Origin: Candidatus Nanoarchaeia archaeon
Lineage (GTDB): Archaea; Nanobdellota; Nanobdellia; Woesearchaeales; SKGA01
Assembly (NCBI GenBank): GCA_028691765.1
Contig: JAQUYS010000003.1
Span: 1-50,922 of the forward strand
Length of the DNA stretch: 50,922 nt
Direction of reading: 5' to 3'
Below, piece after piece: positions 1 through 50,922 of this stretch. Below the pieces are notes generated by a model. It was not told the origin of the DNA and ran no database searches. It worked only from the letters and a program-made list of their open reading frames with translations. How positions within the stretch are numbered: position 1 is the stretch's first letter; every line of letters begins with the position of its first letter. Made by a program: the position numbers and the translations under genes.

Positions 1-2124
1 TGGAGTAATCCCAAGTTTTCTTTAGATAAAATAAAACTTAGTGGAAATTCTTATGCTGAAGATTGGACTCAAGGTTATGTTTGGAGTACAGTTACGGGTT
101 TTCCGCCGATGTTTACGGGTTATTCTCAAAAATATAGTTCTACTGCGTCACTTAAAATCTGGAATGAATACAATGATGGAGATGGTTCATCATTAGATGC
201 AGATAAATTAGAGGCGAAAGATGGAAGTTATTTTGTTTATGGAAATAGTATATATGGTAATTTTGATACTAGTTATTTAAGTAATAGTGATTATAATAAC
301 GTTACTAGAACAGGATTTTATATAGATAGTACAACTAGTACAGTACAATCATTAAACTCTCCTGTTCCTGAAGATGCCCCCGGATCAGGATTTTCTTATG
401 TTTTAAATATGGCTTACGTACCTACATCTTATAACAAACAAATAGGCGGAAGTTTATTTAACAACAATTTAAAATTAAGAACCGAAACGAACAATGTGTG
501 GAGTCCTTGGGTGGACTTATTAACTTCAAATTTCACAGGAGATACTAACTTCACAGGTAATCACATTCAAGATGGAAATTTAGAAGTAACAGGAAATTTA
601 TCGGCAACAAACATAATTACGAATGGCGGATATTTAGATATAAATTCAACAGAATATATTTTTGATGGGTATTATCATAATAAAATTTTAGGAAGTTCTA
701 TTTTTGGTTCTACAACAAATGTTGATAATTATTTTGATTTTATAATTGGAAGCACTGGTTCATTTACAATTCTTGAAGATTATGGTGCTTATTCAGATTA
801 TGCTCAGATATCACCAAATACAATTACTTTAACAGGAAGTGATGACAAAAACTTCAATATAAATAAAGAGGCAAGTAATTTTAATCTAGATTTAGGCGCT
901 TCTAGTTTAGATATGGATTATATGGGTCTTGAATATTTAAAATTAATTCCAATCGTTAAAAATACTAAAGATTCATTAAATATCACGTATGGTATTTATG
1001 ATACTAGGGCTCCACCGGCAACAATTTCAAACGATATTTTCATAGGAGATGTATTTTTTAATAGAAATGTTACTATGTTAGATAGTTTAGACATGACTTC
1101 TGGCAAAATCACAAACCTAGCAAACGGAACAGACGGACAAGACGCAGTTACATATTCCCAATTACAAGAAATAAATTCTTCCATCCTTGATGGAGACGTA
1201 GTCGGTCCTTCATCCGCAGCAGATAATGCAATTACAAGATTTGATGGTGTAACTGGAAAATTAATTCAAGATTCAGGAGTATACATAGATGATTCCAATA
1301 AAGTAGGAATAGGAACTGCTGCACCTTTAAATCAATTAGATGTCGCAGGAGGAGCTGTAATCGGTTCAGCATTAGCAGGAGTGACAACTGCACCAGCAAA
1401 TTCATTAATGGTAGAAGAAGATATTTATATTAAAGGAGATACAAATAGAAAAGTATTTTCTAACCAATACTGGTCAAATGAAATGTTATATAATCAGTAT
1501 TTCTATCCTTGGATAGCGGCAGCAATTGTTGCAGGAACTTCATCCCAATATACTGCATTATCAACTGCAAATCATCCTGGTGTAAATTACTTTAGAAGCA
1601 CAACAGGAAATGCAAATTCAGGTTATGCTTTACAAACTTTAACATTCGGTGCTTTATCAGGAGGAGAAAAAACAACCGCAATTTTTTATATTAGTTCAAG
1701 TTTTCCAGTAAATACATCTCATATTATATTTGGTTTCATGAATAGTGGTGTTGGAAGCATAACTATAACTCAAGGAGCATATATAGATATAGTAGGGTTA
1801 ACAGATGGAACGCCAACAGCATATGCTAAAACAATTAATGGTGCAGGCGTTGAAACAATTAATGAAACAACTGGTTCATTACCAGTTAGTGCGTGGTATA
1901 GAATGGAAATAACTGTTAATGACGATGCAAGTTCAATAAATTATTTAATTACAGATAGTCCAGCAACAACAACTTATTTAGATGTTGATATTACAACAAA
2001 TATTCCTACAACTTTTGTTTATTCAAAATTTAAAGCATATACGACCGAAGCAGGAACTGCATCAAGTTATTTAGTATATTTAGACTTCATGGATTTAGAA
2101 ATAGACAGGGTATTAGACAGATGA
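1..2124 (+). CDS. Partial (5' truncated by window edge) tail-fibre/adhesin-like surface protein
   Basis: Frame 1 is open from base 1 (WSNPKFSLDKIKLSGNSYAEDW...) into the 109..2124 ORF. Contains GDVVGPSSAADNAITRFDGVTGKLIQDSG and NKVGIGTAAPLNQLDVAGGAVIG, motifs typical of phage tail fibres and S74-chaperone-type adhesins. Confidence 0.75.
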   Translation, partial: WSNPKFSLDKIKLSGNSYAEDWTQGYVWSTVTGFPPMFTGYSQKYSSTASLKIWNEYNDGDGSSLDADKLEAKDGSYFVYGNSIYGNFDTSYLSNSDYNNVTRTGFYIDSTTSTVQSLNSPVPEDAPGSGFSYVLNMAYVPTSYNKQIGGSLFNNNLKLRTETNNVWSPWVDLLTSNFTGDTNFTGNHIQDGNLEVTGNLSATNIITNGGYLDINSTEYIFDGYYHNKILGSSIFGSTTNVDNYFDFIIGSTGSFTILEDYGAYSDYAQISPNTITLTGSDDKNFNINKEASNFNLDLGASSLDMDYMGLEYLKLIPIVKNTKDSLNITYGIYDTRAPPATISNDIFIGDVFFNRNVTMLDSLDMTSGKITNLANGTDGQDAVTYSQLQEINSSILDGDVVGPSSAADNAITRFDGVTGKLIQDSGVYIDDSNKVGIGTAAPLNQLDVAGGAVIGSALAGVTTAPANSLMVEEDIYIKGDTNRKVFSNQYWSNEMLYNQYFYPWIAAAIVAGTSSQYTALSTANHPGVNYFRSTTGNANSGYALQTLTFGALSGGEKTTAIFYISSSFPVNTSHIIFGFMNSGVGSITITQGAYIDIVGLTDGTPTAYAKTINGAGVETINETTGSLPVSAWYRMEITVNDDASSINYLITDSPATTTYLDVDITTNIPTTFVYSKFKAYTTEAGTASSYLVYLDFMDLEIDRVLDR

Positions 2125-2888
2125 AAAAACTAACAACAATACTAATTTTACTTTTAATGCTTAACTTAGTTCAAGCAGTAAACTTTCCACATTCAAGAAT
2201 ACTCTACCAAGACGAATTAGAACAAGTTTCAGAACAAGAAATCACAAATTACCTCTACGACAATTTACAATTCGTAAGAAAATTTGAAACTAATGAAAAA
2301 ATCTATTATTATTACAAAACAAAATCAATCGAACCTTTACCAAATAATAAATATGTGTTAAGAGATTTAGACATACAAACATCAATCCCTAAAAACATCA
2401 TGGACTCCTGTTTAGAACAAAACAGCGAAAATTATTGTGAAAATCTTTTAGTTGAATCAAAAGAATCAAATGACCTAACAAACAAACCAATTAAAGTTCA
2501 AGTAGAAGACGAATTAAAAAACAAATTAGAAAAAATAAAACAAAATAAAAATCTAGAAGGAGATTTTCCAACAAGGCCTGAAGAAACACAATCCGTACCT
2601 GAAGAAATAATTTCTTACCCTGAATTTACCTCCTTCGAAGAAATGTTATTAAGTTTAATCTCATACGACTCCACAACAGGAACATATAAAATTGGAGCAA
2701 TCTCATTAAATCCAGATGGTTCAATTTTAGTACAAAACGATTTAACAGTTTTAGGAAATATTTATTCAAATCAAACCATTGAAACAAATATATCTGAAGT
2801 AATTCAAGAAAATAATCCAACAGAAATACAACTACCACAAACATATCTTTTAGAAGACCAAGACATAGTATTAAACTTAAGTGAATAA
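2121..2888 (+). CDS. Secreted protein of unknown function with N-terminal signal peptide
   Basis: MKKLTTILILLLMLNLVQA signal-like N-terminus; 4-bp ATGA overlap with upstream gene suggests co-translation. Confidence 0.7.
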   Translation: MKKLTTILILLLMLNLVQAVNFPHSRILYQDELEQVSEQEITNYLYDNLQFVRKFETNEKIYYYYKTKSIEPLPNNKYVLRDLDIQTSIPKNIMDSCLEQNSENYCENLLVESKESNDLTNKPIKVQVEDELKNKLEKIKQNKNLEGDFPTRPEETQSVPEEIISYPEFTSFEEMLLSLISYDSTTGTYKIGAISLNPDGSILVQNDLTVLGNIYSNQTIETNISEVIQENNPTEIQLPQTYLLEDQDIVLNLSE

Positions 2889-4500
2889 AATGGAAACAAA
2901 AAAAATAGTGGCCCTATTAACAATCTTGCTGTTTGCAATAGTTATATCTGCATTAGTTCCTAAACTAAATTCAATCACAGGTTTTGTAACGCATCAAACA
3001 CAAACAGGAACAATTATTCCATTAAACACAAACTATCAAACTGAGTCTAATTTAACCGAACAAATAAACACCTATTCAAACATAGATTCTTTAAAAATTT
3101 CAGGAAGCGCAGAAGGTTCTGGAGAAATAAAAATATATTTACAAAATGGCGACCAAAAAATATTAGTTTATTACGAAAATTTAGATTCCAACAATCAACT
3201 AACAGGTAAAGTCACAGACAATTCAAATGGTAAAGGTAAATCCCAAGAACACATTCCAGAAAACACAACTGAAGAAATTGCTGAAGAAGAAATTCCTCCA
3301 GAATCTACAGAAACTCCTATTGAAGAAATTGCTGAAGAAGTAAACACAACCGAAGAAAACCAAACTCTTCCAACAACAAACGAAACAGAACAATCAACTA
3401 ACACCACAATTCCTGTTGAAGAAGAAATTCTTTCTGAAGAAAATCTAACTCTTCCAATCGAAAACACAACTGAACCAATCGAAGAAGAGTTAATTAACAC
3501 AACAATTCCTGTTGAAGAAGAAAACACAACAGAAGAAACTCCTGAAGAAAATATAACTCCACCAATAATCCCAACAGAAGAAATCTTCTCAAACTATTGC
3601 TTCGAATCATGCTCCCTAGATCCAACTAAAACATACAACCTAATAGTTGAACTAGAAGGAAATCTTTCCCTGAATCTAGACTCCCTAACAATTACCGAAC
3701 CAATCATAATAGAACAAACAACTCAGTTTGAAAACATACAAATGGAAGAAAAAGAAGAACTAACTTTGAACTTAAACAATTACTTCACATCATCAAACCA
3801 AATCTATTACGACACATCCTCAACATTCAAAGTCTCACAAATAAAAGACAACCTTCTAATCTTAAGAGCACAAAAACAAGGAACATACCAAATGGAAATT
3901 ATCGCAACAGATGGAGAAACATTAGTTCGTTCAAACAAATTCTACATCACTGTAGGAACAGAAAACATAACCGAACCAATAATCAACACAACAGAACAAT
4001 TCACAACATTCATTCCTTGGTTAGAACAATACAATACTTGCGAAAAAACAAACACATCCTTATGCTGTTTTGACACACAAACATACACACAAAATCAAAA
4101 ATTAAAAATCAAAAACACAGAGTACATTTGTTCAATAAATGAAAATTCAAACGACTGGATACAAATAGATGATGCTTTCATAATAGAAACTTTAACAGAT
4201 ATTTTATTCCTAATAGACCAACAAGGAAATTCTTGGCTTAAAGGAACCCTTTGCCAAACAAATCAAAGTTGCCAAACTAAATTCACAATTCCAGAATTAA
4301 ATTTCATCCTAACTAAAACAGGAAATTTACAAATACAACAAATAGAAGAAAACGTAAATCAATTCAACAATTGTGAAAATTGCTTAAACATAAAAAACAA
4401 TCAAGACCAAATCGTAGCTCAAATAATACAGAACACATTAAAACTAAAAGGCAAATTCTACCAACAACAAATTGACCAAAACTCATGCGAAGTTTGCTAA
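2881..4500 (+). CDS. Surface protein with N-terminal TM followed by ITGFV motif and acidic Thr/Asn-rich stalk
   Basis: Hydrophobic N-terminus followed by SITGFV; residues ~120-240 are E/T/N rich with repeated NTT/ENxT sequons. Start may be GTG 2881 or ATG 2890. Confidence 0.7.
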   Translation: MNKMETKKIVALLTILLFAIVISALVPKLNSITGFVTHQTQTGTIIPLNTNYQTESNLTEQINTYSNIDSLKISGSAEGSGEIKIYLQNGDQKILVYYENLDSNNQLTGKVTDNSNGKGKSQEHIPENTTEEIAEEEIPPESTETPIEEIAEEVNTTEENQTLPTTNETEQSTNTTIPVEEEILSEENLTLPIENTTEPIEEELINTTIPVEEENTTEETPEENITPPIIPTEEIFSNYCFESCSLDPTKTYNLIVELEGNLSLNLDSLTITEPIIIEQTTQFENIQMEEKEELTLNLNNYFTSSNQIYYDTSSTFKVSQIKDNLLILRAQKQGTYQMEIIATDGETLVRSNKFYITVGTENITEPIINTTEQFTTFIPWLEQYNTCEKTNTSLCCFDTQTYTQNQKLKIKNTEYICSINENSNDWIQIDDAFIIETLTDILFLIDQQGNSWLKGTLCQTNQSCQTKFTIPELNFILTKTGNLQIQQIEENVNQFNNCENCLNIKNNQDQIVAQIIQNTLKLKGKFYQQQIDQNSCEVC

Positions 4501-4538
4501 AGCAAATATTTATATATTTAAATAGCAAAAATTGAGGC

Positions 4539-6092
4539 ATGGTTCAATCAACTAAACACAAACAATCGAAGGAAAAATCTACCTCTACTTCTTACAAGAA
4601 GTATATTTATGCGTTATTAATTATCTTAGCCGTATTTTTAATCTGGAATTCATTTATTCGAACTCAAACAACCGGGCCTGATGATAATGCATATATCAGA
4701 AACATCACTCGTTCCAACACATCCTTTGAAACTGAAGACCCATTCACAGATCATCCAATAGATGATTTAAATTGGTCTTATTTAAACAACACTCCGGTTA
4801 ATAAAATAAATCCTCCTAACATACAATTGCCTCCTTCAACTTCACCACCAAATTTCAAACCCAAAACAATTCCGCCTGCAGAAAAACCAGCGGATCCTAA
4901 ACTCACTGGAGAAGACACAGATGGCGGCAAAAATTTTTTAGTAAAAGGAACATGTAAAGATTACATAGATAACTATTCTTCAGAGGATGTTTGTCTAACA
5001 GCGTCATTATTATCTGAATTAGAATATCTGAATTTCTATACAGATTCAAACAAACTTGTACAAGGTTGCTTTTGGACAGAATTAAAAGATTGTGCAGAGT
5101 ATGGAGACTTTGTTTGTGAAGATGGAGCATGTGTTGCTGCTAAAATTACAGCCACATCCCAAGATGAAACATACATGTCTGTTTTAGACGGATTTAATCA
5201 ATTTGTTAAAGGTACTTGTTCAGATCGTTTTGGAGTTCACCAAGAAACTTGTCTACATCCTCAACTTTTAAATGAATTTTACGTTGATGGTGAAGATTGT
5301 GTTGAAATTCAATATTACTGTGAACATGGTTGCGAAGATGGTGCTTGTTTAGCAGAACCAAAAGTAGAAGAAGACCCATATATAGTTGATGGAATAATGG
5401 ATTGTAATTCTTATTGCGTTGACAACAATTACTATTCAGGAAATCTTCCAAGTGAAGGCTTATGTGAAGTTCAAAAAACATACAAAGAATTTACTTGTTG
5501 TTGTAACCAAAAACTTTCAGAACCGATAGAAGATTGCAATTTATATTGTAAAAATTTAGGATTTGACACATATAATAGGTTTGCTTCAAGTGAGTCCTTA
5601 TGTAACGATTTACAAGGAGTTCAATATACCATTACTGATTGGCAGGAAGATACTTGCTGTTGTTACTTCAATGCATATGATGAAGACGGAGATGGAGAAA
5701 CTAATGATTATACAACAAAATCTTTTTGTTATTATGACATAGGATTATTTTTACAAGATGAATGCGCGGATTCACAGTTCTTAAATGAACAATCTTTAGT
5801 TTTGAATCCAGGAACCAGCCCTACTTGTGAACCAATAACTATTGATTGTAAAGCTGAATTTGGAGAAACATATAGGTGTTCTTCAGGAGCATGTGTTCCC
5901 GATCCAAAATATGAGAGTTGTGATTCTTATTGTAAATCAATAGTAGGAACAACTTCATTCGGAAGCATTTATTCTTCAGGAGCATGTCAAATTGGAAGAG
6001 GCACGCCTCAAACAGTTTGTTCAACTTACTCAGGAACATATGTTGCAGAAGGAGATATAACTTGTGACACAGGTTATTGTTGTTGTTCTTAA
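4539..6092 (+). CDS. Membrane-anchored cysteine-rich repeat protein
   Basis: Single N-terminal TM (YIYALLIILAVFLIW). Ectodomain contains two interleaved Cys-repeat types (C..GAC[VL] and CxxxC...C...CCC). Confidence 0.75.
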   Translation: MVQSTKHKQSKEKSTSTSYKKYIYALLIILAVFLIWNSFIRTQTTGPDDNAYIRNITRSNTSFETEDPFTDHPIDDLNWSYLNNTPVNKINPPNIQLPPSTSPPNFKPKTIPPAEKPADPKLTGEDTDGGKNFLVKGTCKDYIDNYSSEDVCLTASLLSELEYLNFYTDSNKLVQGCFWTELKDCAEYGDFVCEDGACVAAKITATSQDETYMSVLDGFNQFVKGTCSDRFGVHQETCLHPQLLNEFYVDGEDCVEIQYYCEHGCEDGACLAEPKVEEDPYIVDGIMDCNSYCVDNNYYSGNLPSEGLCEVQKTYKEFTCCCNQKLSEPIEDCNLYCKNLGFDTYNRFASSESLCNDLQGVQYTITDWQEDTCCCYFNAYDEDGDGETNDYTTKSFCYYDIGLFLQDECADSQFLNEQSLVLNPGTSPTCEPITIDCKAEFGETYRCSSGACVPDPKYESCDSYCKSIVGTTSFGSIYSSGACQIGRGTPQTVCSTYSGTYVAEGDITCDTGYCCCS

Positions 6093-6098
6093 TTTTTT

Positions 6099-6572
6099 TT
6101 ATTTTTTCTTCTCAAAAGTTTTCAAATACTCAAAAGAAACATTTAATTTTTTAGAACCAATATAATCCAAAACATCATAAACTTTAAGTTTTCTCTTACC
6201 CTTACAAATCTGTCTAGAAAGTCTTCCCCTCTCATCATCATCTTGATATCCAAATGAAAGCTTTTCATGATCTGGACCTCTAATGTCTCCATTAAAATCA
6301 ATATAACTTCCACTTTCAGAATTTTCTAAAACTTGAATCTTATCTATCAACATATTTAATCTCGGAGAAATATCTGTATTAACTTTTTTCTTATCATAAA
6401 AAATTTTAGTATTAAATTGAACATTCAAACCATAATTGTCTTTTCCATTATAACCAACATTTGCCTTAAAATCTTTACCATAGTAACTAGCATTTCCTCT
6501 AACATCACAAGAAGCCACAGACAAATAACCTCCTAACACAAGCACTGCCAATTTTTCTAAAGTCTTAGACAT
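6099..6572 (-). CDS. Putative small secreted/lipoprotein of unknown function
   Basis: Starting at MSKTLEKLAVLVLGGYLSVASC (lipobox-like VASC); TATA-like aaatatataa ~20-28 nt upstream of ATG at 6572. Confidence 0.5.
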   Translation of the reverse strand: MSKTLEKLAVLVLGGYLSVASCDVRGNASYYGKDFKANVGYNGKDNYGLNVQFNTKIFYDKKKVNTDISPRLNMLIDKIQVLENSESGSYIDFNGDIRGPDHEKLSFGYQDDDERGRLSRQICKGKRKLKVYDVLDYIGSKKLNVSFEYLKTFEKKK

Positions 6573-6602
6573 ATAAATATTAATCACTACAAATATATAA
6601 AT

Positions 6603-6621
6603 GTTACTATTTTAAAGTAAC
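6603..6621. promoter_or_regulatory. Palindrome GTTACT-N7-AGTAAC
   Basis: GTTACTATTTTAAAGTAAC, next to the TATA-like element of the 6572 minus gene. Confidence 0.6.
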
Positions 6622-6686
6622 AATTCTGTAAAATTTCCGGAAAACTCATGCGTGATTTAAAATATAACCTCTCTAAATAACATATA

Positions 6687-7013
6687 ATGCCTCTAGAAAC
6701 AATATTAAACAAAAAACAAATACAATCATCAGCAGATTTAGTCGACACAATAGATTTAATTAACGGACCATTGTGCTACCTACTTCTCTCAACAGGCAGT
6801 AAAACCCTTGAAAACATAGGAATCGCACTTTCAATATCAGAAATACTTTTCTCAAAAATACCTTTTGTAACATCATATATACGCCAAACCAAAGACTATA
6901 AAGCACTAATTTATTGGGTGCCTAAAGAAGTACTTTGTAACTCCATCCCCGTCAATGGCTTATTAGACATATTTCCAGCCTACAGGTGGAGAACCGAAGT
7001 CATTCTAAAATAA
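6687..7013 (+). CDS. Hypothetical protein
   Basis: 108-aa ORF, no recognised motif. Confidence 0.45.
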   Translation: MPLETILNKKQIQSSADLVDTIDLINGPLCYLLLSTGSKTLENIGIALSISEILFSKIPFVTSYIRQTKDYKALIYWVPKEVLCNSIPVNGLLDIFPAYRWRTEVILK

Positions 7014-7049
7014 ATACATTTATAAAACACCATATCAAAAACACATTAA

Positions 7050-7430
7050 ATGACTGATGAACCAAGACCTTTTGCTTTACCATACATTAATTTTGATATT
7101 CTTCTCGATGAAAACGGAGTACATCCATCATTTTCAGAGTTACCAAATCTTCCTTTTGAAGCTGAAGATTTAGAAGGAATAATTGGCGCGGATGGAGAAT
7201 TAATGCAAAACCAAACAGATCTTAAACTCCATCTTAAAGGAGCTATAGATTTACAAATCCCAATACAAAAATATCTATCCGTACAAGCATTATATTTGCC
7301 TAATTCAAGACACATAACAATTCGAGAAATACCTACTCCTCATAAAAAACATAAAGACCGTATAAACACCGCAAAAGACATCTATAATAAGGTTTCAGCA
7401 TTAGACAAAAAAACATATTCTAAAAGTTAA
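7050..7430 (+). CDS. Hypothetical protein
   Basis: 126-aa ORF preceded by TATA-like tttataaaac ~30 nt upstream. Confidence 0.5.
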   Translation: MTDEPRPFALPYINFDILLDENGVHPSFSELPNLPFEAEDLEGIIGADGELMQNQTDLKLHLKGAIDLQIPIQKYLSVQALYLPNSRHITIREIPTPHKKHKDRINTAKDIYNKVSALDKKTYSKS

Positions 7431-7528
7431 CTTCATTTAAAGTAAAACTTTCAATGTACCAACGTCAAGCGTTAAGTATATAAATGAATGCCAACTCTCC
7501 CAATTTACAAACTCAAAGGTAGTCTATA

Positions 7529-7774
7529 ATGGTTAAAAAAGCAGAAAATGAATTTCACGATTTCCAAATATCTATGGATCAAATTGGAATAACATCTTAT
7601 GAAAAAGCAAGAATGATTGGTGCGAGAGCATTACAATTATCACAAGGTGCAACTCCAAAAGTAAAATTAACCCAAGCGGATTTAGAAAAAATAAAATTTA
7701 ACCCTATTGAAATAGCAAAATTAGAGTTTGAACAAAACGTTATTCCAATTGGAATTAAAAGAATTAAAGATTAA
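7529..7774 (+). CDS. rpoK: DNA-directed RNA polymerase subunit K (Rpb6/omega homologue)
   Basis: SYEKARMIGARALQLSQGATPKV...NPIEIAKLEFEQNVIPIGIKR is a RpoK signature. Confidence 0.9.
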   Translation: MVKKAENEFHDFQISMDQIGITSYEKARMIGARALQLSQGATPKVKLTQADLEKIKFNPIEIAKLEFEQNVIPIGIKRIKD

Positions 7775-7828
7775 TGTATGTAAAAATTCAAGTGGAAACA
7801 TTTGATATAACATGCGTTGGTGACAAAA

Positions 7829-8284
7829 ATGGCACGAATGTATAGTCGAAGTAGAGGAAAATCAAGAAGCACTAAACCTGTGGTAAAAACAGTTCCCTCA
7901 TGGTTACAGTATTCTGGTAAGGAAGTAGAACTTCTAGTTGTAAAATTAGCTAAAGAAGGAAAAAACAATAGTCAAATTGGATTATATCTAAGAGACGAAT
8001 ATGGTATTCCTGATGTTAAACTGATTACTAAAAAATCAATTTCTAAAATTTTAGCAGAAAAAAGTTTAACCAAAAAAATGCCTGAAGATCTTATGGCTTT
8101 ATTAAGAAAAGTCTTAGCAGTTCAAACGCATTTATTGGAAAATAAAAAAGATATGCCTGCAAAAAGAGGATTACAATTAACTGAATCAAAAATATTGAGA
8201 TTAGTTAAGTATTACAAAAAAACAGGACGAATTGATTCTAATTGGAACTATAATCCAAATCAAATCAAGATGTATATTGAATAA
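7829..8284 (+). CDS. rps15: 30S ribosomal protein S15 (archaeal)
   Basis: MARMYSRSRGKSRSTKP...PSWLQYSGKEVELLVVKLAKEGKNNSQIGLYLRDEYGIPDVK; start chosen after ggtgac SD-like element. Confidence 0.93.
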   Translation: MARMYSRSRGKSRSTKPVVKTVPSWLQYSGKEVELLVVKLAKEGKNNSQIGLYLRDEYGIPDVKLITKKSISKILAEKSLTKKMPEDLMALLRKVLAVQTHLLENKKDMPAKRGLQLTESKILRLVKYYKKTGRIDSNWNYNPNQIKMYIE

Positions 8285-8307
8285 ACTTTTTTTCTTTTTT
8301 TATTAAA

Positions 8308-9690
8308 ATGGAAAATATAGATCAATTCATAAGCGAAGTAAAAAATAGTGGAAGTAGTTTTATTTCTACATTAAAACCAAACACAAAAATAAGTTTGATT
8401 GGTCATCACGATACAGATGGATTATGTTCTATAGCAATGTTAGAAAAAGCACTCGAAAGAGAAAGTTTATCTTTTGAAACTGCAAACATACCTCAATTAG
8501 AAGATGAATTCTTAGAAAGAATTTCTAAAGAGGCTGACGTATTTATTTTCGCAGACATTGGATCAGCAAATTTAGAATTAATACAAAAACATTTTCCCAA
8601 AAAAGAAGTTATTATTTTAGATCATCACAAACCAAACACAGAAAAAGTTTCAAAAAACATTTCCTTATTAAATCCATTCTTATACGGCATTGATGAAGAA
8701 AAAATCATCGCAGGTGCAGGAGTAGTATATTTCTTTTGCCAAGGAATGAATCCTCAAAATAAAGAGTTGGCTCAATTAGCCGTGTTAGGCGCAATAGGAG
8801 ATACGCAAGAAGATGATGGGTTTAAAGATTTAAACAACATCATATTGCAACATTCAATTTTACAAAAACAAATATCTGTTTTAAGAGAATTAAGATTATA
8901 TGGTAAAAATTCTAGACCTTTACTAAAAGTATTACAATATTCAACTGATCTTCAAATTCCTGGAATAACAAACGATTATCAAGGAACATTAAAGTTTTTT
9001 AGAGAATTAAGAATACCTTTAAACTGGAAAGGTAAACCTCGAAAATGGTATAATTTACGTGAAGATGAAAAGAACTTAATCACAGAAAAAATTCTACAAT
9101 TAAAAGGCGAAGAAAATCAAGAAGAATTTACTGTAAATAATTATAAATTTAATCTTTTTAAAAGAAGAGAATTATCTTGCGGAAGAGAATTTGCAACAAT
9201 AGTAAACGCTTCAGGAAGATTAGAAGATTACAGAACCGCAATAGATGCGCTAAAAGGAAACGAAGATGCACAAGCAAAAATTGTTTTCAATTTAAGAACA
9301 TATAAATTTGCAATAAAAGAAGGATTAGATCTTTTTGAAAAATACAAAGAAGCTGGTCAAATAATAAATAATGGAAAAGTAGTTGTTTTTGATACAGAAG
9401 ACAAACTCAAACCGAACATCGTCGGAGTAATTGCCTCAATCATTGCGAGAAACAAATATTATGATGAAGGAATAATAATATGTACATTATCAAATATTCC
9501 TGACCAAAAAATAAAAATTTCTTTAAGAGTTAGTAGAGACAAATCTGAAATGAACCTTGCAGATCTTTTACAAAAAACAGTATCTCCATGGAGTCTTCCA
9601 GCAGGAGGACATACAAACGCCGCAGGAGCAATAATTCCCTTAGAGAAAAAAGAAGAATTTATACAAAACTTAATATCAAATATTCTATAA
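8308..9690 (+). CDS. DHH-family phosphoesterase / archaeal RecJ-like nuclease
   Basis: GHHDTDGLCSIAML, FADIGS, ILDHHKPN, and C-terminal SLPAGGHTNAAGA (DHHA1). Directly downstream of rps15. Confidence 0.88.
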   Translation: MENIDQFISEVKNSGSSFISTLKPNTKISLIGHHDTDGLCSIAMLEKALERESLSFETANIPQLEDEFLERISKEADVFIFADIGSANLELIQKHFPKKEVIILDHHKPNTEKVSKNISLLNPFLYGIDEEKIIAGAGVVYFFCQGMNPQNKELAQLAVLGAIGDTQEDDGFKDLNNIILQHSILQKQISVLRELRLYGKNSRPLLKVLQYSTDLQIPGITNDYQGTLKFFRELRIPLNWKGKPRKWYNLREDEKNLITEKILQLKGEENQEEFTVNNYKFNLFKRRELSCGREFATIVNASGRLEDYRTAIDALKGNEDAQAKIVFNLRTYKFAIKEGLDLFEKYKEAGQIINNGKVVVFDTEDKLKPNIVGVIASIIARNKYYDEGIIICTLSNIPDQKIKISLRVSRDKSEMNLADLLQKTVSPWSLPAGGHTNAAGAIIPLEKKEEFIQNLISNIL

Positions 9691-9720
9691 ATATATAAAT
9701 AACCTTGATTTGAAGAAAGC

Positions 9721-12012
9721 ATGGTTAAATCAAAGAAGATTAAAAAACTTCCTAAGAAACAAAACATCTTCAAAAGAATACAATCTAATTTTACGAATTT
9801 AACCTCTACACAAAAAACATTAATAATAATTTCTTTAATAATTATAATATTATTATCTGCTTTAATAACTCTTAATTTAGGAGTAAAAATCAGATTTTTA
9901 GTTTTAGACGAACTACAAATAAACTTAAAACCACTACAAACAATAATGAATACAAATCAAGATTCGTTCCAAATTGATTTTGACATATCCGTAAACAGTT
10001 TTAGATTTTGTAAAACACAATGTACTTATCAAATCAAAGACACCTACACCGAAGAAATAGTCCTCTCAAATAACCTAACTCTATCAGGAGATAAAAACTT
10101 TAAACAAACCTTCACATTAGAAAAAACAATTCCTAAATTCGGACAACAAATATATTATTTTGAAATAGAGTGTAACAACATAAAAACATTCATTTGTAAA
10201 ACAAACAACGTTCAGAAATACAGATCTTCTTTAATTACAATAAATTACGATTACAACAATCAAACTCAAACATCATTATCAAACAATAAATATTTACTAA
10301 GTCAAACCCAAACTCAAATATTAACTTCATTACAAAATCAAATCCAAATAACTCAATTAATCTCAAGAATAAATCAAACAATTCCAACAAATAGTTCTTT
10401 CAGCCTAAAACAAATAGGTCCTGAATTTAACAACGCCCTAGAACAATATAAAGATCAAAATTTTACTAAAAGTTTAGAAATATTAAATAAATTAAACATT
10501 GATTCGCATCAAGAAGAATTATTCGATCTAAAAACGAATATAAATCAATACAACCAAAACATAGAACTAATCAACTTCGCTCATACAAGCACATTCAATC
10601 AAATATTTGATTTCTACAACAAAACAAACCAAAACAAAAGTTCAGAAATAAAAACAATTTACAATTCATTTAACACATCAACATTTGAAAACGTTTTAGA
10701 AATACAAAATACAACTACAATAAAACAAACATTAACACTATTAAACACTACTTACTACCAAGACAAAATCTTGTTTGAATCCACTTTTTTCAACACGTTA
10801 GACAATTACTACGCATTACTTTCCAAAACAAAGTCTTTAGAAAAAAACAACATAACTCTGTGCATATATGCAAACAATTTAAGCCAAGAAGTAACCAATC
10901 ACAATCAACAAATACTTTTAACAAATGACCCTCTAATATTAAAAACACTAGAATTCATAAAGGAAAATCTGTTCACCATAGAAGAAAATCAAACACATTT
11001 AATTTCGCACAACGACACATTCCTAAAATTAAATTTATTAACATTAAAAGAAAATTTAAATTATATTTTAATACCACAAATAGATTTAACGTACTGTAAC
11101 ACTACTTACAATTTATTCACGCCAATAAATCTAAATAAAATAAACACATCCTTAACAGAAGAACCTTCCTTAACAACACAAGAAATAAAACAACCAAACA
11201 AGTTCTCATGTATTTTCCAAAACTGTTCAGTTATGCCTGAAAAAAATCCCCCACCAATATTATTTTTACACGGACATTCTTTCAACAAAGACGATCCTCC
11301 TGAAAGTTCAATAAGTGCATTTTACAACATAAGACAAAAACTAGCTCAAGAAAAAATCATAATTAATGGCGGAGACATAGATCATACCTCTGCGAATAAT
11401 GGCTTCTGGGCAAACTCAAACATTCCATTAGGATTAAGCGCAACATATTTTTATATAACTTACTATGACATAAATTTATTTGCACAAAGCATTAGAAAAG
11501 AAGAAGGTATTGAAGTTTATTCCATACGTCTAAAAGAACTAATAGATACAACATTATCTCAAACAAATTCAGATCAAGTGATAATCGTTGCACACTCCAT
11601 GGGAGGATTAGTTGCAAGAAATTACTTAAATTTATTCGGTGAAGATAAAGTACAAAAACTAATTTTAATTGCAACACCTAACAACGGCGTAGAAGGAACA
11701 ATAAATAATATATGTTCTTATTTTGGTGAACAAAAAGCCTGTAATGATTTAAGCAAAGACAGCTTATTCTTAAAAAAATTATCAACCTATAAACCAAAAC
11801 TTCCAATTTACAACATCATTGGTCAAGGTTGTGAAAATGGAGATGGCGTAGTTACAATAAATTCAGCCAAACTACCTTATGAAGAGAACTATAAAGAATA
11901 TTATGTAAATGGAACATGTGATGATTTAATGGGAGTTTCTTTCCACACAGACATTCTAGACCCAAATAAATACCCTGAAACATACAATTTAGTAAAAGAA
12001 CTAATCGAATAA
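9721..12012 (+). CDS. Membrane-anchored protein with C-terminal alpha/beta hydrolase (lipase-like) domain
   Basis: N-terminal TM (TLIIISLIIIILLSALITL), long Asn/Thr-rich region, then PPPILFLHGHSFNKDD and nucleophile elbow VAHSMGGLVARNYL. Confidence 0.8.
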   Translation: MVKSKKIKKLPKKQNIFKRIQSNFTNLTSTQKTLIIISLIIIILLSALITLNLGVKIRFLVLDELQINLKPLQTIMNTNQDSFQIDFDISVNSFRFCKTQCTYQIKDTYTEEIVLSNNLTLSGDKNFKQTFTLEKTIPKFGQQIYYFEIECNNIKTFICKTNNVQKYRSSLITINYDYNNQTQTSLSNNKYLLSQTQTQILTSLQNQIQITQLISRINQTIPTNSSFSLKQIGPEFNNALEQYKDQNFTKSLEILNKLNIDSHQEELFDLKTNINQYNQNIELINFAHTSTFNQIFDFYNKTNQNKSSEIKTIYNSFNTSTFENVLEIQNTTTIKQTLTLLNTTYYQDKILFESTFFNTLDNYYALLSKTKSLEKNNITLCIYANNLSQEVTNHNQQILLTNDPLILKTLEFIKENLFTIEENQTHLISHNDTFLKLNLLTLKENLNYILIPQIDLTYCNTTYNLFTPINLNKINTSLTEEPSLTTQEIKQPNKFSCIFQNCSVMPEKNPPPILFLHGHSFNKDDPPESSISAFYNIRQKLAQEKIIINGGDIDHTSANNGFWANSNIPLGLSATYFYITYYDINLFAQSIRKEEGIEVYSIRLKELIDTTLSQTNSDQVIIVAHSMGGLVARNYLNLFGEDKVQKLILIATPNNGVEGTINNICSYFGEQKACNDLSKDSLFLKKLSTYKPKLPIYNIIGQGCENGDGVVTINSAKLPYEENYKEYYVNGTCDDLMGVSFHTDILDPNKYPETYNLVKELIE

Positions 12013-12059
12013 TCCGCATAATCTGAAAAATTTATAAATCTACTCTAAATACTAAATGT

Positions 12060-13565
12060 ATGGCAGAAGACCACTTAATACAAGAAAGAAAGAATAAAGT
12101 AGACGAACTTAAAGAAATAGGAATAAATCCCTATCCATATAATTATAAAATTACAAAACATTCTAAACAAATTAAAGAAGAAAATAAAGATTTAGCATCT
12201 GAAACAAAAACTGAAATAAAAGAATCCGTAGCAGGAAGAATTGTTCTATTTAGAAGAATGGGAAAAGCATCCTTTTTAACTATTCAAGACGAAGATGGAC
12301 AAATACAAGCTTATTTACGTAGCGATGATATAGGTGAAGAAAAATACGACCTTCTTAAAAAAATAGAATTAGGAGACATAATTGGAGTTAGAGGAAAAGT
12401 ATTTACAACAAAAACAGGAGAAATATCTATTTATGTTGAAGATTTTGAATTATTATGTAAATCAATTAAATCATTACCAGATAAATTTCATGGAATACAA
12501 GACATGGAGATAAAATATAGAAAAAGACACTTAGACTTAATTATGAATTCCCAATCCAAAGAAATATTCAAAAAAAGACTGTTAATAATGCAAGCAATAA
12601 GAGAGTTTATGATTTCCAGAGGATTTTTAGAAGTAGAAACACCAATACTCCAAGAACAATACGGTGGTGCAGCGGCTAAACCATTCAAAACATTTCACAA
12701 CGATCTGAAAATGGAAATGTTCTTAAGAATATCGCCCGAATTATATTTAAAAAAATTATTGGTTGGAGGCTTTGAAAAAGTTTTCGATATAAATAAAAAT
12801 TTTAGAAACGAAAGCATAGATACAACACATAATCCAGAATTCACCATGATGGAAGCATATCAAGCTTACGCAGATTACGAAGATATGATGGATTTAATGG
12901 AAAATTTATATGATTTTGTAGCTAAAAAAGTTTTAGGAACAACTAAAGTAATGTTTAAAGGACAAGAAATAGATGTAAAAGCTCCTTGGGATAGAGTAAC
13001 CATGTTAGGAGCAATAGAAGAGTATGCAGGAATTGATGCCACAAACATGAGTAAAAGTGATTTAGAAGATTTCATTATTAAAAACAATATTGAATTTGAT
13101 AAAGAACTTAATTGGGGAAATTTAGTTGCAGCAATATTCGAACATTTCTGCGAAGATAAATTCATAAACCCTACATTCGTTATAGATCACCCAAGAGAAA
13201 CATCTCCACTTTGTAAAAAATTAAGAACTGGCGATGAAAGATTAATAGAACGATTTGAACCATTTTGTATGGGTATGGAATTAGGAAATGCATACTCAGA
13301 ACTAAATGATCCAATTGAACAAAGAAGACTTCTTGAAGATCAACAAAGACAATTAAATGCAGGAAATGAAGAAGCAAATCCAATAGATGAATCTTTCTTA
13401 GATGCAATAGATACAGGAATGCCTCCTGCCGGTGGAATCGGCGTTGGAATAGACAGAATGATTATGATTTTATTAGGACAAGAATCTATAAGAGATATAA
13501 TATTCTTCCCAACAATGAAACCAGAACAGAAAACAGTTAACAGCGAATCAGAGGACAGAAAATGA
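12060..13565 (+). CDS. lysS: Lysyl-tRNA synthetase, class II
   Basis: Class II motifs: KYRKRHLDLIMN, FRNESIDTTHNPEFTMMEAYQAY, GMPPAGGIGVGIDRMIMILLGQESIRDIIFFPTMKPE. Confidence 0.96.
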   Translation: MAEDHLIQERKNKVDELKEIGINPYPYNYKITKHSKQIKEENKDLASETKTEIKESVAGRIVLFRRMGKASFLTIQDEDGQIQAYLRSDDIGEEKYDLLKKIELGDIIGVRGKVFTTKTGEISIYVEDFELLCKSIKSLPDKFHGIQDMEIKYRKRHLDLIMNSQSKEIFKKRLLIMQAIREFMISRGFLEVETPILQEQYGGAAAKPFKTFHNDLKMEMFLRISPELYLKKLLVGGFEKVFDINKNFRNESIDTTHNPEFTMMEAYQAYADYEDMMDLMENLYDFVAKKVLGTTKVMFKGQEIDVKAPWDRVTMLGAIEEYAGIDATNMSKSDLEDFIIKNNIEFDKELNWGNLVAAIFEHFCEDKFINPTFVIDHPRETSPLCKKLRTGDERLIERFEPFCMGMELGNAYSELNDPIEQRRLLEDQQRQLNAGNEEANPIDESFLDAIDTGMPPAGGIGVGIDRMIMILLGQESIRDIIFFPTMKPEQKTVNSESEDRK

Positions 13566-13876
13566 AACACAAATTAACGTTCAAAGAATTTATGGAAAAT
13601 AGTTGGGCAATTTGGGCAATTTTAATAGGTTATGGTTCTTTATTCTTTTTAATGCCTACTGGATTAGAAATGGGTGTTGCAGGAGATTTTATGTTTTTAT
13701 ATTTACCAACTATATTTGTTATTGGTTTAGTTCTAAATATTAAAAAAAATAAAAAAAATAAAACTAAATTTTACAAAGATTGGAAATTTTGGCTTTGGTG
13801 CATTCCTTTAATATTTTTGATTGGATTTTGTACATATGTTTGTTTATTTATTTACTTCGTGAATGGTTTTATTTAA
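13562..13876 (+). CDS. Small hypothetical membrane protein
   Basis: 104-aa ORF with about three hydrophobic segments; ATGA overlap with lysS stop. Confidence 0.55.
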   Translation: MKHKLTFKEFMENSWAIWAILIGYGSLFFLMPTGLEMGVAGDFMFLYLPTIFVIGLVLNIKKNKKNKTKFYKDWKFWLWCIPLIFLIGFCTYVCLFIYFVNGFI

Positions 13877-13880
13877 TTTT

Positions 13881-13989
13881 TCAGTGAGTTAAGTTCGAAG
13901 AACTTATACTCGCTACCGTCGTCATATGGTAATAGACGGCGTAGTCATATGTTAATAGACGATGTAAGCTTCTTCCCAACAATGAAACC
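13881..13989 (+). repeat. Repeat unit A: hairpin + two 20-mer copies + partial lysS 3'-tail copy
   Basis: Hairpin gagttAAGTTCgaaGAACTTatactc (13886-13911); 20-mers gtcgtcatatggtaatagac (13918-13937) and gtagtcatatgttaatagac (13941-13960); ttcttcccaacaatgaaacc (13970-13989) identical to lysS 13503-13522. Confidence 0.85.
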
Positions 13990-14032
13990 GCAACAAGAAG
14001 ATAAAAAATATAACTAGATTAATTAATTTTTT

Positions 14033-14149
14033 TAGTGAGTTAAGTTTTGAAAAAACTTATACTCGCCAACGTCGTCATATGTTAATAGACCTAAGAAACC
14101 AGAACAGAAAGCAGTTAACCGCGAACAGAACTCAGAGAAGAAAGAATAA
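14033..14149 (+). repeat. Repeat unit B: hairpin + 20-mer + second partial lysS 3'-tail copy
   Basis: Hairpin gagttAAGTTTTgaaAAAACTTatactc (14037-14064); 20-mer gtcgtcatatgttaatagac (14071-14090); aaaccagaacagaaagcagttaac (14096-14119) matches lysS 13518-13541 at 23 of 24 bases. Confidence 0.85.
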
Positions 14150-14323
14150 TTTTGTGTATACAAGTGAAACGAGTATACGCAGGAGTTCGCCTAGACGATA
14201 CTGGCTTCGGAAGATTTACGGTTATTTATCGGAAAAATTTATAAATAAGTTCAATTTAATAAAATAAAATGATCCCCAGTGATTCTTCGGGGTTGCTGGA
14301 TGATTTTTTCTTTAGAGGGTTTA

Positions 14324-14911
14324 ATGAACGAGACAATAGTATTTATAGATGCAGGCTTCATATCTAAATTATCTAAACATTTTGGTAATGGAGCATATTT
14401 AAAAAACGATTTAATTAATATTTCAAAAATATTTTCTCAAAAAGAAAAACTTGAATGTATACAAATTTATTATTATACTGCGCCGCCGTTTCAATCAGAC
14501 AAACCTAAAAAACAAGAACAGATTAGACGAGAAAATTACGATCTTTTTATCAATAAATTATCCAAACATCATATAATTAAAATAAGAGAAGGACGATGTC
14601 AAAAAATAAAAAATAAACATGGTGAAGAGGAATATCATCAAAAGGGAGTCGACACTTTATTAACTATGGATTTAATGACTGTTCCTTTAAAGCATAAATC
14701 AATTAAAAAAATAATTCTTATTGCTTGTGATAGTGATTTTGTGCCTGTAATTAAGAACTTAGACTCTTTGAACGTTCAAACAATTTTATTCACATATTTC
14801 GATAGGCAAAGAAATTCTAATTTTTCTTCGTCTAATGAATTAATACAAACAGTTTCAAAAGTTAATATCATCACTCAAAAAGACTTTAATAATTCTTTAA
14901 AAAACAATTAA
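14324..14911 (+). CDS. NYN-domain (LabA/DUF88-type PIN-like) putative RNase
   Basis: ETIVFIDAGFISKL ... KGVDTLLTMDLMTVPL ... IILIACDSDFVPVIKNL: conserved Asp pattern of NYN domains. Start set at MNETIVFIDAG. Confidence 0.8.
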   Translation: MNETIVFIDAGFISKLSKHFGNGAYLKNDLINISKIFSQKEKLECIQIYYYTAPPFQSDKPKKQEQIRRENYDLFINKLSKHHIIKIREGRCQKIKNKHGEEEYHQKGVDTLLTMDLMTVPLKHKSIKKIILIACDSDFVPVIKNLDSLNVQTILFTYFDRQRNSNFSSSNELIQTVSKVNIITQKDFNNSLKNN

Positions 14912-14965
14912 CATTGTTTGGACTACAGAATGAATATACTCTGTTTCCCGTTAGCTGTATTCTGC

Positions 14966-16264
14966 TCACGGAGTAAGTCTGTCTCTATCTCGCGGAAACA
15001 ATGTAACTTCCCGTATATTTTTTATTCCAAGAATTAACATAGTTAATCTCTCAACACCTATTGCCCAACCTGCATGTGGCGGAGCTCCGTATCTAAATGA
15101 ATCAACATATTCTTTAAACTCTTCAGGATTCAATCCTTTAGCTTTTAATCTTTCAATTAATAATTCAGGAAGATGAATTCTTTGACCACCTGAAGTAATT
15201 TCCATACCTTTGTATATCGCGTCGAATCCTTTAGAAAGAATTGCATTTGCTTTTTCATCTTTAGGCATAATGTAAAAAGGTTTTCCCGCTATAGGCCAAT
15301 CATGTACAAAAATAATTGTGTCGGGGAATAATTCTCCAAGTTTTTCTTCACACTCTCCAGTTAAATCATCTTCTCCAACTTCAACTCCTTCTTTTTTCAA
15401 CAATTCTGCAGTTTCAGAAAATGTTAAATATTTAACAGAAGGAACTTTCAATGAAACTCCTAATAAATCTAATTCAGTTTTATTTTCTTTTAAAACTTTA
15501 TCCACAATATATTGGACAACCTTTCCCATTAAATCCATGACAATTTTATCATCTGCAAAAGCCATTTCAAAATCCATCTGTCTACACTCATTTAAATGTC
15601 TTAATGTATTATGTTTTTCAGCTCTCCAACAAGTAAATATTGAAAAAACTTTTTCCATGGAACAAGCCAACATTTGTTTATACAATTGACAAGATTGAGA
15701 TAAATATGCTTCATCTTCAAAATATTTAACTTTAAAAACATCAGTTCCACCTTCACTTGATGCTCCAATTAAACTAGGAAACACAACTTCCAATGAACCG
15801 TCTTTAATCATAAATTCTCTAAATCCAGTCATGATTGTAGATTGAACCTTAAATATTGCTTGAACTTTTCGTTTATGTAAATCTAAAAATCTGTAATCTA
15901 ATCGTTTAGATAATTCAGTAATAATAGTTTTATCTTTTTCCACAACTAAAATAGGTAAAGAATCTGCAATACTAATTATCTCTAAATTTGAAACTTCAAC
16001 TTCAATTGATTTTTCAGTTATTTCTTCACTTTTTACATTTGCTTTTTTTACCATTCCAGAAATATTAATTACACTTTCAGAAGTTAATTTATCTATTTTT
16101 TCAAAAAGAGTAGGTTCCAAAACAACACACTGCACAACACCAGTAATATCTCTTAACTGCATGAATTTTATTTTACTTTGACCTTTTATTTCTTGAACCC
16201 ACGCATTTATGGACACAATTTGTCCTTCTTTTGAATGTAAGTCTTTAATTTTAGTAAATTCCAT
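14966..16264 (-). CDS. aspS: Aspartyl-tRNA synthetase (archaeal type)
   Basis: Anticodon-binding OB domain (VSINAWVQEIKGQSKIKFMQLRDITGVVQCVV), FRAEKHNTLRHLNE-like motif 2, GAPPHAGWAIGVERLTMLILG motif 3, C-terminal FPRDRDRLTP. Confidence 0.95.
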   Translation of the reverse strand: MEFTKIKDLHSKEGQIVSINAWVQEIKGQSKIKFMQLRDITGVVQCVVLEPTLFEKIDKLTSESVINISGMVKKANVKSEEITEKSIEVEVSNLEIISIADSLPILVVEKDKTIITELSKRLDYRFLDLHKRKVQAIFKVQSTIMTGFREFMIKDGSLEVVFPSLIGASSEGGTDVFKVKYFEDEAYLSQSCQLYKQMLACSMEKVFSIFTCWRAEKHNTLRHLNECRQMDFEMAFADDKIVMDLMGKVVQYIVDKVLKENKTELDLLGVSLKVPSVKYLTFSETAELLKKEGVEVGEDDLTGECEEKLGELFPDTIIFVHDWPIAGKPFYIMPKDEKANAILSKGFDAIYKGMEITSGGQRIHLPELLIERLKAKGLNPEEFKEYVDSFRYGAPPHAGWAIGVERLTMLILGIKNIREVTLFPRDRDRLTP

Positions 16265-16314
16265 TGTAATTATTGTGCTTAAAAACTAATATATAAAGAT
16301 TTGTAAGAAGAAAG

Positions 16315-16440
16315 GCCCTAAACGGGCCAGATAGGTGTTTTTGTGTTTGAGGTTATGAACGAGGTTTTCGTTATATTAATATCTTGGGAGGCTTCCTTTT
16401 TAAACTTTGTGAAGAATTCCTCTTAATCTCAACCTTTAAA
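16315..16440. ncRNA. Candidate structured intergenic RNA/element, strand unknown
   Basis: Relatively GC-rich stretch with stems GGCCCtaaacGGGCC, AACGAggttTTCGTT and GAGG...CCTC between aspS and the next + strand gene; TATATAAAG lies ~20-25 nt upstream on +. Confidence 0.25.
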
Positions 16441-16477
16441 TATGTGCATCAATTTGTCTTTAGAACAGGTGCAATAA

Positions 16478-16804
16478 ATGAATTTATACCAAGTTAAAAA
16501 CAACAAAGAATATATCTTTAACATAAGCGATTTAGTCAAAGATGTTGAAAGTAGACAAAAAATATCTATGGACTTATTAAAAGAACTGTCAAAAAATAGA
16601 AAAATTGCAGTTTATACTGAACAACCAACCCAAGGATACTTTGCATTTTGTAAAGATGATCACAAAATTTTCATGGATTATGAATTAACTAGAGGAGATT
16701 CTCCATTCAATCTAAATCAAGCAAAAATAAAAAGTTTAAAGGTTTCTACAAACAACCCTCAAGATTTAGATCCAATAAATCAAATCCTTCAAAAATATAT
16801 TTAA
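16478..16804 (+). CDS. Hypothetical protein
   Basis: 108-aa ORF; TATA-like ctttaaatatg ~40 nt upstream. Confidence 0.5.
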   Translation: MNLYQVKNNKEYIFNISDLVKDVESRQKISMDLLKELSKNRKIAVYTEQPTQGYFAFCKDDHKIFMDYELTRGDSPFNLNQAKIKSLKVSTNNPQDLDPINQILQKYI

Positions 16805-16845
16805 TTTTATTTTTTTAAAAAGAAAAGATTTATATACTAACTAAA

Positions 16846-16861
16846 GTTAACATATGTTAAC
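16846..16861. promoter_or_regulatory. Perfect 16-bp palindrome GTTAACATATGTTAAC between TATA box and MNT start
   Basis: Read directly; TATA-like tttatata at ~16830; overlaps first ATG (16854), immediately precedes ATG 16863. Confidence 0.75.
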
Positions 16862-16862
16862 C

Positions 16863-17411
16863 ATGGTAAACATAACTAAACTAAAGTTAACATCTCTTCA
16901 AAATGAAATTTTGAGACTCTTGTTCATAAAAACAAATTCTCCTTTAAATCAAAGACAAATTGCAGTACATCTAAACGTAACACAACCAGGGATAATGAAA
17001 GCACTCCCCCTTCTTGAAGAATTAGATTTTATTAAAGTCCATAAAGATAAAGAAACAAAAAGATGGGCAATTTCATTAAATACAAACAACCACAAAGTTA
17101 TGCAATTAAAACGCATAGATAATTTAAAACAAATCTGTGAATCAGGTTTAGAAGATTTCTTGGAAAAAGAATTTGCGGGAGGAACAATAATTTTATTCGG
17201 TTCATATTCGCGAGGAGACGATACCATAAATTCAGATATTGATATTGCAATTATAGGACGAAAACAAAAAACATTAGATTTAATCAGTTATGAAACCAAT
17301 TTAGAAAGAAAAATAAACCTTAATTTTTATGACTCCTTCGATAAAATACACAAAAATTTAAAAGAGAATTTAGCAAATGGAATTCTTTTATCAGGAGGAT
17401 TTGAATTATGA
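16863..17411 (+). CDS. wHTH-MNT (minimal nucleotidyltransferase) fusion protein, putative antitoxin/regulator
   Basis: N-terminal winged-HTH-like (LTSLQNEILRLLF...NQRQIAVHLNVTQPGIMKALPLLEELDFI); C-terminal GSYSRGDDTINSDIDIAIIG = GSX10DXD. Alternative start 16854. Confidence 0.85.
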   Translation: MVNITKLKLTSLQNEILRLLFIKTNSPLNQRQIAVHLNVTQPGIMKALPLLEELDFIKVHKDKETKRWAISLNTNNHKVMQLKRIDNLKQICESGLEDFLEKEFAGGTIILFGSYSRGDDTINSDIDIAIIGRKQKTLDLISYETNLERKINLNFYDSFDKIHKNLKENLANGILLSGGFEL

Positions 17412-17866
17412 AAACAATCAAACAATTTCAAGAATTTATTAAAGACGGCATTGTAAAAAAACAATTCCCAAACAAATCAAGAGCCGAATTTCTTATAAGC
17501 GAATCCGAAAAATCGTATGAATTTTTACATAAAAAAATAACTACATTCGGAATTAATGAACAAACTGCCAACGACCTAGTAAAATCTTGTTATGATGTTG
17601 TAATGGAACTTGTTAGAGCGAAGATGCTAATTGAAGGATATAATTCCTCGGGTCAAGGAGCACATGAAGCAGAAGTTTCATATTTAAGAGAATTAGGATT
17701 CAATGAAAAAGAAATACAATTTGCAGATCAATTAAGATTTTTTAGAAATGGGATGTTGTATTACGGCACAATTTTAGATGAAGAATATACTGAAAAAGTT
17801 GTTAAATTTACAGATAAATTGTATTTTAAATTAAAAAACATGTTTCCTAAAAGAAAAGATTTATAA
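17408..17866 (+). CDS. HEPN-domain protein, putative toxin partner of MNT
   Basis: 4-bp overlap with MNT gene; helical; conserved-position DQLRFFRNGMLYYG resembles HEPN Rx4-6H region but with Tyr at His position. Confidence 0.75.
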   Translation: MKTIKQFQEFIKDGIVKKQFPNKSRAEFLISESEKSYEFLHKKITTFGINEQTANDLVKSCYDVVMELVRAKMLIEGYNSSGQGAHEAEVSYLRELGFNEKEIQFADQLRFFRNGMLYYGTILDEEYTEKVVKFTDKLYFKLKNMFPKRKDL

Positions 17867-17894
17867 AACAAAAAACTTAGAAAATACACATAGA

Positions 17895-18875
17895 ATGGCA
17901 AAACACAAAGCTATGGACGTTTTTGAACAAATTTCAGCCCTATATCTTCTAGTAATTTTGTTATTCATAATCTTAACAGCTTATTCAAGCAATCACACAT
18001 TATTTTTAGTTTTCATAGGATTTCTTCCAACAATAACTACAATAATAATTTCTCTTTTAATACATGAACAAGCAAAACATCATAGACAATTATTGTGGAT
18101 AGTGCCCATGGTAATTATGATTGGATTTTACGCATTGAAAGATAGCGCACTTTTTTCAAGTATGGATGTTGAAGTTTTAATTGGAGTCAACTTTTTACTA
18201 TCTTTATTATATGTAATATTTGTATTTGCAGTATTTGGAACTCCTGATGAAGAAGTATCTGTAGAAGCGATGGAAGAAATGATTTTACCTTCAGTAAAAA
18301 AAGATAAAAAAGAAGAATTAAAAGATTACATAAATTCAATTGAAGATAAGTCTAAAGCTTTAAACTTTGTAATAGGACGAGTATATAATTTATATCATGG
18401 CGGTTCAAAAAAACTCCGTGAAGCAATTCAAATTCCCTCTGATTGGTACAACGAATTCGCATTAATTGGAATAGCAGAAGGAGTAATCGACAAAGAAAAA
18501 CTTTCTGAACTAATCACTAAAATTGAAATGCAATTAAAAAATGTCGGTAGATCTGAAAAAGAAGTTTTCAAAACAAGTGCAAATGGATTGAAAAACCTTA
18601 TTAGAGATCCAGAAGGAAATGATAAAATAATAGATGTTTTAGACCATAACGATAAAGACCCAGTTAGATCTTATTACGAAGGCGCTTTAGAGTTTTGTCA
18701 AAGAATAAAAGAAGAAATGGTTAACATGGAAATTTCTGTTGTGAAAAATGAGTACATTCCTAAAGATGAAGAAGATGCTGAAAGTGTAAAAACTTCTTTA
18801 GTTGATGAAGATAAAAAAGTAGATAAGAAGAAACACAAAGATAACAAGAAACCTTTGTATGAAGAACATCCTTAA
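17895..18875 (+). CDS. Membrane protein, N-terminal multi-TM and acidic/charged cytoplasmic domain
   Basis: About four hydrophobic segments in first 120 aa, K/D/E-rich C-terminus. Confidence 0.6.
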   Translation: MAKHKAMDVFEQISALYLLVILLFIILTAYSSNHTLFLVFIGFLPTITTIIISLLIHEQAKHHRQLLWIVPMVIMIGFYALKDSALFSSMDVEVLIGVNFLLSLLYVIFVFAVFGTPDEEVSVEAMEEMILPSVKKDKKEELKDYINSIEDKSKALNFVIGRVYNLYHGGSKKLREAIQIPSDWYNEFALIGIAEGVIDKEKLSELITKIEMQLKNVGRSEKEVFKTSANGLKNLIRDPEGNDKIIDVLDHNDKDPVRSYYEGALEFCQRIKEEMVNMEISVVKNEYIPKDEEDAESVKTSLVDEDKKVDKKKHKDNKKPLYEEHP

Positions 18876-19873
18876 ATTAATTTATATTTTCTATAGAATT
18901 GAATTGATTCTCTCATTGCATTCTCAAAAGATTGTTTCGGTTTCCACCCCAAATATTTTCTAGCTTTAGAGGAATCAAAATACCTAAATCTAAATTTAAG
19001 ATCCGTACTAGCTGAAGTGACTGGACTTTTAGTTCCAAAAATATTTTCAACAATCAAAGAGAAAAATTTCATTGGAGGCAACATCCAAAAAGGCAGTACC
19101 TTCTCAATTTTTTTCACACGCAATAATTTTGCAACAATATTAAATAAATCAAGATATGTTAAAAACTCATTCGCGAGAATATAGTTTTCTCCAGATTTTC
19201 CTTTTTTCATAGCGAGAATATGTCCTTCAATAGCATCTTTAACAGATACAACTGCATTGCCTCCAGGAGGTGCAAAAAGTATTTCTTCAGATTTTATTTT
19301 TTTTACAAGAGTTCCAACATGCATTCCAAAATCACCTTCCCCATAAATTGTGGTCGGCGAAACAACACAAACATTTAAACCCTTTTTATTAAAATTAGAA
19401 CACAACTTAATTTCTATGTGTTTAGAATACATATACATATCATCTTTGAAACTTTTAAAATCAAATCGTGCATTTTCATCTAAAGGCACATCTTTAAATT
19501 TAGGAATTCCTATTCCTGCTGTCGAAGCAGTTACAACCACTTTCTTAATTTTCTGTTTTAAACATTCATCTAAAAGCATTTTAGTTCCGATAACATGAGT
19601 TTGATAAATTAATTTATTTTTGAATTTATTGTGCGACACAACTCCTGCAACATGATATACATATTTTTGACCTTGAAGGGCTTTTTTAAGATCTTCTTCA
19701 TTAGTTATATCTCCATAAATTACCTTCAATTTCAAACCATTTAGAAAAGGATGCCATGTATTTTCTTGTATTAAAATAGTTATATTGTTGTTCTTGTTCT
19801 TAGATAATTCACGAACCAAATTAGAACCAACTTGACCAGTTGCACCAGTCACCAAAACGTTGTTTTTAACCAT
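18872..19873 (-). CDS. NAD-dependent epimerase/dehydratase (extended SDR, dihydroflavonol-reductase-like)
   Basis: VLVTGATGQVGSNLVREL (GxxGxxG), YxxxK region MYSKHIEIK, VVSPTTIYGEGDFG. Confidence 0.88.
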   Translation of the reverse strand: MVKNNVLVTGATGQVGSNLVRELSKNKNNNITILIQENTWHPFLNGLKLKVIYGDITNEEDLKKALQGQKYVYHVAGVVSHNKFKNKLIYQTHVIGTKMLLDECLKQKIKKVVVTASTAGIGIPKFKDVPLDENARFDFKSFKDDMYMYSKHIEIKLCSNFNKKGLNVCVVSPTTIYGEGDFGMHVGTLVKKIKSEEILFAPPGGNAVVSVKDAIEGHILAMKKGKSGENYILANEFLTYLDLFNIVAKLLRVKKIEKVLPFWMLPPMKFFSLIVENIFGTKSPVTSASTDLKFRFRYFDSSKARKYLGWKPKQSFENAMRESIQFYRKYKLI

Positions 19874-19930
19874 TATAGCCTCTTTAAAGTCTTTTTAAAT
19901 ATAAACCTTTTCCTTTATAAATAAAAATTA

Positions 19931-19949
19931 GTTATTACTATCCAGTAAC
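19931..19949. promoter_or_regulatory. Palindrome GTTACT-N7-AGTAAC variant
   Basis: GTTATTACTATCCAGTAAC upstream of TATA of surface gene 20032. Confidence 0.5.
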
Positions 19950-19977
19950 AATAAAAACGAAACATTTATATATTGGT

Positions 19978-19996
19978 ATTACTTACTAATAGTAAC
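19978..19996. promoter_or_regulatory. Palindrome GTTACT-N7-AGTAAC variant
   Basis: ATTACTTACTAATAGTAAC just downstream of TATA of surface gene 20032. Confidence 0.5.
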
Positions 19997-20031
19997 ACCT
20001 TGAGATTTAGGTGCAAAAAAGAGGTAAAAAA

Positions 20032-21318
20032 ATGAATTTCAAAAAAATGTTCAAAACAATGGCTATAATTTCAATAGTTGTATTAACTCTATTAATGGTA
20101 ACAATCACACCTGCTTTAGGTATGACTCCAATGTATAGAGAAAAAGTAGATGTTACATTAAAACCAAATGTAATCACTCCATATAATGTAGATACAACTG
20201 CACCAAATACACGTTTAGAGTGTAGAGTAAACGGACAATTAGTAAAATGTAATGATTTTTGGGGAAACAAAGATTTAGAAATTACATTAAAAGTATTTGA
20301 TGAATCCAGTACTAAATCATATTATTTAGTTAGAGATTATGTAGAAAGCAAAAACTTAGGTGATGATTTAGAATTAATGCCAAAATTCTTTGAAGGAACA
20401 AAAACTCAAATCAATACAGAAGGTATGAAAGAATTATTGTTTTATTCAGTCGATGAAAAAGGCAACAAAGAAGCAGTAAAATCACAAGTTTTCAAAATAG
20501 ATAAAACTGCACCAATAACTAAATTTAGAAAACCAGCAGCAACAAATACTGCAAAATTCACAGTTGAATTTGACGGATTAGATACTTTATCAGGAATAAA
20601 AACATTCGTATATAGTTTAGATGGTGGAAAATCTTTAGTATCTGCAGACAGAATTTCAATAGAAACTGAAGGAACGTACACAGTTCAAGTTTATGCTGTT
20701 GATAACGCAGGTAACGAAGGAAACGTTGTTGAATTTACAACCACATTAGACTTACCTTCAAACGAAGATGATGATGACGATGGTGGAAATTCAGGCGGTT
20801 CATCCAGTGGAAGTTCAACTTACATTGCACCACAAATAATCAATTTAACTGAAGCTCAAGTAAAAGCAGGATACAATGTAGTATTAAGAGAAAGAGATCA
20901 ATTAAAATTCAGATTAGAAGGAAAAGATTATGTTTTCAAAATCGAAGACATATTTAACTACAAAGTTAAAGCAAGTCTTCAAGGAGTTAGCGAATTCGCA
21001 CAACGTGAAAGCAAAACTTTCGATCTTGATAACGACGGAATGATTGATTTTAAAGTTACAATTGGTTCAGTAACCTCAACAACCGCTTTAGTGTCTGTAA
21101 TTGCAAAAGAAGAAATTGCACCACAAGTTGAAGAAGAAGTTGAAGAAGCAGAAGACGAAGTTGAAGAACAATTTGCAACTGAACAAGCACAAGAACCATC
21201 ATTCATGAATAAAATCACAGGAATGGTTGCAGGAGCAAGTGCACCTGTTAAAGTTGGCGTTGGAGTATTCGTATTATTAATATCTCTAATCGCAGTATTG
21301 CTTTTCAGCCGTAAATAA
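20032..21318 (+). CDS. Surface protein with Ig-like domains and C-terminal KITGMV + TM anchor
   Basis: Signal peptide (MAIISIVVLTLLMVTITPALG); TAPxTxFRKP...DGLDTLSGIKTFVYSLDGGKS...YTVQVYAVDNAGNEG Ig-like module; C-terminal KITGMVAGASAPVKVGVGVFVLLISLIAVLLFSRK. Confidence 0.78.
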   Translation: MNFKKMFKTMAIISIVVLTLLMVTITPALGMTPMYREKVDVTLKPNVITPYNVDTTAPNTRLECRVNGQLVKCNDFWGNKDLEITLKVFDESSTKSYYLVRDYVESKNLGDDLELMPKFFEGTKTQINTEGMKELLFYSVDEKGNKEAVKSQVFKIDKTAPITKFRKPAATNTAKFTVEFDGLDTLSGIKTFVYSLDGGKSLVSADRISIETEGTYTVQVYAVDNAGNEGNVVEFTTTLDLPSNEDDDDDGGNSGGSSSGSSTYIAPQIINLTEAQVKAGYNVVLRERDQLKFRLEGKDYVFKIEDIFNYKVKASLQGVSEFAQRESKTFDLDNDGMIDFKVTIGSVTSTTALVSVIAKEEIAPQVEEEVEEAEDEVEEQFATEQAQEPSFMNKITGMVAGASAPVKVGVGVFVLLISLIAVLLFSRK

Positions 21319-21390
21319 ATTATTTTTTTATTTTTTTCAAATAAAAAACTTTTTAAACAAACAAGTAAATGTAAATTAATTGGTGAAAAA

Positions 21391-22002
21391 ATGAAATTAA
21401 ACGAAATTATCAAAAATACTCGTACAAAAATAAATGAACAAACTGCAAAATTACCTGTAGTTGGAAAAACTTTAACACAGAAAATGACTCCCAAAACCAT
21501 AGCAAAAACTGCTTTGGCTACATTAATAGGAGTAACTATGTTGAAAGACAATGTTCATTTTGGTTCTGTAGATTTAAACAATATTCATGGTGAAAATCAT
21601 TATGTTTTTGGGGTCCTTCCAATTACAGAAGCAAGAGGGTCAGGAAATATATACTCATTTGGTTTAATTGCACCTATAACTGAGTTAGATGATTATGTCG
21701 GAAATTCTGTTTCAATAGGATTGCTTGGTGCAGTTAGTTCTGTAGATGGAAAAACAAATGGAAACGTTTCTTCTATGGCACTATTAGGCACACTTAGTTA
21801 TTTTAAAGAAAATGCAAAATTCAATGGAGATGTTAATTCATGGGCCATTGTAGGTGGTCTAATAGAATATGCGGATAGATCTCGTACATCTGGAAATGTT
21901 GATTGTAGAGGGATTGTTGTTAGAAATCATTTCGAGAAAGGATTAGGCAATATAACTATCAAAAATATGGCTGAACAAACCCATTACAATCCGTTAGAAT
22001 AG
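21391..22002 (+). CDS. Hypothetical repeat protein, possible beta-solenoid
   Basis: Repeating ~22-25 aa units of form G-N-[IV]-x-S-x-[GA]-L-[IL]-x-x-[IVL] (GNIYSFGLIAPITE, GNSVSIGLLGAVSS, GNVSSMALLGTLSY, GDVNSWAIVGGLIEY, GNVDCRGIVV). Confidence 0.6.
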   Translation: MKLNEIIKNTRTKINEQTAKLPVVGKTLTQKMTPKTIAKTALATLIGVTMLKDNVHFGSVDLNNIHGENHYVFGVLPITEARGSGNIYSFGLIAPITELDDYVGNSVSIGLLGAVSSVDGKTNGNVSSMALLGTLSYFKENAKFNGDVNSWAIVGGLIEYADRSRTSGNVDCRGIVVRNHFEKGLGNITIKNMAEQTHYNPLE

Positions 22003-22019
22003 TTTTTTTTATTCCATAA

Positions 22020-22061
22020 GAAACTTTGTTTCGTTGGTGCCAAAAATAGTTTCTATTTTTG
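22020..22061 (+). promoter_or_regulatory. Tandem hairpins upstream of small ORF 22098-22286 (terminator or 5'UTR structure)
   Basis: GAAACtttGTTTC (22020-22032) and CAAAAATAGtttCTATTTTTG (22041-22061). Confidence 0.55.
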
Positions 22062-22097
22062 TGCATTTTAATAATCAACATGCAAGAGGAAAAGAAA

Positions 22098-22286
22098 ATG
22101 GCAAATATAGAAACAACATTGGAACCTTGTCCGAACAGAGTTAAAAATCATTTTGAAGAAAATCCCCTTCCAATCCATAAACATTTATGCTTAAATACTT
22201 ATTGCGATAAACAACATCAAGAAAAAGATTCACAAGGTAATCCAACGGGTATTAAATACTGTTGGTGCGAATACTATAAAGATTAA
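22098..22286 (+). CDS. Small Cys-rich hypothetical protein
   Basis: MANIETTLEPCPN...HLCLNTYCDKQ...KYCWCEYYKD; start after gaggaaaag. Confidence 0.5.
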   Translation: MANIETTLEPCPNRVKNHFEENPLPIHKHLCLNTYCDKQHQEKDSQGNPTGIKYCWCEYYKD

Positions 22287-22319
22287 ATTTATATACTTCT
22301 TCCTTATTCATCATATTGG

Positions 22320-22643
22320 GTGAATATTATGTATCATAATAAAGATTCAAATACGATTTTATATTGGGTAATTGCAGTTCTTTTAGTTGTCATTCTTGGA
22401 ACATACGGTTATATTGCATATGATAAATATGTAGAAACTAAAGAACAAGAAAAAATTGACTTAATGAACCAAGGTGCAGTATTAGGTGCAGAACAAGCAA
22501 TAATGCAACTAATAAATGAAGCTTCAAAATGTCAACCATTTCCAGTCAGATATGAAAATACGACTGTAACAATGTTTGCTTTAGAATGCACAAATTTAGC
22601 ACAAGTTGCTTCAGCAACATTACAAGCAAGACAAAGTGAATAA
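22320..22643 (+). CDS. Small single-TM hypothetical protein
   Basis: TM WVIAVLLVVILGTYGYIAY. Confidence 0.5.
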   Translation: MNIMYHNKDSNTILYWVIAVLLVVILGTYGYIAYDKYVETKEQEKIDLMNQGAVLGAEQAIMQLINEASKCQPFPVRYENTTVTMFALECTNLAQVASATLQARQSE

Positions 22644-22965
22644 ACAAATTTTATTTGATATTTTTTTATTTATTTTACCTCTTCCATTTATGTGGTTTAC
22701 ACATAATGAATTATTTATATCTCTTTTAGTTCTATGTTTAATCATAACAACATTCTCCATAAAATATGAAAAAAATGAAATCTATCTTTTATTGCTAGGA
22801 ATAATAGCAGGAATTATTGCAGAAATTGGTGGAGATTATTTTAACAAAGTACAATATTGGGAACAAGGTTCTTTTTTTGGAGTTCCATTCTGGCTTCCAT
22901 TATTATGGGGATATGGTGTAGTTTATTTTAGAAGAATAGGTAATTGGATAGTCTCTCTTAAATAA
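22636..22965 (+). CDS. Small multi-TM hypothetical protein
   Basis: Hydrophobic, QGSFFGVPFWLPLLWGYGVVYFRRIG; likely in-frame GTG start at 22636. Confidence 0.5.
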   Translation: MNKQILFDIFLFILPLPFMWFTHNELFISLLVLCLIITTFSIKYEKNEIYLLLLGIIAGIIAEIGGDYFNKVQYWEQGSFFGVPFWLPLLWGYGVVYFRRIGNWIVSLK

Positions 22966-22999
22966 TCTGCTTGCAGAATTCAGGTAGCTGAATTAAATC

Positions 23000-23347
23000 T
23001 TACCAGTTTCTAACATAATCATTTACAGAACTAAACCATTTATTCACAGATTCATTTATTCTTTTCTTTAAAACAAGTTTATCTTTTAATCTATACACAA
23101 AAGTATACCCGCCTTTATCCAAATTCACTTGAAATTTTTCCACAATCTCCTTATCATTCAAAGACTTGATGGATTTTTGAATTGTAGTTCTATCTTTATT
23201 CATCATCTCAGAAATAGTTGCCACACAAAGAGGATCTTTTTGTTTTTCTAAAAAAAGAAATAAATCGTACTCTGATTTATTCATGGAAAAAGCACAAGTA
23301 AGTATTTCTTTAAAATTCACCATCCGACACGCAAAATTAATTTCCAT
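23000..23347 (-). CDS. Winged-HTH transcriptional regulator (TrmB/MarR-like)
   Basis: MNKSEYDLFLFLEKQKDPLCVATISEMMNKDRTTIQKSIKSLNDKEIVEKF...GGYTFVYRL. Confidence 0.7.
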   Translation of the reverse strand: MEINFACRMVNFKEILTCAFSMNKSEYDLFLFLEKQKDPLCVATISEMMNKDRTTIQKSIKSLNDKEIVEKFQVNLDKGGYTFVYRLKDKLVLKKRINESVNKWFSSVNDYVRNW

Positions 23348-24251
23348 GAGACAAATATTTTTGAGCTTCCAAAGAAGCAATACAACCCGAACCTGCAGAA
23401 GTTATTGCTTGCCAATATCTCTTCCTATCTTGAACATCTCCACATGCAAACACTCCTTCAACAGAAGTTTTTGTGTCGTTAGTAACAATATACTCTTTCT
23501 CCATTTCAAGTTTATCCTTAAACAACCCAGTATTAGGAATATGTCCGATAGCTAAAAATAATCCTTCAGTTTTAAATTCTTCAACTTCACTAGTTTTAGA
23601 ATCTTTTAATTTCAAACCTGTAACACTATTTTCTCCGAGCACTTCAACAATTTCTTTATTCATTAGAAAGTCAATTTTAGGATTAGCTTTACATCTATCA
23701 AGCATAATTGCAGAAGCTTTAAAGTTCTCACTATGGTGAATGATTGTAACTTTGCTTGCAAACTTTGTTAAAAAATTTGCTTCCTCCATTGCAGAATCTC
23801 CTCCACCAACAACAACAATCTCTTTTCCCTTAAAGAAAAAACCATCGCAAGTTGCGCAAGCAGAAACACCACGACCTTTCAAACGAGATTCACTTTCTAA
23901 TCCCAAATATCTTGCTCTAGAACCAGTTGCAATAATAACACTGTTTCCCAAATAAACTTCTTCAGAAGTTTTAATTTCAAATGGTTTCTTTGAAAAATCT
24001 ACAGATGTAACTAATTCAAATTTAGTTTCTGCACCAAATTTTTGAGCCTGAGTTCTCATTCGATTCATCAATTCAGGACCCATAATTCCTTCAGGAAAAC
24101 CAGGGAAATTTTCAACTTCAGTTGTAGTAGTTAATTGACCGCCAGGTTGTTCTCCTTCAAGTATTAAAACTTTCAAGTCAGCTCTAGCAGAATAAATTCC
24201 AGCTGTAAGTCCAGCCGGACCACTACCTATTATTATTACATCATAATCCAT
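23337..24251 (-). CDS. trxB: Thioredoxin reductase
   Basis: DVIIIGSGPAGLTAGIYSARA, CATCDG active site, VVGGGDSAMEEANFLT, GVFACGDVQD. Confidence 0.96.
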   Translation of the reverse strand: MDYDVIIIGSGPAGLTAGIYSARADLKVLILEGEQPGGQLTTTTEVENFPGFPEGIMGPELMNRMRTQAQKFGAETKFELVTSVDFSKKPFEIKTSEEVYLGNSVIIATGSRARYLGLESESRLKGRGVSACATCDGFFFKGKEIVVVGGGDSAMEEANFLTKFASKVTIIHHSENFKASAIMLDRCKANPKIDFLMNKEIVEVLGENSVTGLKLKDSKTSEVEEFKTEGLFLAIGHIPNTGLFKDKLEMEKEYIVTNDTKTSVEGVFACGDVQDRKRYWQAITSAGSGCIASLEAQKYLSHGN

Positions 24252-24260
24252 TTAAAACAC

Positions 24261-24587
24261 CTAAATTGTTTCATAAAGTTTTTGAACTTTTTGCTTTAAC
24301 AAATCTTTAGGCAAAAAACCAACTGCTCTGCCAACTTCTTTTCCACTCTTAGTTAGAATTAAACAAGGTATTCCTTGAATTCCAAATCCATTGGTTAGTT
24401 CAGGATAATCTTCAGTATTTAATTTAGCAAAGACAATTTTTCCATTGAATTCTTTAGCAACTTCTTCAAAAACCGGACCCATCATTTGACAAGGACCACA
24501 CCAAGGAGCCCAAAAATCAATCAATACAGGTAATTTTGACTCTACAACAACGCTTTTGTAATTTTCTTTTGTTATGTGTGTAATCAT
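24261..24587 (-). CDS. trxA: Thioredoxin
   Basis: VLIDFWAPWCGPCQMMGPVFEEVA; start set after ggagg. Confidence 0.95.
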   Translation of the reverse strand: MITHITKENYKSVVVESKLPVLIDFWAPWCGPCQMMGPVFEEVAKEFNGKIVFAKLNTEDYPELTNGFGIQGIPCLILTKSGKEVGRAVGFLPKDLLKQKVQKLYETI

Positions 24588-24682
24588 ATTTATTCCTCCA
24601 AATACGCTTGTGCTAAAATAAATCACAACTCATTTATAAAATGTGTGGAAGATGTGAATAAAACTAAATTTAAAAATCACAA

Positions 24683-25999
24683 TCAATTATGATTGATGAC
24701 AAATCTACTAGAAGTTGTTAAATATTTATTTGCGAAATCAACCACATCTTTTTTAGTTATGTTTAAAGAAAGTTTAACTTTATCTAAACCAGTAGTTTCA
24801 TCTCCAAAACGTTCTCTTTTATTTCTCTCATAAAGTTCAGTATGGATCCAACCAGGAATTTGAAGAGCGAACATTGTTTGAGGTAAATAAGACGCTTTAC
24901 ATGCCTCAACTAACGAATCATCAAAGTCACCTTGTTTTAACTTAGTTATTGCAGAATTCACTGAATCTAAAGATTCCTCTAATTTATCAGGAGAAATCTC
25001 ATAATGTAGTCTAATAATATTTGTTTTTGCTCTTTGAAATGAATTAGCTCCGACTGAATAAACCAATTTATTTTTAAAACGTAATTCTTGAAAAAGTAAA
25101 CTATTCATGCCTCCTCCCAATATCCTACAAAGATAAGGAACGTAAGTTCCTTCAACAGACTCATCTGAAGGAACTTTAAAATATATGTCTACAATTGAAT
25201 CTTTGGCATTACCAGTAACCAAATCATATTTACAAAAATCATCATACGCAGGTTGTTCATTGAATTTAATTTTTTTTGCTTTTTCTCCTTTAGGAATTTT
25301 CTCCAAATCGGAAATTATTTTCGTTTTTATTTTTTTATCTTTAAAATCTCCAACTGCACCAAAAACTAAATTTTCCCCCACATAAAATTTTGAATGATAT
25401 TTTTTTAAAGTTTCTAAAGTTAAACTTTCTAAACTTTTTAAATCTCCCAAAGTGTCTATAAATGTGATGGGATTAGCAGAATATAATTTTTTATTTATTT
25501 TTTTAGTTATATCCCAATAAGGATCGCTATTTTTCTTTCCCTCTGAAAGCATAATTTCGCGTTCAACAATTTTTCTCTCTCTTTCAAAAGTTTCTTTAGA
25601 TAAATTAGGATAAAATAAACTATCACTTACCAACTTAAAACAATTCAAAAAATTAGTATTTAACAAATAATTGGAATCATTATTTCCTGCAATAGGAAAA
25701 TTAGTCATATAATGGCCCGTACTTGCATTAATGTCCATGCCCAGGAAATTTTGCTTTAACATTCGTTCAATTTCATCAGGATGATTTTTAGAATCTCCGA
25801 AAACCATATGTTCTAGAAAATGCATTGCTCCAGAATTTTTTCTAGTTTCATGTGCCGAGCCAGCTAAAATCAAATGTCTTCCCCAACTTAAACCAAAGTT
25901 AGGAACATGTTCAAAAATAAGTGTAGCACCATTATCTAAATGGATAACTTCTCCCCTTTCTTTAATTTCTTTTTCCAACTTATTAAAATTAATGGCCAC
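24683..25999 (-). CDS. M16-family zinc metalloprotease (insulinase-like)
   Basis: HFLEHMVFGDSKN (HxxEH); RIL-GGGMNSLLFQELRFKNKLVYSVGA. Start inferred at GTG 25999 with TATA ~22-30 nt upstream; ATG 26017 also possible. Confidence 0.88.
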   Translation of the reverse strand: MAINFNKLEKEIKERGEVIHLDNGATLIFEHVPNFGLSWGRHLILAGSAHETRKNSGAMHFLEHMVFGDSKNHPDEIERMLKQNFLGMDINASTGHYMTNFPIAGNNDSNYLLNTNFLNCFKLVSDSLFYPNLSKETFERERKIVEREIMLSEGKKNSDPYWDITKKINKKLYSANPITFIDTLGDLKSLESLTLETLKKYHSKFYVGENLVFGAVGDFKDKKIKTKIISDLEKIPKGEKAKKIKFNEQPAYDDFCKYDLVTGNAKDSIVDIYFKVPSDESVEGTYVPYLCRILGGGMNSLLFQELRFKNKLVYSVGANSFQRAKTNIIRLHYEISPDKLEESLDSVNSAITKLKQGDFDDSLVEACKASYLPQTMFALQIPGWIHTELYERNKRERFGDETTGLDKVKLSLNITKKDVVDFANKYLTTSSRFVINHN

Positions 26000-26108
26000 A
26001 ATATCTAAAATAAACATCCCTTTATAAAGCTTTCTATTAGTTACTACTTTTAAGTGAACAGTATATTTCACCACACATTTTTTAAATTACTCTTTATTTT
26101 GACATTTT

Positions 26109-26573
26109 ATGTTTCCTTTAACCATAAAAGAAGTTCAAGATGAAAAAGAACTAAAACTACTTCTAAACTTTATGAAAAAACAAAAACAATATTATCCAAA
26201 GTACGATGAATGGCTACATGAAAAGTGTAAACCACGTATAGAAACAGGACAATACAGAACATTAGTATCGATTGCAGATGGAGAAATAACTGGAGACGTA
26301 GTTTGGACTCCTTTAAACAAAGACGACATAGAAATTCGAAATCTGCGAATAGACCCAAACTATCAAAACAGAGCATTAGGAACATTTCTTTTAAGACAAA
26401 TAGAAGTTCTTCAAAAAAACATATTTACAGACGTATCTGCAAACAATTTCAGCGCAGTTGAATTTTTCATATTAAATGGATTCAAAATAAGAAATATGGC
26501 TCATCTATACACCCCCAAAGTCTGGGAATTTGAAATGGAAAAACTCCAATCTTTTAAAACATTTTATAAATAA
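26109..26573 (+). CDS. GNAT-family N-acetyltransferase-like protein
   Basis: DIEIRNLRIDPNYQNRALGTFLLRQIEVLQ...VSANNFSAVEFFILNGFKI. Confidence 0.72.
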   Translation: MFPLTIKEVQDEKELKLLLNFMKKQKQYYPKYDEWLHEKCKPRIETGQYRTLVSIADGEITGDVVWTPLNKDDIEIRNLRIDPNYQNRALGTFLLRQIEVLQKNIFTDVSANNFSAVEFFILNGFKIRNMAHLYTPKVWEFEMEKLQSFKTFYK

Positions 26574-26592
26574 ACTTCTTCTTCTCAAATCA

Positions 26593-28596
26593 ATGCAATT
26601 TAAAGGATTAACATTAGATCAATTTCAAATAGATTCTATTAAAGCAATCGATGCAGGAGATTCATGTGTAGTTTCCGCATCAACAGGAACAGGAAAAACT
26701 TTAATCGCGGAATACATAATAAGTAAACATCTTCCGGAAGGGAATGTCACAATCTACACAGCACCAATTAAAGCACTCTCAAACCAAAAATACAAAGATT
26801 TCTGCAGAGATTATGGAAAAGAACAAGTTGGACTTTTAACAGGAGATTTAGATATAAATCATACAGCACCAATACTCATAATGACAACAGAAATTTATAG
26901 AAATATGTTGTTAACAAATGATGAATTATTAGACAGAGTAAAATATGTTATTTTCGATGAAGTGCATTACATAAACGATATTCAAAGAGGAAGCGTTTGG
27001 GAAGAATCAATTATTTTTTCTCCAAATCATGTGAGATTTCTTTGTTTGAGTGCAACAATTCCAAATTACGAACAATTTGCAAAATGGATACAAACCATAA
27101 AAAAACATACTGTACAAACTGTTAATTATAAACATCGACCTGTTCCATTAAATCACATAGTCTTTGATAGACGATTAGGTTTAACAACAATAGAAGAAAT
27201 AGAAAAAGATAAAATCAAAGACGAAGAATATTTGTCCTCTTTAGATATTGGACCAGGCGGAAGAAGAAAAAAGAAATTCCCACACCAAAATCAAAAAAAA
27301 TTTTTACATGAAGTAAAACACCCACATCACATCGATGTAATAAACGAAATCTTAGAAAAAGTTCCAGCATTATATTTTTGTTTTTCAAGAAAAAAAACAG
27401 AAGATTTTGCAAAAGAATTAGCATCAAAAAAAGATTTACTTTCATCACAAGAACGATTAGATGTGACAAATTATGTTAGACAAAATATAAATCAAAATAT
27501 TGCATCAATGGACACAACAAGAAATTTAAGAAACACATTAGCAAAAGGAATTGGATTTCATCATTCAGGGATGTTGCCCGCATTAAAAAATATCGTTGAA
27601 CACCTATTTGGTTTAGGTTTAATCAAAGTCCTGTACACAACAGAAACATTTTCAGTTGGAATAAACATGCCTGCAAAAACAGTAGTATTTGACGATTTAA
27701 ACAAATACGATGGAATAACTTTTAGAATGTTAAACTCAAAAGAATATTTTCAAATAGCAGGAAGAGCAGGAAGAAGAGGAATAGATAAAGAAGGAACAGT
27801 AATATCTTTAATAAACAGAAGATTAACAAACTTAGAAAAATTAACATCTATATCTACAATTGATGATGATCCAATAATCTCGCAATTCAAATTAAGTATA
27901 AACACAATATTAAATTTAATACATAATTTCGATAATAAAACACAAGAAATTTTGTTAAGAAGTAACTTCGATCATTTTGTTAGAACAACTCAAAATCAAA
28001 AAGCAGTTAGAGTAATTGCATCATTCAAAAACAAAATAAAGAAATTAGAAAAATTAGAATTTATACAAAATACAAAAAAAATGTCTAACGTTGAAGGAGG
28101 AGCATATTTAGATTATGACAAAGATTATGTTCTAACTCCAAAAGGATTATTTGCGAGAAATATTTATTCACAAGAAATTCCATTAACGGAATTATTCTTC
28201 ATGAAAAACATACATAAAATTTCAGATTTAGATTTACTCATAATTCTAGCAACATTAGTTTACGAAGAAAGAATAAACGATTATTTCATGATTAAAGGTT
28301 GCGAAAAAACATACGATAGAATAAATAAAATAATTCAAGGAACAATTTTAGAAATTGAATTAAATAAAATCTCTTTAAAACGAATGATTAATTATGTAAC
28401 TTGTTGGGCTAATGGTGGAAAATTCTTAGAACTTATGAAATACACCAACTTACAAGAAGGAGACATTATACGATTCTTTAGAAGATTAATAGATGTTTTA
28501 TCTCAGTTAAAACACGCAACAGAAGATGAAGAATTAAAAGACCGAATGACAAACATTTCTAAATTAATTGATAGAGATTTAGTAAGAGAAATATAA
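26593..28596 (+). CDS. Ski2/Mtr4-like DExH superfamily 2 helicase
   Basis: VSASTGTGKTLIAEY (Walker A), VIFDEVHYIND (DEVH), LSATIPN, TETFSVGINMPAKTVVF, QIAGRAGRRGID. Start at MQFKGLTLDQFQ. Confidence 0.92.
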   Translation: MQFKGLTLDQFQIDSIKAIDAGDSCVVSASTGTGKTLIAEYIISKHLPEGNVTIYTAPIKALSNQKYKDFCRDYGKEQVGLLTGDLDINHTAPILIMTTEIYRNMLLTNDELLDRVKYVIFDEVHYINDIQRGSVWEESIIFSPNHVRFLCLSATIPNYEQFAKWIQTIKKHTVQTVNYKHRPVPLNHIVFDRRLGLTTIEEIEKDKIKDEEYLSSLDIGPGGRRKKKFPHQNQKKFLHEVKHPHHIDVINEILEKVPALYFCFSRKKTEDFAKELASKKDLLSSQERLDVTNYVRQNINQNIASMDTTRNLRNTLAKGIGFHHSGMLPALKNIVEHLFGLGLIKVLYTTETFSVGINMPAKTVVFDDLNKYDGITFRMLNSKEYFQIAGRAGRRGIDKEGTVISLINRRLTNLEKLTSISTIDDDPIISQFKLSINTILNLIHNFDNKTQEILLRSNFDHFVRTTQNQKAVRVIASFKNKIKKLEKLEFIQNTKKMSNVEGGAYLDYDKDYVLTPKGLFARNIYSQEIPLTELFFMKNIHKISDLDLLIILATLVYEERINDYFMIKGCEKTYDRINKIIQGTILEIELNKISLKRMINYVTCWANGGKFLELMKYTNLQEGDIIRFFRRLIDVLSQLKHATEDEELKDRMTNISKLIDRDLVREI

Positions 28597-28600
28597 AAAA
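28568..28600 (+). repeat. 33-bp direct repeat, left copy (helicase 3' end)
   Basis: ttgatagagatttagtaagagaaatataaaaaa, identical to 29256-29288. Confidence 0.95.
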
Positions 28601-28618
28601 CAAAAATTGATTCTTAAT

Positions 28619-29191
28619 TTAAACATATTTATTTTTCAACACAGATTTAGGTATTGTTGTGTTAATTTTTTCTCGAATTTCTTCCAAATGTTTTCGATAA
28701 AAACCAAATTCAGGCAATTTAATTGCATTAGGAAGTACAATTTTCTTCCAAATTTTTTCATACTTTTTAAATTCACCTAAACAATCCGTCAGAGTTTGAA
28801 GTTGTTTTAATTGTAAATCTCTCAAATAATTATTTGGCGTATGACCTTGAATAAAGATGGGTGTTAAATTTTTATCTAATTTGTAGACTGCACTCACAAA
28901 TTTTAAAACCTTGTCCAACTCAGTAAGATTGTTTTGTCTATTTAGAAAATCATCTATGAAATAACATTTAAATTTTTGAGAGTATTTAACAACTTCTTCA
29001 GGAGTTATACTTCCAAAATATTCAAATGAAACACAAGGACCTTTAGGTAAAACAACTTTCTTCAAGAAGTTTTTCCTTTCAACATTAAATTCAGCATCAT
29101 TCACAATAAACATTAAAGAGTTCTTACTGGGTGCTTTTGAATAAGGAAGCCCTTCAATTCTAAATACTTGATTATTTTTACGTTTAGCCAT
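28619..29191 (-). CDS. Hypothetical protein, flanked by duplicated helicase tail
   Basis: ~190-aa ORF, no recognised motif; TATA-like tttatatatt upstream. Confidence 0.6.
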   Translation of the reverse strand: MAKRKNNQVFRIEGLPYSKAPSKNSLMFIVNDAEFNVERKNFLKKVVLPKGPCVSFEYFGSITPEEVVKYSQKFKCYFIDDFLNRQNNLTELDKVLKFVSAVYKLDKNLTPIFIQGHTPNNYLRDLQLKQLQTLTDCLGEFKKYEKIWKKIVLPNAIKLPEFGFYRKHLEEIREKINTTIPKSVLKNKYV

Positions 29192-29255
29192 ATTTTTCAC
29201 CTGTTTGAAAAAACCTAAATCTAGTTCGGTTTATATATTTTGTCCTTAAGAAGGT

Positions 29256-29288
29256 TTGATAGAGATTTAGTAAGAGAAATATAAAAAA
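29256..29288 (+). repeat. 33-bp direct repeat, right copy (orphan helicase 3' tail, DRDLVREI*)
   Basis: Identical to 28568-28600; following attcttaatctaaaca (29292-29307) resembles 28610-28625. Confidence 0.95.
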
Positions 29289-29312
29289 GTTATTCTTAAT
29301 CTAAACAATTAA

Positions 29313-30170
29313 TTAAATTGTGAATCTTTTTCTCATTTTTTCTTCAGATACGATCATTGCTTTTCTTTCTGCTTCAAATTTTTTGTTCATTCTAGAATGT
29401 AAGATATTTTCCCTTTCCCAATATGCTTGAGTTGGTACAAGACAATCATCAGGTATCATTTTAAACCAATAGAATTGTCCTAGAGGATCATTATCGATTT
29501 TGAATTTGCATCCTTTTTCTTCCAATGTAGCTATTATTGATTTTATTTTAGAACTAAGAGATTTATTTTGCGATTTAGCGTTAATTACCCCTCTTTCAAT
29601 TTTAATTTCTTTTGGTGAATAAATATGGAATGTTTTTTTATCTATTTCTAATGCACAAACCACATTCCCATTTTTACTATTATAAATATTAATACAATTT
29701 GATTTACTTCTAAAATCATCATTAGCGTACCAATTACCATCTGATTCTCTAGAGTTCTTTTTAATCGTTACATACAATAACTTCTGTTTTTCATTATATT
29801 CAAAATTATTTCTATTTGAATATCTCATTTCTCGTAACATTTCTGCTTTATTTTCATCGAACATAAAATATTCATTGTGTAATTGAATTACCTCTTCAGT
29901 TTTAATGCCATATTTTTCTGTTAACAATTCTTCTAAATCTTTTTGAAATATTTCATTTCTATCGTGTCTAAAAAGTAATTTAGGATGATTAGGATAAAAT
30001 AATGCTTTCTGCATTGAATTATTTGTTGTGTAAATTTCTATAGATTTATTTTTTCCTTCTAGAATTGATTCAACGAATAATAATTTATTTTTTTCATCAT
30101 ATTCAAATTTAGAAATATTCGAATATTTTTCTTGTCTGATTTTATTCATATCTTCTTGAGTAAATTTCAT
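29313..30170 (-). CDS. Hypothetical protein with internal duplication
   Basis: QEKYSNISKFEYDEKNKLLFVES and EMRYSNRNNFEYNEKQKLLYVTI are internal copies. Confidence 0.6.
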   Translation of the reverse strand: MKFTQEDMNKIRQEKYSNISKFEYDEKNKLLFVESILEGKNKSIEIYTTNNSMQKALFYPNHPKLLFRHDRNEIFQKDLEELLTEKYGIKTEEVIQLHNEYFMFDENKAEMLREMRYSNRNNFEYNEKQKLLYVTIKKNSRESDGNWYANDDFRSKSNCINIYNSKNGNVVCALEIDKKTFHIYSPKEIKIERGVINAKSQNKSLSSKIKSIIATLEEKGCKFKIDNDPLGQFYWFKMIPDDCLVPTQAYWERENILHSRMNKKFEAERKAMIVSEEKMRKRFTI

Positions 30171-30425
30171 ATAATTTCCAGTTTATTCACATAATATAAA
30201 TGTTTCCATCGTTTTTATAATTCTTTCTAGAAACATATGCCCAATAATTTTTTATTTAAAAATAAGCCCTAAATCCAATAAAATTACTCAACCCGTAAAA
30301 CCCAAGAAATCCATATTTTAAAACTTTTTCACCCAATTTACACCAAAATTAAAAACCCAAACATTTATAAAACATCCTAATTTCCCCGAATAGTTGATCA
30401 AGTTAGCTTGATTAATGCAATTTAC

Positions 30426-30544
30426 GCCTTGATAGTGTAGTCCGGCCTATCATATCGCCCTGTCGAGGCGATGACCCGGGTTCGAAAACTCAGCAACTGG
30501 CTAATCGACAGCCAAGTGCTGTATCGATTGTCCCGGTCAAGGCG
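30426..30544 (+). tRNA. tRNA-Asp(GTC) with 44-nt intron in the T-loop
   Basis: Acceptor GCCTTGA/TCAAGGC, G73; anticodon arm TCGCC-CTGTCGA-GGCGA; T-stem CCGGG-TTCGAA[intron 30487-30530]T-CCCGG. Confidence 0.9.
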
Positions 30545-30553
30545 CTTTGTTGT

Positions 30554-30660
30554 GAGCTGGTGGCTCAGTCTGGAGAATTAATCGTATTGATTTTTTCGGA
30601 CACTAGAGCACCTGACTTTTAATCAGGTGGTCGCGAGTTCAAATCTCGTCCAGCTCGCCA
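30554..30660 (+). tRNA. tRNA-Lys(TTT) with 30-nt intron in the D-loop, CCA encoded
   Basis: Acceptor GAGCTGG/CCAGCTC, G73, CCA; D-arm GCTC-AGTCTGG[intron 30574-30603]TA-GAGC; anticodon arm CCTGA-CTTTTAA-TCAGG; T-arm TTCAAAT. Confidence 0.9.
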
Positions 30661-30697
30661 CTTTTTATTTATTTTCCTTAACTGGGGGTTACTATAT

Positions 30698-30931
30698 ATG
30701 GTTGAACAACTAAAACATAATTTAATACCACAACATGAAAAGCTTTCTGAAGAACAAAAACAAAGATTGTTTGAAAAATACAATATCTCCTTTAAAGAAC
30801 TACCAAAAATTCATGTTTCTGATGCAGCAATAAGACATTTAGATCCAAAATATGGAGATGTAATTAAAATAACAAGAAAAAGTCCGACAGCAGGAAGAGC
30901 TATTTTCTACAGAGGTGTTTCACGTGACTGA
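30698..30931 (+). CDS. rpoH: DNA-directed RNA polymerase subunit H (Rpb5 C-terminal domain)
   Basis: LIPQHEKLSEEQKQRLFEKYNISFKELPKIHVSDAAIRHLDPKYGDVIKITRKSPTAGRAIFYRGVS. Confidence 0.95.
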   Translation: MVEQLKHNLIPQHEKLSEEQKQRLFEKYNISFKELPKIHVSDAAIRHLDPKYGDVIKITRKSPTAGRAIFYRGVSRD

Positions 30932-31466
30932 AATGAGTAATGCAAAATTATTATTAAAAAAGTATTTCGAAGAAAATTCTTTAGTAAATACAGACATAAA
31001 TTCATTTAATCGATTTGTTAATGAAGATTTAAATAAAATTCTAGAAGAAAATAAAGTTATTGAACCAACAATTATTCCGCCTAATGTCGACGAATTTAAA
31101 ATTCAATTTGATAATATTTGGGTTGGGAAACCAGAAATAACTGAAGCAGATGGTTCAAAAAGAGATGTTTATCCTATGGAAGCAAGATTAAGAAAATTAT
31201 CTTATTCTGCACCAATATATTTGGAAGTTTCAGCGCACATCGATGGGGTTCAAAGAGAAAGTTTCAAATTACAAATAGGAAATTTACCAATTATGTTAAA
31301 AAGTCAATTTTGTCATCTTAATGGATTAACTAAAGACGATTTAATTAAACATGGTGAAGATCCAAGTGATCCAGGCGGTTATTTTATAATTAATGGTTCA
31401 GAAAAAGTTCTTGTTAAAATTGAGGATTTAGCAGCAAATAGATTCATGTGGAAAAAGAAGCAATAG
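30924..31466 (+). CDS. rpoB2: RNA polymerase subunit B'' N-terminal part (interrupted)
   Basis: RpoB''-like: PMEARLRKLSYSAPIYLEV...GGYFIINGSEKVLVKIEDLAANRFMWKKKQ*; homology continues in the other frame. Confidence 0.88.
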   Translation: MTEMSNAKLLLKKYFEENSLVNTDINSFNRFVNEDLNKILEENKVIEPTIIPPNVDEFKIQFDNIWVGKPEITEADGSKRDVYPMEARLRKLSYSAPIYLEVSAHIDGVQRESFKLQIGNLPIMLKSQFCHLNGLTKDDLIKHGEDPSDPGGYFIINGSEKVLVKIEDLAANRFMWKKKQ

Positions 31467-32410
31467 GTGTTTCAGATTATGTTGGAAAATTATTTTCTGG
31501 AAGAGGTTCTTATAAAATTCCTCATGAATTAGAAAAATTAAAAGATGGAATATTTTATTTAACATTTACAAGAGTTAAAAGAATCCCGGTAGTATTAATC
31601 TTAAAAGCATTAGGCATGTTAAAAGATTCAGACATCATGAAAAACATTGGTTTGAATGATGATAATGAAGTATTTGTAAACTTATTTGAATTTGTAGATG
31701 TAAAAGATCAAGAAGAAGCGTTAGATTTAGTTGCTAAAAAAATTGGTATTGCACAAGCAAGAGAAATTCGTGTTGCAAGAGCACAAGAAATTTTAGACAA
31801 GTATTTATTCCCTCATCTTGGAGTTACAGAAGAAAACAGATTATTCAAAGCATCAAATATTTGTAAATACATAAATACTTATATCCGAATTACAAGAGGA
31901 GAATTACCTGAAACAGATAAAGATCATTATGCAAATAAAAGATTAAAATTATCAGGAGATTTATTGGGAGATTTATTACGTGTTAACATAAAAGTATTAA
32001 TTGGAGATTTATTATATAATTTCCAAAGAATCGTTAAACGAGGAAAAATCCCAAGCATAAAAGTAATAATTCGAGAAAAACTTCTAACTCAAAGAATATA
32101 CAGTAGCATGGCTACAGGTAATTGGGTTGGTGGAAGACCAGGAGTATCACAAAGATTAGCAAGACAAAACTTTTTAGATTTGTTATCTGCATTACAAAGA
32201 GTAGTTAGTCCATTATCTTCAACACAAGAAAATTTTGAAGCACGTGCACTTCACTCAACACATTTAGGAAGATTATGTCCTAGTGAAACTCCAGAAGGAC
32301 CAAATATCGGGTTAAGAAAAAACCTTGCAATTTTAGCAAGTGTTACACATACTGTTAACGAAGAAGAATTAATGAAATCCTTGAAAAAAATAGGTTTGGA
32401 GAATGATTAA
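31448..32410 (+). CDS. rpoB2: RNA polymerase subunit B'' C-terminal part
   Basis: VEKEAIGVSDYVGKLFSGRGSYKI...ATGNWVGGRPGVSQRLARQNFLDLLSALQRVVSPLSSTQ...RLCPSETPEGPNIGLRKNLAILA. Confidence 0.9.
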   Translation: MEKEAIGVSDYVGKLFSGRGSYKIPHELEKLKDGIFYLTFTRVKRIPVVLILKALGMLKDSDIMKNIGLNDDNEVFVNLFEFVDVKDQEEALDLVAKKIGIAQAREIRVARAQEILDKYLFPHLGVTEENRLFKASNICKYINTYIRITRGELPETDKDHYANKRLKLSGDLLGDLLRVNIKVLIGDLLYNFQRIVKRGKIPSIKVIIREKLLTQRIYSSMATGNWVGGRPGVSQRLARQNFLDLLSALQRVVSPLSSTQENFEARALHSTHLGRLCPSETPEGPNIGLRKNLAILASVTHTVNEEELMKSLKKIGLEND

Positions 32411-34214
32411 AATGGCAGATGTATTTATTGATAATAAATTTATAGGAACAGTTAAAGACGGTTATTCATTTGCAGAAAGATTCATTTCAGAAAGACGTAT
32501 GAATAGATTAGATGCGTCAGCAAATATTCTTGTTGATAAAAATACTTCTAACGTATACATTGAAACTTCTTCAGGAAGAACCATCAGACCATTAATTGTA
32601 GTAAAAGAAGGAAAATCTCTTTTGTCAAAAAAACATTATGAACAGTTAAAAGCAAATGAAATTGCTTGGTCTGATTTAATCAAACAAGGGATTATTGAAT
32701 ATTTAGATTCAACAGAAGAAGAAGGAGCTTTAGTTGCATTCGATGAAAAAGATTTAACTACCGAGCACACACATTTAGAAATTAGTCCTACTGCAATAGT
32801 TGGAATAATTACAGCGTTAGTTCCATTTGGACATCACAATTCAGGTCCTCGTTTACTTCAAGGTTCTAAAAACCAAAAACAAGGAATTGGATTTTATGCT
32901 GCAAATTTTCCATTAAGAATGGATACTGATTCAAACTTGTTACATTATCCACAAGTTCCAATCGTTTCATCTATTCTTTATGACTTAACGCAATATGAAA
33001 AACATCCAAGTGGACAAAATGTAATTGTTGCAGTTATGTCTTATCAAGGATACAATATTGAAGATGCGGTAATTCTTAACAAAGGAAGCATAGATAGAGG
33101 ATTTGGTAGAAGCACTTATTTCAATCCTTTAGTTGCTGAAGAATTAAGATACTCAGGTGGATTATTAGATGAAATTTGCATTCCAGATAAAGAAGTTAAA
33201 GGATATAGAAGTGAAAAAGATTATCGATTATTAGATGATGATGGAATAATTACTCCAGAAGCGTATGTTAAAGAAGAAGATGTTATCATTGGAAAAACTT
33301 CTCCTCCAAGATTCCTTAATGCAATGGACGAATATAATCTTGCTACAAATTCAAGAAGAGAATCTTCCGTAAGTATTGCACATGGAGATCAAGGAATTGT
33401 AGATATGGTTCTTCTAACTGAAAGCGAAGATGGAAATAAATTAATTCAAGTTAGATTAAGAGAACCAAGAATTCCTGAATTAGGAGATAAATTTACTTCA
33501 CGTCATGCACAAAAAGGAATAGTTTCTTTAATCGTTCCAGAAGCAGATGTACCTTTTACAATAACCGGAGTAAAACCTGACATCATATTTACCGCACACG
33601 GTGTTGTATCACGTATGACTGTTGGTCACTTATTAGATTTATTGGGTGGTAAGATTGGTGCACTTGGTGGAAGATTTATAGATGGAACTATTTTCGATTC
33701 AGAAAAAGAAAAAGATATGAGGGTAGAATTATTATCATATGGTTTCAAAGAAAATGCAACCGAAACAATGTTTAATGGAGTAACGGGTGAAGAATATAAA
33801 GTAAAAATATTCGTTGGACCTATGTATTACTTAAGATTAAAACATCAAGTTAGAAATAAATTACATTCAAGAGCTTTAGGACCTATACAACTTCTTACAA
33901 GACAACCTACAGAAGGTCGTGCAAAAGAAGGAGGATTAAGATTAGGAGAGATGGAGAAAGATACTTTAGTTGCTCATGGAGCGAGTATGCTTTTGAAAGA
34001 AAGATTTGATTCAGATAAAACAATAATTCCTATTTCAGATGAAAGTGGAATTGTTGCAGTTCATGATGCAAGAAAAGGAAGAAATTATTGTCCTATTGCA
34101 GGTGAAGATGCAGGAATTGAACAAATTGAAATGTCATATGCCTTCAAACTTATATTGGATGAATTCAAATCACTTTGTTTATATCCAAAATTAAATTTGA
34201 AATCAAAATACTAG
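32403..34214 (+). CDS. rpoB1: DNA-directed RNA polymerase subunit B'
   Basis: VAVMSYQGYNIEDAVILNKGS; LGDKFTSRHAQKGIVSLI; KLHSRALGPIQLLTRQPTEGRAKEGGLRLGEMEKDTLVAHGAS. Confidence 0.96.
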   Translation: MIKMADVFIDNKFIGTVKDGYSFAERFISERRMNRLDASANILVDKNTSNVYIETSSGRTIRPLIVVKEGKSLLSKKHYEQLKANEIAWSDLIKQGIIEYLDSTEEEGALVAFDEKDLTTEHTHLEISPTAIVGIITALVPFGHHNSGPRLLQGSKNQKQGIGFYAANFPLRMDTDSNLLHYPQVPIVSSILYDLTQYEKHPSGQNVIVAVMSYQGYNIEDAVILNKGSIDRGFGRSTYFNPLVAEELRYSGGLLDEICIPDKEVKGYRSEKDYRLLDDDGIITPEAYVKEEDVIIGKTSPPRFLNAMDEYNLATNSRRESSVSIAHGDQGIVDMVLLTESEDGNKLIQVRLREPRIPELGDKFTSRHAQKGIVSLIVPEADVPFTITGVKPDIIFTAHGVVSRMTVGHLLDLLGGKIGALGGRFIDGTIFDSEKEKDMRVELLSYGFKENATETMFNGVTGEEYKVKIFVGPMYYLRLKHQVRNKLHSRALGPIQLLTRQPTEGRAKEGGLRLGEMEKDTLVAHGASMLLKERFDSDKTIIPISDESGIVAVHDARKGRNYCPIAGEDAGIEQIEMSYAFKLILDEFKSLCLYPKLNLKSKY

Positions 34215-34226
34215 GTGGTTTATCAA

Positions 34227-36824
34227 ATGGAAGAAACATTCACACATAAAAAAATAAGTTCAATTAAATTTGGATTAATGGGTCCAAAAATAATTAAAGA
34301 CATGTCTAGTGCTAAAATTGTAACTCCTGAACTTTATGATAAAGAAGGATATCCTGTAGATGGAGGTCTTATGGATGTAAGACTAGGAGTTATCGATCCA
34401 GGTTTAAAATGTAAAACTTGTGGTTTAAAACTAAAAGAATGTCCTGGACATTTCGGTTATATTGAATTAGCAAGACCTGTTGTTCACATTAAATTTATTG
34501 ATGTAGTTTTAGATGTATTAAGAATGACTTGTAGTAGTTGTTCAAGACTGCTTCTATCTGATGAAAAAATTGCTCAAGTTGCTAAAAGCTTTGAAAAATT
34601 AAGCGAAATAACTGATGAAAAAAATCAACGTATTCTTGTCAAGAAATTAATTGCAGAAGCAAAAACACTTTCAAAGTGTCCGCATTGTCAAGCGAAACAA
34701 GAAAAAGTAAAATTAGAAAAACCATCAACATTCTTAGAGAATGAGAAACGAATTAATCCAATAGAAGTTAGAGCAAGACTTGAAAGAATTCCTGATGAAG
34801 ATTTAAATTTAATAGGTATTAATTCAGAAGTTGCAAGACCTGAATGGATGATTTTAACAGTTTTACCAATTCCTCCAGTAACTATGCGTCCAAGTATCAC
34901 TCTTGAAACAGGAGAAAGATCCGAAGACGACTTAACTCACAAACTTGGAGACATAGTTAGAATTAACCAAAGATTATTTGAAAACATAAACGCAGGTGCA
35001 CCAGAAATTATTATTGAAGATTTATGGGATTTATTGCAATACCACGTTACAACTTTTTTCGATAACGAAGTATCTCAATTACCTCCAGCAAGACACCGAA
35101 GTGGACAACCTCTAAAAACACTTACTGCGAGAATTAAATTTAAAGAAGGAAGAATTAGACATAACCTAGCAGGTAAAAGAACAAACTTTTCAGCACGTAC
35201 AGTTATTGGTCCAGATCCAAAATTAGAAATTAATGAAGTAGGAGTTCCAAGAGTTTTTGCTATGAAACTAACAGTTCCAGAAAGAATAACTACATGGAAT
35301 GAACAATACTTAAAAGCATTTGTACAAAAAGGACCAACTGATTATCCTGGTGCAACATACATTGTAAGACCAGATGGTCGAAGAAAAAAAATAACTGATG
35401 AAACTAAAGAACAATTGTTAGAAGAAATTCAACCAGGATTTATTGTTGAACGTCACTTATTAGACGGAGATGTTGTTTTATTCAATCGTCAACCATCACT
35501 TCACAAAATGAGTATGATGTGTCACAGAGTTAGAGTTTTAGATGGATTAACATTAAGATTAAACCCTGCAGTATGTACTCCTTATAACGCAGACTTCGAT
35601 GGAGATGAGATGAACTTACATGTTCCTCAAACAGAAGAAGCTAGAGCAGAAGCAGAAATTTTAATGGAAGTACAAACACAAATTATTTCACCAAGATTCG
35701 GTTTATCCGTTATTGGTGGAACTCAAGACGCAATTAGTGGAAATTATTTATTAACACAAGAAGGATACAAAGTAAGTTATGAAACAGCAGTAGATATATT
35801 GATGAGACTTGGTTTGGTTGATTTCTCAAGATTGCCTAAGAAAAAAGAAGTTACAGGAAAAGAAGTTTTCAGTGTATTGTTACCTGAAGATTTAGATTTT
35901 AAATCTCCAAACAAATTATACAAAACTGAACCAGAAAATCCAGAAAGTATGGTTGTAATTAAAAAAGGCCAATTGAAACATGGTTTTATGGATAGTAGTA
36001 ATTTAGGAGAAGGTAGCGGATTATTATTAAGACAAATCTATAAATTATATGGTCCAGAAAAAGGAGTATTGTTCTTAGGACGAGTTTATCGTTTAGGAAT
36101 TGAAGTTCTTTTCATAGATGGATTTACAGCAGGAATTAGTGATATCGATTTAACACAAGAAGGAGACGATAAAATAAAATCTATTCTTGACAAAATTGAT
36201 AAAGAAGTTTTACTATTAATCAAAAAATTTGACGATGGAAAACTTGAAGCTCTTCCAGGTAGAACTGAAGAAGAAACGTTAGAACTAAAATTATTACAAC
36301 TATTAAACAGAGCACGTAATGATGCGGGAGCTGTAGCTTTAGACAATACAATTTATTCAAACACAATAGATATGATTAAATCCGGAGCAAGAGGAAGTTC
36401 AATCCATATTGCACAAATGAGTGCTTTAGTTGGACAGCAAGCTGTTCATGGATCTAGAGTAAATAAAGGATATAATGATAGAACACTTTCATGTTTTAAA
36501 CGTGGAGATAAAGGAAGTTTAGCTCATGGATTTATTCGAAGTTCATTTAAAGATGGTATGAAACCATATGAAACATTTTTCATGGCTATGACTGGAAGAG
36601 ATTCACTGATGGATACTGCCTTAAGAACGCCGAAATCCGGATATTTATATCGTAGATTAGCTAACGCGATGCAAGATTTGAAAATCGATTATGATTTCAC
36701 AGTAAGAGATGCATCAGGAAAAATTGTTCAATTCAATTATGGAGAAGATGGAGTTGCTGTAGCGAAAAGTGAAGGCGGACACATCAATGTAAAAAGAATT
36801 ATCTCCAACATATTAGAAAATTAG
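34227..36824 (+). CDS. rpoA1: DNA-directed RNA polymerase subunit A'
   Basis: NADFDGDEMNLHVPQ catalytic motif; LKECPGHFGYIELARPV; start at MEETFTHKK. Confidence 0.97.
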   Translation: MEETFTHKKISSIKFGLMGPKIIKDMSSAKIVTPELYDKEGYPVDGGLMDVRLGVIDPGLKCKTCGLKLKECPGHFGYIELARPVVHIKFIDVVLDVLRMTCSSCSRLLLSDEKIAQVAKSFEKLSEITDEKNQRILVKKLIAEAKTLSKCPHCQAKQEKVKLEKPSTFLENEKRINPIEVRARLERIPDEDLNLIGINSEVARPEWMILTVLPIPPVTMRPSITLETGERSEDDLTHKLGDIVRINQRLFENINAGAPEIIIEDLWDLLQYHVTTFFDNEVSQLPPARHRSGQPLKTLTARIKFKEGRIRHNLAGKRTNFSARTVIGPDPKLEINEVGVPRVFAMKLTVPERITTWNEQYLKAFVQKGPTDYPGATYIVRPDGRRKKITDETKEQLLEEIQPGFIVERHLLDGDVVLFNRQPSLHKMSMMCHRVRVLDGLTLRLNPAVCTPYNADFDGDEMNLHVPQTEEARAEAEILMEVQTQIISPRFGLSVIGGTQDAISGNYLLTQEGYKVSYETAVDILMRLGLVDFSRLPKKKEVTGKEVFSVLLPEDLDFKSPNKLYKTEPENPESMVVIKKGQLKHGFMDSSNLGEGSGLLLRQIYKLYGPEKGVLFLGRVYRLGIEVLFIDGFTAGISDIDLTQEGDDKIKSILDKIDKEVLLLIKKFDDGKLEALPGRTEEETLELKLLQLLNRARNDAGAVALDNTIYSNTIDMIKSGARGSSIHIAQMSALVGQQAVHGSRVNKGYNDRTLSCFKRGDKGSLAHGFIRSSFKDGMKPYETFFMAMTGRDSLMDTALRTPKSGYLYRRLANAMQDLKIDYDFTVRDASGKIVQFNYGEDGVAVAKSEGGHINVKRIISNILEN

Positions 36825-36832
36825 GTGACAAA

Positions 36833-37978
36833 ATGGAAAAATTATTAGAAAAATATTCAGATAAATTACCTCAAAAATTAATTGATGAAATTGTAAACAA
36901 TGTTCCTAAAAATATTACTGATAAAAAATTAGAAAGTATTTTCGAAGCAGTTTACAAAGAATATTCATCATCATTGGCAGAACCTGGAGAATGCGTTGGC
37001 GTTGTTAGTGCAGAAAGTATTGGAGAACCATCCACACAGATGACGTTAGATACATTCCACCTTGCAGGAGTAGCTGAAGTAAACGTAACAACAGGTTTAC
37101 CAAGATTAATTGAAATTTTAGATGGAAGAAAAAATATAAGTACTCCTTCTGTTGAGATTTATTTAAAAGAACCACATAATAAAGGAACAGACATTACAAA
37201 AATTGCTGCACAAATAAGAGAAACAACCTTAAGAAGTTTTTTAAGTGAAATCAATATAGATATAACGACAAACACATTAAGTGTATTGCTAAATAAATCT
37301 AAACTAGAAGAATTGGATTTAGACTACAAAATAATTGCAAAGAACATAGAAAAAGCATTAAAAGGCTATAAAGTTAAATGTGAAGACGATTACGTTTTAT
37401 CTATAAAACACAATAAAGAAGGAAACTTAAACGACCTGTACAAACTTAAAGAAAAATTAAAAGAAATCTATGTTTATGGAATTAAAGGAATAAAACAAGT
37501 AGTTCCAGTTAAAAGAGATGACGAATATGTCATAGTTACTGCAGGAAGTAATTTTAAAGAAATAATTAAGTTGGATTTTGTAGATACATTCAGAACCTGC
37601 TCTAACGATGTTTTTGAAATGGAAGAAGTTTTCGGAATTGAAGCTGCAAGACAAGTAATTATAAATCAAATAATGACAGTTTTAGAAGGTCAAGGTATTC
37701 CATTAGATGTTAGACACATATTATTAGTATCAGATACTATGACTATGAGCGGACATGTTTTAGGAATTAATCGTTATGGTATTGTAAAAGATAAACCAAG
37801 CGTATTAGCAAGAATCTCGTTCGAAACTCCTTTGAAACATTTAATCGAAGCGGCATTAAGTGGGGAAGTTGATAATCTTAAGAGCGTTATAGAAAACGTT
37901 ATGATCAATCAGCCAATTCCAGTGGGAACAGGATTACCACATTTAATTACTCGAATTGTAAATGAGAAAAAACCTTAA
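36833..37978 (+). CDS. rpoA2: DNA-directed RNA polymerase subunit A''
   Basis: ECVGVVSAESIGEPSTQMTLDTFHLAGVAEVNVTTGLPRLIEILD; GIPLDVRHILLVSDTMT. Confidence 0.97.
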   Translation: MEKLLEKYSDKLPQKLIDEIVNNVPKNITDKKLESIFEAVYKEYSSSLAEPGECVGVVSAESIGEPSTQMTLDTFHLAGVAEVNVTTGLPRLIEILDGRKNISTPSVEIYLKEPHNKGTDITKIAAQIRETTLRSFLSEINIDITTNTLSVLLNKSKLEELDLDYKIIAKNIEKALKGYKVKCEDDYVLSIKHNKEGNLNDLYKLKEKLKEIYVYGIKGIKQVVPVKRDDEYVIVTAGSNFKEIIKLDFVDTFRTCSNDVFEMEEVFGIEAARQVIINQIMTVLEGQGIPLDVRHILLVSDTMTMSGHVLGINRYGIVKDKPSVLARISFETPLKHLIEAALSGEVDNLKSVIENVMINQPIPVGTGLPHLITRIVNEKKP

Positions 37979-37999
37979 AAATATTAATTTTTTTATTTT

Positions 38000-38266
38000 T
38001 TAAATTTTATAAAATTCTATTGCACCATGTTTTTCAGAATAAATTATGCCTATTTTATGGCCATTTGCCCTAGATAAATAATCTCTCAACTTAAAATCTA
38101 TGGTTTCTTTTATCAAATCTTCTTCAAAAGGAGTGTATTGTTCTAAAAATTGTGCATGCTCAATTTCATCAAGAGAAACACGATTTGAATGTTTATTCAC
38201 GATTTCAATTAAATCATGTTGTAATACTGGTGCTTTTCTAGATTCGATTGTGTGATTTATATCCAT
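38000..38266 (-). CDS. Hypothetical protein
   Basis: 88-aa ORF. Confidence 0.5.
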   Translation of the reverse strand: MDINHTIESRKAPVLQHDLIEIVNKHSNRVSLDEIEHAQFLEQYTPFEEDLIKETIDFKLRDYLSRANGHKIGIIYSEKHGAIEFYKI

Positions 38267-38306
38267 AATTGCCTAAGTCTTAATTTATTTATAAAATGTT
38301 TGTTTT

Positions 38307-38600
38307 TTAGTTCGTTTCAACATAATAGCCTAAAAGATTCTTTCTTAAAATTCCTTTAACTTTTTGAGTGCTTCCTTCAGAAGGTAAATTTGTTGAAGAA
38401 ATAAAAATCATATCTTCTCCATCCGAAAGACTAAAACCCGATAATTCACCTAACTTTATGGTGTTTTCAACAGTTCCTTTAACAGTAACTGTTTGATCAA
38501 CATATTCTGCAGATTTAATATCTGAGATTTTGTCTATACCACAACCAGTTAAAAACAAAGCTAGAAATAATAAAGTCCCCAATAAATATTTTTTATTCAT
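38307..38600 (-). CDS. Small lipoprotein, possible OB-fold
   Basis: Signal + lipobox LFLTGC; TVTVKGTVENTIKLGELSGFSLSDG...KVKGILRKNLLGYYVE OB-fold-like pattern. Confidence 0.6.
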   Translation of the reverse strand: MNKKYLLGTLLFLALFLTGCGIDKISDIKSAEYVDQTVTVKGTVENTIKLGELSGFSLSDGEDMIFISSTNLPSEGSTQKVKGILRKNLLGYYVETN

Positions 38601-38632
38601 TTTACTTAAAATAGCATCGCTTATTTAAAATA

Positions 38633-38824
38633 CTACCTATTTTTAAAATTCAGAATTTCATAGATTTTGAAGAAAATAAATATTAAAGAGAGATATATTA
38701 AAAGAATTAAGAATATAAAATTAAACTTTACATTTAAGTTAGAAATTATCAAAACCAACAAGATATACGTCGTTATAATTAAAAAAATGTTTTGCTTTGT
38801 AAAAATGGTTTTAAATTTGTTCAT
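38633..38824 (-). CDS. Small hypothetical membrane protein
   Basis: 63 aa, two hydrophobic segments. Confidence 0.35.
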   Translation of the reverse strand: MNKFKTIFTKQNIFLIITTYILLVLIISNLNVKFNFIFLILLIYLSLIFIFFKIYEILNFKNR

Positions 38825-38832
38825 TTTGAGAT

Positions 38833-39129
38833 TTAATCATCTACTGTGAATAGCCTCGAATCCTTAACTTTAAACAAACCAATTCTTGCTCCAGCATCAA
38901 GCCAGCCATGAGCATAATTTAAAGCTCCAAACGCCAAAACCATGTCTCCCTTTTTTTCTAAAAAATGACTTGCATCAGAAAAATAATTTTCAGCCATTTC
39001 TAAAAAATCTTTTGCCTGATTTATACGATCAATATCCATTTCATGGCTTTTAACCTTTTCTATAGCCTCTCCAGTTATTTTAAAATATTGTTCTAATTTT
39101 TCCTTAGTAATTATGTTGTTGAGTTCCAT
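38833..39129 (-). CDS. DUF357-like helical protein
   Basis: AKDFLEMAENYFSDASHFLEKKGDMVLAFGALNYAHGWLDAGARIGLF resembles DUF357. Confidence 0.75.
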   Translation of the reverse strand: MELNNIITKEKLEQYFKITGEAIEKVKSHEMDIDRINQAKDFLEMAENYFSDASHFLEKKGDMVLAFGALNYAHGWLDAGARIGLFKVKDSRLFTVDD

Positions 39130-39222
39130 AAGTTCTTATTATTTAAAGGATTTAAAAAGATTGTCTTTTTGACCCCTATATTTATAAATAAAAATGTATT
39201 TCTAGGGTATAAGTGATATTTT

Positions 39223-39423
39223 ATGGGACGAATCAAAACAAAATTAATTAAAGCAAAAACAAGTGAAATGTTTGAAATACATAGCGAAGCATTTAGTACA
39301 GAATTTGGTCCAAACAAAGACGTAGTAAACAAATTTCAAAGAGGAGCTTCAAAAAAATTAAGAAACATCATCGCAGGTTATGCAACTAGAATGAAAAAAC
39401 AAGCAATAAAGAATGCAGTTTAA
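39223..39423 (+). CDS. rps17e: 30S ribosomal protein S17e
   Basis: MGRIKTKLIKAKTSEMFEIHSEAFSTEFGPNKDVVNKF...SKKLRNIIAGYATRM. Confidence 0.92.
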   Translation: MGRIKTKLIKAKTSEMFEIHSEAFSTEFGPNKDVVNKFQRGASKKLRNIIAGYATRMKKQAIKNAV

Positions 39424-39433
39424 GGTGATTTAA

Positions 39434-39721
39434 ATGGAAGAAGGAACAGATAATTCAATTTTTATCGGTACAAAACCTTTCATGAACTATGTGACTGGCG
39501 TAGTGGTACAATTCACAACAAAAGGAGCAAAAGAAGTTCTCGTTAAAGCTCGTGGTAAGTTTATTTCCAGAGCAGTAGATGTTGTAGAACTTGCTGTAAA
39601 ACGTTTTCTTAAAAATAAAATTCAAATTAAAAACATAACTATAGATTCTGAAGAATTCACAAACAAAGAAGGAAAACAAGTTCACGTTTCCACAATTGAG
39701 ATTATTTTAGAATCAATTTAG
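39434..39721 (+). CDS. albA: Alba DNA/RNA-binding protein
   Basis: NSIFIGTKPFMNYVTGVVVQFTTKGAKEVLVKARGKFISRAVDVVELAVKRF. Confidence 0.93.
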   Translation: MEEGTDNSIFIGTKPFMNYVTGVVVQFTTKGAKEVLVKARGKFISRAVDVVELAVKRFLKNKIQIKNITIDSEEFTNKEGKQVHVSTIEIILESI

Positions 39722-39724
39722 GTT

Positions 39725-39756
39725 AGTAACTCTTTTAGTGGTTACTTATTTTTTAA
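39725..39756 (+). terminator. Putative hairpin + T-tract terminator after albA
   Basis: AGTAACtcttttagtgGTTACT followed by tattttttaac. Confidence 0.55.
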
Positions 39757-39815
39757 CACATTCTCACTGGTCAAGTCGACGCAAAGTATTTATATTTCTA
39801 CATTAAAATGTTATT

Positions 39816-40550
39816 GTGATTCTTACCCAAGATTTAGCAGAATTTGCAGGCATTCATGCAGGAGACGGTCATTTAAGAAAAGATGGGCGAGGTCTTGAAT
39901 TAAGTGGCGGCTATGACGAAAAAGAATATTATGATGAGATAATTATCCCTATTTTGGAAAAGTTAATTAATAGAAAAATTAAAGGAAGAATATTTCCAAG
40001 CAAGGGAACTTATGGAATAAATCTCAATCATAAATTTATTAATAATTTACTAGAGGAATTTGGATTTCCAAAAGGAAATAAAAGTAAAGTGGTTGAGATT
40101 CCGTCAATAATTTTAAATTCGAACGAAGATATTTTTAAAAGGGCTTTCCTTCGAGGATTATTTGATACAGATGGAAGTTTAAGTTTTGATAGAAAATCAA
40201 GAAATACTAACCCTTTCAAAAAGAAATATCATTTTTACCCCCGTATTTTATTAACCACTATTTCAAGAAAAATGGCTGAACAAGTAAAAAAACTATGTTT
40301 TCAAGAAGGTTTGAATTGCTCAATGTACGTTTCTATACCAAAAATTAAAACAGAAAGTACTAAATATAAATTACAAATTTTAGGTAAATCTGCTTTAGAT
40401 TATTGGATGGAACATATTGGATTTAATAATCCTTCAAAACGTTCTAGATTCGAAATTTGGGCCAAATTTGGCTTTTGTCCTCCAAATACCACCTATGAGC
40501 AAAGACGAAAGATTTTAAAAGGAGAACTCAATCCATATGAATTATACTAG
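39816..40550 (+). CDS. Free-standing LAGLIDADG homing endonuclease-like protein
   Basis: Two LAGLIDADG motifs: LAEFAGIHAGDGHL and FLRGLFDTDGSL, both with the acidic residue; GTG start. Confidence 0.85.
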   Translation: MILTQDLAEFAGIHAGDGHLRKDGRGLELSGGYDEKEYYDEIIIPILEKLINRKIKGRIFPSKGTYGINLNHKFINNLLEEFGFPKGNKSKVVEIPSIILNSNEDIFKRAFLRGLFDTDGSLSFDRKSRNTNPFKKKYHFYPRILLTTISRKMAEQVKKLCFQEGLNCSMYVSIPKIKTESTKYKLQILGKSALDYWMEHIGFNNPSKRSRFEIWAKFGFCPPNTTYEQRRKILKGELNPYELY

Positions 40551-40551
40551 T

Positions 40552-40652
40552 GGGCCTGTAGCCTAGTCTGGACAGGGCATTCGGCTTCGGGAGCTTTAAT
40601 TTTAGCTGGAGATACCGAAGGGTCAGGGGTTCGAATCCTCTCAGGCTCACCA
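40552..40652 (+). tRNA. tRNA-Arg(TCG) with 23-nt canonical 37/38 intron, CCA encoded
   Basis: Acceptor GGGCCTG/CAGGCTC, A73, CCA; anticodon stem TTCGG/CCGAA; loop CTTCGG[gagctttaattttagctggagat, 40591-40613]A; T-arm AGGGG-TTCGAAT-CCTCT. Confidence 0.92.
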
Positions 40653-40730
40653 TTTTTATAAAAATTATTTTTTAGAGTTAATTCTAAATATCAAATATTA
40701 AAAAACTAATTTAAAAAATAAAAAGAAAAA

Positions 40731-42062
40731 TTATTTTAAGGAATTTATTTGTTCCTTGCTTGCAATAACTGTTTTTTCAATATTTTTTGTAAATATCCAA
40801 AATCCTTCTTTAACAGTTCCTTTTATAATTAAAGATTCTTCTCCATTTATGTTTGTTTCTTCAATAGATTCAACTTCCTCAAAATCAGTTGCATTGATTA
40901 TTAGTTCTTCTATTGAGGTGATTGAATTTGTATTTTCTTGAACTATGTCGCCATCAACATCATTTGGAAGTCTATCGTTCTCATTTATTATTGGTTTAGG
41001 TTTAGGTTTTGGTGCAGGAGTTGGTGTTGGTGCAGGAGTTGGTTCTGGTTCTTTTCTACACATAAAATATTTAATTAATTCACCATTACATGAATTATAG
41101 AATCCTTCGGATTTACTTCCCTCATATCTACAAACTGCTTTGCAAACACAAGTGTCTAATTTTATCAATTCACCATTTAAGTACCATCCTTCAGATTTTG
41201 TATTTATTTTTTCACATATAGGAAATTCTTCTAAAGTTGAATTTATTATTGGAGTAGGTTCTTCTTTAATAATTTCTTCATCTTCTTCATCGATTTCTTC
41301 AATATCTGGAGTGCATCCATATTCAAGTAATCCCAGTGTACACATTTCTCCTTCAGTCGGTTTTTCAGAATTCATATATTTTAATTTACTCAAATCAAAA
41401 TTTTTCCAGAATTCAACTTCAAAATTTTTATTTAGAATAGTCAAATAACTATATGCATAATCATTAAAATGTCTGAAATCAATTACATTCCAACCCGCAT
41501 TTAATCTTAATTCAACATTATCTTCTTTAGGTATCGCTTTCACTGCGAAAACTTCATCATATGCAGTTGTTCTTTTACAATTTTCATTAAATTCTCCAGT
41601 TCCACAATTCCAAACATATATTTTTAAACCATCATCATGTTTAACTCTGAATTGAACTAAATCCGCTTCTGATAAATAAATATAGGTTCTAAAATGATTT
41701 GCAGAATGTTCATTCTGATTTATTTCGTTTGTTTTTTCAGTACTCATAAAGTTGGTTTTTCCACTTCTAAATTCTGTTTTGTTCATATTTACAAAAGTGT
41801 ATCCTTTTGCAAATGTCCAAGCATCATCATAAAAATTTAAATTAAATGTGTTCTTAAATGAATCATCTTCAGGAACGTCTAAAAAATGATCTCCATCTTG
41901 AAACAAATAATATCCTCTTACAGGGGAATTTTCAAAGGTCCAAGTGTAATAACTAAATGATTTATCTCCCTTAATTTCGCTAGATATGGGATTTATCGCA
42001 GAAAATACGTTGCTCATTAACAACAACATAATCATTAAAAAAGAAATAAGTTTAATCTTCAT
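40731..42062 (-). CDS. Secreted protein with PA14-like region and SEGWY Cys motifs
   Basis: Signal peptide; LSEADLVQFRVKHDDGLKIYVWNCG...RLNAGWNVIDFRHFNDYAYSYLTI; repeats KSEGWYLNGELIKLDTC / KSEGFYNSCNGELIKYFMC; Pro-rich linker. Confidence 0.65.
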   Translation of the reverse strand: MKIKLISFLMIMLLLMSNVFSAINPISSEIKGDKSFSYYTWTFENSPVRGYYLFQDGDHFLDVPEDDSFKNTFNLNFYDDAWTFAKGYTFVNMNKTEFRSGKTNFMSTEKTNEINQNEHSANHFRTYIYLSEADLVQFRVKHDDGLKIYVWNCGTGEFNENCKRTTAYDEVFAVKAIPKEDNVELRLNAGWNVIDFRHFNDYAYSYLTILNKNFEVEFWKNFDLSKLKYMNSEKPTEGEMCTLGLLEYGCTPDIEEIDEEDEEIIKEEPTPIINSTLEEFPICEKINTKSEGWYLNGELIKLDTCVCKAVCRYEGSKSEGFYNSCNGELIKYFMCRKEPEPTPAPTPTPAPKPKPKPIINENDRLPNDVDGDIVQENTNSITSIEELIINATDFEEVESIEETNINGEESLIIKGTVKEGFWIFTKNIEKTVIASKEQINSLK

Positions 42063-42217
42063 ACTATCACCAATTTTACTTTCTTTAAATACTATATAAA
42101 TATTCTTTAACTACTTATAAGTAACAACAAAACAAAAGATTTATAAATAGAAACACATTAATAAAAACGTGGATAAATTAAATTTATTTTTGATAAATTT
42201 AAACAAAGGTGAATACA

Positions 42218-42922
42218 ATGAATAATTTAAATTCCGAATCAAAAAAAATTCATAAAAATACTTATTCATCAATTACGCATGAATTAATGACGCACTATTT
42301 TAAAAATGTCGAAGATTGCAAGGTTGAAGATGTTTCTAAAGTTCTATTCAGTGGGCAATTTAATAACGCAAAAAATTATATGACTTTGGATGAAGTAATT
42401 GCAGCGGCAATGGGAATAGCATCTATCAAAAAAAACTCTAAATATGATTCTGAAAGGGATAATAAAAATTATTCTGTCTATAATGTAATTAATTTTGCAA
42501 ATAAAGTTTCATTACAATATTTAGGTTACTCTGTTTACCCATATCTTGAAACTAGAAAACCTGAAGATGTTCGTATGATTAATTTAAACGGTGATTTTAA
42601 AAATTATAATGATCATCAACAAAGATATTCTCAAGCACAAATGGATGAATATTTTAGAAAACAAGGTTTAGCATTAAGATTATCTAATTTAACTGCTTTC
42701 CAAGAAGAAGATTTTAAAAATATATTTATAGAACCTATGAAAGAATATGTTGAAAAAGGAACATATGTTCCACTTCGTCCTGAAATATTAAAATTATTTC
42801 AAGAACGTAATATTCCAATAATGACTGAAGAAGAATTTTATAAAAAAAATCCAATTAAATCTTTAAAAAGAGAAGATTTAATTAAAGACATTGTAGATGT
42901 GTTAAAAACACCATATCAATGA
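42218..42922 (+). CDS. Hypothetical protein
   Basis: ~234-aa ORF with ggtga SD-like element; converges on and overlaps metG by 7 bp. Confidence 0.65.
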   Translation: MNNLNSESKKIHKNTYSSITHELMTHYFKNVEDCKVEDVSKVLFSGQFNNAKNYMTLDEVIAAAMGIASIKKNSKYDSERDNKNYSVYNVINFANKVSLQYLGYSVYPYLETRKPEDVRMINLNGDFKNYNDHQQRYSQAQMDEYFRKQGLALRLSNLTAFQEEDFKNIFIEPMKEYVEKGTYVPLRPEILKLFQERNIPIMTEEEFYKKNPIKSLKREDLIKDIVDVLKTPYQ

Positions 42923-45105
42923 ACTCTTCCTTCGTCAACATCATCAGTTTCTAAAAAGGTTTTATTTGCAATCAATTTTTTATTTTCACAAAATACAAAA
43001 CCTCCTTTCACTTCGATTTCAACTTCTAAAAATTCTTTGAAAGAAATTTCTTTTTTAGGATTTGATGTTTGATTTTCTAAAATAACTTTTGTTCCTACAG
43101 TTTCATCAACACTAAGAACTTCAACATCTCCAATTACAGCTGTACTGCTCTCAGCATTCTGTTCAGCTGCTAAAAGCATACCTTCACTTTCAACACCACG
43201 CAATTTAGCTTTCTGTAAATTCTTAACAACAATTATTTTTTTATTTAATAATTCTTCTTCAGTATAATATGGAACTAAACCCGAGACTATTTGGATTTGC
43301 TCATTTCCTAAATCAACCTTTTCAACATAAAGTTTTTCAGCTTCAGGATGTTTATGAATTTGGACAATTTTACCCACTACTAAATCTAAATCTTGAAAAG
43401 TGGTTTTCTTAGATTCTACCTTTTTTTGACCAGAATATTTATTTTTTAATTCTTCAACTTCCTTATCTTCAAGTTTTTTGAATAAAACTTTTGGTTCATT
43501 TAATTTACCTTCTTGTAAAGTTAATAAACCAACATCATCTAACTTTAATGATTCAATATTTAATTGAGAAAATATTTCCTTTGAAATCGATGGCATGAAT
43601 GGTTCACACATAATTGCTAAGTCTTTTACAATATTCACCAATATAAACAAATCGGCTTTGCAACTATTTTCATCATCCACTCTTTTCTTCCAAGGAGCAC
43701 TATCTTGAAACAAAGCATTTCCTAAAGCAGAAATTTTCATAAGTTGTTGTAATCCCTCCCTTAATTTAACTTCAGTCATCAATTTCTTATAAACATCAAC
43801 TTCATAATTATATATTGATAAAAATTGTTTTAATTCATCACTCAATTCTCCTTCAAAATCACCTGTGATGTTTCCATCAAAAAATCTAGAAATAAATGTT
43901 AAAGTTCGATTTATAAAATTTCCAAAATTTGCTAACAATTCATTATTTAATCTTTCTTGTAAACCTTTCCATGTGAATTCACTGTCTGAATTTTCAGGAC
44001 GCATGTAGAGTAAATAATATCGGAATACATCTGCAGGAATATTACTTTCTTTTGCATTGTCTCCAAAAACACCCGTTCCTCTACTTTTAGAAAATTGACC
44101 TTTTTCATAATTAAGATATTCGGTTGAATTTATGTGATAAACTAAATTAAAACCATCATCTGCAGCCATTAATGTTGCAGGAAAAATAATCGAGTGGAAT
44201 GGAATGTTATCTTTACCCATAAATTGGTATAATTTCACTTCTTTGTTCTTCCACCAATCTTTCCAGTTTTTAGTTAATTGTTCAGTTATAGAAATGTATC
44301 CAATAGGGGCATCAAACCAAACATAAAAAACTTTGTCTGCATACCGGCCGCCGAATGCTGTATTCGGTATCTTTATCCCCCAACGAAGGTCTCGTGTTAT
44401 TGCTCTTGGTTTTAATCCTTCTTTAAACCAAGCATTTGTAGTTCTTACAGTATTTTCCGTCCAAAATCCTTCCATAGATTGCGTTTTAACCCATTTTTCT
44501 AGTTTAGGCTGTAATTTATCTAGTTCCAAGAATAAATGCTTTGTTTCCTTAAAAATCGGTGTTGAACCATCCGCCTTACATCTAGGATTGATTAATTCAT
44601 CAGGATTTAACAATTTACCACAATTATCACATTGATCCCCACCAGCATCTTCATATTTACAGTGAGGACAAGTTCCTCTGACGAACCTATCTGCTAAGAA
44701 CGTGTTACATTTCTCACAGAATGGCTGAGTTATTGTATTTTCTTTCACAAATCCATTTTCTAAAACTTTGTTGAATATATCTTGAGTAATTTTATGATGG
44801 TTTTCTTCTGAAGTTCTTCCAAAATGATCGAAAGAAATATTAAACCATTTGTAAATATCTGTATGGATTTTAAAATACTTATCGCAAAGCTGTTTTGGAG
44901 TAACTCCTTCCTCTTTTGCTTTAGTTTCTGTAGCCGTTCCATGCTCATCTGCACCACAAATGTATAAAACTTCATGTCCTTGACTTCTTTTAAATCTGGC
45001 AAAAACATCTGCAGAAAGAACGCAACCAATAAGATTACCTAAATGAGGTATGTTGTTTACATACGGCAAAGCGCTTGTAATGAGTATTTTTTCTTTATTT
45101 TCCAT
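42916..45105 (-). CDS. metG: Methionyl-tRNA synthetase with C-terminal EMAP/tRNA-binding domain
   Basis: ITSALPYVNNIPHLGNLIG (HIGH-like), CEKCN/CPHCKYEDAGGDQCDNCG Zn knuckles, FSKSRGTG (KMSKS-like), LVVGKIVQIHKHPEAEKLYVEKVDLG (EMAP). Confidence 0.96.
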   Translation of the reverse strand: MENKEKILITSALPYVNNIPHLGNLIGCVLSADVFARFKRSQGHEVLYICGADEHGTATETKAKEEGVTPKQLCDKYFKIHTDIYKWFNISFDHFGRTSEENHHKITQDIFNKVLENGFVKENTITQPFCEKCNTFLADRFVRGTCPHCKYEDAGGDQCDNCGKLLNPDELINPRCKADGSTPIFKETKHLFLELDKLQPKLEKWVKTQSMEGFWTENTVRTTNAWFKEGLKPRAITRDLRWGIKIPNTAFGGRYADKVFYVWFDAPIGYISITEQLTKNWKDWWKNKEVKLYQFMGKDNIPFHSIIFPATLMAADDGFNLVYHINSTEYLNYEKGQFSKSRGTGVFGDNAKESNIPADVFRYYLLYMRPENSDSEFTWKGLQERLNNELLANFGNFINRTLTFISRFFDGNITGDFEGELSDELKQFLSIYNYEVDVYKKLMTEVKLREGLQQLMKISALGNALFQDSAPWKKRVDDENSCKADLFILVNIVKDLAIMCEPFMPSISKEIFSQLNIESLKLDDVGLLTLQEGKLNEPKVLFKKLEDKEVEELKNKYSGQKKVESKKTTFQDLDLVVGKIVQIHKHPEAEKLYVEKVDLGNEQIQIVSGLVPYYTEEELLNKKIIVVKNLQKAKLRGVESEGMLLAAEQNAESSTAVIGDVEVLSVDETVGTKVILENQTSNPKKEISFKEFLEVEIEVKGGFVFCENKKLIANKTFLETDDVDEGRVH

Positions 45106-45158
45106 GTTGGAGAGTAATTAGTCGGGTTTTTTAAATATGTTGTTTCAAACCCTTCCAC

Positions 45159-46034
45159 TCATAACTTTAATCCAGTATAAACATTTAAAACACTTTGTTC
45201 TTTATCTTTAACTTCAAGCTCAACATCAAAATCCAAACCATTAACTTTCTTCAAAAACTTAGCAAACTCACTCAAATCAATAGTTTCAGAATGACTTCCT
45301 TTTCTTCCACCTTTTTTCTGCTCAGAATAATGTGTTAAAGGCAAACCATCTTTCTTCTTCCAAGTATTCATAGCGTCCTTCAAAGCAATAACTGCATCTT
45401 CACCATTATTCAAACATTCATGGTGAAAAAAATCAAACACAACAGGAATATCTAACTCAGAACTGATCTTTAAACAATCTTTCAACGAATAAGATTTATC
45501 ATCATTTTCAATAATTAATCTTTTACGAACAAAAGAAGGTAATTTTTTATAATTAGAAATAAATCTTCCCATAGCTGCTTTCTGATCGCCGTATATTCCA
45601 CCAATATGAATTGTAACCTTACAAGTTTCATCTAAATTCATCGCATCTAATACCTTACAATGATATTCCAAATCTTTTATCGCGTTAAAAACAACTTCTT
45701 CCCTAGGAGAATTCAAAATAGTATATTGACCTGGATGCATAGTCAACCTCATATTATTTTTCTTAGCAAATTTCCCAAGTTCTTCAAACTCTTTTTTAAA
45801 ATACATCATCCAATTAAATTTATTAATGGAATGTGATGCAAAAGGAATTAATTCAGAACCAATCCTAAATAACAAAATATTATTCTCCAAATTAAACTCT
45901 AAAATTCTCTTCAAACAATTCAAATTCTCTTTTATGGTTTCAATTAACTTTTCCTCAGAATAAGATTTCAATCTAAATGTTTTATTAGAAGTACAATTTA
46001 TAGTAGTATTGATACAAGCATAGCCTATTTTCAT
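45159..46034 (-). CDS. uvsE: UV damage endonuclease (UVDE family)
   Basis: MKIGYACIN...LLFRIGSELIPFASH...RLTMHPGQYTILNSPREEVVFNAIKDLEYH...VFDFFHHECLN. Confidence 0.9.
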   Translation of the reverse strand: MKIGYACINTTINCTSNKTFRLKSYSEEKLIETIKENLNCLKRILEFNLENNILLFRIGSELIPFASHSINKFNWMMYFKKEFEELGKFAKKNNMRLTMHPGQYTILNSPREEVVFNAIKDLEYHCKVLDAMNLDETCKVTIHIGGIYGDQKAAMGRFISNYKKLPSFVRKRLIIENDDKSYSLKDCLKISSELDIPVVFDFFHHECLNNGEDAVIALKDAMNTWKKKDGLPLTHYSEQKKGGRKGSHSETIDLSEFAKFLKKVNGLDFDVELEVKDKEQSVLNVYTGLKL

Positions 46035-46061
46035 GGTTTATAAAAATAAAAAAATAAAAAT

Positions 46062-46340
46062 TTATTTTTTCTTAGTTGTTTTCTTTTTAGCAACTTTTTT
46101 CTTAACAACTGGTTTAACCAAAGTTACAGTCATTTCTTTTTTAGCCTTTTTTTGAAAAAATGCCAAGTATATTAAAGGTAGAATTCCTGCAGTATTGAAA
46201 ATCACTAAAACAACAAACCAAGCTAATTGATTGTGTTTTGCAGATTTCCATAAACCTATTGCTTTCCACACAGTCTCCCAAATTGCAATTACAATTAACA
46301 AGAGAAGTATATTCCAAGGTAATGTGTTGTATAAATCCAT
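46062..46340 (-). CDS. DUF5652-like small membrane protein with Lys-rich C-terminal tail
   Basis: WKAIGLWKSAKHNQLAWFVVLVIFNTAGILPLIYLAFF...KKKVAKKKTTKKK. Confidence 0.65.
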   Translation of the reverse strand: MDLYNTLPWNILLLLIVIAIWETVWKAIGLWKSAKHNQLAWFVVLVIFNTAGILPLIYLAFFQKKAKKEMTVTLVKPVVKKKVAKKKTTKKK

Positions 46341-46418
46341 TTTATCTTTGTATGAAGAAGTAATATTTAAATTATGTGTTTTTAAAAAAAGAAAATAAGG
46401 GAATTATTCCCTAAAAAA

Positions 46419-46619
46419 TTATTTATTCATAGCCCAAATAGACCATAAACCGGAAATTCCGACTAATGCATAAATTGTAGTTGCTAACCAGCCTAATCCA
46501 AATGTGATGAAAGTTACTAAATTCCATCCTAGAGCTACTAGACCCCAATTTAATGCACCAATGATAACTAAGATCATTGCTATTTTATCTACTACACAAT
46601 CTTTTCCTTTTTTAGCCAT
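46419..46619 (-). CDS. DUF378 family small membrane protein
   Basis: DKIAMILVIIGALNWGLVALGWNLVTFI...ATTIYALVGISGLW. Confidence 0.8.
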   Translation of the reverse strand: MAKKGKDCVVDKIAMILVIIGALNWGLVALGWNLVTFITFGLGWLATTIYALVGISGLWSIWAMNK

Positions 46620-46680
46620 AAGTATCACCTTATACTATATTTTCGAATATATACTTTATAAAGCTTTCTAAAATGGAAAT

Positions 46681-47928
46681 TCAATAAAGAAAAATTGTTG
46701 CTAAACCCAAAAAAACTAAAAAGCCAAAAACATCGGTTGCCGTTGTAATAAATATTGTTGCAGAAGTTGCAGGATCTTTTCCAAGACTTTTCATAATTAA
46801 AGGAATAGTACTTCCAAAAATTCCTGCAATCAAAAGATTTACCACAATTGAGATTCCTAAAATTACACCAATTAAAACATTTTGATTCCAAAATATTGCC
46901 AATAGTGCAATTAAAGTTCCAGTGATCACTCCATTAATAATTCCTGCAAGCATTTCATTAAAAATAACTTTTCGACCATTACTCCAATCTAATTCTTTTA
47001 AAGCAATTCCACGTACAGCAACTGCCAAAGCTTGAGTTCCAACATTACCTCCCATACCTGCAACTATAGGCATATAAACTGCCAATAAAGTAAATGAGGC
47101 AATAGTTCCCTCAAATAAACTAATTACTCCGGCTGCTAAAAAAGTTGTAAATATATTAACAATCAACCACTTATACCGAAATTTTACTTTGGTTAAAGGA
47201 CCATCAATAACTTCCTCCTCTTCATTTACTCCCGCAAAATCGCCTAAATGCTTAACTGAAGTTTTATGCATTACTCTTAAAACATCATCTGAATAAATTA
47301 TTCCTAAAACTTCTCCTTCATCACCCAGTACAACGAATTTATTGTGAGGATTGTGTCTAAATTGAGTTATAACTTCATCTCTATTAGAAGAATAATGTAT
47401 TGAAGAAATATGTGTAATGTGTTTAGAAATATTTTCAGTTTTCTTAACAAGAGCTAATTGATGTATTTTAACTTCGCCCAGTAATAAACCATTTTCGACA
47501 ACTAAAATTTCAGGAATTTTGCCCGTTCTTTGTTCATGTTTTTTTATTAATTCAGATACTTGACTAAATTTATTCTTTTTTTGAACTTCAATATAATCAA
47601 GACTCATCATTCCTGCTGCCGTTTTAGGATTAAATTTTAATAAGAATTCAACTTTATCTTTCAAAGATTTACTTAAAAGATCAATTATTTTTTTACTTCG
47701 ATGTTCGCTTAAACTTTGCAATAAATCTGTAATTTTATCAGGATCAAGATGTTTTAAAATCTTAAGTAATTCCTCGTTGGATAAATTGGATAAAATAGTA
47801 GTTCTTTTACTTTTCGGCAAATGCAATAAAATATGTCCTTTTTTATTGTTCTCTAAAGAATTAAATTTTTCAAGACTATTTTTAGAATGTAAAACTTCTT
47901 TAATCTGTGTCCCACTAATGCCTTGCAT
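46681..47928 (-). CDS. mgtE: MgtE-type magnesium transporter
   Basis: N-terminal helical repeats (LLQSLSEHRSKKIIDLL), CBS pair, PIVAGMGGNVGTQALAVAVRGIAL, IPLIMKSLGKDPATSATIFITTATDVFGF. Confidence 0.93.
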   Translation of the reverse strand: MQGISGTQIKEVLHSKNSLEKFNSLENNKKGHILLHLPKSKRTTILSNLSNEELLKILKHLDPDKITDLLQSLSEHRSKKIIDLLSKSLKDKVEFLLKFNPKTAAGMMSLDYIEVQKKNKFSQVSELIKKHEQRTGKIPEILVVENGLLLGEVKIHQLALVKKTENISKHITHISSIHYSSNRDEVITQFRHNPHNKFVVLGDEGEVLGIIYSDDVLRVMHKTSVKHLGDFAGVNEEEEVIDGPLTKVKFRYKWLIVNIFTTFLAAGVISLFEGTIASFTLLAVYMPIVAGMGGNVGTQALAVAVRGIALKELDWSNGRKVIFNEMLAGIINGVITGTLIALLAIFWNQNVLIGVILGISIVVNLLIAGIFGSTIPLIMKSLGKDPATSATIFITTATDVFGFLVFLGLATIFLY

Positions 47929-47967
47929 AATGTTTTTGGAAGTTATTTATATTTAAATACTTCTATT

Positions 47968-48948
47968 TTAGAATTGACTTTTACCTAGTTTTTGAATTTC
48001 TTTTTCTAATTCTTCCATCTTAGAAAAAATAGGAATTTTTTTTGTTTTGAATTTTTTCTCAAACTTTTCAATATCCTCTTTAGAAACTAAATCAACTTTA
48101 CTCATAAAACAAATAATTGGTTTATCAAATTCTTTTAACGAATTAAGTAATTTAATTTGATCCTCAATTTCCGCAGATTCTTCAGTCAAATCGAAGATAT
48201 AACAAATTATATTTGAAACATATTTTATGGCTAAATGAGCTTGTACTTCAATATCATTCATCTTTTCTCTATTCAAAGTTCCAGGAGTATCAATATATTG
48301 AATTTTTAAAAGACCTTTATTACAATAACCAACATTTAAAGTTTTAGTTGTAAATGCATAAGAATCAATCTCAGGTTTTGCAGGAGTTAATTTAGATAAA
48401 AGAGTAGATTTACCAACATTTGGAAAACCTGCAATCGCAACAGTAAATAAACCCGATTTAATTGTGGGAAAAGATTTTAATATTTTTCTTGTTTGTTCTA
48501 AAAGTTTCAATTTATTTTTTACTTGTTTCAAAACCGAACTAATTCGACCATAATAACTTCTTCTCAAATTATTCATATCAAAAGAACGTTGAGCTCCACT
48601 AAGTCTTTTCAAATGTTCTCTAGAAAATTGTCTAACTTTAGTATTTGCCCAAGCAACTGCACCCAAAGCCGTTTTAATTTCTCCAATATCAACATAAGTT
48701 CTCAATAATTCTTCATAAAACTCTCCTAAATTTTCAAAAGAAGGAAATGATTTAGTTATTCTTTCAAAATGTTTAGTTAAAACTCCTTCAATAGTCTCAA
48801 TTTTAGCAATCTCAATCTTTTTAGACTTGTATTTAGGAACATCTTTAATAGAATCTCTTAAAGCCTCTGCAGTCTTATTTGCCTTCGAAAATGCAAAATC
48901 TAGAAACTTATCTGAAGTCTCGACCGGAGGAATATCGTGAAAGGACAT
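47968..48948 (-). CDS. Nog1-like Obg-family GTPase
   Basis: AGFPNVGKSTLLSKLTPAKPEIDSYAFTTKTLNVGY; IQYIDTPGTLNR; ICFMSKVDLV. Confidence 0.9.
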   Translation of the reverse strand: MSFHDIPPVETSDKFLDFAFSKANKTAEALRDSIKDVPKYKSKKIEIAKIETIEGVLTKHFERITKSFPSFENLGEFYEELLRTYVDIGEIKTALGAVAWANTKVRQFSREHLKRLSGAQRSFDMNNLRRSYYGRISSVLKQVKNKLKLLEQTRKILKSFPTIKSGLFTVAIAGFPNVGKSTLLSKLTPAKPEIDSYAFTTKTLNVGYCNKGLLKIQYIDTPGTLNREKMNDIEVQAHLAIKYVSNIICYIFDLTEESAEIEDQIKLLNSLKEFDKPIICFMSKVDLVSKEDIEKFEKKFKTKKIPIFSKMEELEKEIQKLGKSQF

Positions 48949-48982
48949 AATAGTAGAAAAAAGAAGTCATTTATAAAGAAGT

Positions 48983-49603
48983 TCATTTTGGAACATAATA
49001 AAGATTTTTAAAAGAATAATCAAATACTTTTTCAGCTTTAGCCAATAATTCTTCAGGTTTTATAACTTGTATAGGTCCTTTAAATCTTTCAGTGAATATA
49101 GGCATTTTTTGTTTTTCTGTGAAGTTATTTTCTACAATAGTTGTGTGCCATCCTTCTTTTTCATAAAGTTCTCTAAAATCAATGATCGGATCGAAATCAG
49201 CTTGAAGTGCAACAACATGCAAATCAGGAAGAATCAAATCACCAAGTTTTGAATGAAATATATATCTAGTTACTTTAAAATCTTGAGGTTTGTAACATAT
49301 TCTTTTAACTGGTTGTTCTGCAAAAACCATTAATTCAAGCGGAGTTTTACATTTTGAACCTACTTTACGTTCAAAATCAGGAACTTCAGATTGAAATGTA
49401 CTGCTATTTTTGTGTTTAAGTAATTTTTCAGAATAAATTGGTTCAAATTCAACATATTCTGCATATTTGTCAAAAGTAAATTCAGTACATCTTTCTGCTG
49501 CATTTTTCTTATCATCATACATATAAGTATAACCTGGATGACAAAATATTAACATTTCAGGAAGATTCCATGCACTTTTTATATTTTCACTTTCTTTTGA
49601 CAT
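48983..49603 (-). CDS. Hypothetical protein
   Basis: 206-aa ORF with TATA-like tttataaata upstream. Confidence 0.65.
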   Translation of the reverse strand: MSKESENIKSAWNLPEMLIFCHPGYTYMYDDKKNAAERCTEFTFDKYAEYVEFEPIYSEKLLKHKNSSTFQSEVPDFERKVGSKCKTPLELMVFAEQPVKRICYKPQDFKVTRYIFHSKLGDLILPDLHVVALQADFDPIIDFRELYEKEGWHTTIVENNFTEKQKMPIFTERFKGPIQVIKPEELLAKAEKVFDYSFKNLYYVPK

Positions 49604-49643
49604 AATATGTTAAATGAGGAGTTATTTATAAACCTTTCTCTTT

Positions 49644-49662
49644 GTTACTATTTATCAGTAAT
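49644..49662. promoter_or_regulatory. Palindrome GTTACT-N7-AGTAAC variant
   Basis: GTTACTATTTATCAGTAAT about 11 bp upstream of TATA of the 49603 minus gene. Confidence 0.5.
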
Positions 49663-50922
49663 TATTTTAAATCAACCAACATCCATTCTCTAAAAAAGTT
49701 ATAAACTTTGGGAAATTTATTTATTTTTTCCAAGGTTTTTCGATATTTGTCCCTTAATTTTTTAGCTTCTTGATTAGATAAACCTTTTTTCATGACATAA
49801 GAAATCTTGGGTTCCAACACAGTTCTTTCTTCCTCAAAAATCTTTTTAATATCAAACTCCTTTGGATGAGAATAAATATACGATTCTTTTTGCAAACCAA
49901 AAACCGAAGTAGAGATCAAATCAATATTCAACTCATTTCCCTTCAAGAAATCAATAGTTTCAATAAACTCAGTTTCATTTTCAGTTGGAAAACCAAACAT
50001 AATGTATGTAACATTAGAAATTCCTACTTTTTTTGAATTCTCCAAAACTACATCCATATCTTTAACATTTGTGCCTTTCTTCATCAACTTTAAAATTCTG
50101 TCACAACCACTTTCAACACCCCAAATGATTAATCTTAAACCCGAATTAAATAAAATTTTTAAAGTTTCTTCATCAAATTCTTTCAAGGGTTTAAGTTGAC
50201 ACATCCATTTAACATTTAATGGTTTAATTATTTCAGCCAATTCCAATATTCGTTTTTTAGTAAACATATCATCAATAAAAAAAACAAACTTAGAATTAGA
50301 TTTAATTATACTTTGTCTAACATCTTCCAAATCAAACTCTTGATACATGCCTTTTCCATGATGAGTACAAAACGTACATTGTTGATAAAAACAACAAGTT
50401 GTAGTTTTAAGAGGAATCACCCTTTCAGGAACAAAATAATTGTCTTCGTAAATAGAGTAATCCAAAACAACATTATAATTAAGCTTATTTAATTTAACCT
50501 CATCATCATAGATATTTTCACTAGTTATAAAATCATATAATTCAATTTCATTTTTTAAAAAATAATCTGCTTCTTCAATCAATTTAGAATTTACTGCAGG
50601 ACCACCAATAATGATTTTAATATTTAATTTTTTTAATTCTTTAATCAAAGAAAGTGTGTAAAAACATTGCGATGAATAAATTAAACTAAATGCAACCACA
50701 TCAGGCTTCATTTCTAAAAGTTTATTCAAACATTCTTCTAAAAATTCAGGAGATTTTCCTTCAACAACTAAATTATTATTTTGAGAATAAACTTTATGCG
50801 ATTCTTCTGCAAACAAAGTTAAATTTTCTTTTGATGGTTTATCGAACTTTAAATTATGAAAAAATAAATTCAAATCTAAAACTTCAAGATTATACTTAGT
50901 ATCCAAATTATTTTTAAGAAAA
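49662..50922 (-). CDS. B12-binding-domain radical SAM protein (5' end beyond window)
   Basis: TTCCFYQQCTFC cluster motif, PDVVAFSLIYSSQ...LNIKIIIGGPAVNS (B12-binding fold), WGVESGCDRILKLMKKGT; frame stays open upstream (..FLKNNLDTKYN..). Confidence 0.85.
   Translation of the reverse strand, partial: FLKNNLDTKYNLEVLDLNLFFHNLKFDKPSKENLTLFAEESHKVYSQNNNLVVEGKSPEFLEECLNKLLEMKPDVVAFSLIYSSQCFYTLSLIKELKKLNIKIIIGGPAVNSKLIEEADYFLKNEIELYDFITSENIYDDEVKLNKLNYNVVLDYSIYEDNYFVPERVIPLKTTTCCFYQQCTFCTHHGKGMYQEFDLEDVRQSIIKSNSKFVFFIDDMFTKKRILELAEIIKPLNVKWMCQLKPLKEFDEETLKILFNSGLRLIIWGVESGCDRILKLMKKGTNVKDMDVVLENSKKVGISNVTYIMFGFPTENETEFIETIDFLKGNELNIDLISTSVFGLQKESYIYSHPKEFDIKKIFEEERTVLEPKISYVMKKGLSNQEAKKLRDKYRKTLEKINKFPKVYNFFREWMLVDLK

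Follow-up and report, generated by a model that had tools for sequence, protein, structure and literature searches.

The window analysed here, a stretch of 50,922 nucleotides, is contig C46 of genome G000 (1,093,016 bases in 99 contigs, ~30% GC), which its genes mark as archaeal. A helicase gene in this window has its 3′ end repeated downstream, and the features of the locus are as follows.

26593..28596, plus strand: Ski2/Hel308-like DEAD-box helicase with a C-terminal DSHCT domain, the host gene (Pfam DEAD 1.1e-26, DSHCT 9.2e-26)
28568..28600, plus strand: first tail copy, T, comprising the end of the helicase coding sequence, the stop codon and a trailer (33/33 identity to 29256-29288)
28610..28625, plus strand: D, the downstream part of the first copy past an indel, ATTCTTAATTTAAACA (read from the sequence and aligned)
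28619..29191, minus strand: ORF190, the sole ORF of the insert, 190 aa (ORF list, profile searches)
29244..29254, plus strand: short hairpin CCTT-AAG-AAGG, ending 1 base before T′ (suggestive only)
29256..29288, plus strand: second tail copy of the helicase, T′ (33/33 identity to 28568-28600)
29292..29307, plus strand: D′, the downstream part of the second copy past the indel, ATTCTTAATCTAAACA (read from the sequence)

Pfam search of the helicase coding sequence returned DEAD, Helicase_C and DSHCT domains, and the protein ends in ...LIDRDLVREI*. A first-pass annotation had described its tail as a perfect 33-bp repeat with similarity resuming past a short indel, and the segment between the copies as carrying one minus-strand ORF and no recombinase. 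These observations proved exact in every coordinate: the similarity extends 16 more bases past the indel (28610-28625 versus 29292-29307), and neither the ORFs nor the profile searches gave a recombinase gene within the insert. The repeat is the longest exact direct repeat in the window at a spacing of ≤4 kb, and the chance expectation for one of this kind is about 4e-11. ORF190 has no family match above cut-off in Pfam or NCBIfam and no homologues among 352 further genomes from the order, in plasmids or in viral contigs; its structure prediction is poor (pLDDT 50) and unsuited to a fold search. The composition of the insert is ordinary (GC 0.27 versus a gene median of 0.296). Hairpins like the one just before T′ are found at 1% of random positions, and the stretch around it folds no better than shuffled sequence.

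In three relatives from the same family the helicase C-terminus is conserved (LIDRDLVS..) and unrelated sequence follows directly after it, so the tail duplication appears to have arisen in the lineage of G000 itself. The helicase arrangement is missing from these relatives, which rules out the old, static duplication that had been named as the alternative.

The second host gene in the window, which the first-pass annotation had mentioned as another case of a duplicated tail and which we take to be lysS, lies further upstream. A short hairpin element, here called E, occurs three times within the locus.

12060..13565, plus strand: lysS, the second host gene (NCBIfam lysine--tRNA ligase, 6e-203)
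about 13494-13565, plus strand: first (functional) lysS tail, within lysS
13562..13876, plus strand: 104-aa, hydrophobic-rich ORF, a possible cargo, between tail 1 of lysS and E copy 1 (ORF list)
13884..13937, plus strand: E copy 1 (cmsearch R1 62.3 bits, E-value 2.7e-15)
13961..14017, plus strand: second lysS tail (...DVSFFPTMKPQQEDKKYN*), imperfect, 19/22 first bases matching the lysS tail
14035..14090, plus strand: E copy 2 (49.6 bits, E-value 1.5e-11)
14091..14149, plus strand: third lysS tail (...KKPEQKAVNREQNSEKKE*), imperfect, 19/22 first bases matching
14154..14205, plus strand: E copy 3, with no tail copy after it (49.5 bits, E-value 1.7e-11)

The lysS tail thus recurs twice downstream, imperfectly, in the order tail 1, 104-codon ORF, E, tail 2, E, tail 3, E. 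No tail on another contig fits the second copy equally well. The 104-aa ORF has no NCBIfam match above cut-off and the lysS inserts contain no recombinase. Judging from this order, the locus is best read as the product of successive events. We considered CTTCGGAAGATTTCCGG, which follows the last E at lysS and at C23, as an attachment site, and rejected it since it also stands in front of other genes and resembles a promoter motif. A palindromic sequence, TTTCGGAAGATTTCCGG, is found at C35, C2, C23 and position 14205 of the window, a short way ahead of TATA-like sequence and the start codons of several genes, and is a possible regulator site.

All 1.09 Mb of the genome were scanned for duplicated gene tails by comparing the last 90 bases of each gene plus 30 bases downstream with the following 3 kb, at a score threshold of ≥20, with CRISPR, paralogues resembling those of diversity-generating retroelements (DGRs) and other repeats set aside. 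Scores of at least 20 were obtained for 23 tails versus 15 gene heads (upstream), 5 gene heads (downstream) and 2 gene middles, an excess gauged against other gene parts within G000 only; several of the gene-head matches are paralogous N-termini (pilin-like) or E loci viewed from the next gene. No downstream tail match in reverse orientation reached a score of 20 anywhere in the genome. Clean tail duplications are found at C88, C57, C44, C78, C39 (two), C85, C23, C62 and C91 besides the helicase and lysS. The genome-wide excess that the first-pass annotation had proposed looking for is therefore present, and it falls in unrelated genes, each keeping its C-terminus or RNA 3′ end, as had been supposed for the helicase. 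Two groups of sequences of the kind set aside deserve mention in their own right. At C59 (1-8 kb) and C88 (17-26 kb; L267, L268), reverse transcriptases are accompanied by small tyrosine recombinases and by paralogues in tandem whose 3′ ends are nearly identical, in a DGR-like arrangement, and C36:9300-11900 (L070) holds a CRISPR array with the repeat CTCCGCGCCCAGAATCCAATAAAACAAGGATTGAAAC.

The duplicated tails are 15-93 bases long, and on inspection their starts share no common motif or core sequence. T and T′ are identical or almost so at C88, C44 and C39 and divergent elsewhere. Across the pairs, 16 of the 30 codons that differ do so silently (53%, versus 16% expected under neutrality). This fraction fits one copy under constraint beside one free copy as well as two formerly coding copies and so cannot decide the mechanism; since the first of these would yield the same 53%, we do not claim a foreign origin of T from the silent changes.

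Reading of the individual sites revealed that E sits between both tails at most of them. In G000 it spans ~54 bases (50-60) and consists of two hairpins, GTGAGTTAA-loop-TTATACTCGC and, after a linker, GCC-T-AGT-gtg-ACT-GGC. Covariance model search gave 16 copies in the genome, at C85, C88, C44, C18, C78 (two), C39 (two), C9, lysS (three), C62, C23, C54 and, more weakly, C42. The model was built from 13 of the 16 (C39:15030 and C42 were left out), and because thirteen copies entered it, the copy scores are not independent. Stem 1 has two-sided changes in 7 of its 13 pairs and a covariation score of 0.265 versus 0.114 in shuffles, above all 500 of them, and individual copies fold into hairpins with an unpaired base. 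For 12 of the 16 copies, a copy of the host-gene tail begins at the first base past E; for 11 of these no tail from another contig matches equally well, and for C23, the twelfth, 0.26% of such tails do. The copies without a following tail are those at C18, C9 and C42 and the last one at lysS. E points in the direction of the host gene in all 12 tail-supported cases, and its hosts are unrelated, including lysS, an IscU-like gene (identified by eye), the 5S rRNA gene, at whose 3′ end E lies, and several others. At C18:1-273 (L112), a Hel308-like reading frame ends at an E copy, as judged by eye.

The first-pass annotation had further proposed a common mechanism inserting single-gene cassettes at gene 3′ ends. 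The common mechanism has support at lysS and about nine other loci but not at the helicase, whose insert contains no E (best E-model score 4.1 bits with all filters off). The single-gene cassette reading proved too narrow: what the loci share is a hairpin element of 50-60 bases, and most inserts between duplicated tails carry no gene. Since the helicase insert has neither E nor a convincing hairpin, its tie to the E class is by analogy, through a shared outcome, and it is the least certain member of the tail-duplication class. For this locus there is close to an even chance that an ordinary local duplication of ~60 bases, or homologous integration of a fragment, took place, after which or with which the orphan gene arrived, in no relation to E. 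The insert lacks E, its composition is ordinary, and C57 and C91 show that tail duplications without E exist. On the other hand, two gene-end events preserving the C-terminus within one 50-kb window, amid a genome-wide class of such events, would then be a coincidence. The helicase insert could also be a relative of the E units by outcome, perhaps inserted by a different tail-preserving element.

Beyond G000, none of 58 relatives of the order has the E core, and a scan of public genomes found it again in distant DPANN genomes. With a larger draw of genomes it appeared in one distant family of the same order (that of G095), in which E is longer than in G000 and a family-specific model matches 24 of 49 genomes, with up to 17 copies. 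For a minority of the copies in this family, a copy of a gene 3′ end stands on either side of E, which is always in the sense orientation; the hosts are tRNA genes (L185/L300, L194, L202, L225, L331), 5S rRNA (L320) and one protein gene (L311), and L194 and L202 may go back to a single inherited event. In G400, from another family, E lies at the 5S rRNA 3′ end. Two weak matches in G041 were set aside, as no tail duplication was seen there, as were two viral-contig matches to the E core that are GC-rich and look like chance.

In the majority of cases in the G095 family, E is reversed inside a tRNA T-loop and the insert has complementary ends and a near-constant left end, GACTTTC. Of 42 E matches, most lead into the reversed T-loop motif and have a GACTTTC-like left end in common. 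Inserts of this form are as expected for bulge-helix-bulge introns, to judge from their sequence. The T-loop inserts carrying the reverse complement of E (e.g. L188, L312, L226, L319) occupy many different tRNA genes, and look like a mobile bulge-helix-bulge intron family. In addition, inverted E pairs ~16 bases apart lie within a multicopy repeat of ~250 bases at C6, C8, C20, C30 and C38 of G095 (L229, L236, L238, L240, L242). The window itself has two tRNA genes with inserts that were identified by eye: a tRNA-Asp with a T-loop insert at ~30426-30544, missed by ARAGORN, and a tRNA-Lys with a D-loop insert at ~30553-30658, missed by ARAGORN and partly detected by Rfam.

The tail-E-tail architecture recurs across G000 in one orientation, around a co-varying fold, and is present in distant DPANN genomes. 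As the source of these loci we favour, at somewhat less than an even chance, small mobile insertions that carry a substitute gene tail and join the chromosome by att-like integration of a circle. The point of entry would be some 15-90 bases before a gene's 3′ end, and the insertion would supply a replacement end, so that the gene, now ending in the incoming T, remains whole, with the displaced former tail, T′, surviving as a scar. Such a unit would usually read [T - short trailer - E], with the last base of E abutting the old tail, and its integrating form would be a circle joining the right end of E to the gene-tail copy. A putative enzyme would recognise folded E and use the tail homology instead of a fixed core. 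The direction of events, with the tail arriving with the unit, is our inference. At the helicase, the same end product (gene-T-insert-T′) would have been reached with a one-gene insert and without E. Integration of a tail-carrying unit is favoured because the right border of E is exact, its orientation constant and the folded site conserved, and G000 has nine tyrosine recombinases. Against it, the tail starts lack the shared core that a classical integrase would need, the helicase and lysS inserts contain no recombinase, and the remaining units have no room for such a gene. The helicase insert has no E, nor do the tail duplications at C57 and C91. Finally, at one tRNA-Val gene (L225 / L211) an intron with the complementary ends AACTGCGTT / AACGCAGTT interrupts the T-loop of the second tail and is missing from the first, a difference that suggests a step through RNA, or a tail of foreign origin, more than plain DNA integration.

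The main rival to the insertion of a tail-carrying unit is an RNA-templated origin, which we consider unlikely, whereby the 3′ end of a transcript would be joined to E RNA and reverse-transcribed, and the cDNA built in just upstream of the old tail. Copying from RNA explains why tails are always gene 3′ ends (mRNA, tRNA and 5S rRNA), why E is always in the sense orientation and why the new tail of tRNA-Val is intronless while the old one retains its intron. The right border of E is as sharp as an RNA end, three reverse transcriptases are found in G000, and the reverse complement of E is intron-like sequence in the tRNAs of another family. However, the intron difference is a single one, in which the splice-point base is not an exact match, two of the three reverse transcriptases belong to DGR-like loci with targets of their own, no adenine-specific changes were seen, and there is no known means of joining E to RNA ends.

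The simplest explanation, though an improbable one, is a long target-site duplication, with E as a non-autonomous transposon inserting at widely staggered nicks, 15-95 bases being duplicated and only insertions whose duplication takes in the stop codon surviving: the near-identity of T and T′ at C88, C44 and C39 (others diverge) and a silent fraction about right for one constrained and one free copy agree with it, yet a DNA transposon should insert both ways, and E runs with the gene in each of the 12 supported cases of G000 and in every such case of the other family, which leaves orientation unexplained, and duplications of this length are unusual. A Y1 (HUH) transposase as the driver is ruled out, as PF01797 is absent from G000 and was positive in 6 of 14 control genomes. 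We also rejected a DGR origin of the tails, DGR-like arrays at C59 and C88 notwithstanding, since the changes are not adenine-specific.

Returning to the tail-carrying insertion, it is conceivable, if rather doubtful, that these loci represent an undescribed class of archaeal mobile element made up only of a small folded sequence and a borrowed gene tail, entering the 3′ ends of protein, tRNA and 5S rRNA genes harmlessly, possibly via an RNA copy, and akin to mobile introns of tRNA T-loops. Should such a class exist, DNA could join a compact genome at gene ends, leaving genes unbroken, in a unit too small to code, and small DPANN insertions that look enzyme-less would be tied to the spread of tRNA introns. 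The succession of tail, hairpins and tail is a simple signature, searchable in any genome.

A literature search that reached few subscription journals returned no description of the tail-E-tail arrangement, and its resemblance to known systems is partial. E differs from a miniature inverted-repeat element (MITE) in being two separate hairpins, not terminal inverted repeats, with duplications of 15-93 bases, not short ones. Inspection of the T/T′ pairs shows changes at every kind of base, unlike the adenine-specific changes of a DGR. Non-autonomous IS200/IS605 elements and REP hairpins are like E in being short, with hairpins having an unpaired base; tail duplication is not known to be part of either mechanism. 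Integron cassettes with a folded attC resemble these loci in that a small unit ends in a bulged fold and additions are successive, as at lysS; here, there is no attI and no identified IntI, and the tails are homologous to the target gene. In Caldiarchaeum, a tRNA-Thr gene is disrupted by a 1.8-kb element with a predicted recombinase and a 5′ fragment; this insertion leaves a tRNA fragment, and a simultaneous gain of an intron was proposed (PMC3293823). The present case differs in its element of 50-60 bases, its 3′ tails and its inclusion of protein genes. Closest are the integrative elements and genomic islands that enter gene 3′ ends by a tyrosine integrase with attL/attR sites: there too, direct repeats of the host 3′ end flank the insert, the incoming copy restores the gene and tRNA genes are targets, whereas the units described here are ~80-200 bases long (690 at the helicase), with no integrase inside and no common core at the crossover, and one E family enters many unrelated genes.

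Follow-up and report, generated by a model that had tools for sequence, protein, structure and literature searches.

A T-loop insert interrupts the tRNA-Asp gene

Positions 30426-30544 of the window (the whole 50,922-nt stretch analyzed here, which is contig 46 of the 1.09 Mb, 99-contig, 99.5% complete assembly G000) are very probably the gene from which a DPANN archaeon makes its tRNA-Asp(GTC), split in the T-loop by a non-canonical intron at 59/60 that EndA would cut out before RtcB joins the exons. The 5' exon (30426-30486, tRNA positions 1-59; all features of this cluster lie on the + strand) contributes the acceptor 5' strand (30426-30432), the T-stem 5' strand CCGGG (30476-30480) and the T-loop bases TTCGAA (30481-30486), after which a 44-nt insert (30487-30530, AACTCAGC...CGATTG) separates position 59 from position 60; the 3' exon (30531-30544) supplies T60, the T-stem strand CCCGG, the acceptor strand TCAAGGC and the discriminator G73. 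Removing the insert leaves a complete 75-nt tRNA that ARAGORN calls as Asp(GTC), with 7/7 pairs in the acceptor stem (GCCTTGA/TCAAGGC), 5/5 in the anticodon stem (TCGCC/GGCGA, loop CTGTCGA) and 5/5 in the T-stem (CCGGG/CCCGG), just as the original prediction of a T-loop insert at these positions had it. The unspliced region draws no ARAGORN call, with or without the anticodon-loop intron option, and no match to Rfam RF00005 at the gathering score; the Rfam search picks up only a fragment of 17.2 bits, the uninterrupted ortholog of G004 scoring 57.0 bits. A group I intron was ruled out, the insert measuring 44 nt against a core of ~200 nt or more, with no Rfam match at the locus.

The T-loop restored by removal, TTCGAAT, is that of the G004 ortholog. 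This genome, of the same family, carries the same cluster of tRNA-Asp, tRNA-Lys, an rpoH-like ORF and rpoB, with both tRNAs uninterrupted, and has 60 nt upstream of tRNA-Asp the same TATA-like box (TTTATAAAA) that lies 62 nt upstream in the window (30364-30372). In the window the neighboring tRNA-Lys(TTT) gene (30554-30660, CCA encoded) is interrupted in its D-loop by about 30 nt (roughly 30574-30603), and its spliced form is called as Lys(TTT). Default ARAGORN and Rfam searches miss this gene as well as tRNA-Asp, and the tRNA complements of genomes like this one may therefore be undercounted. A further member of the family, G003, has the insert of its Asp gene in the anticodon loop instead; the introns of this cluster thus vary among close relatives. 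Similar D-loop inserts were seen in the tRNA-Lys adjoining tRNA-Asp in G032 (L060) and G012 (L091). The window also encodes a class II D/K/N-type tRNA synthetase (14966-16264).

It is highly improbable that the locus is a pseudogene or decaying copy and that aspartate codons are decoded by another tRNA-Asp. Failure of the standard finders on this gene, together with an assembly in 99 contigs, would suit such an origin, but all stems are perfect and a search of G000 with the 75-nt spliced tRNA, addressing the second intact gene that the original prediction had raised, returned no other tRNA-Asp (the next match is tRNA-Glu(TTC)). Moreover, roughly one in three genomes of the order carries such an insert, at the matching position and with a covarying splice motif. 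G014, a one-contig genome rated 100% complete, also has the T-loop insert, and no intact tRNA-Asp copy is found among its matches.

Other tRNA genes of the genome also appear to be disrupted. At a loose E-value G000 yields 28 tRNA matches, 23 of them above the cut-off, a number so low for a 99.5%-complete genome that further disrupted tRNAs probably await detection. Positions 40552-40652 of the window are called as tRNA-Pro(CGG) without the intron option. With it, the call changes to tRNA-Arg(TCG) and a 23-nt intron in the anticodon loop, the Pro call being a miscall of the anticodon caused by that intron; a LAGLIDADG homing-endonuclease-like ORF (PF14528, 39816-40550) ends one base before this gene. 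Elsewhere in the genome, L022 (G000:C77:16671-16825, - strand) combines an apparent T-loop insert (GGGGTTCAA...GATTTTCCCC) with an anticodon-loop insert, has no unique splicing solution and possibly bears the anticodon TAT, and L023 (G000:C84:2960-3075, - strand) resembles tRNA-Ser and has its insert close to the anticodon stem.

Inserts recur at the same site across the order and in other archaea

A pattern consisting of the tRNA-Asp T-arm and acceptor stem with 10-40 nt inserted after TTCRA matched 119 of the order's 362 genomes, from 96 of its 223 genera; the count is approximate in that some matches are not tRNA-Asp (e.g., G020, anticodon TTC) and that the insert-bearing genomes G000 (insert too long), G014, G015 and G038 escape the pattern. 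The reversed pattern used as a control gave 0 matches in the 362 genomes, and the uninterrupted tRNA-Asp pattern matched 100. Thirty loci were fetched, and most were checked upstream, where a complete Asp(GTC) gene is found; many have additional anticodon-loop or D-loop introns. Several DPANN genes (L120, L133, L136, L242 and others) appear to hold two or three introns within one tRNA-Asp (D-, anticodon and T-loop).

The inserts are 12-44 nt long and unrelated in their inner sequences, with conserved ends and bulges. This distribution bears on the reading in which the insert is retained in the mature tRNA-Asp as an enlarged T-loop, which we regard as scarcely credible: the insert does fold into a stable hairpin, yet across relatives it is the ends and bulges that are kept, in the form of a splice motif, around interiors that share neither length nor sequence, and genes lacking an insert have a normal 7-nt TTCRAAT loop. 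The T-loop must also pack on the D-loop.

Inserts at this site also occur outside the order. Among named genomes, the pattern without its GAC prefix produced many chance matches in GC-rich bacteria. Once a complete acceptor stem, T8 and a GTC anticodon were demanded, 40 loci remained, assigned by record title to Woesearchaeota (the commonest label among named contigs with this intron type), Nanoarchaeota, Aenigmatarchaeota, Micrarchaeota, Thermoplasmata, Nitrososphaerota, unclassified archaea and one "bacterium" (L172), whose tRNA matches the Thermoplasmata ones. Nine loci from uncultured Thermoplasmata (L151, L163, L169, L171, L189, L195, L216, L248 and L261) are interrupted at this tRNA-Asp site too, by GC-rich T-loop inserts that share the central helix. 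T-arm introns had been described in the original prediction as mainly crenarchaeal, a view at odds with their abundance in this DPANN order and their occurrence in Thermoplasmata and Nitrososphaerota.

A conserved and mostly relaxed splice motif

In the tRNA-Asp of the window, the 5' half of the putative splice motif (30481-30487) comprises TTCG, one strand of the central helix, and the 5' bulge AAA, with the predicted cut after 30486; the 3' half (30525-30531) comprises CGAT and the bulge TG^T, with the predicted cut after 30530. The central helix has three of four pairs (T55-A, C56-G and G57-C, plus a T54.T mismatch), and the intron interior (30491-30521) forms a hairpin from CAGCA (30491-30495)/TGCTG (30517-30521) and TGGCT (30498-30502)/AGCCA (30510-30514). 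These helices, bulges and the mismatch are as originally proposed, but an internal loop (CT/TAT) that separates the 5' bulge from the inner helix CAGCA/TGCTG had gone unmentioned; the motif is relaxed on account of it and of the incomplete central helix. Both the T.T mismatch and the CT/TAT loop depart from the strict hBHBh' form (a 4-bp central helix with outer helices directly beside 3-nt bulges). The folding energy of the T-arm with its insert lies 3.5 s.d. below that of shuffles of the insert.

In the precursor, the T-stem CCGGG/CCCGG would stack on a helix formed by exon bases T54-G57 and the last part of the intron, and this central helix would be flanked on each strand by a 3-nt bulge. 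EndA would cut both bulges after their second nucleotide, and RtcB would then join the exons to give the mature T-loop TTCGAAT. Cleavage at these phosphates, the ligation and a single alpha-type EndA (probably a homotetramer) as the agent are predictions from the sequence; the gene and the exact bounds of its insert are read from it directly.

We examined this motif in 110 inserts (the pattern matches minus near-identical and non-Asp rows, plus G000). Exon TTCR pairs at 4/4 positions with the four nucleotides preceding a 3-nt 3' bulge in 91 inserts and at 3/4 in the remaining 19, such that the 3' bulge and a central helix of at least three pairs, two elements of the bulge-helix-bulge, occur in 110/110; the rate of 4/4 pairing is 2.3% in shuffled introns, and a one-base shift of the partner leaves 0-3 such cases. 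The 3' bulge is AGT in 63 inserts, AAT in 26 and TGT in 9, while at the 5' bulge AAA and AAT predominate. Covariation links base 57 to its intron partner: A57 faces T in 72 inserts and C in 1, and G57 faces C in 17 and T in 6 (Fisher P=5e-13, a value that ignores shared ancestry in sequences that span dozens of genera). Folding energies average 2.2 s.d. below shuffles. A chance origin can be dismissed, since more than 100 genomes share this site together with its 3' bulge and covarying central helix.

The 5' side is less regular. At least two pairs directly beside the 3-nt 5' bulge are found in 27 of 83 introns, against about 11 expected by shuffling, and the motif is therefore relaxed in about two thirds. 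We take the inserts to be introns, predicted to be cut at a bulge-helix-bulge motif that is mostly relaxed on its 5' side; for the window's gene, the predicted T-loop intron with cuts between the second and third bulge nucleotides now gains support from comparison with more than a hundred related genes and from an uninterrupted TTCGAAT ortholog.

A single alpha-type EndA and the question of specificity

Searches with PF01974 identified a single EndA in G000, as in most of its relatives, and PF02778 gave one match in G000. The G000 gene lies in a 232-aa open frame and encodes a short alpha-type protein, in which the catalytic triad (Y153, H163 and K194) is conserved across nine aligned members. 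Its closest solved relative is the Nanoarchaeum equitans chain 3iey_A (E=7.7e-37), the catalytic subunit of a two-subunit enzyme; a PDB search with the N-terminal part alone returned nothing relevant. The N. equitans affinity, with the prevalence of the Woesearchaeota label among named contigs of this intron type, suggests a Woesearchaeales-like position of G000 within DPANN. Sequence comparison reveals neither a crenarchaeal-type (CSL) nor an ARMAN-type (ASL) loop in the G000 protein, given that Methanocaldococcus jannaschii 1a79, the other leading PDB match, aligns without gaps over query residues 46-186 and that the segment after the conserved YG is short in all nine aligned members. The features of broad-specificity EndA, a second or fused subunit together with a lysine-bearing loop (15-18 aa for the crenarchaeal loop, 11 aa for the ARMAN loop; PMC12397907), are not seen here. 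The ligase RtcB is also encoded in G000 (L266, G000:C24:4286-7078, - strand, 996-aa open frame); its matched parts lie about 1.4 kb apart, which suggests an intein.

Alpha4 and alpha2 enzymes are held to process canonical motifs only, efficient cutting of relaxed motifs being confined to (alpha-beta)2 and epsilon2 enzymes (PMC4033280, PMC6379350), and loop-bearing EndA is considered to have co-evolved with scattered tRNA introns (PMC4033280, PMC6379350, PMC12397907). The lack of such a loop therefore counts against the intron explanation, as do the T.T mismatch and the internal loop beside the 5' bulge in G000. On balance, we favor the view that an alpha-only, probably homotetrameric EndA lacking CSL, ASL and a second subunit removes relaxed D- and T-loop introns across this large DPANN order. 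An alternative is that the inserts are introns whose removal needs another factor, an undetected second EndA subunit or a different nuclease, the alpha-only enzyme cutting strict motifs alone; the limits that the reviews place on alpha4 and alpha2 enzymes, the small share of introns paired beside the 5' bulge and the two-subunit assembly of the closest solved relative all speak for it. We nevertheless consider this unlikely, as no second PF01974 or PF02778 match was found in G000 or G014, and second PF01974 matches in 15 genomes (searched up to E 10) were sub-threshold only, with E-values of at least 0.048.

We infer one of two things: the order's alpha-only EndA is itself relaxed in specificity, or a partner escaped detection. 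The original prediction of an endonuclease with relaxed specificity may prove right, but the only EndA found is a short alpha-type protein without the loop that confers this property in known enzymes. An order in which about one sampled genome in three has T-loop introns, and in which EndA is a single loop-less alpha-type enzyme, provides a test of the co-evolution rule. Should the favored assignment be true, the accepted view that relaxed specificity needs an (alpha-beta)2 or epsilon2 enzyme bearing a special loop would be mistaken or at least not the whole story, and archaea would have a recurrent intron site at tRNA-Asp 59/60.

Comparison with known systems

Non-canonical tRNA introns are known from Thermoproteales and other Crenarchaeota (Sugahara et al, 2008, as cited in PMC4390854), and T-arm introns from Crenarchaeota and Caldiarchaeum (PMC3293823); tRNAscan-SE 2.0 has models for the non-canonical introns of crenarchaea and thaumarchaea (PMC8450103). 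Like the crenarchaeal introns, those described here are short, lie outside 37/38, have a (relaxed) bulge-helix-bulge and may number several per tRNA. They differ in their DPANN host, in their recurrence across an order at a single site in a single tRNA (Asp 59/60), and in an EndA that is alpha-only and without the crenarchaeal loop, as opposed to the loop-bearing crenarchaeal (alpha-beta)2 enzyme.

Nanoarchaeum equitans, also a DPANN host, supplies the closest solved relative of the G000 EndA and has an (alpha-beta)2 enzyme acting on relaxed substrates (PMC4033280, PMC4090602), but this includes a second subunit (NEQ261, 3iey_B) of a kind found in none of the genomes checked here. The D-, V- and T-arm introns of Caldiarchaeum subterraneum and the non-canonical introns of Thaumarchaeota (PMC3293823, PMC8450103) share the T-arm location; they belong to other phyla, and a two-subunit EndA is listed for Thaumarchaeota (PMC4090602). 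Three Nitrososphaerota loci of our scan (L170, L173 and L190) agree with the DPANN inserts in both Asp site and central helix. A search of the open-licence literature, with subscription papers outside its scope, found no earlier report for this group. The intron itself belongs to a known kind, the non-canonical archaeal tRNA introns; as far as the open-licence literature shows, what is new is how often it occurs in a DPANN order, that it recurs at tRNA-Asp 59/60 and that it is paired with a loop-less alpha-type EndA.

Follow-up and report, generated by a model that had tools for sequence, protein, structure and literature searches.

A non-canonical D-loop intron in tRNA-Lys(UUU) of a Woesearchaeales archaeon, at a site recurrently interrupted across the order

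Non-canonical introns in the D and T arms of archaeal tRNAs have been described mostly from Crenarchaeota, Thaumarchaeota and Nanoarchaeota, at sites that include 20/21 in the D arm and 59/60 in the T arm (PMC4090602; PMC8450103). The bulge-helix-bulge (BHB) introns of Thermoproteales, Thaumarchaeota and Nanoarchaeum are short, lie outside the anticodon loop and end at a BHB junction; up to three may interrupt one tRNA, and similar introns occur in different tRNAs of one genome. The introns described here share these features. Unlike in those groups, however, the host lineage is Woesearchaeales, the predicted position is 19/20, the same tRNA-Lys site recurs order-wide, and at the level of sequence the EndA is encoded by a single gene with neither a detectable beta subunit nor a recognizable CSL/ASL-type loop. 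Canonical introns at position 37/38 follow the same junction logic and presumably depend on the same enzymes, and the orthologous tRNA-Lys of one relative (G003) carries one, but the central helix of the intron studied here is built from D-loop rather than anticodon bases. The tRNA-Lys intron is of a known kind, in a lineage, Woesearchaeota, for which we found no description of tRNA introns in the open-access papers searched.

The interrupted tRNA-Lys gene

The window, that is, the whole 50,922-nt stretch of DNA that was analyzed, is contig C46 of a Woesearchaeales (DPANN) MAG of 1.09 Mb in 99 contigs, and its rpoB is closest to those of Woesearchaeota/Nanoarchaeota MAGs (77% to JAFGOT010000030, 76% to JAGQJW010000020). 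An interrupted tRNA-Lys(UUU) gene occupies positions 30554-30660 of the + strand, as supported by ARAGORN on the spliced form and by orthologues. The first-pass annotation had proposed that removal of 30574-30603 would leave a standard D-arm, and this is exact to the base. Joining 30554-30573 to 30604-30660 gives GAGCTGG TG GCTC AGTCTGGTA GAGC A CCTGA CTTTTAA TCAGG TGGTC GCGAG TTCAAAT CTCGT CCAGCTC G CCA, which ARAGORN calls as tRNA-Lys(ttt) of 77 bases with perfect acceptor, D, anticodon and T stems of 7, 4, 5 and 5 bp. The anticodon TTT is at 30618-30620, G73 at 30657 and an encoded CCA at 30658-30660. The 30-nt intron (30574-30603, + strand) is placed in the D-loop between G19 and U20 by the empty site in relatives and by the BHB register, corresponding to position 19/20 by standard numbering with U17a counted as present. 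Unspliced, the gene received no ARAGORN call and no Rfam match in the window search, and only the tRNA family search of the single genome returned a partial match, of 28 bits.

The junction has all the BHB parts that were first described for it. The exon strand of the central helix, GTCT (30568-30571, D-loop bases G15-U17a), pairs with the intron strand GGAC (30598-30601), leaving the 3-nt bulges GGA (30572-30574) and ACT (30602-30604) on opposite strands; the 3' bulge is AAT or ACT in most other genomes. The inner helix, GAATTAATC/GATTTTTTC, consists of 3 bp, two T.T mismatches and then 4 bp, and on the outer side lies the 4-bp D-stem, preceded by an A14.A21 mismatch. By register, the predicted cuts fall after 30573 and after 30603, and the proposed rule of cutting after nucleotide 2 of each bulge indeed restores the D-loop AGTCTGGTA. 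Shuffling the intron 200,000 times at constant composition gave 280 cases (~0.14%) of a central helix of 4 bp with 3 inner bp in the exact register.

In RNAfold, the strict BHB of the window gene lies 3.7 kcal/mol above an alternative whose longer helix closes the 5' bulge, so that this bulge is absent from the predicted minimum-energy fold, and the BHB was the best structure in 8 of the 23 examples folded. A scan of the window for the BHB alone discriminated poorly, giving 34 candidates in 300 nt and ranking the true motif 14th by a crude score. We prefer the predicted BHB structure on comparative evidence over single-sequence folding. A group I intron was ruled out, as 30 nt compares with a core of ~250 nt or more and there was no Rfam match. 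The idea that the T-tracts of the intron are assembly noise was likewise rejected, because the junctions agree with other genomes.

Two genomes of the same family, G001 and G004, have the orthologue at the equivalent Asp-Lys-RNA-polymerase locus, and in both the Lys site is empty. The spliced 77 nt align to these genes end to end with no gap, at 95% (G001:C31) and 94% (G004:C36) identity, which establishes that the 30 nt were inserted when the standard gene is taken as reference. The neighboring tRNA-Asp(GUC) (30426-30544, + strand), 9 nt upstream of tRNA-Lys, is interrupted by a 44-nt intron in the T-loop (approximately 30487-30530). The Asp-Lys pair thus carries a T-loop and a D-loop intron in the window, no intron in either tRNA in G001 and G004, and canonical 37/38 introns in both tRNAs in G003. 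Downstream, a 77-aa ORF that resembles RNA polymerase subunit H (rpoH) by eye (30698-30931, + strand) lies between tRNA-Lys and its conserved neighbor rpoB (30915-34214, + strand; B'' split between two overlapping frames, followed by B'). In most of the Woesearchaeota rpoB loci that extend far enough upstream, tRNA-Lys is present there, as it is in one Archaeoglobaceae and one Thermoplasmata outgroup, where it has no intron. Within rpoB'' (window 31440-31470), overlapping frames of 183 aa and 320 aa stand where the relative L031 has a single 501-aa ORF, a frame change that reflects either an error in the assembly or a true frameshift in this essential gene.

The same site across Woesearchaeales

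The first-pass annotation had suggested comparing orthologous tRNA-Lys genes for intron presence or absence, and both states were found: the empty sites of G001 and G004, and introns at the same site in other genomes. A strict Lys-specific pattern, run on 246 Woesearchaeales genomes, recovered 40 D-loop introns from 39 of them, and a reversed-pattern control matched nothing. A looser pattern, which also recovers the window gene, yielded 85 sites, spread over 73 of 244 genomes, and the control was again empty. By hand-counted anticodon, these comprised 47 Lys(UUU) sites in 46 genomes, 15 Ile, 9 Arg, 7 Lys(CUU), 4 Met and 3 Ala. Some tRNA-Lys genes carry three introns, in the D-loop, at 37/38 and in the T-loop (for example L046, L056 and L066).

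The Lys D-loop introns (n=41) range from 12 to 34 nt and differ in their interiors. D-loop bases 15-17a are fully paired with the four bases of the intron that precede the 3' bulge in 35 of the 41, compared to 10 of 804 other positions in the same introns (1.2% expected). The exon and intron strands covary (GCCT/GGGC, GTCT/GGAC, GTCC/GGAC and GCTT/GAGC), with two-sided changes of the central helix in several different families. None of 20,000 shuffles reached the observed number of Watson-Crick pairs, although shared ancestry inflates this test.

On a tree of rpoB, the Lys D-loop intron is scattered, requiring 11 changes, of which at least 7 are forced by well-supported branches, with gain and loss not distinguished. 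Its presence did not cluster on this tree relative to shuffles, with the state of L051 uncertain. Judged from these comparisons, the Lys D-loop is an order-wide recurrent intron site with many gains, many losses or both, and not a one-off. The site offers dozens of natural comparisons of presence and absence at one orthologous locus beside rpoB, which should be useful for understanding how tRNA introns are gained and lost.

Other introns in the genome and the origin of the Lys intron

Hidden tRNAs of the window genome were sought with a tRNA family search and a GGTTCRAA T-arm pattern, and 80 stretches were examined. The census is incomplete, since 100 of the 111 places matching the pattern were listed and control matches were frequent (73). 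So far it contains canonical introns in tRNAs for Pro, Arg(UCU), Gly(UCC), Tyr, Phe, Ile(UAU), Met and Arg(GCG), T-loop introns in those for Asp, Phe, Ile, Met and Arg(GCG), and an anticodon-stem intron in tRNA-Ser. Within the window, tRNA-Pro(CGG) (40552-40652) has a canonical 37/38 intron of 23 nt. Elsewhere, Ile(UAU), Phe, Arg(GCG) and Met (L022/L005, L205, L240 and L010, on C77, C39, C77 and C84) each carry both a 37/38 and a T-loop intron. Ile, Arg and Phe have T-loop introns of 44 nt with similar sequences; these align without gaps over 45 nt, with 33 of 45 positions identical between Ile and Arg, and the Asp intron resembles them more weakly. It is plausible that T-loop introns have been copied between tRNA genes, including the neighboring Asp.

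The search also returned a tRNA-like gene with UUA, the ochre codon, at the anticodon position and without U33 (L017, G000:C93:981-1056), a tRNA-like element whose acceptor and T arms are good but whose D arm is very poor (L025, G000:C22:444-511), and the T-arm and 3' acceptor strand of another tRNA, the 5' part of which is probably hidden by introns (L028/L190, G000:C91 near 12046). Isotypes such as Ala, Val, Asn and Trp were not found in this incomplete census of G000, and they are probably more intron-disrupted genes. In this large order of uncultured archaea, many tRNA genes are concealed by non-canonical introns. Because standard finders miss such genes, apparent gaps in tRNA sets should not be counted as gene loss.

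The empty-site orthologues, the interruption of the same site in other genomes and the covarying central helix together argue that 30574-30603 is almost certainly a genuine non-canonical archaeal tRNA BHB intron in a functional, single-copy gene. If the gene were instead a decayed or insertion-damaged pseudogene, with another tRNA reading AAA codons, its being missed by standard gene finders would be expected. We consider this highly improbable, as all stems are intact after splicing, the genome, which is 99.5% complete, yielded no second Lys(UUU) gene to a tRNA family search or to a search with the spliced sequence, and introns of the same site and structure occur in dozens of genomes with covariation. 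The degenerate tRNA copy for which the first-pass annotation had proposed examining orthologues was thus not what these revealed.

The introns of the two adjoining tRNAs had initially been read as recent spread, and for tRNA-Asp this has some support, its T-loop intron resembling those of Phe, Ile and Arg; the Lys intron, however, shows no convincing relationship to them. One recent burst of intron copying that struck both tRNA-Lys and tRNA-Asp would agree with the likeness among the T-loop introns and with the absence of both the Lys and the Asp intron from sister genomes, but it is an unlikely source of the Lys insertion, which differs from the T-loop set in length and site and does not significantly resemble any of the other introns recovered from the genome (14 comparisons, lowest P by shuffling 0.017). 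Moreover, since the Lys site is recurrent across the order, its adjacency to tRNA-Asp is not in itself evidence of one spreading event. Somewhat more credible, yet still doubtful, is a D-loop intron that was ancestral in Woesearchaeales tRNA-Lys and underwent numerous losses, those in G001 and G004 among them. The identical site and similar boundary motif (GG/A ... GGGC AA/T) in many families would follow from such a history, but that motif is imposed by the exon via the BHB, the intron interiors are unrelated in sequence, and the scatter on the rpoB tree also counts against it, to the extent that a tree blind to gain versus loss can.

Splicing enzymes and the proposed route

In the reviewed picture of EndA specificity, narrow enzymes are those of the alpha4 and alpha'2 types, introns with relaxed motifs are efficiently removed by (alpha-beta)2 and epsilon2 enzymes, and CSL or ASL loops accompany intron-rich tRNA sets (PMC6379350; PMC4090602; PMC12397907). 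The window genome encodes one EndA-type endonuclease of 217 aa, with PF02778 and PF01974. Its nearest solved relative is the alpha subunit of Nanoarchaeum equitans (3IEY, E 1.2e-36), followed by the enzyme of Methanocaldococcus jannaschii. Exactly one EndA gene exceeded the cut-off in each of 31 Woesearchaeales genomes, single- and few-contig ones included. No beta subunit was detected in these 31 genomes, where other matches fell far below the cut-off; a very divergent one could have been missed by the search. The catalytic Tyr-His-Lys triad is invariant or nearly so among 18 sequences and is intact in the window genome.

N. equitans, which has split tRNAs and an (alpha-beta)2 EndA, belongs to the same broad archaeal group, whereas in the gene studied here both exons lie in cis, one EndA gene was found, and this EndA lacks the insertion that N. 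equitans alpha has before the catalytic His. The alpha4 EndA of M. jannaschii (1A79), a single subunit of ~180 aa, aligns ungapped through the N-terminal domain and active site, so that in sequence alignment the N-terminal domain of the EndA of the window genome has no insertion relative to it. A. pernix alpha has 88 residues where this EndA has 80, about 8 extra as counted from sequence rather than structure. The M. jannaschii type is classed as narrow (PMC6379350), but Woesearchaeales carry introns at non-canonical sites.

D-loop, T-loop and triple tRNA introns occur in the order alongside a single short EndA, and this combination does not fit easily into the reviewed specificity picture. 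Many of the introns keep a nearly strict BHB, and a narrow enzyme might cut such a motif wherever it is placed. We give an even chance to the proposal that a single-gene EndA without a partner serves the non-canonical introns of the order, with the Lys D-loop as a site of recurrent turnover. If true, this would break the accepted tie of relaxed intron positions and motifs to broad-specificity (alpha-beta)2 or epsilon2 enzymes. The coexistence of non-canonical introns with a single short EndA also makes the hypothesis of enzyme-substrate coevolution directly testable.

The intron, the empty sites, the covarying BHB and the enzyme genes are all read from the genomes, and they suggest the following route. 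The precursor would probably be a joint Asp-Lys transcript, the Asp part of which would be spliced in its own T-loop. In the Lys part, the central helix would form between D-loop bases G15-U17a and the intron's end, the EndA-type endonuclease would cut after base 2 of each 3-nt bulge, and RtcB, which is also encoded in the window genome, would ligate the exons to restore the D-loop. The RtcB ORF (G000:C24:4286-7078; L251, L252) is 996 aa long and contains an apparent intein of ~460 residues, with junctions GFDIN/CLSKDSK and VVSN/CGVRLL.
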